Part shown: one piece after another, positions 1 to 46,654 of the stretch
Position numbering within the stretch: position 1 is the stretch's first letter
How the letters are laid out: each line of letters starts with the position of its first letter
Origin: Caldisericia bacterium
GTDB taxonomy: Bacteria; Caldisericota; Caldisericia; UBA6126
NCBI GenBank assembly: GCA_023146045.1
Contig: JAGLCW010000131.1
Coordinates: 1 to 46,654, forward strand
Reading direction: 5' to 3'
DNA length: 46,654 bases
Notes under the pieces: generated by a model
Databases searched by the model: none
What the model was told of the DNA's origin: nothing
The model's input: only the letters and a program-made list of their open reading frames with translations
Made by a program: the position numbers and the translations under genes

Positions 1-1118
1 CGTTGAATATAACGAAATCGAATTTCAAATTTTCTTCTTCCTCTATCAATTGACTTTATTGGATCAACTCCAAAAAACCTAGCAAAATTTAGAGAGGCAA
101 ATAACAAATCACCCAGTTCTTGTTCAACTTCTCTTTTATTCCCTGTGTTAGCTGCCTCCTTTATTTCGAGACATTCTTCTATCATTTTTTCTATAATATC
201 ATCAGATTTTTCCCATTCGTAACCATACTCTGAGGCTTCATTTGATATCCTAACTACAGGTTTTAAATCTACAGAAAAATCCTTTTCTTCTTCAGATTTT
301 TTTGTTTCGATTTGCTTTAGGTTTGTCCACTGATTAATTACTTGATCAGAAGACAATTCGTTACCAATTCTAAAAACATGTGGATGTCTAAATACTAATT
401 TATTTATCATATATAAAACTGAATCGTAAATTGAAAATTCACCATCATTCTCAGCAATTTGTGCTTGAATTAACGGTTGGATTAATAGATCACCCAGTTC
501 TTCTTTTAAGTGATCTGAATTCTTTTCTTTAATAGCATCTATGACTTCAAATGATTCATCTAATAATGATGATATTAGAGTTTCATGTGTCTGCTTTCTA
601 TCCCAAGGGCACTTAACTCTAAGAATCTTAATTAATTTTTTTGCATTGAAAAATATTTGGTCATTTTTGTTACTTAGTGCAGGCATCCAATCTTTGCAGT
701 AATAAAGGTACTCTTCTTGTTCTCTCGTCTCTATAGAGCCTGGACGACATCGTCTAACTTCTTTTATCGCATCTTCGGCAGAAAATCCTTTTAACAAAAG
801 AAACAACCCGGCTATGGTACCAGCTCTACCAAGCCCCCCCATGCAATGAACATATACTGGCACTTCACAATAATCGTAAAAAGATAAATTTCTAATTAAT
901 TCTAAAGATTGACTTGCATCTGGAACAGAGTAGTCTTTAACTGGAATATTTAACAGATCAACAGTTTTTTGTTCTAATTCTTTACTAAAATAATCTGTTC
1001 CAGTTAAATTTACAACAACTCCTATCGGGTGTAGATTTGGAATGTTTTCTTCTGGTATGCTTGGCCATGGACCAATCATTAATCTATTCTTAACAATCCA
1101 GTTTCCTTTTAAAAACAT
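1..1118 (-). CDS. Dual-specificity phosphatase-MazG fusion (3' end cut by window)
   Basis: The frame is open from an ATG at 1118 to the window edge, so about 372 residues are visible and the C-terminus is cut. Residues about 1-145 look like a cysteine-dependent tyrosine/dual-specificity phosphatase: the P-loop HCMGGLGRAG gives Cys92 and Arg98, and Asp67 in SVPD is a plausible general acid. Residues about 155-250 are a MazG domain (CPWDRKQTHE, then EELGD and HPHVF). Residues about 285-372 are a second MazG half with EECLEI and QELGDLLFA, ending in the RFRYI seen near the end of bacterial MazG, so few residues are missing. MazG hydrolyses nucleoside triphosphates to monophosphates and pyrophosphate; the acidic EExxE/ExxD metal ligands look intact. 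The start overlaps the mfd stop by 10 bases, and GAGAGG lies just upstream, which suggests coupled translation. The fusion is read directly from the sequence; the joint role is unknown. Confidence 0.88.
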   Translation of the reverse strand, partial: MFLKGNWIVKNRLMIGPWPSIPEENIPNLHPIGVVVNLTGTDYFSKELEQKTVDLLNIPVKDYSVPDASQSLELIRNLSFYDYCEVPVYVHCMGGLGRAGTIAGLFLLLKGFSAEDAIKEVRRCRPGSIETREQEEYLYYCKDWMPALSNKNDQIFFNAKKLIKILRVKCPWDRKQTHETLISSLLDESFEVIDAIKEKNSDHLKEELGDLLIQPLIQAQIAENDGEFSIYDSVLYMINKLVFRHPHVFRIGNELSSDQVINQWTNLKQIETKKSEEEKDFSVDLKPVVRISNEASEYGYEWEKSDDIIEKMIEECLEIKEAANTGNKREVEQELGDLLFASLNFARFFGVDPIKSIDRGRRKFEIRFRYIQ

Positions 1119-4100
1119 TTCATTACCTCTCTAATTACTGTGTTGAACTCCATATCTTCTTTTCTCACTGTAAGATATCCTCCGTAAAAATGTACATTAT
1201 TCCCAAATTTCTGACATAAAGAAGATAAACAAGTTGTTGTAATTTTAAATCTTTCTGATTTTTCAAGAAAATAGAAAAATATTAAGTTTCTGTCAAGTTT
1301 CACTTCTTTCATGCCTTTTCCGTAACATAGTATTCTCAAATGAAGGTTTTTGTAAAATTCTTCCATTTGTTTAGGTGCTTTCCCAAATCTGTCTGCATAT
1401 TCTTTAACTAATTTTTTTAACTCCTTTTCTTTTTTTGTTCTAGTTAACTCCTGGTATATCGATAATCTTTCAGCTTCATCCCTAATAAATTCCTCTGGAA
1501 TGAATCCTGTTATTGGAAAATCTGGTAAATCGTCTGAAATATACTCTTTTGTTGGGTTGTTGGATTTTTCAACAGCATCTTTTAACAATTTTACATACAT
1601 ATGGTATCCAACAGACTGTAGATGACCAGATTGAGAAGTTCCAAGGAAATTGCCTGCTCCTCTTATCTCAAGATCTCTCATTGCAATTTTTAACCCTGAT
1701 CCCAATTCAACAAAGTTTTGCATTGCTTTCAATCTTGATGAAGATTTTTGAGACAATGCTTTGTTTGATGGATAAAAGAAATATGCGTATGCTCTTCTAT
1801 TTGATCGCCCAACTCTTCCTCTTAATTGGTACATTTGTGCTAGTCCAAGTCTATCCGAGTTATCTACAATTAATGTATTTACAGTTGGGATATCTATCCC
1901 TGACTCAATAATTGTTGTACAGAGAAGTAAATTTAGTTCTCCTTGTAAAAACTGTGTAATAACCCTGTCAATCGAGTCACCACTCATTCTTCCGTGCCCA
2001 ACACCAATCTTTACATTCGGAAAGAGGTTTTTCAGTCTTTCTTTAACTTCCATGATATCGCTTATTCTGTTGTGTACAAAATACACTTGTCCACCTCTCG
2101 ACAACTCGAATTTTATGGCATTTTTTATTACTTCTTCGTTGTCTTGGAGTACATATGTTTTAACTGGTTTTCTTCCTTCTGGGGAAGTGTCTATTCTTGA
2201 GATAGACCTAACACCGCTCATTGCCATAGACAATGTTCTTGGAATTGGAGTAGCTGTTAATGTCAGTACATCTACGTTTTCTTTTAACATTCTAATTTTT
2301 TCTTTATGCTTTACTCCAAATTTATGCTCTTCATCAATAATAAGAAGTCCCAATTTTTTAAAGTTCATATCCTTCGATAAAAGTCTATGCGTTCCTATAA
2401 CTAAATCAGCTTTCCCTTCAGAAATATCTTTTATGTTGTCTTTAATCTTTTTTGCGTGGACAAGCCTTGACATTTGAACAATTTCTATTGGAAATGGAGC
2501 ATATCTATCTTTAAACGTCTCGTAGTGCTGGTTAGCCAGTATTGTTGTTGGGACTAACAATGCTACTTGAAACCCTTCCATCAATGCCTTAAATGCAGCT
2601 CTAATTGCTACTTCTGTTTTTCCGTAACCAACATCACCTGTAACAATTCTGTCCATAACCTTATCTGATTCCATATCTTGTTTTACATCATTAATTGATG
2701 TTACTTGATCTGGAGTTTCATCATATGGGAAAATTGTTTCCATTTCTTTTTGCCATGGAGTATCTTTTCCAAATTCATATCCTCTTGTGGCTTCTTTTTT
2801 TGCATATAGTGCTACTAATTCTTCAGCAATTGCTTCAATTCCTTTTTTGGCTTTCTTCTTTGTCCTTTCCCATTCTGTTGTTCCTAACGAACTTAGTTTC
2901 ATATTTTGGGAATCACCAATGTATTTGTTAACCATATGCAGTCTTTCTGGTGGTACAAACAATTGATCTCCTCCGTTATATTCCATGAGTAAGAATTCTT
3001 TGGGTTTTTTTTCTGGACCATCTAAAAGTTTTAGCCCCCTATAGACGCCAATACCATAAGAATAATGAACAAGCACATCACCCATGGCAAGATCATCCAC
3101 AGATTTTATCGGAGTACCTTCTCTAAATTTTTTAAAATGAGTGTGTGGTCTTTTCCATCCAAATATTTCTCTGTCCGTCATCAGAGCAAATTTCCTGTCA
3201 GGAAGATAAAACCCTTTGTCCATGTACAAGTCTTCAATTTCAATATTACTGTTAAGACTGTTAAACCCAAAACTATCCAGTATCTCGATTACACGCTTTG
3301 GTTGTTTAGTTGCAATAAATAAAAATCCATCATTTTTTAAATATTGCTTTATAGTTGCCTTAAAATCACCAGCAATTGGAGAATACACTTCTTCCATATG
3401 AATTGCATACTGATCTTCAGATGGGTAATTGGATGGGTTTTGGTTTATCTCAATTATCCTTGGGTATTCTGTGATTTTCTTTTTCAGCTTAGAATAACTA
3501 GAAAAAAGATCAATTGAAACAACTTCTTTTTTTTCTAATTCAAGTCCATGTACTTCTTCCGCTTCTTTAAAAGTAGCATTTATTGAGTCAAAAACGCGAT
3601 TTGAATCTTCGATAATAACCGTAGAGTAGTCACTCAAATAATCTACAATGGAATATTCTTCGTCTCTAGCAATTGGTAAATAATAAAGGTGGTTTAAAAT
3701 TGAGTTTTTTTGCTTAATTATTTCTAAATCTTGTTCTACAGCATCGCTTGATATTTTTGGATCATTTTCAATCTTACTTTCGATAAATTTTTCTACTTTT
3801 TCTTTTTCATCAATACTACAGGTGAAATGATGCACCGGAATCATCATTGCTAAGTCTGTTTTCTCTATGCTTAATTGTGATACAGGGCTAAAAAATCTTA
3901 TACTTTCAACTTCAGTGTCAAATAATTCAATTCTAACAGGATAAGGATGTGCAGCTGAGAAAACATCTAATATCCCCCCTTTACGCCTAAATTCTCCAAC
4001 TCTATCTACAACATTACAGTTTCTGTAACCCATACAAACAAGTTTTTGGATTAATGTTTCAATAGATTGCTCTTCATTTACACTTATAGAGAAAGAAAAT

Positions 4101-4564
4101 TCCTCAAGATTTCTTGGACTAATAACAGGATTGCATATTGCTTGGGGAGTAGCAATAATTACGCAATCCTCAAAAAGCACATTATAAAGTACATTTAACT
4201 GCTCAGCACTTAGCTCTGGTGGCCGTGGGATCCTTTCATAAGGTGCAGCACCAGTATCTGGAAACATGCAAACCTTTGGAATTAATCCTAATTCTGATAT
4301 TTGTTTCAAAAACGAAAACGTCTTTTGCATTTCAAGATCTGTTGGTACAACAACTAATGACGATTTTTCTCTCTCTAATAGGTTCGAAAGCAATATGTTT
4401 CCAGCAAAACCAACAACATTGTTTATCTTTAGATTGAAGTCTTTCTTGTTTTCAAAAACAGATTCTTTCAAATCTTTTATGCAATCAACTCCATTAAATG
4501 TTGAAATCAGTTTTTTAAAAATTCTTTTTTTAAAATCTTTTTCTTCTTTAAGCATAATAGCCAT
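1109..4564 (-). CDS. mfd: Transcription-repair coupling factor Mfd
   Basis: At 1151 residues this is the usual full length for Mfd, the DNA translocase that removes RNA polymerase stalled at lesions and recruits UvrA. The N-terminal UvrB-like region is about residues 30-350. The RNA polymerase-interacting CarD-like domain follows at about 487-560 (GDVLVHYSYGIGVYRG). The translocase has Walker A GDVGYGKTE (643-651), DEEH (744-747) and TATPIPRT (770-777). The TRCF C-terminal domain comes last. The gene lies 10 bases after pth and overlaps the phosphatase-MazG gene by 10 bases, so the three are probably one transcript. No strong ribosome binding site precedes ATG 4564. An in-frame ATG three codons later is possible, but the difference is trivial. 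All helicase motifs appear intact. Confidence 0.97.
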   Translation of the reverse strand: MAIMLKEEKDFKKRIFKKLISTFNGVDCIKDLKESVFENKKDFNLKINNVVGFAGNILLSNLLEREKSSLVVVPTDLEMQKTFSFLKQISELGLIPKVCMFPDTGAAPYERIPRPPELSAEQLNVLYNVLFEDCVIIATPQAICNPVISPRNLEEFSFSISVNEEQSIETLIQKLVCMGYRNCNVVDRVGEFRRKGGILDVFSAAHPYPVRIELFDTEVESIRFFSPVSQLSIEKTDLAMMIPVHHFTCSIDEKEKVEKFIESKIENDPKISSDAVEQDLEIIKQKNSILNHLYYLPIARDEEYSIVDYLSDYSTVIIEDSNRVFDSINATFKEAEEVHGLELEKKEVVSIDLFSSYSKLKKKITEYPRIIEINQNPSNYPSEDQYAIHMEEVYSPIAGDFKATIKQYLKNDGFLFIATKQPKRVIEILDSFGFNSLNSNIEIEDLYMDKGFYLPDRKFALMTDREIFGWKRPHTHFKKFREGTPIKSVDDLAMGDVLVHYSYGIGVYRGLKLLDGPEKKPKEFLLMEYNGGDQLFVPPERLHMVNKYIGDSQNMKLSSLGTTEWERTKKKAKKGIEAIAEELVALYAKKEATRGYEFGKDTPWQKEMETIFPYDETPDQVTSINDVKQDMESDKVMDRIVTGDVGYGKTEVAIRAAFKALMEGFQVALLVPTTILANQHYETFKDRYAPFPIEIVQMSRLVHAKKIKDNIKDISEGKADLVIGTHRLLSKDMNFKKLGLLIIDEEHKFGVKHKEKIRMLKENVDVLTLTATPIPRTLSMAMSGVRSISRIDTSPEGRKPVKTYVLQDNEEVIKNAIKFELSRGGQVYFVHNRISDIMEVKERLKNLFPNVKIGVGHGRMSGDSIDRVITQFLQGELNLLLCTTIIESGIDIPTVNTLIVDNSDRLGLAQMYQLRGRVGRSNRRAYAYFFYPSNKALSQKSSSRLKAMQNFVELGSGLKIAMRDLEIRGAGNFLGTSQSGHLQSVGYHMYVKLLKDAVEKSNNPTKEYISDDLPDFPITGFIPEEFIRDEAERLSIYQELTRTKKEKELKKLVKEYADRFGKAPKQMEEFYKNLHLRILCYGKGMKEVKLDRNLIFFYFLEKSERFKITTTCLSSLCQKFGNNVHFYGGYLTVRKEDMEFNTVIREVMKCF

Positions 4565-4574
4565 ATTTTATCAA

Positions 4575-5150
4575 TTAATTTGGAATTCTTTTATTAAATT
4601 TGTTTGCTGAAAAAATAAATCCGCTGTCAATTATATCTAAAACTGCAAACATGGCTGTTTCAATAGATTCTTTCAAAGACTTATGCTCACTTCTTAAAAA
4701 ATTATCTAGCACATAGTCAACAGTGCTCTCTGAAGATACCGGTCTATCTATTCCGATTCTTACTCTTAGATACTCAGGCGTTTTTAAATATTGGGTAATA
4801 GATTTTATCCCATTATGTCCTCCAGACCCCCCACCTTTCTTTACTCTTATTGAACCTATTGGTAGATCTAAATCATCGTGTATAACAATTATTTGATCTA
4901 ATTCCAGATGGTATTTATTCATAACATTTCTAATACTTTCACCAGAAAGGTTCATAAAAGTTATGGGCTTACAAAGTAAAAAATTTTCACCACAGATTCT
5001 ATTTATTTTCCCTGTCATTGCTTGACACTCAGCATATCGCAAAGGAGATCTAAATTCTTCAGAAATTTTATCAGCTACCATAAATCCCGCATTGTGCCTC
5101 GTCATAAGGTATTTAACTCCAGGATTTCCGAGTCCAAAAACAGCAAACAT
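4575..5150 (-). CDS. pth: Peptidyl-tRNA hydrolase
   Basis: The 191-residue protein matches bacterial Pth, a cytoplasmic enzyme that cleaves peptidyl-tRNA released from stalled ribosomes. The family signature is present from the N-terminus: GLGNPG with Asn9, TRHNAGF with catalytic His19, TFMNLSG with Asn67, HDDLDLP with Asp92, and GGSGGHNGIKS with Asn113. Length is typical. The ATG at 5150 has a strong GGAGG a few bases upstream. It is the first gene of the pth-mfd-phosphatase/mazG unit and is transcribed away from the gene at 5230. The pth-mfd neighbourhood is common in Firmicutes. Confidence 0.97.
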   Translation of the reverse strand: MFAVFGLGNPGVKYLMTRHNAGFMVADKISEEFRSPLRYAECQAMTGKINRICGENFLLCKPITFMNLSGESIRNVMNKYHLELDQIIVIHDDLDLPIGSIRVKKGGGSGGHNGIKSITQYLKTPEYLRVRIGIDRPVSSESTVDYVLDNFLRSEHKSLKESIETAMFAVLDIIDSGFIFSANKFNKRIPN

Positions 5151-5159
5151 TTTGCCTCC

Positions 5160-5191
5160 TTGTTTTTTTTAAAACATAATAAAGTTATAAT
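5160..5191 (+). promoter_or_regulatory. Possible promoter for the 5230 operon
   Basis: A perfect TATAAT at 5186-5191 sits 38 bases before the start codon at 5230. The -35 region is poor: TTTTTT at 5163-5168 has a 17-base spacer, and TTGTTT at 5160-5165 has a 20-base spacer. The 79-base gap also has to hold the divergent pth promoter, for which I see no convincing box. Confidence 0.4.
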
Positions 5192-5229
5192 CATACTACT
5201 AAAATTAGCATTGCAAAGAAGGTGGGATA

Positions 5230-6978
5230 ATGAAAAAATTCCTTTTGTGGATACTTATCATTGTTTTGTTGCCGATTTCTTATTTTGCTTACGGGCTTTT
5301 AAGCGATCATATTATTGAATTCAGGTTTTTTTCAAATCCGCAAAATTCACAATTGGTCGAAGAGAATGGAATTGAGTTTAACAGAAATGTTTCGTCTGAA
5401 CCAATAGGTAAACCCGTGGTTCTTTTTATTGCAAATAACCTAACCAAGGAAGAATCTGAATCTTTACTTTTTGCTCAAACAGCACTACAAAAAGGTTCAA
5501 ACGGTGAGTATCCAGTATATCCCATTTTAGACGAAGATCTGTCCCTTGTAAATATTCTAACCGGTGTTTCTCCTAATAGGGGTAACTATTTATCGAATCC
5601 AAACATATCAAATTTAGACAGTATACTTCTTTCATCGCTAGATGCAGGATATAAAGTTGCTTACTTTGGTAACCATCTTCCATCAACTGATTCAGAGTCA
5701 ATGCCTGAAAATGAATCCTTGCAAAATCCCGCTGAAACTCATGAAATAACTATTCCTGCCAGCTTTGTTGAACCAGTTAAAAATATTGAAGAATTGTCGA
5801 GTTGGATGAATGATTATTCGGAACAGTTGAAAAGCTATCAGTTTTTAATTTTCAATATACCTTTTATTTCAGACCCTCTAAACTCAACTGAAAGAGAAAA
5901 AGAAATTGAACTGTTTAATGAAACTATGGAAAACATTTCACTTTCCTGTGGAGAAGAATCCCAATATTACTTTACTTCTCCAATTTCTTTTTCTTATAAT
6001 TTAGTGAGCTTAATGCCAAATTTTGACTTGAAGTCCCCATTTTACGCTTTTGGTAACCACATTAAAGAAAATACATCGAGTATCTCCACCCAACTTGAAA
6101 ATCTTACGTCAACAATTTCGTTCAGCCTAGGACTTTCTCCGTCAAATGAAAATATTGCTACTCCGATTGTACAACTTTTCGATTTACCCGAAGAAACTCT
6201 TTTAGAAAAATACACTTCTTTCGTTAATGGACAAATGATTGGGTATATATCTGTCCTTCTTGATCAAGGAATTGATCAAGAATCAGTTGCTGGTTTTATC
6301 TTACATGCAAATGATTCAATAAATACCATCCCAAGTAAAGATTTATCAGAATTAACAAGCAGAGTAGATTTGTTGCAAGCTGAATTCTTTTCTTTTATGA
6401 ACAACAAGGATTCATCTCAAAAGAAAAAAGAACTTTTGTTTTTTACTATTCTTTTGGCACTTGCAAGCATTCTTTGGTTAGCATTTGCTCCGTGGAATCT
6501 TCGAGGATACTTATACGGAATTGCTTTTACAATAATTTTTGTAATTTTTAACACATTTGTTTTTAAAAATGCACTGACAATCCCAGCACTTTCCGATGTA
6601 TCGGTAGAGTGGTTGTTTCTAAAATACTCTCTTCCATTGATTTGCACAAGCGTTGTTTCTGGAACAATCACAACACTTCTTGGTGGATTTGTATTCAACG
6701 TCGACATTTACAGCATCATAAAAGATCTCAATTGTCAAATTGGAACTTTTATTTTTTTAGTAATCGTGGAAACGTCACTTCTTGGAATCCACTTCGGTTA
6801 TTCTTTCAATGGGTCTATAGAAACTTTTGTTTCCCAATTGATGTTCACTCGAAACGAGACAATAATTATTCTTGCACCAGTTGCTTTACTTATTATGATT
6901 TGCGAATCTTATATTTTTTACAAGATTCTAACAAAGAACAATAAAAGGAAGATTTTAAATGAAACTACACCTGCATAA
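5230..6978 (+). CDS. Membrane protein with degenerate alkaline-phosphatase-like outer domain
   Basis: This 582-residue protein has one N-terminal membrane helix (about 5-22), a large, presumably external domain (about 25-398) and five C-terminal helices (about 402-420, 424-447, 463-490, 505-523, 543-566). Parts of the outer domain resemble the alkaline phosphatase/sulfatase fold: KPVVLFIAN where such enzymes have a first strand ending in Asp-Gly, LSLVNILTGVSPNRGNY like the substrate-site segment, and a late IATPIVQLFDLP like the usual APT-LLGLP strand. The metal-binding Asp after the first strand is replaced by Asn-Asn, so catalysis is doubtful. A GAAGGTGGG ribosome binding site precedes ATG 5230. 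Its last 20 bases overlap the start of the giant secreted protein, so the two are probably co-translated. The function is unknown; the fold assignment is inference. Confidence 0.82.
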   Translation: MKKFLLWILIIVLLPISYFAYGLLSDHIIEFRFFSNPQNSQLVEENGIEFNRNVSSEPIGKPVVLFIANNLTKEESESLLFAQTALQKGSNGEYPVYPILDEDLSLVNILTGVSPNRGNYLSNPNISNLDSILLSSLDAGYKVAYFGNHLPSTDSESMPENESLQNPAETHEITIPASFVEPVKNIEELSSWMNDYSEQLKSYQFLIFNIPFISDPLNSTEREKEIELFNETMENISLSCGEESQYYFTSPISFSYNLVSLMPNFDLKSPFYAFGNHIKENTSSISTQLENLTSTISFSLGLSPSNENIATPIVQLFDLPEETLLEKYTSFVNGQMIGYISVLLDQGIDQESVAGFILHANDSINTIPSKDLSELTSRVDLLQAEFFSFMNNKDSSQKKKELLFFTILLALASILWLAFAPWNLRGYLYGIAFTIIFVIFNTFVFKNALTIPALSDVSVEWLFLKYSLPLICTSVVSGTITTLLGGFVFNVDIYSIIKDLNCQIGTFIFLVIVETSLLGIHFGYSFNGSIETFVSQLMFTRNETIIILAPVALLIMICESYIFYKILTKNNKRKILNETTPA

Positions 6979-9900
6979 AAAAATTCTTTCTCATATTTTC
7001 CTCAGCTTAACACTTATTTTTTCTAGTTTTCCAACAGTTGCTAGAGCTGAAAGTCTAGGCTTTTCTGTAAGATGTACACCAAGTTCAAAAGCTATTCAAG
7101 GAGAGCCTTTATTTTTAACTACTACGTCAAATCAAGATTCTTACTTAACGATAAATGCAGAAACCAAATCAAAAATAATACTTCTTTTTGATAATAAATT
7201 TATAGAAGCTAATGTTGAACAAGAAATTGTCATTCCTATAGTTTATCCGTTAAATGAAAACTTCACTCTTTCATTCCACTTAAAAAATATCGACTCAACA
7301 GATTCAACAGATTTCTCAAAAGACTTTACTGTAGAAAACCAAAAAAATGGTGAGGCCTCATTTAAAGGAAGAGTTATAAATGGTAGTTCTTCTCAAAAAA
7401 TTGGTCTCGAAGGGGCTTTCATTGAAGTCATTTCTGGCCCCACTTTCGCATTTACAGAAAGTTGTGACGACGGTTACTTTGAATTCAATCACCTTATCCC
7501 TGGTCCATATAAGTTCAAAATAACTCATTCGTGTACTAATTTAGCGGAAGAAGTAATTATTGAGGTCAAAAAGCAAACCCCATTCTCTGAAATTACTATA
7601 AACCCTCATAATGTTCCAGAGTTTGATTTTTGGATGAATAAATCGTCTGGCTCTAATTATGAGGTTAAAGAAACTGCAACCATATTCATGCGCTCTAAAT
7701 TAAATATGAAGGTTAATCTATTTCTAATTAATGACAAAAACAAAGAACCAATTTTGCTGAATTTCTCATTGCAAAAAGACGAGATAAGCAGGTTTTTTTG
7801 GATTATTCCTACATCAACTAACCTTGGGAAACACTATTTTTCACTCGAACCAGCTGAATCAGGATTGTGCGGATGTGCAAGATATTCTATACAGATTGCA
7901 ACTTCTATCGAAAACAGTGCCCTGATTGGTTGTGTTGTTGTTGACGATAAACCAGTAAAAGGAGTTGATGTATCTTTCCCTTACGAGTATTTGCCACATA
8001 CTAAAACAGATGAATATGGAAAGTTCGAAATAACGGATCTACCTTCTGGAAACTACAATCTAAGATTTACATTGGAAGGCTTTAAAGAAAAAAATATAAA
8101 AAATGTTGATATTGTGAGAAGCCAAATAAATGGACCTATTACGGTTATGATGGAGGCACAGGAAGATAATAAAATCTCGTTTTTACCTTCTAGGTTAGAT
8201 TTCACAACACATGAAAGAAGAAGTAAAACCATCCCGATACTCTGCTTCATGAAAAATGGTTATGCTTCAAACATAAGTATTGAAAAGATTGAAGGTCCTG
8301 ATGGTATATTTTTTTCCTCCGATGCCATTTCAAGCTTGCTTCAAGAAAAACAACTTTTGAGTTTCACTATTAGTGAAACAGTACTTCCTGGAAAACATCA
8401 TGTCAAATTTGAAGTAAATCACAATTCATCAACTCAATTTATTGAGGGTACCGTATATGTTCAAGGATTATCTTCGGGTACTTTTGATGGATCAGTTTCT
8501 CCTCCTGGAATATCCATACCTCAAGGGAAAACTGCAAATTATATTTTTTCTGCAGAAAAGTTTACAAACTTCAATGAACGATTATCTATAAGAATTAAAA
8601 ACTTACCTTCATACACGCAGCTAATTTTTGATAAAGAAAAAAAATTCGTTCCTCCATGCGAAATTCCTTTTTCGATTGACACATCATTATCTACTAAAGT
8701 TTTTAATCACGAGATTGAGCTAGAAGTTTTTAGTGGTGATCAAAAAAATATATTTGTTTTCCCACTTAACATCTTTCCAAGAAAAGGGCAAATTACAACA
8801 TGCCCAACAGAAGGTTGGAACCCAATTCTTCAACCAGGAAAAGAATCATCGTTAAGTATTAGTTGCTTTTCCACAAGTGGTTTTTCGCAAAATGTTAGGC
8901 TAAACAAAGATTATGGACCAGACTGGGTCTCAATAAAAAAACACGATATTGGTTCTGTAACAAAAAAACCAATTTCCACGCAAATCAACTTCTCTCCACC
9001 AGATGACATACTTATAGGTGGGTATCCTTATTCAATAAGCTTTACATATGGAGAGAACAACGAAGAATACAAAAAATTCTCTGGTCAAATCTATATTCAA
9101 AAAGCCAACCCTAAGGCTCCAATAAATGCACGTGGTAAATTTATTGCTGAAGGAAACAGTATTATTCTCACATGGGATCCTCCAATTGAAGATGATCTAA
9201 ATATTATTGGGTACAACGTATATAGAAGTTTGCACTATCCGGCATTATCTAACTCACATCCTTTGAATAGTACTCTTATTTCAGGCATTGAGTTTATTGA
9301 CACTACATTTTTATATGGTGAAAATTATTGGTATGTTGTTAAAGCCGTTTTCCAAGATGGATCAATAAGCTCACCATCTAATACCTCTCAAGTTATAGTC
9401 CCACCGAAAGAAGATGGTGCAATAATTGTCTCTTTAGAAAAACCATCTGGCTCTTCTTACTATACTAATTCACCAATTCCAGTAAATTTCCAAGCTACTA
9501 TTTATGGGAAAGTTTCGATTTCCTGTTCTGTAAAATATTTAGATGCTCTATTGTTTGAGAAAGCTATTACTCCTGGTACAAAATATAGATGGACTCCAAT
9601 TCTTCCAGAGTTACCTGATTCAAAATGCATCTTAACTATTATTTTTGAAGGAGAAGGAGGATACAAAGAAACTAGAAATTTTTACTTTTTTAGCAAAGAA
9701 CAAAAATCTGGAGCATGCGTTGTAAGCGGTGCACTTTTAAATAGCGTTACAAAAAAACCACTTCATGGGGCACACATTCAAATCATTGATGGTCCAACAT
9801 ATGGCGTAGCTACCACAGATGAAAATGGTAATTTCAGAATAAAACACCTTGCGGTAGGTTTCTACAATTTTTCAATTCAGTATAATGGATCAAATCACTC

Positions 9901-12487
9901 ATTTGAATCTTTTGATGTTGTAAATGGAGAAAACAATCTAGATCCATGGACTATGGAATATTACGAGTTAAAAGATTTCATGGTCTGGTCTGGAAATTTG
10001 CAAAACAACAAAATCCCTCTTTGGATTTTTTCTGAGGATAAAAATACAGCATCAATCTACTGGGAAAAGAATCAAACAAGAAGAATCATCCACAATCAAG
10101 TTCATTTAGATGAATCATCCACCAATTTAATGAAATTTAGTATTCCAGAAGATTTACCTGCTGGCGAGATTCAGATAACCGTTGAACTCAACAATTCAAA
10201 CAGAAAAAAAAGTGTTTTTTATAAAATACCAGAAATAAGAAATGATACTGATATTATTTTTGGGTATGTTAAAAACTTGGATGGGCTACCATTAAAAGAA
10301 GCTGTAGTAAATGGGAATAGCGTAAACGAGTGGGGCTACTTTGAATTTCACAATGAGAATGTGAACAAACTAGAAGTTTCAGCTCCATACTACAAATCAA
10401 AAATACAAGCAGTGGAATCGACGTCCAATGAAGTATCTATATATTTAGAAAAAAATATTGGCTCACTTTACCATTCACAGGAAGATATTTTCATAGCAGG
10501 AGATTTCAATAACTTTGTTTTCCAGTGGTCAATTAAAGATGGATGGATAACACTAAATGACATCCAACTATTCATTGCAAACGAATTACCAGAATATGAG
10601 ATTAGAACTTTAAACTGTAATCCAGACGTAATATACACATTAAAATACAACAACATACTAAGGGAACAGCTAACTGAAACGTCTCATTTGTCCATTAAAA
10701 CGTTTCCAAATGAGAATAATTCTTTTAAGGAAGAGGTTATTATAGATATAAAAATGGGAGTAGATGATAAATTTTTCTTCTCATCAAAACCAAGAATTCC
10801 TGTTTTTAAACAATCACAGAAATCAATTTTGTTGCTTGATATTTATACTTACTCAGATGATGCAAAATTATACCTCGTCAAAAGTTCTTTTGATGAAAAA
10901 TTAAACTCCTTTATAAACTCTACCGAATTAAATCCTGGCAACTCATGTTTACTAACAGTAGACCCTTTATGGGATTCTGATTCAATGCTCAATAGACCTA
11001 TATTGGGGCACATTGTAATTTCCGATCAAAAAAATAACAAAGTTGAGGATATACCAATTCATGTATACTTTCAATCTGATGAACAGCCACATTTTGTTAA
11101 CCCTCAATGGGATCAGGTTTATTATCAAGGATCGCATGCCTCTCACACTTTCTATTTATCGGAGACTCCATCAAAAATATTCTGTAGAGATGTACCTAAT
11201 TTTGTTGATATAGAATTTTTCGATAACAAAGCTATGATTGATATTAAATATGTACCGAATGGTGAAACTGCTGTAGAGATTCCAGTTACAATTAATGATA
11301 AATTCGAAGAAAGACTAATATTAAATGTACAGGGCATTCACAAAATAGAACAATGGCATGCTCCACTAATTTCTGCCAAAAACAAAGAAAAAAGTGTTGA
11401 ATTGTCTATTCAGAACTTGATTGAAGGGAATGTTTACAAAGTAAACAGGTATAAGCAAAATTTCTGCATTGATTGGCAAACAGAGTTTACTCAAGCAAAA
11501 ACATATGTAGATAAAAAGGTTCAAGACAAACAAATCGTTTACTACCAACTATTTACAAGCAATTTATATCTTGAGTCTGGTTGGTCAAATTTAATTAAAA
11601 ATACATTTTCTCAGCTAACACTAAATATTGATTCTAAAGATTCAGAAATAACGAATAAAAGATTCTTTCTTTTTAAAGGTTCTATATCAATTGGAGCAAC
11701 TCTTACTATCAATAGCATACCTATTAACATAACAAAACAAGGACAATTTTCATTCAATGCACCATTAAATGAAGGTTTAAATAAATTTACTTTCAACTTA
11801 GAAGATAAATATGGTAATAAACTTAAAAAAACAATTAGTGTGAATAGAGACACTATATCACCCGAAATAAATGTTTTATCTCCCCCTGGAGATCTTTTTT
11901 ATACCAAAAACACAGAATTGTTAGTATCAATTAAATCTGATCCAGAAAGTACGGTTTTAATAAATGGTACAACCGTAGAAGAGATTAAACCTGGAATATT
12001 TAACATGGTGGTAAATCTCAAAACTGGAGAGAATGTTCTAGAAATTTCTTCAACAGATTTAGCTACAAATGAATCTGCAAAAACAATATCTGTGATTCAG
12101 TATTCTCAAGCTTTTTTGATAGAGCTTCAAATTACCAACAAAGAAGCAAGGGTTAATGGTAAAAAAATACTGCTCGATGTACCTCCACAGGTTATAAGCG
12201 GTAGAACAGTTGTACCTCTACGTTTTATTGCAGAATCCTTTGGAGCTAAAATTGAATGGCTAGCAGAAACAAAAGAGATCAAAATTACTTTGAATCAACA
12301 TAAAATTTACTTGCAAATTGGGAATAACTATGCTGTAGTAAACAACAAAAAAATACTGCTCGATGTACCTCCACAGGTTATAAGCGGTAGAACAGTTGTA
12401 CCTCTACGTTTTATTGCAGAATCCTTTGGAGCTAAAATTGAATGGCTAGCAGAAACAAAAGAGATCAAAATTACTTTGTACGTTTAG
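6959..12487 (+). CDS. Giant multidomain secreted protein with copper-amine-oxidase-N-like C-terminus
   Basis: The 1842-residue protein starts with a signal peptide (cleavage likely after ARA near residue 31). Carboxypeptidase-regulatory-like/SpaA-type beta-sandwich repeats lie at about 134-200, 321-385, 919-990 and 1099-1150; each has an xGxF/Y-F turn such as DENGNFRIKHL. A fibronectin type III domain is at about 719-814 (LTWDPPIEDD) and a weaker one at about 1460-1540. Bacterial Ig-like modules occupy about 1554-1714. The last 120 residues are two tandem copper-amine-oxidase-N-like units (RTVVPLRFIAESFGA), a module often found at the C-terminus of surface proteins of Gram-positive and related anaerobes. 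No catalytic domain is visible. An adhesive, scaffold or surface-layer-associated role is inferred. AAGGAAG precedes ATG 6959, inside the previous gene. A perfect DNA duplication lies at its 3' end. Confidence 0.9.
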   Translation: MKLHLHKKILSHIFLSLTLIFSSFPTVARAESLGFSVRCTPSSKAIQGEPLFLTTTSNQDSYLTINAETKSKIILLFDNKFIEANVEQEIVIPIVYPLNENFTLSFHLKNIDSTDSTDFSKDFTVENQKNGEASFKGRVINGSSSQKIGLEGAFIEVISGPTFAFTESCDDGYFEFNHLIPGPYKFKITHSCTNLAEEVIIEVKKQTPFSEITINPHNVPEFDFWMNKSSGSNYEVKETATIFMRSKLNMKVNLFLINDKNKEPILLNFSLQKDEISRFFWIIPTSTNLGKHYFSLEPAESGLCGCARYSIQIATSIENSALIGCVVVDDKPVKGVDVSFPYEYLPHTKTDEYGKFEITDLPSGNYNLRFTLEGFKEKNIKNVDIVRSQINGPITVMMEAQEDNKISFLPSRLDFTTHERRSKTIPILCFMKNGYASNISIEKIEGPDGIFFSSDAISSLLQEKQLLSFTISETVLPGKHHVKFEVNHNSSTQFIEGTVYVQGLSSGTFDGSVSPPGISIPQGKTANYIFSAEKFTNFNERLSIRIKNLPSYTQLIFDKEKKFVPPCEIPFSIDTSLSTKVFNHEIELEVFSGDQKNIFVFPLNIFPRKGQITTCPTEGWNPILQPGKESSLSISCFSTSGFSQNVRLNKDYGPDWVSIKKHDIGSVTKKPISTQINFSPPDDILIGGYPYSISFTYGENNEEYKKFSGQIYIQKANPKAPINARGKFIAEGNSIILTWDPPIEDDLNIIGYNVYRSLHYPALSNSHPLNSTLISGIEFIDTTFLYGENYWYVVKAVFQDGSISSPSNTSQVIVPPKEDGAIIVSLEKPSGSSYYTNSPIPVNFQATIYGKVSISCSVKYLDALLFEKAITPGTKYRWTPILPELPDSKCILTIIFEGEGGYKETRNFYFFSKEQKSGACVVSGALLNSVTKKPLHGAHIQIIDGPTYGVATTDENGNFRIKHLAVGFYNFSIQYNGSNHSFESFDVVNGENNLDPWTMEYYELKDFMVWSGNLQNNKIPLWIFSEDKNTASIYWEKNQTRRIIHNQVHLDESSTNLMKFSIPEDLPAGEIQITVELNNSNRKKSVFYKIPEIRNDTDIIFGYVKNLDGLPLKEAVVNGNSVNEWGYFEFHNENVNKLEVSAPYYKSKIQAVESTSNEVSIYLEKNIGSLYHSQEDIFIAGDFNNFVFQWSIKDGWITLNDIQLFIANELPEYEIRTLNCNPDVIYTLKYNNILREQLTETSHLSIKTFPNENNSFKEEVIIDIKMGVDDKFFFSSKPRIPVFKQSQKSILLLDIYTYSDDAKLYLVKSSFDEKLNSFINSTELNPGNSCLLTVDPLWDSDSMLNRPILGHIVISDQKNNKVEDIPIHVYFQSDEQPHFVNPQWDQVYYQGSHASHTFYLSETPSKIFCRDVPNFVDIEFFDNKAMIDIKYVPNGETAVEIPVTINDKFEERLILNVQGIHKIEQWHAPLISAKNKEKSVELSIQNLIEGNVYKVNRYKQNFCIDWQTEFTQAKTYVDKKVQDKQIVYYQLFTSNLYLESGWSNLIKNTFSQLTLNIDSKDSEITNKRFFLFKGSISIGATLTINSIPINITKQGQFSFNAPLNEGLNKFTFNLEDKYGNKLKKTISVNRDTISPEINVLSPPGDLFYTKNTELLVSIKSDPESTVLINGTTVEEIKPGIFNMVVNLKTGENVLEISSTDLATNESAKTISVIQYSQAFLIELQITNKEARVNGKKILLDVPPQVISGRTVVPLRFIAESFGAKIEWLAETKEIKITLNQHKIYLQIGNNYAVVNNKKILLDVPPQVISGRTVVPLRFIAESFGAKIEWLAETKEIKITLYV
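12161..12478 (+). repeat. Perfect 132-base direct repeat inside the giant gene
   Basis: Bases 12161-12292 are repeated without a mismatch at 12347-12478, a period of 186 bases (62 codons), separated by 54 diverged bases. Each copy encodes the KILLDVPPQVISGRTVVPLR part of the copper-amine-oxidase-N-like unit through to the KEIKITL end. The absence of even synonymous differences indicates recent duplication or gene conversion. Confidence 0.97.
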
Positions 12488-12511
12488 CCTATACATAGAA
12501 AGAAGAGCAAC

Positions 12512-12934
12512 ATGGTTGGTAAGAAAATTGGAAGCAAATGGTTTATTCGTTTACAAAAAGGGGAAGAGCTAATAGAATCTTTAAGAGATTTCTGTAGTCA
12601 AAATTCTATCTATCTTGGAAGTATAACTGGGATTGGTGCATGCAATAATGTAACTATTGGAATGCTCAACACAACAACCAAAAAATATAAACAAAAAACC
12701 TTTTCTGAAGACATGGAACTTACTGCACTTATGGGCAATGTTTGTACAATGAATAACGAAGTATACCTTCACCTACATGGTACTTTTGCAAATGAAGAAT
12801 TAATTGCTTATGCTGGACATCTAAACTCAGCTGTTATTAGTGCAACTGGAGAGATCATTATTGACCAAAGCGATGGTGCAATAAATAGATTTAAAGATGA
12901 AAGTATCGGGATAAACCTATGGAAAATTCTTTAG
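12512..12934 (+). CDS. PPC/DUF296 domain protein
   Basis: This 140-residue cytoplasmic protein is a single PPC (DUF296) domain. It has GSITGIGACNNVTIGML, then a strand pair ending in the His-rich YLHLHGTF and a following GHL, the His cluster that binds a metal in bacterial members. Members form trimers; some plant homologues carry AT-hooks, absent here. Biochemical function in bacteria is not settled. It begins 24 bases after the giant secreted gene (AGAAAGAAGAG upstream) and overlaps the HAD phosphatase by 16 bases, which suggests co-translation with that enzyme. Confidence 0.88.
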   Translation: MVGKKIGSKWFIRLQKGEELIESLRDFCSQNSIYLGSITGIGACNNVTIGMLNTTTKKYKQKTFSEDMELTALMGNVCTMNNEVYLHLHGTFANEELIAYAGHLNSAVISATGEIIIDQSDGAINRFKDESIGINLWKIL

Positions 12935-13584
12935 AGAATAAATTTTTAGGGTGCATATTTGATATTGATGGTACCCTTACAAATAGTATCCCTGAAATTG
13001 CCATTTCGGTTAATACTGTACTGGCAAAATACAACCGTACTCTTTATTCAGAAAAGGAGTTTCATGGTTTTGTTGGATATGGTATTGAAAATTTAATTGA
13101 AAAAAGTTTTAACATTAAAAAAAGTGACAGTAATTTCTTGAGAATTTATAAAGATGTGAAAAAAGAATATATATTCAATTTTTCCAAATATGCGATTTCT
13201 TACGACGGCATTGAACAAGTTCTAAGCAAATTATTTAAGAAAAATATTAAACTTGGAATTTTATCAAATAAACCTGATATATTGGCAAAAAAAACTGCAG
13301 AGTACTACTTTCCTAAAATTGAGTTTTCACAAGTTTTTGGAGCTATTGATAATATACCAAATAAGCCAAATCCAACGCTACTAAACTCGATCATAAAATT
13401 TTGGGGCATTGATCCAAAAAAAGTAATTCTTATTGGTGATTCAACTGTTGACATACAAACAGCAAAAGCTTCTGGTATTAAATCTGGAGCCGTTTCATGG
13501 GGGTATGTTCCTAGGGAAACTTTGTACATGAATGATCCAGATTACATATTTGAAAAACCATCAGATATTTTAGATATTTTCTAA
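12919..13584 (+). CDS. HAD-family phosphatase, phosphoglycolate-phosphatase-like
   Basis: The 221-residue protein is a HAD hydrolase with a helical cap. Motif I is FDIDGTLT (nucleophile Asp15, Asp17), motif II the Ser of GILSNK, motif III the Lys of NKPNP, and motif IV GDSTVDIQTA. This arrangement matches the phosphoglycolate phosphatase/pyrophosphatase PpaX subgroup, but substrate cannot be assigned from motifs. Cytoplasmic. It overlaps the PPC-domain gene and is followed 34 bases later by metK. All four motifs are intact. Confidence 0.92.
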   Translation: MENSLENKFLGCIFDIDGTLTNSIPEIAISVNTVLAKYNRTLYSEKEFHGFVGYGIENLIEKSFNIKKSDSNFLRIYKDVKKEYIFNFSKYAISYDGIEQVLSKLFKKNIKLGILSNKPDILAKKTAEYYFPKIEFSQVFGAIDNIPNKPNPTLLNSIIKFWGIDPKKVILIGDSTVDIQTAKASGIKSGAVSWGYVPRETLYMNDPDYIFEKPSDILDIF

Positions 13585-13618
13585 AAAAGAAAATCGATGA
13601 ATGAAAAGAGGCATAGCT

Positions 13619-14770
13619 GTGTACAAAAATTTATTTACATCTGAATCAGTGACTGAAGGTCATCCAGATAAAATTTGTGATGCAATAGCAGATGCGGTTT
13701 TAGATGCAATTTTAGAAAACGACAAGCATTCAAGAATCGCTTGTGAAGTAGCAATAAGTACTGGGTTAGTGCTTGTAATGGGTGAGCTTACTACTAGCCA
13801 TTACGCCGATATTGCTTCTATAGCAAGAAAAACAATTAACCGAATTGGATACAATAGCCCAAAATGGGGTTTTAATGGGAATACATGTGCCGTCATAAAC
13901 GCTGTAACTGAACAATCTGCAGATATTGCACAAGCTGTCAATAAGAACGACAGCCTTGGGGCTGGCGATCAAGGAATGATGTTTGGTTTTGCCTGCAGAG
14001 ACACTGAAAACAATATGCCTTTACCAATTTCTCTTTCTCATTCTCTTGCTAAAAAACTTGCTGAAGTCAGAAAAAACAACACTATTCCATATCTTGGTCC
14101 AGATGGTAAAACGCAGGTTACAATTGAATACGATAAAAATAACAACCCGTTGCGAGTAGACACAATAGTAGTGTCATCTCAGCACTCTGAGGATGTAAGC
14201 TTAACAACTTTGAAAAATGACATTATCGAAAAAGTAATAAAAACAACTGTTCCAGAAAAATTACTTGACGCGTCAACCAGATTTTTAATAAATCCTAGTG
14301 GTCGCTTTATTATAGGTGGTCCAGTAGCAGACACTGGATTAACAGGTAGAAAAATTATTGTAGACACATATGGTGGATACGCCAATCATGGTGGAGGTTC
14401 TTTTTCTGGCAAAGACCCAACAAAGGTTGATAGAACAGGAGCTTATGCAGCAAGATATGTTGCAAAAAACCTAGTTCTTGCTGGACTTCTTGATAAAGTT
14501 GAAATCCAAATTGCATACGCCATAGGAGTTGCAAAACCAGTTTCAATTCAAATCAATGATTTTGGTACAGCCAAAATTCCCATATCCAAAATTGTTGATG
14601 CTGTAAATGATTGTTTCGATTTCGAACCTAAGTCAATAATTGAACGTTTCCAGCTTCTTAATCCAATATATAGGCAACTTTCTAGCTATGGCCATTTTGG
14701 AAGAACTGATTTAGATCTTCCATGGGAAAAAGACGATTTATCTAAGGATTTAAAAAAATATAAACGGTAA
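13619..14770 (+). CDS. metK: S-adenosylmethionine synthase
   Basis: MetK makes S-adenosylmethionine from methionine and ATP. The protein carries [13 protein letters not shown] at the N-terminus, the [15 protein letters not shown]/methionine-binding segment, and [17 protein letters not shown] choose GTG at 13619 ([14 protein letters not shown], 383 residues): it has AAGAGG at 13605-13610 as a well-placed ribosome binding site and gives the usual family N-terminus. An in-frame ATG at 13601 would add six residues but has no good site upstream. It is in the run of plus-strand genes between the HAD phosphatase and the M50 protease. Confidence 0.97.
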
Positions 14771-14808
14771 ATCTACATTTCCGATAAAATAAACATAGGA
14801 GTAATATT

Positions 14809-15429
14809 TTGAATTTTTTACAAGGAATTCTTTTTAATGTCCCAGCATTATTAATTTGTTTAACTGTGCATGAATTTTCACATGCTTGGGCAGCCCATAA
14901 AATGGGAGATCCAACGGCAGAATTAAATGGGAGATTAACTTTAAATCCCATAAAACACTTAGATCCCATTGGAACAATGATGCTTTTGTTTTTTAGGTTT
15001 GGTTGGGCCAAACCAGTTCCAATAAATCCAAACAACTTTAAAGATAGGAAAAAAGGTATAATTATTACTTCTCTTGCTGGTCCTCTTTCTAACTTGTTAA
15101 TGGCAATAATTGGAACTGGGTTGTTAAAGATAGTTATTCAAATTGGTAGCATCAATTTGAATACATTTATCTTTGTCTTCATATATATGAATGTAGCATT
15201 GGCAATTTTCAATCTACTCCCGATACCCCCATTAGATGGTTCCCACCTCATAACAGTTTTTGTAAAAAACCAAGAATTAGTCTCTTGGTTAAATAGATAC
15301 GGTATGTATGTTTTAATGGGCGTATTATTCTTAGGTTCTTTTACTGGAGCTTTCAGTATTCTTAAAATGGTTATTAACCCAGTTGTTAATCTACTTTTTG
15401 CAATGTTCGGCATTCCAATTAAAACGTAG
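14809..15429 (+). CDS. M50 site-2-type membrane metalloprotease
   Basis: The 206-residue polytopic protein belongs to the YwhC-like group of small M50 proteases. The zinc motif is HEFSHA (His21, Glu22, His25) in the first helix, and the third ligand is Asp143 in LPIPPLDGSH. The conserved GRLTLNP and AGPLSN segments are present. Such proteins cut substrates within the membrane; the substrate here is unknown. There is no PDZ domain. The start is TTG at 14809, supported by TAGGAG at 14796-14801 and by the absence of a suitable ATG. It ends 4 bases before plsC. Confidence 0.94.
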   Translation: MNFLQGILFNVPALLICLTVHEFSHAWAAHKMGDPTAELNGRLTLNPIKHLDPIGTMMLLFFRFGWAKPVPINPNNFKDRKKGIIITSLAGPLSNLLMAIIGTGLLKIVIQIGSINLNTFIFVFIYMNVALAIFNLLPIPPLDGSHLITVFVKNQELVSWLNRYGMYVLMGVLFLGSFTGAFSILKMVINPVVNLLFAMFGIPIKT

Positions 15430-15433
15430 TATT

Positions 15434-16051
15434 ATGATGTATTTTTTAGTTCAATATATTCTTAGACCAATACTGTTAATAACAAACAATTTTAAAACTT
15501 TCAATGCTGACGTAATTCCTAAAAAAACTGGAGCATTGATTGTTTGCAACCACAGAGACAATTTTGATCCATTTGTTGCAACAAGTTCAGTTTATAATAA
15601 ACACTTTCATTTTATTGCAAAAAAAGAGCTTTTTAAAAATCCAATTATAGCTTTCATTCTATACACTTCAGGGGTTATACCAGTTGATAGAGAAGGTGTA
15701 GACAAGAGAATGATCTATAAAAGTGTTGAGTTGCTAAAAAACGGTAAAACTATACTGGTTTTTGGTGAGGGCACAAGAAACAAAGATCAGAAACTAGACC
15801 TACTACCTTTAAAAAATGGTTTTTCATTCATTGCTGCGAAAGCAAAAGTCCCCGTAATACCAATGTATATGTTTGGGGTAAACAATATGTGTAAAATTTG
15901 GTTACCAAGAAAAAAAATTCGTGTTTACTTCGGAAAACCAATATCATCAGAACAACCTTTAAAAAAAATTGTGGAACAAACAAAAGATTCTCTGATTGAA
16001 ATATGTAAACAAGGAAAAGAGGAATACTATGGATACAAAGAATCTCTTTGA
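15434..16051 (+). CDS. plsC: 1-acyl-sn-glycerol-3-phosphate acyltransferase
   Basis: From ATG 15434 the protein has 205 residues. PlsC-family acyltransferases transfer an acyl chain to lysophosphatidic acid at the inner membrane face. Visible motifs are NHRDNFD (HX4D: His40, Asp45), the FGEGTRN substrate-binding motif, and VPVIPMYMFG. The longer open frame back to 15383 would overlap the M50 gene by 47 bases without gain. ATG 15434 or the adjacent ATG 15437, just after the M50 stop, is the likely start by translational coupling; no clear ribosome binding site is seen. Confidence 0.93.
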   Translation: MMYFLVQYILRPILLITNNFKTFNADVIPKKTGALIVCNHRDNFDPFVATSSVYNKHFHFIAKKELFKNPIIAFILYTSGVIPVDREGVDKRMIYKSVELLKNGKTILVFGEGTRNKDQKLDLLPLKNGFSFIAAKAKVPVIPMYMFGVNNMCKIWLPRKKIRVYFGKPISSEQPLKKIVEQTKDSLIEICKQGKEEYYGYKESL

Positions 16052-17630
16052 AAATCTACAGAAAGAAGATATTCAAAAATTCTTACTGATATTTCCAGCT
16101 TGGTTACAAAAAAAAATTGTGGAACAAGGTGATTTAGGAGAGTTGATAGAAATTATTTTGGATGTTGGAAGAAAACCAGAAGCAAGATTCTTCTCCAAGT
16201 CTAAATACTTAATTGATGAAGTTGTAGACACAAGTCTTATAAATTCTATCCTTGAAAAAACAGCAGGTTTCAACAACGACAATAGGACTGGGATAAATGG
16301 TACTCTTCACAGAATCTCTGGGATAAAAAATAGGCACGAAGAGATTATTGGCTTAACATGTAGAGTTGGCAAAGCAATTCTTGGTACAGCAGATATCTTG
16401 CAAAACATTATAAATACAAACAAAAATATCATGCTTCTTGGTCCACCAGGTGTTGGAAAAACCACATTGTTAAGAGAAACATCGAGATTGTTAAGTACTG
16501 ACGCTAATAAAAGAGTTGTTATAGTAGACACATCAAATGAAATTGCTGGAGAAGGTAACATTCCACATTATGCAGTGGGTTTATCAAGAAGAATGCAAGT
16601 TCCTCTATCTAAACATCAATTTGAGGTAATGATAGAAGCTGTAGAAAACCACACTCCGGAAGTCATAATAATTGACGAGGTTGGAACCGCCGAAGAAACA
16701 GAAGCATGTAGAACCATTGCCGAAAGAGGCGTACAGTTAATTGCAACTGCACATGGGAAAACAATGGAGAATATCCTTTTCAATCCAACTATTTCTGATC
16801 TTGTTGGTGGGATAACAAGCGTAGTTCTTAGCGATGAAGAAGCCATACGAAGAGGTACACAGAAAACGGTTTTAGAAAGAACATCTGATCCTACATTTGA
16901 TATTTTAATTGAGATTCACTCATACAATGAATATGCAATTTATTTAAATGTTGCAAAAACTGTAGACAAATACTTAAGGGGGTTTCCAGTCTCACCAGAA
17001 ATTAGAAGGCAAAAAATATCTGGAGAATTTGAGATAATTCAACCACAAAATCAAGAAAGGGATTTAATTAAAAAACAAAACTCTATTGAAGATAAAAAAC
17101 TTTTGGAGGAAATGAATAAAAATCCAATCTTACAAAAAGAAAACACAGGTATTGAAGAAAACCCGCCACTTAGAATTTATCCATTTGGGGTTAGCACAAA
17201 CTATTTGCAAAGAGCAGTACGCATAAGTAAAATCAGCATAAGCATAAGCAAGCAACTTCCAGATTCAGATATTGTTATTACAACAGATTCTTATAGAAGA
17301 AAGAACCCAAGAGCTCTACAGAAAGCTGAAGAAATGGGAATAACGGTTCATTCAATTCCTGGGAATACATTAAATGACATTAAAAGGTTTATTAGAAATT
17401 TAAAAACAGATATAATAAGAAATCCTGGTGTAACCGAAGATCAACTGGAGAGTATAATACAACAAGTATTCTATACAGATTTACCAGTAAATTTACCACC
17501 AGCAGGAGCAAAAATGAGAATTATTGAACACCAGTTAGCAGAAAGGTTTGGTTTACACTCTGAAAGTTTTGGAGAAGAACCACATCGTTTTGTTGTAGTA
17601 TATCCACCAGGTTCGAAAGAGGTAATTTAA
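16029..17630 (+). CDS. Ycf45/SpoIIIAA-like ATPase with C-terminal R3H domain
   Basis: From ATG 16029 (ribosome binding site AGAGG 6 bases upstream) the protein has 533 residues. An AAA/SpoIIIAA-type ATPase domain carries Walker A GPPGVGKTT near residue 137 and Walker B VIIIDEVGTAEE near residue 214. A long linker leads to a second conserved region (LRIYPFGVS...), then an R3H domain near the C-terminus with the Arg and His four residues apart (about 497 and 501) followed by EEPHRFVVVYP. R3H domains bind single-stranded nucleic acid. Homologues are widespread in Clostridia, Thermotogae, Cyanobacteria and plastids; the function is poorly known. It overlaps plsC by 23 bases, and its TAA shares one base with the next ATG. 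Confidence 0.92.
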   Translation: MDTKNLFENLQKEDIQKFLLIFPAWLQKKIVEQGDLGELIEIILDVGRKPEARFFSKSKYLIDEVVDTSLINSILEKTAGFNNDNRTGINGTLHRISGIKNRHEEIIGLTCRVGKAILGTADILQNIINTNKNIMLLGPPGVGKTTLLRETSRLLSTDANKRVVIVDTSNEIAGEGNIPHYAVGLSRRMQVPLSKHQFEVMIEAVENHTPEVIIIDEVGTAEETEACRTIAERGVQLIATAHGKTMENILFNPTISDLVGGITSVVLSDEEAIRRGTQKTVLERTSDPTFDILIEIHSYNEYAIYLNVAKTVDKYLRGFPVSPEIRRQKISGEFEIIQPQNQERDLIKKQNSIEDKKLLEEMNKNPILQKENTGIEENPPLRIYPFGVSTNYLQRAVRISKISISISKQLPDSDIVITTDSYRRKNPRALQKAEEMGITVHSIPGNTLNDIKRFIRNLKTDIIRNPGVTEDQLESIIQQVFYTDLPVNLPPAGAKMRIIEHQLAERFGLHSESFGEEPHRFVVVYPPGSKEVI

Positions 17631-18874
17631 TGAAAAATAAAATTCGTACTTTTTCAATATTTATTTGTTTTTTGTTTTTTGTTTCATTTCTTATGATTGG
17701 TTGCGGAGATAACGGTTACTCTTCCCCTCTAAAAGATAATGAATCAAAAGTAGTTGGAATTGTAACAGATGTTGAAAAACAAACACCAATTTCAAATGTA
17801 AGTATTAGCATTGTTAACTCAAACAATGGGAAAAAACACTCCCAAAAAACTAATTCATCTGGTCAATATTCAATTGTTTGCGAACCAGGGTATTACTCTT
17901 TTGTAGCAGAAATTGATGGCTATTCATCGTATTCAAAGGACATCGTGCTTGGAAAAGGTAAGAATCAGGAAGATTTTTACCTAGCGAAATCAATTGTTTC
18001 ACCATGTGAGCTAGATGGCAGAGTTGTTAATTTTGACACAAAAGAACCTATACCAGGAGCAACAGTGCAAGTGGGCAGAAGTTTAGTAAAATCTGATGCT
18101 GAAGGAAATTATAAGTTTGCAAAAAAACTTCCAGAAGGACAATACGATTGCTGGATTTCAGCCCCAGGTTTTGAACTATTTGAGAAATCAATAACACTAT
18201 CTAAAGGTAGAAATAGAGCACAGTTTGAACTTCTACCATTCAATCCATCACAAGAAGTTGGAGATGCTGGTAATCAAAAAATCAGAAGAAACCCAATTGT
18301 TGCTATAGACCCTACAACACTTAATGATTGTAAAATTAAAATAAAGAAAACGCTACACCCAAGTAATGTTGAATTATTTTATGATATTGTTTTACAAGAT
18401 AGATATCACAGTTCTCTAATAGCGGTAGAGCCTGATTTTAAAGGAATAATAATAATTTCTCAAGAAGGCTGCTTTGAGAAAGTAAATAGCCAAGATTGGG
18501 TTCAAGTTCAACAATCAGATATTCTAAAACCTTCTGACATATATTCTGCTGACATTGAATCACTATTGTTCTTTTTCAACTTTGAAGATCCAAGTATTAT
18601 CATTGAAGAAGTAGGCAAAGAAATTGTTTCAAACTACAATTGCACAAAATTTAACCTGCACACAGTTCAAAATACAGAAAATAGCGAATCTTTTGAAATG
18701 GATGTGTGGATTATAAAAGATCCAAATGCACCATCTCATTTATTAAATTGTGCTGTTAAAATGAAAGGTTTTGTGCCAAAAAATCCTGATGGCGAATGGT
18801 ATACAATCGACATCGTTTTCTCTGAAATAGGTGAAATGAATTCAATAGATATTCCAGATAACTTAGAAAAATAA
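17630..18874 (+). CDS. Lipoprotein with two carboxypeptidase-regulatory-like domains
   Basis: The 414-residue protein has a lipoprotein-type signal (hydrophobic helix then MIGCGD, Cys about 25; Met at -3 is slightly unusual). Two regulatory-like beta-sandwich domains follow at about 40-120 (GQYSIVCEPGYY) and 125-200 (GNYKFAKKLPEGQYD), the same module as in the giant protein at 6959. The C-terminal part, about 225-414, has alternating strands and a MDVWIIKDPNAPSHLL segment recalling the LolA/LppX fold, which would suggest binding of a lipid-like ligand; this is inference. It is the last gene before the strong terminator at 18878 and overlaps the R3H gene stop by one base. Confidence 0.88.
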   Translation: MKNKIRTFSIFICFLFFVSFLMIGCGDNGYSSPLKDNESKVVGIVTDVEKQTPISNVSISIVNSNNGKKHSQKTNSSGQYSIVCEPGYYSFVAEIDGYSSYSKDIVLGKGKNQEDFYLAKSIVSPCELDGRVVNFDTKEPIPGATVQVGRSLVKSDAEGNYKFAKKLPEGQYDCWISAPGFELFEKSITLSKGRNRAQFELLPFNPSQEVGDAGNQKIRRNPIVAIDPTTLNDCKIKIKKTLHPSNVELFYDIVLQDRYHSSLIAVEPDFKGIIIISQEGCFEKVNSQDWVQVQQSDILKPSDIYSADIESLLFFFNFEDPSIIIEEVGKEIVSNYNCTKFNLHTVQNTENSESFEMDVWIIKDPNAPSHLLNCAVKMKGFVPKNPDGEWYTIDIVFSEIGEMNSIDIPDNLEK

Positions 18875-18877
18875 ATC

Positions 18878-18915
18878 AATTAGCTAGGAGCTTAGAATAA
18901 AGCTCCTAGCTAATT
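18878..18915. terminator. Bidirectional Rho-independent terminator
   Basis: A perfect 16-base-pair stem (18878-18893 with 18900-18915) has a 6-base loop. On the plus strand it ends the 5230-18874 transcript. The minus-strand gene that ends at 18910 converges, and its stop codon lies within the right arm. The T-run is short, but the stem is strong. Confidence 0.85.
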
Positions 18916-20151
18916 TCTTGACATCATGAATGATTCCAATATTTCGTGGATTGTTACAATTCCTTGGATTCTATTGTTTTTATCAACAACTGGCAATGCT
19001 AGCAAGTGATACTTTTCCATTTTTACTGCTATATCATCTTTAAAGTCTGTATCTCTAATTGTAACGACTTTACTTGTCATTATTACTGATAAAGGGTTAT
19101 TCTCATCTGCTAAAATCAAACTTTGAATAGACAATATCCCCTTTATTTCATTTTCTAGATCTACAACGTATATGTAGCTAATGCTACCTTCACCAAAAGC
19201 ATCCTCTCTAATTTTTTCCAGGACATCTTTTACTTTAAGATCTAAATAGTATTTCAAGAATTTGGTTTCCATGATTCCGCCAGCCGTAATTGGGTCTTTT
19301 TGGGACAAATATACTAGTTCGTTCGCATCCTTTATTTGCATATGATCTAGAAAACCATTAGCCTCTTTTCCTAGTTCCCTTACTATCCATCCAGCTTTCT
19401 TTCTTGTTATTGATAACAACAACTGAGCAACAAATCCTTGACTGAGTGTTTTCAGTAGTGGAGTAAGATGCGAGACATCTACTTCCTCAATAATATTTCG
19501 AGCTTTTTGCATTGGTATAGATAATATAATGTCAGCCTGAGTATTTTCTTTCATCTTAACAAAAAGATCAGCAACATCTGAAGCATTCATGTTGCTTAGC
19601 TTTTTATAATCATTCCATTCTTTTGAAGAAGAATCTGGATTAACAATTGGTTGAATATTCAACCAAGAAATAAAAAGAGTTTTTTCCCTTTTTTTTAGTA
19701 CACAAATAAAAAATGATTTAGGAACAATATATGAAAAAACACTTGTCATACTGATTCCAATTTTATCTAAATACATTCCACCTTTAGATACTTTTAACAC
19801 AGAGTTTCCACAAACAAATATTGAACTTTTACTTATGTCTATCATTTTTCTTCTTAAGATATTTTTTTTTAATGAAAAACATCTTTTTGATATTAAAACA
19901 TCTTTTTCTTCTTTTGTGTAACTCAGTTTTTTGAAATTAAAATCTTCTTCTTTGATGAAAATTTTTTCTTTGCTGTTAACATACTGAAGCTCTAAGTAAA
20001 TTAATTTTGGGAATGGATTGGTATTCTCAAACCAAATATCTTTAATCTTTGAACACTTATTAGTATTTACGTTGCTACAACAAATCTTCCCAATGATATT
20101 GGACGTAAGAATACGGTTTTTGTAAATTCTTTCAAGAGACTTTTTTTTCAT
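18910..20151 (-). CDS. MgtE N-domain plus CBS pair protein without the magnesium channel
   Basis: The 413-residue protein has three parts. Residues about 1-165 are strand-rich and resemble two PRC-barrel-like units. About 190-290 is a helical MgtE N domain (NASDVADLFVKM, then LLLSITRKKAGWIVREL). About 295-413 is a CBS pair (TAGGIMETKFLKY, ALPVVDKNNRIQGIVTIHEI). The membrane channel of MgtE is absent, so this is a soluble, cytoplasmic magnesium- or nucleotide-sensing protein by inference. Proteins of this architecture often sit beside Nramp-type metal transporters, but none is next to it here. The start has no good ribosome binding site (ATG 20151). It is transcribed alone, divergently from the rubredoxin-fusion gene. 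Confidence 0.85.
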   Translation of the reverse strand: MKKKSLERIYKNRILTSNIIGKICCSNVNTNKCSKIKDIWFENTNPFPKLIYLELQYVNSKEKIFIKEEDFNFKKLSYTKEEKDVLISKRCFSLKKNILRRKMIDISKSSIFVCGNSVLKVSKGGMYLDKIGISMTSVFSYIVPKSFFICVLKKREKTLFISWLNIQPIVNPDSSSKEWNDYKKLSNMNASDVADLFVKMKENTQADIILSIPMQKARNIIEEVDVSHLTPLLKTLSQGFVAQLLLSITRKKAGWIVRELGKEANGFLDHMQIKDANELVYLSQKDPITAGGIMETKFLKYYLDLKVKDVLEKIREDAFGEGSISYIYVVDLENEIKGILSIQSLILADENNPLSVIMTSKVVTIRDTDFKDDIAVKMEKYHLLALPVVDKNNRIQGIVTIHEILESFMMSRN

Positions 20152-20216
20152 AGTAAGAGTTTAGCTTTTATTATTAAAAACAGTAATATATAACTATACT
20201 TTATTGGAGGTTTATT

Positions 20217-20888
20217 ATGGATGTTACAGCATTATTTTCTTTAAGTTATGGTTTATATATAGTTTCCAGTGAATATGAAAAAAAATTTAGCGGACAAATT
20301 GCTAATACAGTTTTTCAGGTAACTGCTAATCCAATGACAATCGCAATTAGTCTAAATAAAGAAAACTTCACACACGATATAGTGAAAAATTCAAATGTTT
20401 TTTCAGTTTCCGTTTTAGAACAAGATACACCTATGGATTTCATTGGGTTGTTTGGTTTTAAATCTTCAAAGACAACAGACAAGACTGAAGGAGTTACAAT
20501 ACTGAGGGGAACTAATAATTGCCCTGTCGTTCAAGACCACTCAATTTCTTCATTTGAATGTGAAATTGTAAAGTCTGTTGATGTTTTCACACATACATTA
20601 TTTATTGGGAAAATCATTGATGCAAAAAAAATCAAAAATGCTGTTCCTATGACATACGCTTATTACCACAAAGTTAAAGGTGGCAAAACACCTCCTAAGG
20701 CAACAACTTACGTAAAGGAAAATACTATGGATAACAAATGGACATGTAATTTATGTGGCTGGATATATGACCCTGCAGTTGGTGATCCTGAAAACGGGAT
20801 TAACCCTGGAGTTTCATTCGAAGATCTTCCAGAAGACTGGGTTTGCCCATTATGTAGTGCATCAAAAGATGAATTTGAAAAAAACTAA
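20217..20888 (+). CDS. hrb: Flavin reductase-rubredoxin fusion (high-molecular-weight rubredoxin)
   Basis: Residues about 1-150 are an FMN-binding flavin reductase domain ([23 protein letters not shown]). The last 49 residues are a complete rubredoxin with Fe ligands Cys177, Cys180, Cys210 and Cys213 (CNLC, CPLC). This is the Hrb architecture known in Moorella thermoacetica, where the protein carries electrons from NADH to the flavodiiron protein FprA. The next gene, 11 bases downstream, is exactly that partner. The ribosome binding site GGAGG is at 20206-20210. Both modules look intact. Confidence 0.95.
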
Positions 20889-20899
20889 AAGGATAACTA

Positions 20900-22066
20900 A
20901 TGTATAGAAAATTAACAGACAAAATACACAATATTGGTTCAATTGATTGGGATAGAAGAATATTTGATCAACTAGTTTCAATACCGAATGGAACAACTTA
21001 TAATTCTTATTTAGTTCAAGGCTCTGAAAAAACAGCAATAATTGACTCTGTAGATCCACCAATGTTTGATGATTTTGTAAAAAATATGAGAGTACATAAC
21101 GTAAACAAAGTTGATTTTATTATTTGCAACCACGCTGAACAAGATCACTCTGGCTCTATACCAATGCTACTTTCATTATTCCCAAAAGCACTGGTGGTTA
21201 CTAACGAAAAATGTAAACTATTTTTAATGGATCTTTTAGATATCCAAGAAAAAAGCTTTTTTATTGTCAAAGACAATGACATTTTATCTCTAGGAGATCT
21301 TTCTCTTCAATTTTACTTAACGCCTTGGGTTCATTGGCCGGAAACAATGACAACTTATTGCAAGGAGGAAAAAATTCTATTTTCTTGTGATTTCTTCGGA
21401 TCTCACGTAGCTACTAGTGATTTGCTTACAGATCAACCAGAAAAATACATTGGTGCTGCAAAACACTATTTTGCTGAAATTATGATGCCGTTTAGAGCCA
21501 TTATAACAAAAAATATCCAGAAAATCTCTAAGTTGGATATAAGCATTATTGCTCCATCTCATGGACCTTCTTATAAAAATCCTAAACCAATTATTGACTC
21601 ATATAAAGAATGGTGCTCTGGAGAAACTAAACCTTTTGTTGCAATTGGTTATGTATCTATGCATGACAGCACCCACTCTATTGTAGAATACGTTGCAAAA
21701 GGAATCATGGACGGCGGACTTAATGTAAAAATATTCAATTTAGCAAATTCTGAAATTGGAGAGCTTGCAACAACTCTAGTAGACTGTTCAACATTGATAT
21801 TAGGTTCACCAACTGTACTGGCTGGTGCTCATCCATTGGTTATATATGCTGCTTTTTTAGCAAACGCTCTAAGACCTAAGCTAAAGTACATTTCAATAGT
21901 TGGCTCATATGGCTGGGGAGGTAAAATGATTGATCAGATAATCAAAACCATTCCAATGATTAAAGCTGAAGTGATTGAACCTGTTCTTTGTAAGGGTATT
22001 CCGAAAGATTCAGATTATAAAAACCTGGATTTACTTGTGAAATCGATACTTGAAAAAAACAAATAA
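20900..22066 (+). CDS. fprA: Flavodiiron protein (A-type flavoprotein)
   Basis: The 388-residue protein has an N-terminal metallo-beta-lactamase-like diiron domain and a C-terminal flavodoxin domain from about residue 240. Diiron ligands fit His78, Glu80, Asp82 (NHAEQDHSG), His145, Asp164 (SCDFFGSH) and His221 (APSHGP). The flavodoxin part has VSMHDSTHSIVEY for the FMN phosphate and GSYGWGG. Such proteins reduce O2 to water or NO to N2O in anaerobes. The paired reductase/rubredoxin upstream supplies electrons. Cytoplasmic, ordinary length, ends at a terminator. Confidence 0.97.
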   Translation: MYRKLTDKIHNIGSIDWDRRIFDQLVSIPNGTTYNSYLVQGSEKTAIIDSVDPPMFDDFVKNMRVHNVNKVDFIICNHAEQDHSGSIPMLLSLFPKALVVTNEKCKLFLMDLLDIQEKSFFIVKDNDILSLGDLSLQFYLTPWVHWPETMTTYCKEEKILFSCDFFGSHVATSDLLTDQPEKYIGAAKHYFAEIMMPFRAIITKNIQKISKLDISIIAPSHGPSYKNPKPIIDSYKEWCSGETKPFVAIGYVSMHDSTHSIVEYVAKGIMDGGLNVKIFNLANSEIGELATTLVDCSTLILGSPTVLAGAHPLVIYAAFLANALRPKLKYISIVGSYGWGGKMIDQIIKTIPMIKAEVIEPVLCKGIPKDSDYKNLDLLVKSILEKNK

Positions 22067-22068
22067 AA

Positions 22069-22096
22069 AAAAAGCGGAGCTCTCGCTCCGCTTTTT
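22069..22096. terminator. Bidirectional Rho-independent terminator
   Basis: The 12-base arms at 22069-22080 and 22085-22096 (AAAAAGCGGAGC / GCTCCGCTTTTT) enclose the 4-base loop TCTC. A-rich on one flank and T-rich on the other, it can serve fprA on the plus strand and the convergent gene ending at 22109 on the minus strand. Confidence 0.92.
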
Positions 22097-22108
22097 AATT
22101 TTGCTATT

Positions 22109-24238
22109 CTATTTATCTTCTCTGCTAGAAAGCCACCTTAGTTCTGGTATCCAGCCGCCTTCCACATCTGCACCTAAACCAATAGACATTCTCCTTGGAT
22201 ATCTATCTGAATCCTGTTGCCATGTCATATTGTTTTCACAAATTGGCCTTGAGTACGTATCGTTTCCATTAATATCGATAAAAATCCCAACATCTGGAAA
22301 AGTATTTCTATAACTAGGAGAGTTGTTGTTTACTCTGTGCTGGGCGAAGCCAAGACTTGTTTGTCCTCTATTTGGTTCATCCAACACGTCGTACTTATCA
22401 TCGCCCCCAATATTAATACAGAACCCCATTCCATTGGCAGTTGATGCTCCAAGCAATAGTCCACCTGATGTTTTATTTCCTTCTGCATCTTCATACCAAC
22501 ATTCATATGTATCGTTTCCATTAATATCAATGGCCCATGAAATCGATATATCGTGAGCTCCACCAACAGATATTGCTTGGCGTGCTTTATAGAAATCGTC
22601 TCCATCTTCATCCAATAATTCTGTAATTCCCATATGTGCGGTACCGCTTTGAACAAAGAAATAGGCATCATATCTATCATTGCCTTCTTTGTCATAAAGA
22701 AGTCCGGAAGCAAACCAATATCCAGAGGCTTGTGCGTAAATACCTGCAGTATATGTATCGTCACCGGATAAATCTACTAAAACTCCCATTCCTCCACCCA
22801 ATGAATGTCCATCATATAAATCAGCTCTTCTTCCAAAGCCAACACCTTGACATAGAGAATAATTCACGTTGTCGTTATGCCCATGAACACCAGGGGTCAT
22901 AAGCTTATATGGTTCAGCAGTATATGTGTCATTTCCATCTGTATCTAAAATCATCCCGTATCCAGCTGTGTTTCCAAATGCTTGAGAAGAATAATAAGCA
23001 TAGTATGAATCAGTTCCACCAATATTTATTAGTTCGCCGATTCCATATTGACCAGCCCCTTGGCAAAAAACTCTACCACTAAAGCTGTCGTCTCCTTGTC
23101 CATCCCATATTATTCCAACACCAAAAGTACCAGAGCCTTGTCCGTTGTCATACACGGTATATGAATCATTACCTTTTTCATCCACAAGGATTCCAATGCC
23201 AAATACACCGGCTCCTTGAGAACAATTTGTATGCTTATCAGATGCATATGTGTCATTTCCATCAAAATCAACAACTACAGACACTGGTCTTTCGAGGCAT
23301 CCATTAGAAGCAACTGCTCCATTGTATATATCGTCTCCACCGCAATCTACAATAAGAAAATAATCGTCTCCAAAATATTCATTCGAATCATCTGTTCCCT
23401 GAAAAGCTATTTTCCCTAAAGGAGTTAAATATTCAAATCCACCATCCCAAGAATCACCATCATCACGAATTGCCTTCTGGATTTTAAAAATTGAATAAAT
23501 AACATAAATAGTTCCTTCATACAAAGTCTTAAAATCAAATTCTGGTCCTAAATCCCATACTAGATCATCAATTTCTTTTTCAATACCCTCGCCTTTAGCC
23601 AACATTGAAACTTGCAGATATGCTTCTTGCCATTTCTCTTTTGGAAGATTCCTTAATGCCCTATCTCTACAACGTGCAGCATATGTTGAAGCATACAAAT
23701 AATCAGCCAAAGCGGTTTGAATGTTTATTGGCATACCATCGCACATCTCTCTTACATTGACGGCGTCATTTTCTGTAAACATGTACCCATTAGAAGCATA
23801 TACATGTTTGATTCCATCAAGAAGAGGCTCGTCTGGATCAATTGGAAACGGTTGCATTTTTATCTCTGGCATTACCATAACCAGATGTCCGGTTCTCACC
23901 ATTCCTCCTAAAAATTCTTGAAACAACCCCGTATTAGAATAGTCTTTAGTTCTCGCCTTCCATCCTTCTGCAATAGAGTAAAACACACTTGATGCATTCT
24001 TATGCACATCTAATGGGTTCTTCCACCAACGAGTAAACCACGGCATTACCATTTTTGCGTTCATTTCGATTAAGTAATCAAGTATTTCAGATTCATAATC
24101 AATGTCTGACCTCTCATAGCCATATTCTGAAAGTAAACTTCCAAAAACATCCGTAGGCTCAGATTCTTCAGCAAATCCAGGCTGGAAACCAATAAAAACT
24201 AAACTTAAAGCGACTACAAGACAAATAATTTTTTTCAT
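22109..24238 (-). CDS. Secreted protein with twelve DxxGxDxY solenoid repeats
   Basis: The 709-residue protein has a signal peptide (cleavage likely after GFA near residue 23), an apparently helical domain to about residue 280, and then a repeat region to the end. I count twelve copies of a D/N-x-x-G-x-D-x-Y/F motif: DCGGDDIY, DFDGNDTY, DEKGNDSY, DGQGDDSF, NIGGTDSY, DTDGNDTY, DLSGDDTY, DKEGNDRY, DEDGDDFY, DINGNDTY, NIGGDDKY and DINGNDTY. Most are separated by a Gln/Gly-rich stretch such as QGAGVFGIGIL. The pattern suggests a stacked beta-solenoid with possible metal binding by the acidic turns; it is not the RTX nonapeptide. Function unknown. The site AAAGGGG precedes the ATG, and the gene follows the DUF4349 gene by about 33 bases, so they are probably co-transcribed. 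Confidence 0.9.
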   Translation of the reverse strand: MKKIICLVVALSLVFIGFQPGFAEESEPTDVFGSLLSEYGYERSDIDYESEILDYLIEMNAKMVMPWFTRWWKNPLDVHKNASSVFYSIAEGWKARTKDYSNTGLFQEFLGGMVRTGHLVMVMPEIKMQPFPIDPDEPLLDGIKHVYASNGYMFTENDAVNVREMCDGMPINIQTALADYLYASTYAARCRDRALRNLPKEKWQEAYLQVSMLAKGEGIEKEIDDLVWDLGPEFDFKTLYEGTIYVIYSIFKIQKAIRDDGDSWDGGFEYLTPLGKIAFQGTDDSNEYFGDDYFLIVDCGGDDIYNGAVASNGCLERPVSVVVDFDGNDTYASDKHTNCSQGAGVFGIGILVDEKGNDSYTVYDNGQGSGTFGVGIIWDGQGDDSFSGRVFCQGAGQYGIGELINIGGTDSYYAYYSSQAFGNTAGYGMILDTDGNDTYTAEPYKLMTPGVHGHNDNVNYSLCQGVGFGRRADLYDGHSLGGGMGVLVDLSGDDTYTAGIYAQASGYWFASGLLYDKEGNDRYDAYFFVQSGTAHMGITELLDEDGDDFYKARQAISVGGAHDISISWAIDINGNDTYECWYEDAEGNKTSGGLLLGASTANGMGFCINIGGDDKYDVLDEPNRGQTSLGFAQHRVNNNSPSYRNTFPDVGIFIDINGNDTYSRPICENNMTWQQDSDRYPRRMSIGLGADVEGGWIPELRWLSSREDK

Positions 24239-24271
24239 ACAAACCCCTTTCAGTTTGTTTGTGTTGATTGA

Positions 24272-25177
24272 TTATTTTTTCCTTTTTTTGTTCTTTTTTA
24301 CTTTTTTAATAATTATCCAGATTAACCATAGGAGTAGAAATATCCAGATAAAAACTGTTAAGAACAAAATTAACGCTCCTTGTAGAAATACTGTAAGTCC
24401 GTTAAAAAAACTTACTAACCCATTTCTAAGTCTCTTATTCATTTCTTTCAATGTTAATGGATTCCACTCAGGATCTTTACTAGTTACAACTGCTCTAGAA
24501 CTTTGATAAAGATCTATTGCAACAAGTGAATTCGCAACTTGAATATTCCATACTTCAATTCTTCTTGCATATGAATCTATCCTCTCTTGTACCATATCTA
24601 TATGGTTTTGTACTTCTAATACATCTTTAACATTGTTAGCTTTCCCCATGATTTCCAAATATTGCTGTTTTTGATTTCTTGCGTTTTCTAATCTTGCTTG
24701 GTAATCATAGTATTCAAGTGTTATCTCATCTGCATACAATCTTTTGTAAGAAATTTTGCCTATGCTATCAATCCAAACAAGAAATTCGTCTAATTCTTCT
24801 TCTGGTATTCTTACTTGAATTTCTGCTGATGAATTATTCTCATACCCACTAGATGATGATTCAACAAGCCACCCATTTAACGTTTTAATTTTTAGTTCAA
24901 TCTCACTTAAGGATTCAACTGGATTTTCAACCTCAAGACTAACATTTGCATTTCGAATAATTTTTCGTTCAATTTTTGTATCATTTTCAGCAGCTTTATC
25001 ACCTTTCTCTTCGTTATAAGTGGGTGATGCCTCAATTCCACCAGATAATTGATCATTGCGAGATACTGATTTTCTGATTGAATCACTTTCTAAAACAATG
25101 CTTTGAGATTCATTTATCCCGCATCCAGCAGTGAATAATAACATAACGAGTAATAGTAGAAGACAATATTTCTTCAT
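24272..25177 (-). CDS. DUF4349 lipoprotein
   Basis: From ATG 25177 the protein has 301 residues. The signal ends in LLFTAGCG with the lipidated Cys near residue 19. DUF4349 then covers about residues 80-275: IIRNANVSLEVENP, a VRIPEEELDEF region, a coiled coil with ARLENARNQKQQYLEIM, and a C-terminal membrane helix followed by a Lys-rich tail. A possible TTG start at 25189 lies on the ribosome binding site itself (TTGGAG), so ATG 25177 is preferred. Function of DUF4349 is unknown; lipid anchor plus C-terminal helix suggests a protein fixed at both ends to the membrane. Confidence 0.92.
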   Translation of the reverse strand: MKKYCLLLLLVMLLFTAGCGINESQSIVLESDSIRKSVSRNDQLSGGIEASPTYNEEKGDKAAENDTKIERKIIRNANVSLEVENPVESLSEIELKIKTLNGWLVESSSSGYENNSSAEIQVRIPEEELDEFLVWIDSIGKISYKRLYADEITLEYYDYQARLENARNQKQQYLEIMGKANNVKDVLEVQNHIDMVQERIDSYARRIEVWNIQVANSLVAIDLYQSSRAVVTSKDPEWNPLTLKEMNKRLRNGLVSFFNGLTVFLQGALILFLTVFIWIFLLLWLIWIIIKKVKKNKKRKK

Positions 25178-25297
25178 AAAAAACTCCAATCTGTATTTGA
25201 AAATAAAATGAATGTCGTGTAACTTTCTTATTTAATCTTGTATATATATATTACGAAAACATTTTAATTTTTATAACATTACGAAAGGAAAGTAGTC

Positions 25298-26503
25298 ATG
25301 AAAACAAAAAATTTAATAGCTATAGCAACAACATTTATGGTAGCAATCGTAGGGCTTACATCAGTAACTTTTGCAGCTCCCAGAAACGGTAGTGGACCAA
25401 GAGAAGAGAGCCAACTCCCTCATTTGGAAGGTATACTTAAAGACTTCAATATTAAAGACAATACTTTCAAACTAGATACTGTTAACGGTGATAATGAAAA
25501 AATTACAGTATCTTTTACATATCTTGAAAAAACAGTTTTTATTAGAAACCAAGAAAAATCAACAGAAAAAGATTTTAAAGATGGTGAAAAAGTTAATGTA
25601 GCTGGTAAAATTAATTTTGAAGAAAAAACTGGCGAAGCACATGTTGTTTGTTTTGGAGCCTTTCCAGACAGGGATCCAGGAAAACCACCTATGATCAAAG
25701 GTATTATATCAAAAATTAACACTGAAGACAAAACATTCACTTTGACAGCAAAGGATCCAGAAAACAATGAAGTAATCTTTTCTGCAATATACCTTGATCG
25801 TACAAAATTCATGAGAGAGTTACATGTTGCAAAAGCAAGTGATTTCAAAGATGGCGAAGCAGTTACAGTTATGGGTATGATAGATTTAAAAGAAAAGAAA
25901 ATTTCAGCCATGGCTGTATTTTTTGGAATGGTACCAGGCGGACCTGGTGGCAATAGACCAAACAGAGGGCCTAGAGCAATTCCTGGAACAATAAAAAAGA
26001 TAAATTTTGAGAAAAAAACTTTTGATTTAGCATTAAATGAAGAAAGAACTATTACTGTTGAATTCTTTGATTGGACAAAAGTTATGTTTAACAACGAATT
26101 AGTTCATTGGAAAACATTGAAAAATGATATGAGAGTTTCAGTTGTTGGACCAATTGACCCAAGTGATAAATCAATAGAGGCACACAACATATTTATTAAT
26201 CCAGCAAATAGACCTGGAAATCCTGGAGGAACAAAAGGCTGTCGCTTAGAAGGCACAATTTCTGCGTTGGACACTGAAAACAACACATTTGTTCTTACTA
26301 CAGTAACAGATTCAAAAAAAATTACAGTATCATACAATAAAAATACAAAATTCTTTAGAGATGGAAAAGTATCCTCCGAAGATGATTTTGCAAATGATGA
26401 AAAAGTTTTTGTTGGTGGACAACTTTCTGAGGATAAGTTGGAAGCATTTATGATTATTTTTGGTGATTTACCTGGGAGAAGTTCAAAAAGAAACGGAAAA
26501 TAG
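25298..26503 (+). CDS. Secreted protein with four DUF5666-like repeats
   Basis: The 401-residue protein has a signal peptide (cleavage likely after TFA, residue 28) and four repeats of about 75-85 residues. Each starts with a short strand such as LEGIL or IPGTI, continues with an N/K-T-F-x-L strand, has a DFKDGE-like turn and closes with an F-G/I-N end. The pattern fits DUF5666, a small beta-barrel (OB-like) domain. Linkers are rich in Gly, Pro, Arg and Asn (GGPGGNRPNRGPR). No enzymatic motif is visible. AAAGGAAAG precedes ATG 25298. The gene stands alone between a divergent lipoprotein gene and its own terminator. Function unknown; extracellular. Confidence 0.9.
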   Translation: MKTKNLIAIATTFMVAIVGLTSVTFAAPRNGSGPREESQLPHLEGILKDFNIKDNTFKLDTVNGDNEKITVSFTYLEKTVFIRNQEKSTEKDFKDGEKVNVAGKINFEEKTGEAHVVCFGAFPDRDPGKPPMIKGIISKINTEDKTFTLTAKDPENNEVIFSAIYLDRTKFMRELHVAKASDFKDGEAVTVMGMIDLKEKKISAMAVFFGMVPGGPGGNRPNRGPRAIPGTIKKINFEKKTFDLALNEERTITVEFFDWTKVMFNNELVHWKTLKNDMRVSVVGPIDPSDKSIEAHNIFINPANRPGNPGGTKGCRLEGTISALDTENNTFVLTTVTDSKKITVSYNKNTKFFRDGKVSSEDDFANDEKVFVGGQLSEDKLEAFMIIFGDLPGRSSKRNGK

Positions 26504-26530
26504 TTAACAATTTTTCTTTTTAAGTTAGAT

Positions 26531-26564
26531 AAAAAAAGCACCTTCAACGAAAGGTGCTTTTTTT
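26531..26564 (+). terminator. Rho-independent terminator
   Basis: The 14-base arms AAAAAAAGCACCTT (26531-26544) and AAGGTGCTTTTTTT (26551-26564) enclose the 6-base loop CAACGA and end in seven Ts. It closes the gene ending at 26503. Confidence 0.95.
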
Positions 26565-26565
26565 A

Positions 26566-26594
26566 TTGAGAAATAGGGATAATGTAGTTACAAT
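26566..26594 (+). promoter_or_regulatory. Promoter of the six-gene operon 26618-34397
   Basis: TTGAGA at 26566-26571 and TACAAT at 26589-26594 are separated by exactly 17 bases and lie directly after the preceding terminator. Transcription would start near 26601, leaving a short leader with GAGG ahead of the GTG start at 26618. Confidence 0.7.
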
Positions 26595-26617
26595 TTAAGA
26601 AAAACATTGAGGTAAAC

Positions 26618-28168
26618 GTGAAAACGAAGAAACAAAGGTTGAACTATTTTACTATTAGCATTGTTTTGGTAGTAATTGTAGCAATTGTGGGTATTTCTTG
26701 GTATGGTATTTCATCATTGGTCTCTACCATTCAAGAACAATTGTATACCGTTGAAGATGAATCCCTATTTCTATCACCACCACAAAGTGAGGAAATACTG
26801 TACAGAAAACTGAATGAAGGAATTTTTATTATCACCCCAAGTATCGATGAAGAAGCTCAAGTTGCTGTAAAGCTAACCTCTGGAGAAGATTATGCACCAT
26901 CATGGAATAATGCTGGAAACGGTTTTTATTTTTTAAGGAAAACAGACACTTCTTTGTTCAATCTCATGTACTTTAATTATGATGAACATATCCTACAACC
27001 AGGCTTTATACAGAGTTTTACAGAGTTAGACATTCCGAATATTGATTCTTCCTTTGTTAGAATTAGTCCAGACGGCAAACATGTTATAGTTTCTTCTTAT
27101 GACTGGGGTATATCAGTTTTGAATGTCGAATCAGGAAAATTGATTCCAGATTTCCCAATGGACAAGGTATACCAGTGTTTAGATATTTTTTCCAGAAACA
27201 ATAAGTTCTTTCTTTTTACACAAACAAACCTTTACGATAAACAATTTATATATGGCGTAAGTAAACCAGATCCATCTGCAAATCTTTATTTTGCAACATC
27301 TTCATTGGAAACGTTTATCAATGTAGATAAGTCTATGGATTTTTTTAATGGGTATTCGTTTTCTTCAAACGGTTACACGTTTTCTTATTCAAAAGATGAC
27401 ACAATTTACTATGTTGATTCGATTGCAAACATTAAACCGTTAGCTGTGACAAAAGGTTGTTCCCCTGATATTAGACCTACAATGACACTTAAAAAGTTAA
27501 ATCAGTATAAGTGGAAACCACCGTTTTGGAGTAATTTTGATTTTACAAATGTTGCAAATTTTCTATCACTAAAAGAGAAGAATATAATCGTTGTTTCTAC
27601 ACCACATGAACTAGCAACAATAGATACCTCAAATGAATCACTTACCTTTTACTATGATGACAAAGAAAAAGAAACATCTTACCTTGGATGGAAGCTTATA
27701 GATTTTTTATATGAAGATGTAAATCTAGACAATGAACCAGAGCTACTAGTTTCATGGTGGCCAGGAGGAGATGAAGTTGGAGCCGAGAGAATTTCCTTTT
27801 TCTCTATTCTACCAAATGGTATACTTAAAGAGCAATATGTTTCTCGTTATGCACATAAGAATTTAATTTCATTCAAAGATTTGAACGGAGACGGCATAAA
27901 AGAACTATTAAATATATATCTTGATGCATCAGGTGGTGAATCATCTAATCTTGAAAACCTGTATTGGGAAGATATTTTAATCTGGAATGGTAAAGAATGG
28001 AAAATTTCTAACCATCAATTTTCCGACAAATACGAAAAATTGAAAGAAAGCTATGAAGTTTTTCTTGTTGAGGCAATTAAAAAGCCTGACGACTATGGAA
28101 AAAGTTTAAATCTGATTAAAACTCTTCTAGATAAAGTTGATAGCCTCCTAAACTATAAGGAGAAATAA
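26618..28168 (+). CDS. Membrane-anchored propeller-like protein of unknown function
   Basis: The 516-residue protein has a single N-terminal membrane helix (about 13-35) and an external remainder. Segments such as YAPSWNNAGNGFYFLR and VRISPDGKHVIVSS look like TolB/PD40 beta-propeller blades. Near the C-terminus VNLDNEPELLVSW and DLNGDGIKELLNIY are calcium-loop-like FG-GAP/VCBS motifs. The start is GTG at 26618 with TTGAGGT just upstream; no nearby ATG competes. It is the first gene of the operon and is separated from the fibronectin-type protein by 2 bases. Function unknown; a sensor or surface-binding role is speculative. Confidence 0.85.
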   Translation: MKTKKQRLNYFTISIVLVVIVAIVGISWYGISSLVSTIQEQLYTVEDESLFLSPPQSEEILYRKLNEGIFIITPSIDEEAQVAVKLTSGEDYAPSWNNAGNGFYFLRKTDTSLFNLMYFNYDEHILQPGFIQSFTELDIPNIDSSFVRISPDGKHVIVSSYDWGISVLNVESGKLIPDFPMDKVYQCLDIFSRNNKFFLFTQTNLYDKQFIYGVSKPDPSANLYFATSSLETFINVDKSMDFFNGYSFSSNGYTFSYSKDDTIYYVDSIANIKPLAVTKGCSPDIRPTMTLKKLNQYKWKPPFWSNFDFTNVANFLSLKEKNIIVVSTPHELATIDTSNESLTFYYDDKEKETSYLGWKLIDFLYEDVNLDNEPELLVSWWPGGDEVGAERISFFSILPNGILKEQYVSRYAHKNLISFKDLNGDGIKELLNIYLDASGGESSNLENLYWEDILIWNGKEWKISNHQFSDKYEKLKESYEVFLVEAIKKPDDYGKSLNLIKTLLDKVDSLLNYKEK

Positions 28169-28170
28169 AA

Positions 28171-29862
28171 ATGAAAAGAATACATGCAATAGAATTTTGT
28201 TCTGCACTGTGCGTAAGTTGCTTGTTTTTATCGTTCTTGAGTTTTTCGGTAGTTTCTGCGGTCGATCTTCCTCCAGAAAGCCCATCAAATTTAGAAGCAA
28301 TACCAATGTATGATCAAATAAATCTTCTTTGGCAGGACAACTCAAAAAATGAAAATGGGTTCATTGTAGAAAGAAAAAAAGGTATTCAAGACTTTGATGA
28401 GATTGCCAGGCTAAAGTCTAATTGTGGTTTTTATTTAGATATTAATTTAAAAGAAAAAACCACTTACTATTATAGAGTAAAGTCTTTCAATAAAATCGGT
28501 ACATCGTCTTCCTCCAATGAAGCTGAAGCAACAACCGACAATCGCCCATCTGCCAATGAGCCACCAGAAGCCCCATCACGTCTCCTTGGAAGAACAACAA
28601 ACCCTACTCAGATTGAGTTATCTTGGCAAGACAACTCAAATAATGAAAGTGGTTTTCAAATTGCAAGAAGAACATCTGGGACTCCTTATCAGATAAAAGG
28701 AGATGTATTTACAGACACTACACGTTTTATTGACAATTTGGTTGAACCAAACACAACTTATTATTACAAAGTTAGGGCAATTAACACATACGGAAACTCC
28801 AATTATTCAGAAGAGATAAAAATTCTAACCAAATCTAGCAAAGACAATGGCACAACTGTAAAACCTGCTAGTCCAAGTAATCTTGAAGCTATACTTGAAG
28901 ATCAGTTTATACTGTTAACATGGAATGATGCATCAAACAACGAAGACTCCTTCAGGATATACATGGCCATAGATGATCCAAACATCTTTGCCGCCTATAA
29001 GGATTTGCCAGCTAATTCTACTAGATATGAAGAATCTGAATTGTTAATCCCAGGGCATACATTTTATTTTCATATTACAGCGGTTAATAAATTCGGAGAG
29101 TCGAATCCTTCAAATGACACCTCAGTTCTTATAAAGGACAAAGATATAGTTGTATCACCAAAAAATCCATCAAATCTTAAAGCTATTGAAATATATTCGA
29201 ATGATATTGTCTTAAGGTGGGAAGATAACTCAAATGACGAAGAAGGTTTTAAAATTGAACGAAGAAGCATGCGCGATGGAAAATTTAGTATTATACAGTC
29301 TACTCCTTCAAATATGACAACTTATAGGGATACCGACCTAGATTCAGGTATGACCTATTACTACAGGGTATATGCATTTAATTCTGGAGGAAGCTCCTTC
29401 CCAAGCAATACGCTTGAAGTCAAAACTAGAAAACAACTTGACGAAGACCCCCCAGAAAAACCTGATGATAAAATTATTATAAAACTTCAAATTGGATCAA
29501 AAATAATTACCATAAACGGCAGGAAAGAAACAATGGATGTATCGCCAATGGTGCAATTTGAAAGAACTGTTCTACCAATTAGACATGTCGTTGAAGGGCT
29601 TGGAGGTACACTTACGTATGAAGTGCATACAAAAGTTATCACAATAGTGCTGGACAAAATATTTATTGAAATGCAACTGAAAAACCCCATTGCAACAGTG
29701 AATGGGAAAAAGAAACAGTTTGATCCTTTAGACAACAGAGTTATGCCCATATCTATTCCACCAGGAAGAACTATGATACCAGTTCGTTTTGTTGCTGAGA
29801 ATCTTGGATGTAAGGTTGAATGGGAACCTCATACAAAGAGTATTTTGATAACAAAGGAATAA
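28171..29862 (+). CDS. Secreted fibronectin type III protein with copper-amine-oxidase-N-like C-terminus
   Basis: The 563-residue protein has a signal peptide (cleavage likely after VSA near residue 30) and four fibronectin type III domains, about 33-125, 130-225, 230-325 and 328-420. Each has the LxWxDNSxNExGFxI core and the TTYYYRVxAFN end. The last ~130 residues form two copper-amine-oxidase-N-like units (RTVLPIRHVVEGLGG and RTMIPVRFVAENLGC), the same end module as the giant protein at 6959. Surface location is inferred. TAAGGAG precedes ATG 28171. It sits between the propeller-like protein and the AI-2E-family permease with 2- and 4-base gaps. Confidence 0.92.
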   Translation: MKRIHAIEFCSALCVSCLFLSFLSFSVVSAVDLPPESPSNLEAIPMYDQINLLWQDNSKNENGFIVERKKGIQDFDEIARLKSNCGFYLDINLKEKTTYYYRVKSFNKIGTSSSSNEAEATTDNRPSANEPPEAPSRLLGRTTNPTQIELSWQDNSNNESGFQIARRTSGTPYQIKGDVFTDTTRFIDNLVEPNTTYYYKVRAINTYGNSNYSEEIKILTKSSKDNGTTVKPASPSNLEAILEDQFILLTWNDASNNEDSFRIYMAIDDPNIFAAYKDLPANSTRYEESELLIPGHTFYFHITAVNKFGESNPSNDTSVLIKDKDIVVSPKNPSNLKAIEIYSNDIVLRWEDNSNDEEGFKIERRSMRDGKFSIIQSTPSNMTTYRDTDLDSGMTYYYRVYAFNSGGSSFPSNTLEVKTRKQLDEDPPEKPDDKIIIKLQIGSKIITINGRKETMDVSPMVQFERTVLPIRHVVEGLGGTLTYEVHTKVITIVLDKIFIEMQLKNPIATVNGKKKQFDPLDNRVMPISIPPGRTMIPVRFVAENLGCKVEWEPHTKSILITKE

Positions 29863-29866
29863 ATCA

Positions 29867-30970
29867 ATGAATAACAAAGAATATCGAAACAGAGTTGTTA
29901 CAACTGTATCAATCGTTGGTCTTATGGTTTTTTTTGCAGCACTTTTTGTACAACTTAAAGATCTATTCCTTATAGGCTTTCTTTCACTAATTCTAGCAAT
30001 CTTTATCAAATCCATAAGCTTATTCTTTCAAACAAAATTCAAAATAAAACTTAAATTTGCAAACGCATTAGGTATTTTTGTGCTTCTTTGTTTGGTTTTA
30101 CTCCCTTTTTTACTTATTTCAACTCCTTTTACGTCTCAAACACAGAGTTTTATGAATTCTCTCCCATCAACTTTTTCAGTTCTTGAAACTTACTTAACTG
30201 ACAATTTATCAAATTTTGGATTCTCTTTTGATCATTTTTCACTTACATCCTTTTTCCAAACTCTCACAAATAGTTTGCAGTCTCTTGTAACTGGGGCATT
30301 TACAGCAGTTGGAGTTGGCTTTGACTTCCTTGCAAAAGCCATTTTAACTTTTTTTATTGCTGGATTCATTGCTGTGGCACCTTCAGAATATAAAAATGCT
30401 CTTAAAGATTTCTTCCCTAAAGCAACAAGAAAATTCATGAGTTCATTTGGTTATGATTTAACAGATCAACTAAAACATTGGATTATTGGAATGTTTTTAG
30501 CAATGCTATTTGTGGGATCTTTAGCTACTTTTGGCTACTGGGTAATTGGTATTAAATATTTCATAGTTTTTGGTGTAATATCTGGTTTGTTTGAAATTAT
30601 CCCATACTTTGGACCAACATTAGCGGTTATTTTTCCAGTAGTATTTTCTTTAACTCAAGACCCGTCAAAGGCAATTCCAGTACTAATCATTTTTCTCACA
30701 ATTCAGTTTGTAGAAAACTACTTTTTCCTACCATTTTTGTGGAAAAAGCAAGTCAATGTTCCACCTGCAATTTCAATTTTTGCCATTCTTTTATTCAGCC
30801 AATTACTTGGTTTTTTGGGAATTCTATTAGCTATTCCAATTTTCCTTGTTGTAAGAACTTTCTCTCTTCACATATTGGAATGGCACAATGAAACAGCTAG
30901 CACTATTCCATCAAATACTAAGATAAAGAACGACGTAAAGAAGAGTATTGTAAATTCAAAAAAAGGGTAG
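29867..30970 (+). CDS. AI-2E family transporter (PerM/YtvI-like permease)
   Basis: The 367-residue membrane protein shows the family pattern: two N-terminal helices, a third helix (FANALGIFVLL), a soluble stretch, then a C-terminal helix bundle with the conserved GIKYFIVFGVISGLFEIIP, PYFGPTLAVIFP and LLGFLGILLAIP segments. The family includes the AI-2 exporter TqsA and Na+/H+ antiporters, so the substrate cannot be named. Length is typical. It begins 4 bases after the fibronectin-type gene and ends 2 bases before the next gene. Confidence 0.93.
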   Translation: MNNKEYRNRVVTTVSIVGLMVFFAALFVQLKDLFLIGFLSLILAIFIKSISLFFQTKFKIKLKFANALGIFVLLCLVLLPFLLISTPFTSQTQSFMNSLPSTFSVLETYLTDNLSNFGFSFDHFSLTSFFQTLTNSLQSLVTGAFTAVGVGFDFLAKAILTFFIAGFIAVAPSEYKNALKDFFPKATRKFMSSFGYDLTDQLKHWIIGMFLAMLFVGSLATFGYWVIGIKYFIVFGVISGLFEIIPYFGPTLAVIFPVVFSLTQDPSKAIPVLIIFLTIQFVENYFFLPFLWKKQVNVPPAISIFAILLFSQLLGFLGILLAIPIFLVVRTFSLHILEWHNETASTIPSNTKIKNDVKKSIVNSKKG

Positions 30971-30972
30971 TA

Positions 30973-32433
30973 ATGAAAAAATCAACTAAGCTTTTGGATA
31001 AGTTTTTAAGAATTCGTCTTCAAAATACTGAAATATACTCATTCACAAAACAGATTACGGCTCTTTGTTGTGCAATATTTAATATTCCTATATTCGCTAT
31101 TTATGCCGGGGAAAGAAAAATTCGTTTTTACGGAGTTTCCACCGATAAAGACGAGTTTTCTAGAACTATAAATTTACCATATCCAACAGACTTTAACTTT
31201 TTCCCTGTTGAGCTTTCAACTGGAAATTCACAAGTTCGCTACCATAACCTGGAGATGAGAAGACAAACATTTCTTTTTAGTAGTTTTGAGATATCTTTCG
31301 TTTTTTTATGTAGCTCAGCCCACAAAGAACAAATAGAACAAAATTTACAAGAGATACACAAAGACATTGCCATGCTTCTTCTTCCAATGATACAGGATGA
31401 TGAATTTACAACAAGCTCTAGATTAAAAGAATCTTTACGAATTGCGAATAACTATGTACAATCGTTTTCCTTTATTGAAAGCTTGATTAGTTTAGTTCTC
31501 TCAATCGTTCAACTTTTTTGCAAAGCTGAATATATTGAATGCACATATTGCTTGAATAAAAATTCTAACACCAATATTGTATCAATTGGTGAAAAAATAT
31601 CATTGAAATGTAATACCCATGCATATTCAAGCAATTACGAAGAAACTACTTGCCAAATTTCAGTTGCATCAACGTCTGCACTTCCAAATTCACCATCAGA
31701 AATGTACCGTTTGAATAGAACGAGTAGGCTAACTGCTAAACTAATTTCAGAATTTTCCACCCATAATTCTGGATTCTATTACAAAACTCATATAATCTTT
31801 ACAAAAATACATGAAACTTTGCTTTCTCAGACTCCTGGTATTTTAGATCAGAAACTTGACGTAGCTCTTTATTTTGCAAACATATTCACTTTAACGAAAG
31901 AAGAACGTTTCATTTTAAACTGGCTTATTGTTCTTGATCAATCTGGCAATATAGCCATGAAGCTTCTTACTAGCGCCAATAATGAATCATGGGAAATTGA
32001 TTATTCATTTATAGTAAAAAAAGCTATTATTAGCAATCTTGGAATACCGCTTAAACACCCAGAAATAGTTGAAATTGATAAAAATCTTTTTCACGCAATT
32101 ATTACATGTGCAAACTCTTATCCATTCTTAGTACAAAACGATACGTTTAAGAATAGAACAGATTTAATTCTTGAGATAAGAAAACTTGAAGTACCAGAAA
32201 ATTTTCTTCCATTGTTTTTAAAATGTATTGAGAAAAATTTCTCTAAGTATTGTTTTGAAATAACTCATTGTTCAACAGAATTTAGAGAAATTTGTCCAAT
32301 ATATAAACAGATAAACCAAGGTAAAATGCATAGATCTAGAAAATTATGCTATGAATTGGATTGCCTTAGAAATCAAATTTTAGGTTTACAATGTAAACAA
32401 TGCATCGTTTATAAAAAAAAGGATTATTTATGA
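30973..32433 (+). CDS. Unknown protein, possible GAF-like domain and C-terminal cysteine cluster
   Basis: I do not recognise this 486-residue protein. No signal peptide or membrane helix is evident, so it is probably cytoplasmic. Residues about 15-140 have a strand/helix order and a FNIPIFAIYAGERK segment that could be a GAF-like sensor. Residues about 300-400 are helical. The last 55 residues hold six cysteines (433, 441, 459, 464, 474, 477), including CKQC, spaced like a metal or Fe-S site. The last four bases, ATGA, overlap the pyk start, so the two proteins are probably made in coupled fashion. Role unknown; a regulator of the downstream enzyme is a guess. Confidence 0.75.
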   Translation: MKKSTKLLDKFLRIRLQNTEIYSFTKQITALCCAIFNIPIFAIYAGERKIRFYGVSTDKDEFSRTINLPYPTDFNFFPVELSTGNSQVRYHNLEMRRQTFLFSSFEISFVFLCSSAHKEQIEQNLQEIHKDIAMLLLPMIQDDEFTTSSRLKESLRIANNYVQSFSFIESLISLVLSIVQLFCKAEYIECTYCLNKNSNTNIVSIGEKISLKCNTHAYSSNYEETTCQISVASTSALPNSPSEMYRLNRTSRLTAKLISEFSTHNSGFYYKTHIIFTKIHETLLSQTPGILDQKLDVALYFANIFTLTKEERFILNWLIVLDQSGNIAMKLLTSANNESWEIDYSFIVKKAIISNLGIPLKHPEIVEIDKNLFHAIITCANSYPFLVQNDTFKNRTDLILEIRKLEVPENFLPLFLKCIEKNFSKYCFEITHCSTEFREICPIYKQINQGKMHRSRKLCYELDCLRNQILGLQCKQCIVYKKKDYL

Positions 32434-33863
32434 TTTTAAAAACTAATCAACCTTGTAAAACAAAAATTATTGCAACAATTGGTCCATCTTCATCAGATAA
32501 GAGTACTTTAATTAGCTTAATGAAAGCTGGAGCAACTATTTTTAGAATAAATCTTTCTCATAGCTCTAGACAAAGAGTTGAAGAGTACATTAAATTGATT
32601 AGAGATGCTTCGAGAGAAATTGATACTCCAGCTACAATTATAGCCGATTTACCTGGACCAAAAATCCGCATAAATAAGCTTAAAGAAAACATTACGGTTT
32701 CTGAGAATGAAGAAATTACATTTGTAAGAGAAGCAAAAGATAGAAATGATATTTCTCTGAACTATCCAGACATTATTGATGATTTAAATACTGGTGAAAT
32801 TTTGTTTGTAGATGATGGACAGTTACGCTTTAAGATTACATCTAGAGATAAAAATTCTATTAATTGTACTGCATTAAATGGAGGAGTCTTAAAACCGAAT
32901 AAAGGTATAAATTTCCCACTTTCAAAAATTCAGATCGTTTTCCCAACAGAAGAGGATATTAGTTGGCTTTCTTTCTTATGTAAAAAGAATATTTGTGACT
33001 ACGTTGCAGTATCGTATGTTAGAGGTGCTGGAGATATTTTTAGAATTCGAGGGATTATTAAAGACTTTGATGTAAATATTGGAATCATTGCCAAAATTGA
33101 AAAACATGAAGCAATAAAAGATTTAGAAAATATTATCCAACTTTCTGATGCAGTAATGGTAGCAAGGGGAGACTTAGGCCTTGAACTCTCTATTGAAGAT
33201 ATTCCACATATTCAAAAACAAATTATTCGCCTTTGTAACAAAATGGGGAAACCAGTAATTACTGCTACTCAAATGCTTGAATCAATGATAAAAAGTGCAA
33301 CTCCTACAAGGGCAGAGGCAGCAGATATAGCAAATGCGATTTTAGACGGTACCGATGCAGTTATGCTTTCAGCAGAAAGCGCTGTATCCTCTAATCCAGT
33401 ATGGGTTGTGCAAACTATGCGCAAAATTGTTATTAGAGCTGAAAAATCCTTTGAAAAAGATGCCTTCAACGATTCAATGGCATATACAGTTCAAAACAAC
33501 ATCTCTGATGCTATTGCATTTAGTGCATCACGGACCGCAGGATATATAAATGCATCATGTATTGTGTGCTTAACATCATCTGGTTCTACGGCTAGAAGAA
33601 TTGCAAAATACAGACCAGATGCGTCTATAATTGCAATTTGCGACAACGAAAGAGTCCAAAACCTATGTGGTTTATTTTGGAGAACCAAAGCATATCATTT
33701 TTCTTTAAGCGACAATGTACAAGAATCAATGAGGATAACTCAAGAATTTCTACTGAACAACAATTTAGTGAATCCAGGAGACAAAGTAATAGTAACTCTT
33801 GGCACGCCGATAGGACAAAAGGGTAACACAAACCTTATCCAAGTAATAACTATTAAGGAGTAA
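32430..33863 (+). CDS. pyk: Pyruvate kinase
   Basis: The 477-residue enzyme makes pyruvate and ATP from phosphoenolpyruvate and ADP in the cytoplasm. The N-terminal TKIIATIGPSS and RINLSH, the catalytic MVARGDLGLE, the TATQMLESMI signature and DGTDAVMLSAESA are all present. The C-terminal allosteric domain is complete (VCLTSSGSTARRIA ... VTLGTPIG). There is no extra PEP-utilising domain, unlike many Bacillus enzymes. Start ATG 32430 overlaps the previous gene by four bases, with AAAAGGA upstream. Confidence 0.97.
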   Translation: MILKTNQPCKTKIIATIGPSSSDKSTLISLMKAGATIFRINLSHSSRQRVEEYIKLIRDASREIDTPATIIADLPGPKIRINKLKENITVSENEEITFVREAKDRNDISLNYPDIIDDLNTGEILFVDDGQLRFKITSRDKNSINCTALNGGVLKPNKGINFPLSKIQIVFPTEEDISWLSFLCKKNICDYVAVSYVRGAGDIFRIRGIIKDFDVNIGIIAKIEKHEAIKDLENIIQLSDAVMVARGDLGLELSIEDIPHIQKQIIRLCNKMGKPVITATQMLESMIKSATPTRAEAADIANAILDGTDAVMLSAESAVSSNPVWVVQTMRKIVIRAEKSFEKDAFNDSMAYTVQNNISDAIAFSASRTAGYINASCIVCLTSSGSTARRIAKYRPDASIIAICDNERVQNLCGLFWRTKAYHFSLSDNVQESMRITQEFLLNNNLVNPGDKVIVTLGTPIGQKGNTNLIQVITIKE

Positions 33864-33866
33864 TCT

Positions 33867-34397
33867 ATGTTCAATGTCAAAAACTCAACAAAAGATAATT
33901 CTTTAAACATATCTTTATCAGAAAATATTATTGGTCTGATACTATTTTTTATTGGTATAAATATATTAATAGGTCAAGTTCCTTCAAGGCTTTCCTACAC
34001 TGTTCTATTCATTGCAGCTTTCTCGCTCTTTGTTGGTCTTCTTTTTATTGTTGACACATTTTTATACAATTCTTTATCTTCAGTTATCCCTGGATTTTTA
34101 CTTGTAACATTTCCACTTCTAATAATGCTAGATTTTTTATTATCTTTCCCAATTTCATATGGATCGATAATTATTTTCACTATATTGATAGGTGGTTCAT
34201 TTGCTTTTGCGTTTCTTGCAAAAGAAACAATAAAGAAATCATATGTTACTACTGCATGGATTTTTATTACATTGCTTCTACTTCAACTTGTTTCAAAAAT
34301 CCCTCATATGAGTAAATATTTCTGGAATCTCTGGCCAGTAGCACTTATCGTTGTTGGAGTTCTGTTACTTATCAATATTTACAAAAAAAGAAACTGA
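33867..34397 (+). CDS. Small integral membrane protein
   Basis: The 176-residue protein has about six hydrophobic helices: roughly 22-38, 43-62, 69-88, 92-113, 124-143 and 152-171. The final YFWNLWPVALIVVGVLLL, a helix starting with W-x-L-W-P, resembles the LiaI/LiaF-type transmembrane region (DUF5668-like) often seen in small cell-envelope stress proteins. That is a family-level hint only. Start ATG 33867 follows pyk by 3 bases, with AAGGAG upstream. Last gene of the operon before the terminator at 34470. Confidence 0.82.
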   Translation: MFNVKNSTKDNSLNISLSENIIGLILFFIGINILIGQVPSRLSYTVLFIAAFSLFVGLLFIVDTFLYNSLSSVIPGFLLVTFPLLIMLDFLLSFPISYGSIIIFTILIGGSFAFAFLAKETIKKSYVTTAWIFITLLLLQLVSKIPHMSKYFWNLWPVALIVVGVLLLINIYKKRN

Positions 34398-34469
34398 GTA
34401 GCCGGTATATTTTTTCACTTATTAATAATTCTCACATTTCAATTTGCATTGAATAATCCGATTAAATAA

Positions 34470-34514
34470 CAAAATAGAAACTCAAAAAAATTACGAGCGG
34501 GAGTTTCTATTTTG
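34470..34514. terminator. Terminator between convergent operons
   Basis: The 14-base arms CAAAATAGAAACTC (34470-34483) and GAGTTTCTATTTTG (34501-34514) pair perfectly around a 17-base loop. The stem lies between the operon ending at 34397 and the minus-strand gene ending at 34537, so it may serve both. The rest of the 139-base gap shows nothing further. Confidence 0.75.
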
Positions 34515-34536
34515 CTAAATACTCTTCTTCCAGCTA

Positions 34537-34872
34537 TTAATGATCACAAGAATTGGTTCCTGTTTTTAATGTGTTTTCGAAATATGCTTTTACAATATCT
34601 TCTGGAGTGTCAGATACTGCTCCGGTTACTACTTTTATTCCATTCTGTTGAAACAATGCTTGGGCACGTGATCCCATTCCGCCAGCAATAATAACGTTAG
34701 CGTTTTTTTCTCCCAACCACTTTGGCAATAAACCTGGCTCATGGGATGGTGGAGTTACCATTTCTGTTTTCTCAATTTCATTGTTCTCGTTTACGTTAAC
34801 AAATGCAAATTGTTCACAATGCCCAAAATGCATACAAAGTCTCTTATCAACACAAGGTATTACAATAATCAT
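34537..34872 (-). CDS. NifX/NifB-like dinitrogenase cofactor-family protein (MTH1175-like)
   Basis: The 111-residue single-domain protein belongs to the family that binds iron-molybdenum cofactor or other Fe-S/metal clusters: start IIVIPCVDKRLCMHFGHCEQF, then VIIAGGMGSRAQALF and a final NSCDH. No nitrogenase genes are visible here, so a general cluster-carrying role with the two adjacent ATPases is more likely. It overlaps the MinD-like gene upstream by 4 bases. A Cys and His at the very C-terminus could add a metal ligand. Confidence 0.92.
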   Translation of the reverse strand: MIIVIPCVDKRLCMHFGHCEQFAFVNVNENNEIEKTEMVTPPSHEPGLLPKWLGEKNANVIIAGGMGSRAQALFQQNGIKVVTGAVSDTPEDIVKAYFENTLKTGTNSCDH

Positions 34873-35762
34873 TTTATCTCTCCTGTATCGGTTTTAATTT
34901 TAGCCCACATTTCCTTAATGCTCTCCCCAGCCAAAGATTTTGGAAGGTTCACTACAGGTATACCCAAATTTTGAGCATCTGTGACACTATTGTCGTAAGG
35001 AATTGTACCTATCCATGTTTCATTATTTTCAATTGTGTAGTTTTTTATCCAATCTGTATTCTTAATATTTAAATCAAACTTATTTACACAAACATATATT
35101 GGAACTTTAAAATGCTTACACAATTGGAATACCCTTTCAAGGTCGTGTATACCACTGACTGTAGGTTCAGTTACAAGTAGTACTCTATCAACTCCAGTAA
35201 CAGAAGCAATCACAGGACAACCAATTCCAGGAGATCCATCAATTAGCAACCATTCTGCTCCATGTTCACTAGCGAAAACATGTGCTTGTTTTCGCACAGC
35301 ACTCACCAATTTACCAGAGTTTTCTCCGCCTGGCAACAATTTTGCATGAGACAATGTACCATATTGAGTTTTTGAAAGATATATGTGCCCACATAATCTA
35401 TCCATTTCTTTAATAGCACTAATTGGACAATTATCTATACAAACTCCACACCCTTCACAAGAAAAAGGCTTTACCTCAAATTTAACTTTTCCTTTGCTAT
35501 CAAGTGTTTTCCCTATAGCATCGAATTTACATAAATCATAGCATATGCTGCACTGGTCACATTTATCTTGAATGATTGCTGGTTCAGTACCACTATAAAA
35601 CTCTTCTTTTTTTATTGTTTCGATGTCAAAAAGTAGATAAAGATCAGCTGCATCAACATCACAATCTGCAAATACAGCATTCTTGGCTAATGCAGCAAAC
35701 GAGGCGGTTACACTTGTTTTTCCGGTTCCACCTTTTCCGCTAATAACTAATAATTCTTTCAT
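34869..35762 (-). CDS. MinD-like P-loop ATPase with inserted double ferredoxin domain
   Basis: The 297-residue protein has a deviant Walker A motif SGKGGTGKTS at residues 8-17 and an inserted 2[4Fe-4S] ferredoxin domain with CDQCSICYDLC and CEGCGVCIDNCP at about residues 65-115. The later LLIDGSPGIGCP is the switch/Walker B region of Mrp/MinD ATPases. Such pairs are widespread in anaerobes next to NifX-like proteins and are thought to be linked to Fe-S cluster or metal handling. It overlaps both neighbours by 4 bases (35759-35762 and 34869-34872), so the cluster is tightly co-translated. The first cluster lacks the usual final Pro after the fourth Cys (CK instead of CP). Confidence 0.95.
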   Translation of the reverse strand: MKELLVISGKGGTGKTSVTASFAALAKNAVFADCDVDAADLYLLFDIETIKKEEFYSGTEPAIIQDKCDQCSICYDLCKFDAIGKTLDSKGKVKFEVKPFSCEGCGVCIDNCPISAIKEMDRLCGHIYLSKTQYGTLSHAKLLPGGENSGKLVSAVRKQAHVFASEHGAEWLLIDGSPGIGCPVIASVTGVDRVLLVTEPTVSGIHDLERVFQLCKHFKVPIYVCVNKFDLNIKNTDWIKNYTIENNETWIGTIPYDNSVTDAQNLGIPVVNLPKSLAGESIKEMWAKIKTDTGEIK

Positions 35763-36610
35763 AATGAAAACCTTTTTATTATTTTGGTCGCTAAACCATC
35801 AATATTGCTAGTAAATTCTTTATCTATTCCCCAAGCAATTTTCCCATTAGAATAGTGCTTAGCAACATTCAGTGAATCTGGTATTCTAGCTAATATTTCT
35901 ATTGATTCTTTCTTACAATACTGTTCTACTCTATCATCTCCAGCGCCATCTCTATTAATTACTACTCCAAAAGATTTATGCAAACCTTTAACTGTTTCAA
36001 CTGCTATTTCTAAATCATTTAACCCAAATGCAGTAGATTCAGCAATTAAAATTACAAAATCTGCTTTTTCTACCGATGTAACCATAGAGCACGATGTTCC
36101 AGGAGGTGAATCAATAATAGTCAATCCAATTTCTGGGTCACTTATTTGTACTTGCTTAATAAGTGGTGGCGAAGCAATTTCTCCAATATTAAGCACTCCA
36201 TACCTTAAGATTACATTATTGCCTTCTTTTGTAACAATTTTTCCTATTTTTCTATTAACGCTTTTTATAACATCAAACTTACATGCAAGAACACATCCTC
36301 CGCACCCATGACATAAGTCTGAAAAAAATATTGGTTTCTTTTTTACAATTGCAATGGCATTAAAACGACATGCTTCGACACATTTATTACATCCTGTACA
36401 TTTTTCAGCATCAAACTCACAACTTTCCACCCATCCATCTTCAATGGTTTTTGATTTCACAGAGAGGAATAAATGCGAATTCGGCTCTTCAACATCACAA
36501 TCTAGTAATCTAACTTTTTTATTTGTCAAAGCTTGTAAAGATAGTGTTAATGACACCGAAAGGGTGGTTTTACCAGTCCCACCCTTTCCGGAAGCAATAG
36601 CTATGTCCAT
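35759..36610 (-). CDS. Second MinD-like P-loop ATPase with inserted double ferredoxin domain
   Basis: From ATG 36610 the protein has 283 residues and starts MDIAIASGKGGTGKTTL, with the P-loop at its usual place. The ferredoxin insert has CTGCNKCVEACR and CHGCGGCVLACK; neither cluster ends in CP. IDSPPGTSC is the switch region. It is a paralogue of the downstream ATPase, so the two may act as a heterodimer. An upstream in-frame ATG at 36631 would add seven residues and overlap the NifX gene, but lacks a ribosome binding site. GAAGG lies 12 bases before 36610. Confidence 0.93.
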   Translation of the reverse strand: MDIAIASGKGGTGKTTLSVSLTLSLQALTNKKVRLLDCDVEEPNSHLFLSVKSKTIEDGWVESCEFDAEKCTGCNKCVEACRFNAIAIVKKKPIFFSDLCHGCGGCVLACKFDVIKSVNRKIGKIVTKEGNNVILRYGVLNIGEIASPPLIKQVQISDPEIGLTIIDSPPGTSCSMVTSVEKADFVILIAESTAFGLNDLEIAVETVKGLHKSFGVVINRDGAGDDRVEQYCKKESIEILARIPDSLNVAKHYSNGKIAWGIDKEFTSNIDGLATKIIKRFSL

Positions 36611-36611
36611 T

Positions 36612-36974
36612 TTACCAATGACCTTCAACATTAGAATTACCAGATTTTGTTAATTCATTTTTGTTAAATTTATCTAATGCAATTTGTACAGAAGAGTCTT
36701 TACTTAAGTATACTTCTACTCCAGCTTCCAAAAGAATTGAAAACGATTTTGGTCCGCAATTTCTAGTTATTAAGACGTCTACTTTTTCATTAACTATATT
36801 TTGTGCAGATTGAACTCCAGCGCCCTGTGCAGCATTTAAGTTTTGTTTATTTGTTATATACTTTGCTTCGTCTTCTTCAGTATTGTATATAAGAAATCCT
36901 GGAGATCTTCCAAATCTTGAATCTAAAATTGATTCTTTTCCTTTATCTTCTTGAATGCAAAATGCTATTTTCAT
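36612..36974 (-). CDS. Second NifX/NifB-like cofactor-family protein
   Basis: The 120-residue protein has the family start (MKIAFCIQED, then DSRFGRSPGFLIY) and VDVLITRNCGPKSFSILLEAGVE. It is a distant paralogue of the protein at 34537 and lies on the other side of the two ATPases. AAGGCGAT-like bases lie ahead of ATG 36974. Proteins of this family bind metal clusters; the partner here is unknown. Confidence 0.92.
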   Translation of the reverse strand: MKIAFCIQEDKGKESILDSRFGRSPGFLIYNTEEDEAKYITNKQNLNAAQGAGVQSAQNIVNEKVDVLITRNCGPKSFSILLEAGVEVYLSKDSSVQIALDKFNKNELTKSGNSNVEGHW

Positions 36975-36987
36975 TTTTATCGCCTTT

Positions 36988-37254
36988 CTAGTTGTTATTC
37001 CAAAAACCTCTACCAGATCCTCTACCAGATCTCTGGTTTTGACCTCTACCTAATCCTTGACCATTGCCACGTCCAAAGCCATTCCTAAACCAACCAAAAA
37101 ATCTGTTAGTAGTTGGTGCTACCCGTGCGTTATTTTGGTCGACCTCAGCATTGTTCTGGTTTACACCATCGTTATTCTGTGGACTACATCGCCCCATTCC
37201 TCTTCCAGTCATAGATCCTTTTCCTTGTGGTCCGGTTCCGTTAAATCTTGGCAT
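36988..37254 (-). CDS. DUF5320 protein, Gly/Arg/Asn-rich
   Basis: The 88-residue protein begins MPRFNGTGPQGKGSMTGRGMGRC, a near-invariant DUF5320 signature. Three Asn-rich repeats follow (VNQNNAE, VDQNNAR), and the C-terminus is rich in Gly, Arg and Gln (GLGRGQNQRSGRGSGRGFW). Low-complexity composition suggests disorder. DUF5320 genes typically accompany DUF134 and NifX-like genes in anaerobes, as here. Function unknown. Confidence 0.9.
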   Translation of the reverse strand: MPRFNGTGPQGKGSMTGRGMGRCSPQNNDGVNQNNAEVDQNNARVAPTTNRFFGWFRNGFGRGNGQGLGRGQNQRSGRGSGRGFWNNN

Positions 37255-37623
37255 TTAAATTTCCTTTCTGTTGGTATTTTCCAACATGTTAAATTTTTCA
37301 TTTGTTGCATTAACACTACTACTGTTTTTACTATTTTGGTATTTCCCTAAGTTCTCGATTTGAATAGCCTTGCCGTTTATCAAAGCTTGTGCAATTTTGT
37401 TTCTTGCTGTTCTTAAAATATTTCCAAAAGTTTGTCTTGAAATTTGCATGTGCTCAGCCGCCGCCTCGTGATATAAGCCCTGTTCATCGGCGAGCCTAAT
37501 TGCCTCTATTTCATCTTCTTTAAGTAATATAACTTCAAGAAAATGTACAGGCACACCCTGTGGTTTATAGAAATCAATCTTTGCTTTAAAGCCAATTCTT
37601 CTTTGTTTACACCCTCGAGTCAT
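37255..37623 (-). CDS. DUF134 helix-turn-helix regulator
   Basis: From ATG 37623 the protein has 122 residues. The conserved N-terminus RRIGFKAKIDFYKPQGVPV is followed by a sigma-70 region 4-like helix-turn-helix: DEIEAIRLADEQGLYHEAAA and ISRQTFGNILRTARNKIAQAL. AGGAG lies 8 bases upstream; the longer open frame to 37653 would start inside the promoter and lacks a site. It is the first gene of the NifX/MinD cluster and its stop abuts the DUF5320 start. It may control this operon through the dyad at 37641-37663. Confidence 0.93.
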   Translation of the reverse strand: MTRGCKQRRIGFKAKIDFYKPQGVPVHFLEVILLKEDEIEAIRLADEQGLYHEAAAEHMQISRQTFGNILRTARNKIAQALINGKAIQIENLGKYQNSKNSSSVNATNEKFNMLENTNRKEI

Positions 37624-37640
37624 TTTAGTACTCCTATTTT

Positions 37641-37663
37641 TAGCATATGCCAATTATATGCTA
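37641..37663. promoter_or_regulatory. Candidate operator dyad over the -10 box of the DUF134 operon
   Basis: A perfect 8-base inverted repeat, TAGCATAT-7 bases-ATATGCTA, spans 37641-37663. It covers the minus-strand -10 box at 37658-37653, where a bound protein would block RNA polymerase. The DUF134 helix-turn-helix protein is the first product of the transcript, so autoregulation is the simplest inference. Confidence 0.6.
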
Positions 37664-37680
37664 TACAAGTTTTTTTTCAA
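37653..37680 (-). promoter_or_regulatory. Promoter of the DUF134-DUF5320-NifX-MinD operon
   Basis: On the minus strand TTGAAA (37680-37675) and a perfect TATAAT (37658-37653) are 16 bases apart. The predicted start near 37646 leaves a leader of about 23 bases before ATG 37623, with AGGAG inside. Confidence 0.72.
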
Positions 37681-37839
37681 GTATATTTTTTTAACTTGCC
37701 CAGATTAATACGAACACATGGTAAGATGCATTTGTTACTTTAAACAGAGCCACTTTTCATCAAATATGGAAAAATATCTGCATTAACATGAGTAGAAAAA
37801 GAAGAAAAAAAAGTTCTAAAATCAATTTCTTATTTTACT

Positions 37840-37848
37840 TGGTATAAT
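37840..37848 (+). promoter_or_regulatory. Extended -10 promoter for the small gene at 37883
   Basis: TGGTATAAT at 37840-37848 is an extended -10 element (TGnTATAAT) with no clear -35 box. Transcription would start near 37855 and the ribosome binding site AGGAG is at 37870-37874. Confidence 0.55.
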
Positions 37849-37882
37849 GTATAAAAATTTTCTCTTAATAGGAGCATTCATT

Positions 37883-38065
37883 ATGAGAACAGAATATGAT
37901 GTAATCGTAGCGTATACTTTAGTTGAATTAAGAACTATGGTAGAAGAAAAACTAAAAGACTCATGGGAACTAAGCGGTAGCCTTCAAGTAACAATTTACA
38001 CGAACAAAAAAGGTAATACGCAAAAACGCTTTTATCGCGAAATGATAAAAACTATTAAGGATTAG
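37883..38065 (+). CDS. Small protein, possibly DUF1737-like
   Basis: This 60-residue protein starts at ATG 37883, nine bases after AGGAG; an earlier ATG at 37847 lies inside the promoter and is rejected. It begins MRTEYDVIVAYTLVELRTMV and continues with WELSGSLQVTIY, matching the order of the short DUF1737 domain (a beta-alpha-beta fold of unknown function). No membrane helix or signal. It faces the convergent oadB gene 7 bases away. Confidence 0.72.
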   Translation: MRTEYDVIVAYTLVELRTMVEEKLKDSWELSGSLQVTIYTNKKGNTQKRFYREMIKTIKD

Positions 38066-38072
38066 TTTGTTT

Positions 38073-39212
38073 TTATAGAAGTATTGCTAAGAATACGCCT
38101 GCAGCGACAGCAGAACCAATAACTCCAGCAACATTTGGTCCCATGGCATGCATCAACAAATAATTGTGTTGATTGTATTTTAGTCCTTCTTTATTTACCA
38201 CTCTTGCTGCCATTGGTACAGCAGAAACTCCTGCAGCTCCAACTAAAGGATTAATTTTATTTTTTGACATAGCATTCATCAATTTTGCGAAAAGGATTCC
38301 AGTTGCAGTTCCTATAGAAAAAGCTACAAGCCCTAGCAATAAGATCCCGATTGTACTTAAATTCAAGAACTGTTCTGCTCCAAGCTTAGAACCAACCGCC
38401 AGTCCAAGCAAGATTGTTATAATGTTTGTGAGTTCATTCTGCAATGTTTTTGATAAGCGTTCTGTTACTCCACATTCTCTTATCAAATTACCAAATACTA
38501 AGGCCCCAATTAGAGGTGTTGCCGAAGGTAACATTGTTATACATAAAAGAAGCAGTAGTATTGGAAACAATATTTTTTCAGTTTTTGAAACTGATCTAAG
38601 TTGCTTCATTTCAATAACTTTTTCTTTGTTAGTTGTTAAGTATTTCATTATTGGAGGCTGTATGACTGGTACCAAAGCCATATAGGAATATGCAGCAACA
38701 GCAATTGCTCCTAGTAATTGCGGTGCAAGCCTAGATGCTACAAAGATTGCCGTTGGCCCATCTGCTCCGCCAATAATACCTATAGAAGCAGCTTCTTTAA
38801 GTCCAAATGGAAACCCAGCATACTGCGCTAAAAGTAATGATCCAAAAAAAGTAAAAAATATTCCAAATTGAGCTGCAGCACCAAGTATTAGCATTTTTGG
38901 ATTAGCTATCAATGGTCCAAAATCTGTCATAGCGCCAACACCCATAAATATTATCAAAGGAAAAACTCCAGTTTGTATGCCAAACTGGTATATTAACCCA
39001 AGAAATCCATCTGGACCAGAAATACCAGCCAATGGAACATTTGCGAGTATCCCACCAAAACCAATAGGAATTAACAATAATGGTTCAAATTGTTTATTTA
39101 TTGCTAGCCATATTAAAACTAGTCCTACAACTATCATTACAATTTGTCCCCATGTTATTGAATATAATCCAGTGGATTGAAACAAATGCTGTAACATGCT
39201 TATTGTGCTCAT
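38073..39212 (-). CDS. oadB: Sodium-pumping decarboxylase beta subunit
   Basis: The 379-residue membrane protein is the carboxybiotin decarboxylase and Na+ channel of the biotin-dependent sodium pumps. The essential Asp of [10 protein letters not shown] is Asp151, and [14 protein letters not shown] with Asn360 is at the C-terminus. [16 protein letters not shown] and the repeated hydrophobic helices are typical. It releases CO2 from carboxybiotin while moving Na+ out. It follows oadA by 24 bases and ends the birA-oadG-oadA-oadB unit. The beta subunit does not distinguish oxaloacetate from methylmalonyl-CoA or related substrates. Confidence 0.95.
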
Positions 39213-39236
39213 TAGATTTTACTCCACTTCAACTTT

Positions 39237-41033
39237 TTACTGAATTTCAACAAGTTCTTGGTTTGTATAAACAGAATCGCCAACACTAGCTAATATGTTT
39301 GAGATAGTTCCAGCGAAAGGAGTTTTAACTTCAATTTCCATTTTCATTGCTTCTAACATAAAAACAATGTCCCCCTCGCGAACATTATCTCCCTTCTTCT
39401 TTAGTATTTTTAGAACTTGCCCAGCCATTGGAGCCTGAATTATATTCTTTTCTGTTTTTTTAGATGGTTTTTGATTATTTACATCACTTTCTTCTTTATC
39501 TAAAAGTGATACTGAGTATTCCTTCCCATCTACAATAACATTCCCACCATCTAATTTAACATTATAAACTTGCCCAGCTAGTTCAACGGAATAATTTGAA
39601 GGCGTATTGCTTTCTCTTTTCTTAATTTGTTTTTTCTTTCGAATTAGGACTTTCCCTTTACCAGTAAGATACTGTACGCCTTTTTCTTTACATGAAGCTA
39701 CAATAAATACATTCTCTTGTGTCTCTTCTAGTTTATTCTTCTTTAAAACTGCTTTAGCGGCAGCAATTCCTTTGTTTGGATCTTCATCTTGCATTTCGAT
39801 TGTTGTTTTAGTAGCTTGTTCTAAATTAAGCTGGTCCATAGCTAACTTTACAATTTTTTTATCTGGTTTTGATGGAGTTTTACCGAAATATCCCAGGACC
39901 ATTTTCCCATATCCATCAGCAATCTTCTCCCAAGGACCAAAAATCACGTTATTAAAAGCTTGCTGAAAATAAAATTGAGAAACAGGAGTTACAGACGTAC
40001 CATAACCGCCTTTTCTTATCACATCTTCCATAGCAGCAATAACTTTCGGTAAACTATCTAATGTCCCGTTATCTCTCATCATTTGAGTATTTGCCGTTAA
40101 GGCTCCACCTGGTAGTGCAGAAAATACAATGATAGGTTGCACCTCTAGTGCTTCTGGTGGAAGAAAATAGTCTTTCATGCACTCCATGAAAACGTTTTCA
40201 GATTTAAGAATTTTTTTCTCGTCCAAACCTAAATCAAAATCTGTATATTTTAATGCATGTATCATTGTTAATATATCTGGTTGAGCGGTGCCTCCAGAAA
40301 CAGGCTTTCTTGATAGGTCTATAGCATCAGCCCCTCCCTCGAGTGCAGCTAAATAGCATGCCACAGAAACGCCTGCAGTTTCGTGAGTATGGAAGCGAAC
40401 TTGTATCTCTTTTGGTAAAATGTCTTTTGCCATGCGAACTGTTTCTAAGACTTTATTTGGATTAGATGTTCCGGAGGCATCTTTAAAGCATAAAGAATTA
40501 AAAGGCATATTTCTTTCAAGAATTGACTCTAAAACCTTTTTGTAAAATGAGACATCGTGAGCGCCTTTGCACCCTGGTGGTAAATCCATCAATGTTATTA
40601 CTACTTCATGCTTTAATCCTGCATTATGTATACATTCAGCAGAATACATTAAATTGTCTGGGTCATTTAATGCATCAAAATTCCTAACTGTCGTCATGCC
40701 ATGTTTTTTGAATAAATCGGCATGAAGCTTAATTATATCTTTTGGTTGAGATTCTAAGCCAACAACATTTACACCTCTAGAAAGCGACTGAAGGTTAATA
40801 TCTGGTCCAACCAAGTCACGCACAGTATCCATCATATCAAAAGCATTTTCATTACAATAAAAAAACAAACTTTGGAATCTTGCTCCACCACCAATTTCAA
40901 AATGCTTTATGCCTGCTTCAACTGCAGCTTCAACTGCTGGAAGAAAGTCTTTTGTTAAAACTCTAGCTCCATATACAGATTGGAATCCATCTCTAAATGA
41001 AGTATCCATTACTTCAATGTATTTTTTACTCAT
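39237..41033 (-). CDS. oadA: Biotin-dependent carboxyltransferase alpha subunit with biotin domain, divergent
   Basis: The 598-residue protein has a carboxyltransferase TIM barrel (about 1-290), a PYC/OadA conserved region (about 300-440) and a C-terminal biotinyl domain with EAMKM, biotin Lys564. Metal and active-site candidates are Asp10, Lys184 (CFKDASG), His215 and His217 (HTHETAG) and Thr249 (VSGGTAQP). It differs from standard OadA: DTSFRDGFQS instead of DTTLRDAHQS, and the usual RGxNxxGY segment reads RGVNVVGLES. The substrate may therefore not be oxaloacetate. No biotin carboxylase is near, which supports a decarboxylase. It shares one base with oadG. Confidence 0.88.
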   Translation of the reverse strand: MSKKYIEVMDTSFRDGFQSVYGARVLTKDFLPAVEAAVEAGIKHFEIGGGARFQSLFFYCNENAFDMMDTVRDLVGPDINLQSLSRGVNVVGLESQPKDIIKLHADLFKKHGMTTVRNFDALNDPDNLMYSAECIHNAGLKHEVVITLMDLPPGCKGAHDVSFYKKVLESILERNMPFNSLCFKDASGTSNPNKVLETVRMAKDILPKEIQVRFHTHETAGVSVACYLAALEGGADAIDLSRKPVSGGTAQPDILTMIHALKYTDFDLGLDEKKILKSENVFMECMKDYFLPPEALEVQPIIVFSALPGGALTANTQMMRDNGTLDSLPKVIAAMEDVIRKGGYGTSVTPVSQFYFQQAFNNVIFGPWEKIADGYGKMVLGYFGKTPSKPDKKIVKLAMDQLNLEQATKTTIEMQDEDPNKGIAAAKAVLKKNKLEETQENVFIVASCKEKGVQYLTGKGKVLIRKKKQIKKRESNTPSNYSVELAGQVYNVKLDGGNVIVDGKEYSVSLLDKEESDVNNQKPSKKTEKNIIQAPMAGQVLKILKKKGDNVREGDIVFMLEAMKMEIEVKTPFAGTISNILASVGDSVYTNQELVEIQ

Positions 41034-41260
41034 TATTGTACCTCTTCTTGAAGCTTTTGTTTTTCTATTTGGTCAAATGCTACAGCTGTTAAAGCTGCAA
41101 TAATCCTATGATTATGCTTTTCTTGTAATGAATGACCAGTTTTTTTTGAAGACATGGAAATAATATTAGACATAAGGATTACTGAAAAAATCAAGATCAC
41201 TAAAAACACAAATACTGTCCCCATGCCTGACAGCATTATAGAAAATCCTTGTATAATCAT
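41033..41260 (-). CDS. oadG: Sodium-pumping decarboxylase gamma subunit
   Basis: The 75-residue protein has one N-terminal membrane helix starting GFSIMLSGMGTVFVFLVIL, the OadG pattern, and a charged cytoplasmic tail with His and Lys. Gamma assembles the alpha-beta complex and assists decarboxylation. It begins 38 bases after birA and overlaps the oadA start by one base (TAATG type), indicating coupled translation. Confidence 0.92.
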   Translation of the reverse strand: MIIQGFSIMLSGMGTVFVFLVILIFSVILMSNIISMSSKKTGHSLQEKHNHRIIAALTAVAFDQIEKQKLQEEVQ

Positions 41261-41298
41261 ACAGTAACTCCTTTGAAACTAATACAGTACTTATGCCG

Positions 41299-41913
41299 TT
41301 AGTAAATCAAACGTTTATTGTATTCAGAGTAGAAATAATTCATACCCCTTTCACAAAATTTTTCATACAAATGAAAAAAATTTGTGACAAATTGTTCAAT
41401 AAACGTTTCCTTTTCAACTTGCTTGTTTATGCATACATTTAGTGAAGTAGCTGGTTTGTCAATATGCAATAATTCTTGTTTATTCATATTCAAATTTACT
41501 CCAATTCCTAAAGCTACTCCAGTTAATGAGGACCCAATCCATTTGCTTTCCGCTAGAATTCCAGCAATTTTTCTTCTGTTCACCATTAAATCATTAGGCC
41601 ATTTTATTTGACACATTAAGCCAATGTCTGAAATATAACTGTCGACAGTTATTGCAGAAACAACAGACATAAACTGCGTCAATTCTACTGCCATTTTCGA
41701 TAATCTCTGATTACCTTTTAGAAAAAATGACATATACAAATTTTCTGAGTTGTTTGACACCCAAGTGTTAGCAAATCTGCCTTTCCCGTTTGTTTGTGTC
41801 TCCGCTATAACAACAGTTCTATCTAAAAGTAAGTCCATATTTTTTTGGACATATGTATTTGTAGAATCTAATACCTTAAAACGTAAAATTCTTTTTGCAC
41901 CAGTACATTCCAT
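41299..41913 (-). CDS. birA: Biotin-protein ligase
   Basis: The 204-residue enzyme attaches biotin to the Lys of the carrier domain, here most likely OadA. It has the biotin/ATP motif ETQTNGKGRFANTW, IKWPNDLMVNRRKIAGIL and GIGVNLNM. The N-terminal DNA-binding domain of BirA repressors is absent and the C-terminal SH3-like domain is short or missing, so it is a catalytic ligase only. It heads the decarboxylase operon, which fits its job. No ribosome binding site precedes ATG 41913. Confidence 0.94.
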   Translation of the reverse strand: MECTGAKRILRFKVLDSTNTYVQKNMDLLLDRTVVIAETQTNGKGRFANTWVSNNSENLYMSFFLKGNQRLSKMAVELTQFMSVVSAITVDSYISDIGLMCQIKWPNDLMVNRRKIAGILAESKWIGSSLTGVALGIGVNLNMNKQELLHIDKPATSLNVCINKQVEKETFIEQFVTNFFHLYEKFCERGMNYFYSEYNKRLIY

Positions 41914-41919
41914 AGTTCA

Positions 41920-41950
41920 ATTATATCCTATATAATACTAAAGATGACAA
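41920..41950 (-). promoter_or_regulatory. Candidate promoter for birA, possibly leaderless
   Basis: On the minus strand TTGTCA and a perfect TATAAT lie about 19 bases apart, the TATAAT ending six bases before ATG 41913. The predicted start site would fall at or beside the A of the ATG. No ribosome binding site is present, which is consistent with a leaderless mRNA. The spacer is longer than ideal. Confidence 0.5.
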
Positions 41951-41990
41951 AATTGTGACACCATGCTGTTCCATTAGTTGGTCATTTACA

Positions 41991-42038
41991 TTAAAAAAGG
42001 GAGTTAGTGCTATTAATAGCACTAACTCCCTTTTTTAA
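41991..42038. terminator. Strong terminator, perfect 48-base palindrome
   Basis: The 24-base arms 41991-42014 and 42015-42038 are exact complements, centred on TATTAATA, with GGGAGTTAGTGC in the stem and an A-run and T-run at the outer ends. It follows the symporter gene that ends at 42058 on the minus strand; no plus-strand gene ends here. Confidence 0.93.
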
Positions 42039-42057
42039 AAGTATCTTAACTTAAAAT

Positions 42058-43467
42058 TTATCCGAATTTTTTAAATGGTCTAATCCACGAAAAAACAAAG
42101 AATAAAACAAACGAAACAACTACTCCTGGGATAAATCCATGTACTGGATAAGGCGTAAAAATCATCCAGTATAACGATACAGCAAAGCCGCCAGTCATAG
42201 ATGCTAAAGCACCAAATTTTGCTGCTTTTGTCCAATACAACCCTAAAACATACGGAGCCAAACACGTAGAAGCGATTATCGCCCAAGAAAACCCTGTTAA
42301 TTCTAGTACCAACCCGGGTGGATTCCAGGCTATAGCAATTGATATTATTCCAATAGCAACATTAATAAACCGACTGTACACAATTTCTTGTTTCTCGGTC
42401 ATTTTTTTATGTAAACTGTCTGTCCATAAGTCTTTTATTAAAGAAGTGGAAGAAGTTATAAGTATCGATGAAAAAGTAGACATACCAGCAGCAATAACTC
42501 CAATAAAGAAAAGAGATATCCCGAAAACTGGCATTATTCCATTAACTAGCGTAGGTAACGCTAAATCAACATCGACAATATGCGGATAGATAATCCTTGT
42601 TAAAGCGCCTAATAAATATGGAATAATTGCCATAGTTCCACCAATTGTTGCAATCAGTGCACCTATTCTAATGGCTTTCCCGTCTTTAATTGAATAAAAC
42701 CTTGCAACCATTTGTGGCATTCCCCAAACCCCAAGGCTGACAACTAGCATAAAGGATATAAGACCAGTAAACCCCCATACTCCAGGAGTTTCTACAAGAC
42801 TTTGCTGAATAGTTTGTAGTTTGGCTACGCCTGTGGTTAATCCACCAACTTTACTGATTGTAACAAAAAATAAATATACCAGCCCTGATATCATAATTAT
42901 TGCTTGAATGAATCCCGTCCAAACAACCGCAAGGTAACCTCCAAACATAACATACACTAAAACTATGGCGCCGGATATCAACAATCCAGTTGTATATGGA
43001 ATATTTAGTATTACTTCAAATGTGTTACCAAGCCCCTTTAATATGCTCACATTATATATTATCAGGAATAGCACTATAACTATTGAAGTAAATGTTTTAG
43101 CAAACTGTAAATTGTACCTTTTTTGGAAGAAATCAGGTAAAGATATTGCGTGTAGTTTCGCAGTCATAACCCTTGTTTTTTTACCGAGTATAACCCACGC
43201 CAAAAAACATCCAACCAAAACATTAACTACGCCAATCCAAATAGTTGCTAATCCATATTTATACCCAAAACCACCTCCACCAATTATTACTACAGAACTA
43301 AAGTATGCAGCAACAAAAGATAATGAGCTCACAAAAGCTCCTATGCTCCTACCACCTAAATGGTAGTCTTCTGATGATTTAGCTTTTTTCCCAGTGTAAA
43401 CTCCAATGAATATCAAACCAATGAAATACAAGACTAAAAATAAAATATGAATCCATATATTACTCAT
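42058..43467 (-). CDS. Sodium:solute symporter family protein
   Basis: The 469-residue polytopic protein belongs to the SSS family (PanF/PutP-like) with 12-13 helices. Markers are DYHLGGRSIGAFVSSLSF near the start, AAYFSSVVIIGGGGFGYKYG, VMFGGYLAVVWTGFIQAI and, late, SSILITSSTSLIKDLW. It imports a solute with Na+; the solute cannot be named, although PanF-like features make a carboxylate such as pantothenate possible. The start lies inside the last codons of the 40-residue gene upstream, so the two are co-translated. It ends at the 48-base palindrome. Confidence 0.93.
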   Translation of the reverse strand: MSNIWIHILFLVLYFIGLIFIGVYTGKKAKSSEDYHLGGRSIGAFVSSLSFVAAYFSSVVIIGGGGFGYKYGLATIWIGVVNVLVGCFLAWVILGKKTRVMTAKLHAISLPDFFQKRYNLQFAKTFTSIVIVLFLIIYNVSILKGLGNTFEVILNIPYTTGLLISGAIVLVYVMFGGYLAVVWTGFIQAIIMISGLVYLFFVTISKVGGLTTGVAKLQTIQQSLVETPGVWGFTGLISFMLVVSLGVWGMPQMVARFYSIKDGKAIRIGALIATIGGTMAIIPYLLGALTRIIYPHIVDVDLALPTLVNGIMPVFGISLFFIGVIAAGMSTFSSILITSSTSLIKDLWTDSLHKKMTEKQEIVYSRFINVAIGIISIAIAWNPPGLVLELTGFSWAIIASTCLAPYVLGLYWTKAAKFGALASMTGGFAVSLYWMIFTPYPVHGFIPGVVVSFVLFFVFSWIRPFKKFG

Positions 43468-43582
43468 CTTTCCCCCTGTTTTTCAATCCAGTAACAATTG
43501 TCCACACTATAGCTACAATAACTGTTGCTGCCAAGACATAGAAAGCAAGAGAAGTACTTAATGGCATTCCCCACAATTCCAT
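43460..43582 (-). CDS. 40-residue symporter small accessory protein
   Basis: The gene is only 41 codons: MELWGMPLSTSLAFYVLAAT at the N-terminus, then a hydrophobic helix to about residue 32 and the charged end LKNRGKDE. A very strong AAGGAGGGC lies just before ATG 43582, and the stop overlaps the symporter start by eight bases. Short single-helix proteins in this position are known beside many SSS symporters, annotated as symporter small accessory proteins. Association with the transporter in the membrane is inferred. Confidence 0.85.
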   Translation of the reverse strand: MELWGMPLSTSLAFYVLAATVIVAIVWTIVTGLKNRGKDE

Positions 43583-43633
43583 AATGCCCTCCTTGAGAAA
43601 TCGAATATTGAAAATTTTAATCAGTAAATTTCA

Positions 43634-43639
43634 ATTATA
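43634..43639 (-). promoter_or_regulatory. Possible -10 box for the symporter pair
   Basis: The minus strand has TATAAT at 43639-43634, 50 bases before the small gene. The -35 region (TTTTCT at 17 bases) is weak. Confidence 0.35.
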
Positions 43640-43698
43640 CATGCAACACTTAATAAAGAAAATTGTAGAAGTCGAATCCTTGAGGAAGAATCATTTTT

Positions 43699-43727
43699 TT
43701 GGATAAATTAAAATAATTAAGTATAAT
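43699..43727 (+). promoter_or_regulatory. Promoter for the lipoprotein at 43761
   Basis: TTGGAT at 43699-43704 and a perfect TATAAT at 43722-43727 have a 17-base spacer. GAGGAG lies at 43751-43756, just before the ATG. Confidence 0.65.
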
Positions 43728-43760
43728 TATTTAATTCTTTTATAGCCACAGAGGAGTAGC

Positions 43761-45167
43761 ATGAAAAATAATATTTTTGCTTGCTTTACGATAGTAGCAG
43801 TAGTTTGTTCTTCATCATTCCTATCTGGGTGCAACAAAAAAAGCAATAGTCCAACAAGAGTGTTGAACCAAACCACATTAGAAGCAACTTCATACGAGTC
43901 AGTTATCTCTGATTTTTTAGCTATCATTAACGTTGATGAATCAGGATGTTTCTTTTTTTCTTCATCAAATCAAGAAAACAAGAACATTGAAAGTGACACT
44001 TTTAAAAACAAAATATGTTTGATAACAACAGAACAAGAAATTAAAAATATAGATCAAAACTCAGCATCAATCAATAACTGGATGAACCCATTATATTCAA
44101 CTGAAAAGTTTACACTTTGGAAAAATGTTATTACATTTGGTGAAGAATCTGAAACAATTTGGGAAAATGATAACAAGAGCAACAGAAAAGATTTATACTC
44201 AGTTTTACCGAATTCATTTTTGATGGATTCAATGAATAAGATGATGTTTTTCCAAGAAAAAAAAGAAGAATTCATTATTTTAAATTTTAACGATATCGCA
44301 AATCCAATAGAGTACAAAATCCAGAATAAGTTTTCTTTTATTTCAACTAATAAAGATAATCAAAAGGACTACAGATTGTCTTCATTCCATGCTTTTAAGT
44401 CTGGATATCTTCTTATAGTTTCCAATTATTACTATTACAGTAACAATCCTTATAGATATATTTTTTTCCCACAAAAAGGCTCCAACATTGGGGAAGGCAT
44501 CGAGTTACTAATTCCTGAAACTGATAAATACATATGGCATCCAGCTGATTTCAATTACGAATCAGATACTTTTGCAATGCTTGATCATACTCAAATTATT
44601 TCTTACTATGAATCAAAAGAAACCCCAAATTCACCAGAATTCATAGTAGAAAATGCAGAAGAATCAAACCTTCTACTTTTTGATCTTCAGAATCCGTCAA
44701 ACCCTCTGATATTCAAATCTAAGGTCGAGCTGGCTAGTTGCGTAAAACTAATTGATCACCCAGAAGGAGTACAGTTGTTTGTTTTCCCAAGAAATTTCCA
44801 AAATAATCCAATCAAGACACCAATATGGATAAAAACAACAAACTCTATTCGTGAACAAAATCCTTTGTATATAACATTAAATGGCGTAATATCTGATCAA
44901 AACAGTATTGAGTTCAAAATATACGATCCTCTAACTTGGGTATTGTTTGTAAATGAGAAAACTACAAGTAATTCTGGGTGGCTTGTTAAATGTACAGCTT
45001 CCGAAAAAGATTTAACAATTCAAGATCTGTATATAGAAACTAAGGAACAATCCATTATCACTTGCGTCACATGCAAACAAGGAGAATTTTTTTATACAAC
45101 AGCCTCAAGAGAATTAAACAGAGATAATACAGAAAAAATGTCCTTAAATTTTATTTCAATCAAGTAG
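43761..45167 (+). CDS. Lipoprotein of unknown function
   Basis: The 468-residue protein has a lipoprotein signal ending FLSGCNK (Cys24). The rest is mostly beta-strand-like, with several short segments such as KDLYSVLPNSFLMDSM, KEEFIILNFNDIANP and SNLLLFDLQNPSNPLIF that read as blades of a beta-propeller of the kind found in secreted C-terminal-propeller proteins. No catalytic motif is visible. It has its own promoter; pepF begins 24 bases downstream and may be co-transcribed. Function unknown. Confidence 0.8.
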   Translation: MKNNIFACFTIVAVVCSSSFLSGCNKKSNSPTRVLNQTTLEATSYESVISDFLAIINVDESGCFFFSSSNQENKNIESDTFKNKICLITTEQEIKNIDQNSASINNWMNPLYSTEKFTLWKNVITFGEESETIWENDNKSNRKDLYSVLPNSFLMDSMNKMMFFQEKKEEFIILNFNDIANPIEYKIQNKFSFISTNKDNQKDYRLSSFHAFKSGYLLIVSNYYYYSNNPYRYIFFPQKGSNIGEGIELLIPETDKYIWHPADFNYESDTFAMLDHTQIISYYESKETPNSPEFIVENAEESNLLLFDLQNPSNPLIFKSKVELASCVKLIDHPEGVQLFVFPRNFQNNPIKTPIWIKTTNSIREQNPLYITLNGVISDQNSIEFKIYDPLTWVLFVNEKTTSNSGWLVKCTASEKDLTIQDLYIETKEQSIITCVTCKQGEFFYTTASRELNRDNTEKMSLNFISIK

Positions 45168-45191
45168 TTATAATAGTTTTGGGAGGTTATC

Positions 45192-46654
45192 ATGAATCAT
45201 ACTTGGGATTTATCGCAACTTTATCAGTCTTTTCAAGCAACAGATTTTATTCACGATTGGGAAACATTAGAACAAGAGATTCAACAATATTCTGATTGGC
45301 TGTCAAACCAGTGTAAAACACACGAGCATGAAATTGAATTTTTGAAAGAGTATATCAGAAGAACAGAAAAACTTTATTTAAAAATTGGAAGGATTGGTGG
45401 CATGATCCATTTAAGTATGGCAGCTAATTCTAAAGATAAAGAAGCTAGAGATTTTTCAGTTGGATTCCATAAAGTATTAAACAAATTAACTCCTGCTGCG
45501 ACAAGAATGACAAAATGGGTTGGTAGGTGCACTGAATTACAAAAAAAACTTGACTCTGATGAAGAGTTAAACAATTTTAGTTACTACTTCACACACATGC
45601 AAGAAGAAGATAAGCATTCACTAAGTGAAACCGAAGAAGTTTTACTTTCTATGCTTTCCAACAATGGAAGCTCTGCATGGTCAAAACTTGCTGGTGATAT
45701 GCTTTCTTCCTTAACATGTTCAATTGAAAAAAATGGAAAGATCCATGAAATTCCAATTGGTGTTGTTCGTAATATGGCATACAGCAAAATTCATGAAGAA
45801 AGAAGACGTGGCTATGAGGCAGAGCTTATTGCATATAAGAAAATTGATCAGCCTACCTCAGCATGTTTGAATTCTTTAAAGGGTGAATATATTGACATCA
45901 CAGAAAAAAGAAAATATGCTTCTCCTTTAGATAGATCATTAAAAACCCACAGAATTAGTGAAAAAACCGTGACTACTCTTCTTAAAACTGTCGAAGAATT
46001 TTTACCAGCATTTGAAAAATTCAATATGTATAAAGCAAAAAAATTAGGTTATGCTAACGGTTTGCCTTTTTACGAATTAAACGCATCTATAAATGAGCAA
46101 AACCCAAAAACATACACATTTGAAGAAGCGAAAAAGCTTGTTTTAGAAGTTTTTGCATCTTTCGACCATGAGTTACTTGAAATGGGGAAACAAGCATTTA
46201 GTGAACGGTGGATTGATGTAGAGCCAAGAAAAGGTAAAAGAAACGGAGCATTTTGTTCTGGTTGTGCAAGTATCAAGCAAAGTAGAATCTTACTAAATTT
46301 TAATGGCAGTTTAGACAATATATTTACAATTGCCCATGAGCTTGGTCATGCATTCCACAATAAACAAATGTTTAAGGAAAGCTCTTTGTTACAAAAAGCA
46401 CCAATGCCTTTAGCAGAAACAGCTTCAATCTTTAATGAAATGATTACAAAGAACTATTTGTTAGATAAATCTTCTGAAGAAGAAAAAATTTCCTTACTAA
46501 CAAAAGATGTTACTAGAACAGTTCAAGTTGTTGTTGACATATATAGCAGATATTTATTTGAATCAAATGTTTTTAAAGCAAGAAATAATTCTACTCCAGA
46601 TGCTGAAGAATTTTGTCAAATGATGATTGATGCACAAAAAAAGGCTTATTTACA
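45192..46654 (+). CDS. pepF: Oligoendopeptidase F, M3 family (3' end cut by window)
   Basis: The frame runs from ATG 45192 (GGGAGG upstream) to the window edge; 487 residues are visible of roughly 600 in the family. The N-terminal helical domain (WDLSQLYQSF, LGYANGLPFYELNA) leads to the M3 zinc site HELGHAFH with His382, Glu383 and His386; the downstream Glu ligand is in LAETASIFNEMI. It is a cytoplasmic metallopeptidase that cuts short peptides, fitting an organism that uses peptides. Only the last part is missing. Confidence 0.95.
   Translation, partial: MNHTWDLSQLYQSFQATDFIHDWETLEQEIQQYSDWLSNQCKTHEHEIEFLKEYIRRTEKLYLKIGRIGGMIHLSMAANSKDKEARDFSVGFHKVLNKLTPAATRMTKWVGRCTELQKKLDSDEELNNFSYYFTHMQEEDKHSLSETEEVLLSMLSNNGSSAWSKLAGDMLSSLTCSIEKNGKIHEIPIGVVRNMAYSKIHEERRRGYEAELIAYKKIDQPTSACLNSLKGEYIDITEKRKYASPLDRSLKTHRISEKTVTTLLKTVEEFLPAFEKFNMYKAKKLGYANGLPFYELNASINEQNPKTYTFEEAKKLVLEVFASFDHELLEMGKQAFSERWIDVEPRKGKRNGAFCSGCASIKQSRILLNFNGSLDNIFTIAHELGHAFHNKQMFKESSLLQKAPMPLAETASIFNEMITKNYLLDKSSEEEKISLLTKDVTRTVQVVVDIYSRYLFESNVFKARNNSTPDAEEFCQMMIDAQKKAYL

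Follow-up and report, generated by a model that had tools for sequence, protein, structure and literature searches.

The fusion gene and its two enzyme domains

The window, i.e., the whole stretch of 46,654 nucleotides analysed here, is contig 37 of a genome assembly of 1.95 Mb in 253 contigs, and its base 1 is also base 1 of the contig. Off this edge runs a continuous open frame (3..1118, minus strand, ATG at 1118, 372 amino acids) that joins a cysteine phosphatase to a MazG; the contig edge is its 3' end. As full-length relatives mostly comprise 391–413 amino acids, the protein of the window lacks some 25–35 C-terminal residues. The gene is present in a single copy: no other match to the fusion protein was seen in its own genome at E 0.001.

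The neighbouring mfd (1109..4564, minus strand, 1151 amino acids) is codirectional, and its stop overlaps the start of the fusion gene by 10 nt. Upstream of mfd lies pth (4575..5150, minus strand, 191 amino acids). A Shine-Dalgarno-like AGAGAGG (1126..1132, minus strand), read from the sequence, is placed 7 nt upstream of the ATG within the 3' end of mfd. Together with the overlap, it makes translational coupling of the fusion gene to mfd likely. Further away, at 6959–12487, the window holds an open frame of 1842 amino acids with a signal-peptide-like N-terminus and two near-identical repeats at its end (KILLDVPPQVISGRTVVPLRFIAESFGAKIEWLAETKEIKITL), which, judged by eye, recall copper-amine-oxidase N-terminal-like repeats.

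The phosphatase domain of the DSP/PTP type comprises amino acids 6–136 (711..1103, minus strand). It matches the Pfam family PTP-SAK (PF22784) at 2.7e-19 (1.1e-19 in a whole-genome search) with 70.1 bits vs a curated cut-off of 27, and DSPc (PF00782) at 1.9e-11 with 44.3 bits vs a cut-off of 33.5. Its P-loop of the HCx5R type, HCMGGLGR (amino acids 91–98; 825..848, minus strand), has the nucleophile Cys92 as well as His91 and Arg98 in place. Among solved phosphatases, Tk-PTP of Thermococcus kodakarensis is the nearest (1.4e-18); next come further enzymes of the archaeal type and human DUSP23 (VHZ; 2.6e-11). All eight residues of the P-loop are identical to those of Tk-PTP (HC93MGGLGR99). Asp62 (933..935, minus strand) is aligned to Asp63 of Tk-PTP and is the putative general acid/base; Glu130 in GSIET (729..731, minus strand), aligned to Glu132, is the putative second one. 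In Tk-PTP, a phosphotyrosine/phosphoserine phosphatase, both residues serve as acid/base (PMC5965843), and the pair of Asp and Glu is common to Tk-PTP, DUSP23 and the N-domain of the fusion. The latter may be classified as a Tk-PTP/DUSP23-type cysteine phosphatase that is predicted to be catalytically active, with the chemistry of the PTP family (PMC8297725). AlphaFold2 models, for which no alignment was available, are of low confidence in the phosphatase part and mostly confident in the MazG part.

The MazG part is matched by the NCBIfam model TIGR00444 at 6.7e-53 over amino acids 169–371 (179.9 bits vs a curated cut-off of 148.3) and by Pfam MazG at 4.4e-32 in two stretches. The first half (about amino acids 169–273, CPWDRKQTH ... 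RHPHVF; 300..614, minus strand) contains the best Pfam stretch, amino acids 176–249, and the metal-site motif E188, E191, E207 and D210 (489..557, minus strand). The second half (about amino acids 290–371; 6..251, minus strand), recognised by Pfam and TIGR00444 and cut at its C-terminus, carries E314, E315, E318, E334 and D337, an EExxE...ExxD motif (108..179, minus strand). Both motifs are invariant across 12 fusions. MazGs that have been studied are metal-dependent, dimeric enzymes that cleave NTPs to NMP and PPi (PMC10014863), and NTP pyrophosphohydrolase activity can be predicted for the MazG part, too. A preliminary description of this DNA had seen an intact P-loop phosphatase with Cys92 and Arg98 in frame with two complete MazG halves. 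The 372-residue open frame bears out the phosphatase (H91-C92-M-G-G-L-G-R98) and the metal motifs of both halves; "complete" is too much said of the second half, which ends 25–35 residues too early.

Occurrence, neighbourhood and origin

Further fusions, which the preliminary description had proposed to seek in genome collections, were found throughout the phylum of the window, most probably the Caldisericota, and in a second one that appears to be the Coprothermobacterota. The two phyla have been grouped in one cluster of thermophilic lineages (PMC10356935). Of the 54 genomes of the window's phylum, 53 contain a MazG match, and the one without is an 83%-complete assembly. Nearly all of these MazGs have an N-domain of about 125–165 residues, and the two parts are joined in seven of seven families, contig-end fragments aside. 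Lineage f4g6 (L045, L056, L057, L058) deviates in having the second MazG half as a separate overlapping frame of 125–126 amino acids; there, the phosphatase is attached to the first half only. The second phylum yields a match in nine of nine genomes. Two of them (f239) encode a complete fusion of 413 amino acids with an intact active site, the others examined an N-terminal extension without P-loop.

A gene at the end of a contig, in an assembly of 253 contigs, invites the suspicion that a frameshift or an assembly artefact has merged two neighbours. The contig end, however, truncates the C-terminus and not the domain junction. The same continuous frame, moreover, recurs in many independent assemblies at 29–56% identity (45–56% in four further assemblies of the window's order, lower elsewhere in the phylum), and with this the artefact, of practically nil probability, is ruled out. 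A frameshift, an assembly error or homologues that are always separate, any of which the preliminary description had regarded as fatal to its claim, did not turn up.

Outside the two phyla, a broad sample did not show the fusion. A match was obtained in 328 of 386 genomes sampled around G367; all but about 12 of these 328 lie outside both phyla, and among the matches listed there none extends into a phosphatase domain. A contig scan of named genomes with the single fusion protein as query gave no match. With an alignment as query, it gave, among the matches listed, 80 MazG loci of other phyla, which serve as a negative sample. Of these 80 loci, 19 have an N-terminal extension of at least 130 amino acids, actually about 210–300 amino acids long; several of the extensions bear a methylase-like motif, and none of the 19 contains an HCx5R motif. 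Nor did the open-access literature, searched for MazG with phosphatase and for Caldisericum, yield a published description of the fusion, in line with the earlier remark that the fusion was not known to its author as a described family. We thus deal with a real fusion, widespread in two phyla; its architecture, undescribed as far as searched, combines two known families of enzymes. MazG thereby gains a further domain architecture, which two deep-branching phyla have conserved.

Most of the window's phylum has the order pth-mfd-fusion, lineage f4 being an exception; at both f4 loci examined (L040, L045) the mfd neighbourhood is absent. An rqcP-like S4-domain gene (Pfam S4, 1.7e-15) comes next after the fusion gene in lineages f239 and f42 of the second phylum. 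The corresponding order in Bacillus is pth-mfd-...-yabN-yabO(rqcP). The preliminary description had taken the coupling to mfd and pth as a hint to damage or translation stress. The gene order itself is indeed conserved in most of the phylum and resembles that of Bacillus; it reads as inherited operon order, which fits better than a special stress pathway. Also in the second phylum, a gene for a membrane pyrophosphatase lies divergent from the fusion gene (L099, 2405–4417; L116, 6533–8533). Its product could consume PPi made by MazG; the vicinity is possibly a coincidence.

How often the fusion arose may be read from trees of its two parts. In the MazG tree, 22 unfused MazGs fall on one side of a branch with an SH-aLRT of 83 (one change); in the phosphatase tree, 21 P-loop-bearing fused domains are split from 16 stand-alone phosphatases with an SH-aLRT of 87. 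Both trees would allow for one fusion event only, but SH-aLRT values of 83 and 87 do not settle the matter. A Tk-PTP/DUSP23-type phosphatase would then have been gained at the N-terminus of a single-copy housekeeping MazG before the two host phyla diversified. Alternatively, the fusion may have arisen in one phylum and been transferred to the other.

Repeated decay of the phosphatase site

P-loop and Asp states were scored lineage by lineage. The full set of Asp, HCx5R and Glu motifs is kept in f1, f2, f4 (where the Glu motif varies) and f239. HCx5R (FCx5R in f6g8) survives in lineages f6, f7g21, f5g16 and f5g7, from which the standard motifs with Asp and Glu are gone. The P-loop is absent from f3, the rest of f5, f7g19, f7g20, f42 and f250. 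On the tree this amounts to at least four changes of the P-loop state or, by our own count, to five losses if regain is excluded.

The lineages without P-loop still have an N-domain of about 110–165 amino acids. Comparison with intact domains by HHalign, in which reversed-sequence controls reached at most 1%, gave 99.9% for f6, 99.8% for f7g21, 99.7% for f5g16 and f5g7, 98.7% for other f5, 95.6% for f7g19 and f7g20, and 62–80% for f42. The f5g13 domain scored 66–90% only through the f5 or the pooled profile and below 1% directly. With about 10% for f250 and less than 1% for f3, phosphatase homology of these two N-domains is without support.

Rates of substitution were compared between close species. 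Where the P-loop is kept, the dN/dS of the N-domain is 0.09–0.11 in f6 and 0.02 in f239, the latter with synonymous change near saturation. In P-loop-less lineages it rises to 0.29–0.57, which exceeds that of the respective MazG part by a factor of about 2–7; f7g20, with 0.29 for the N-domain vs 0.33 for MazG, is an exception. The MazG parts of the same genes range from 0.04 to 0.33. The phosphatase part has thus decayed several times under relaxed constraint, while MazG stayed. Ordinary annotation would miss such N-domains, since a Pfam scan of five P-loop-less members (f5g13, f5g14, f3, f42, f250) finds only MazG-type domains above cut-offs. Complete, partly eroded and lost sites form a natural series for probing the role of the phosphatase. 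Lineage f6 and a single f1 genome (together G003, G009, G013, G017, G021, G025) possess an extra stand-alone phosphatase of the PTP-SAK family.

Possible role and related systems

The best overall explanation, to which we assign a probability of roughly 0.45, is a MazG with an ancestral N-terminal phosphatase that most likely acts as a tethered protein-phosphatase regulatory module. The MazG part would convert (d)NTPs to NMP and PPi via its acidic metal sites. The phosphatase part would form a phosphate intermediate at Cys92, with Arg98 holding the phosphate and Asp62 and Glu130 acting as acid/base. Its target, and here we speculate, would most likely be a phosphorylated protein, be it MazG itself or a partner, and the enzyme would oppose Hanks-type kinases. 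Where kinase signalling shrank, the phosphatase may have become dispensable and left a decaying domain.

A protein substrate is preferred, at low confidence and on modest evidence, because of the activity of Tk-PTP and the co-occurrence with kinases. The P-loop is accompanied by a Hanks-type kinase in 10 of 12 genera; of the genera devoid of a P-loop, 3 of 13 have a kinase (Fisher p 0.005, uncorrected for phylogeny). On the tree, the association comes down to about two informative independent pairs, which point in the same direction and are far from significance; genome size or lifestyle could also be its cause. There are exceptions both ways: f7g21 and f4g11 have the P-loop and no kinase detected, f3 and f250 have kinases and no P-loop. 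The genome of the window encodes three kinase domains. Generally, genomes of f1, f2 and f6 (G000–G005, G009, G013, G017, G021, G025) show 2–9 kinase matches each, mostly in frames of 400–1500 amino acids, and those of f5 none or one. That in both phyla a protein phosphatase controls a nucleotide house-cleaning enzyme, and that pseudophosphatases arose repeatedly where kinases were lost, is a bolder version that we consider doubtful. If true, it would link kinase signalling to the sanitation of the NTP pool.

The preliminary description had thought of the monophosphate product of MazG or a signalling nucleotide as possible substrates, and neither gained positive evidence in the analysis. In the case of a nucleotidase, MazG would release NMP and PPi, and the phosphatase would strip the last phosphate from the (possibly modified) NMP, which makes disposal irreversible. 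Consecutive activities often explain why genes are physically fused, NMPs are the products of MazG (PMC10014863), and in the protein of the window both active sites appear intact. The sequence, however, gives no hint of nucleotide specificity, and the nearest characterised relative works on phospho-amino acids (PMC5965843). Also, a search limited to the PTP-SAK family found no other such phosphatase in the Caldisericota lineages that lack the P-loop; these have acquired no replacement from this family. We therefore rate such two-step cleaning as rather unlikely. A phosphorylated small signalling molecule, such as an alarmone, a breakdown product of a cyclic nucleotide, or an inositol or sugar phosphate, is an improbable substrate, although a single protein could then reset the NTP pool and a signal. 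The idea gains from related models, PTP-NADK and PTP-SAK, that are named after couplings to nucleotide metabolism, and from cysteine phosphatases coupled to enzymes of ADP-ribose processing (PMC9503650). It suffers from the fact that neither a partner gene nor a motif indicates a particular signal, that a phage MazG leaves (p)ppGpp unhydrolysed (PMC6850273), and that frequent loss speaks against a central signal.

Finally, the N-domain might be mainly structural or regulatory, serving folding, oligomerisation or ligand binding, with catalysis being incidental. Retention of the domain through at least four changes of the P-loop state would suit such a role, as would the different extra N-terminal region of the MazG of Mycobacterium tuberculosis (PMC10014863). 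But the full motif persists in lineages as distant as f1, f2, f4 and f239, and loss of the P-loop lowers the constraint on the domain, so that we give this explanation a small chance only. The tethered protein phosphatase remains our favoured reading.

Comparison with known systems shows what is particular about the fusion. The MazG of the E. coli type (PDB 3cra, matching the fusion at 1.7e-34) likewise consists of two halves with metal-binding motifs, as in amino acids 169–371 of the fusion, but has no phosphatase domain. In PMC10014863, the extra region of the M. tuberculosis enzyme has a length of about 85 residues, and no phosphatase character is ascribed to it. Tk-PTP and DUSP23 are stand-alone phosphatases without MazG. 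In the coupling of a cysteine phosphatase with an ADP-ribosylglycohydrolase (PMC9503650) and in PTP-NADK (PF22741), the same superfamily meets a nucleotide-handling enzyme, yet the partner is not MazG. At locus L100, a frame of 495 amino acids begins with a phosphatase like that of the fusion, and its remainder looks, by eye, like an ADP-ribosylglycohydrolase, in agreement with PMC9503650; at L101 such a phosphatase is fused with a cysteine-rich domain in a frame of 342 amino acids. A further analogy is YabN (NF052436), the fusion of a SAM-dependent methylase with MazG in Firmicutes, which also has an enzyme-type domain before MazG and a similar neighbourhood of pth, mfd and rqcP. The fusion is not a YabN: it scores 206.9 bits vs a cut-off of 525, and its N-domain is a phosphatase instead of a methylase of about 250 amino acids. 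By this analogy, the fusion reads as the occupant of the usual MazG/YabN slot, with a phosphatase in the place of the methylase.
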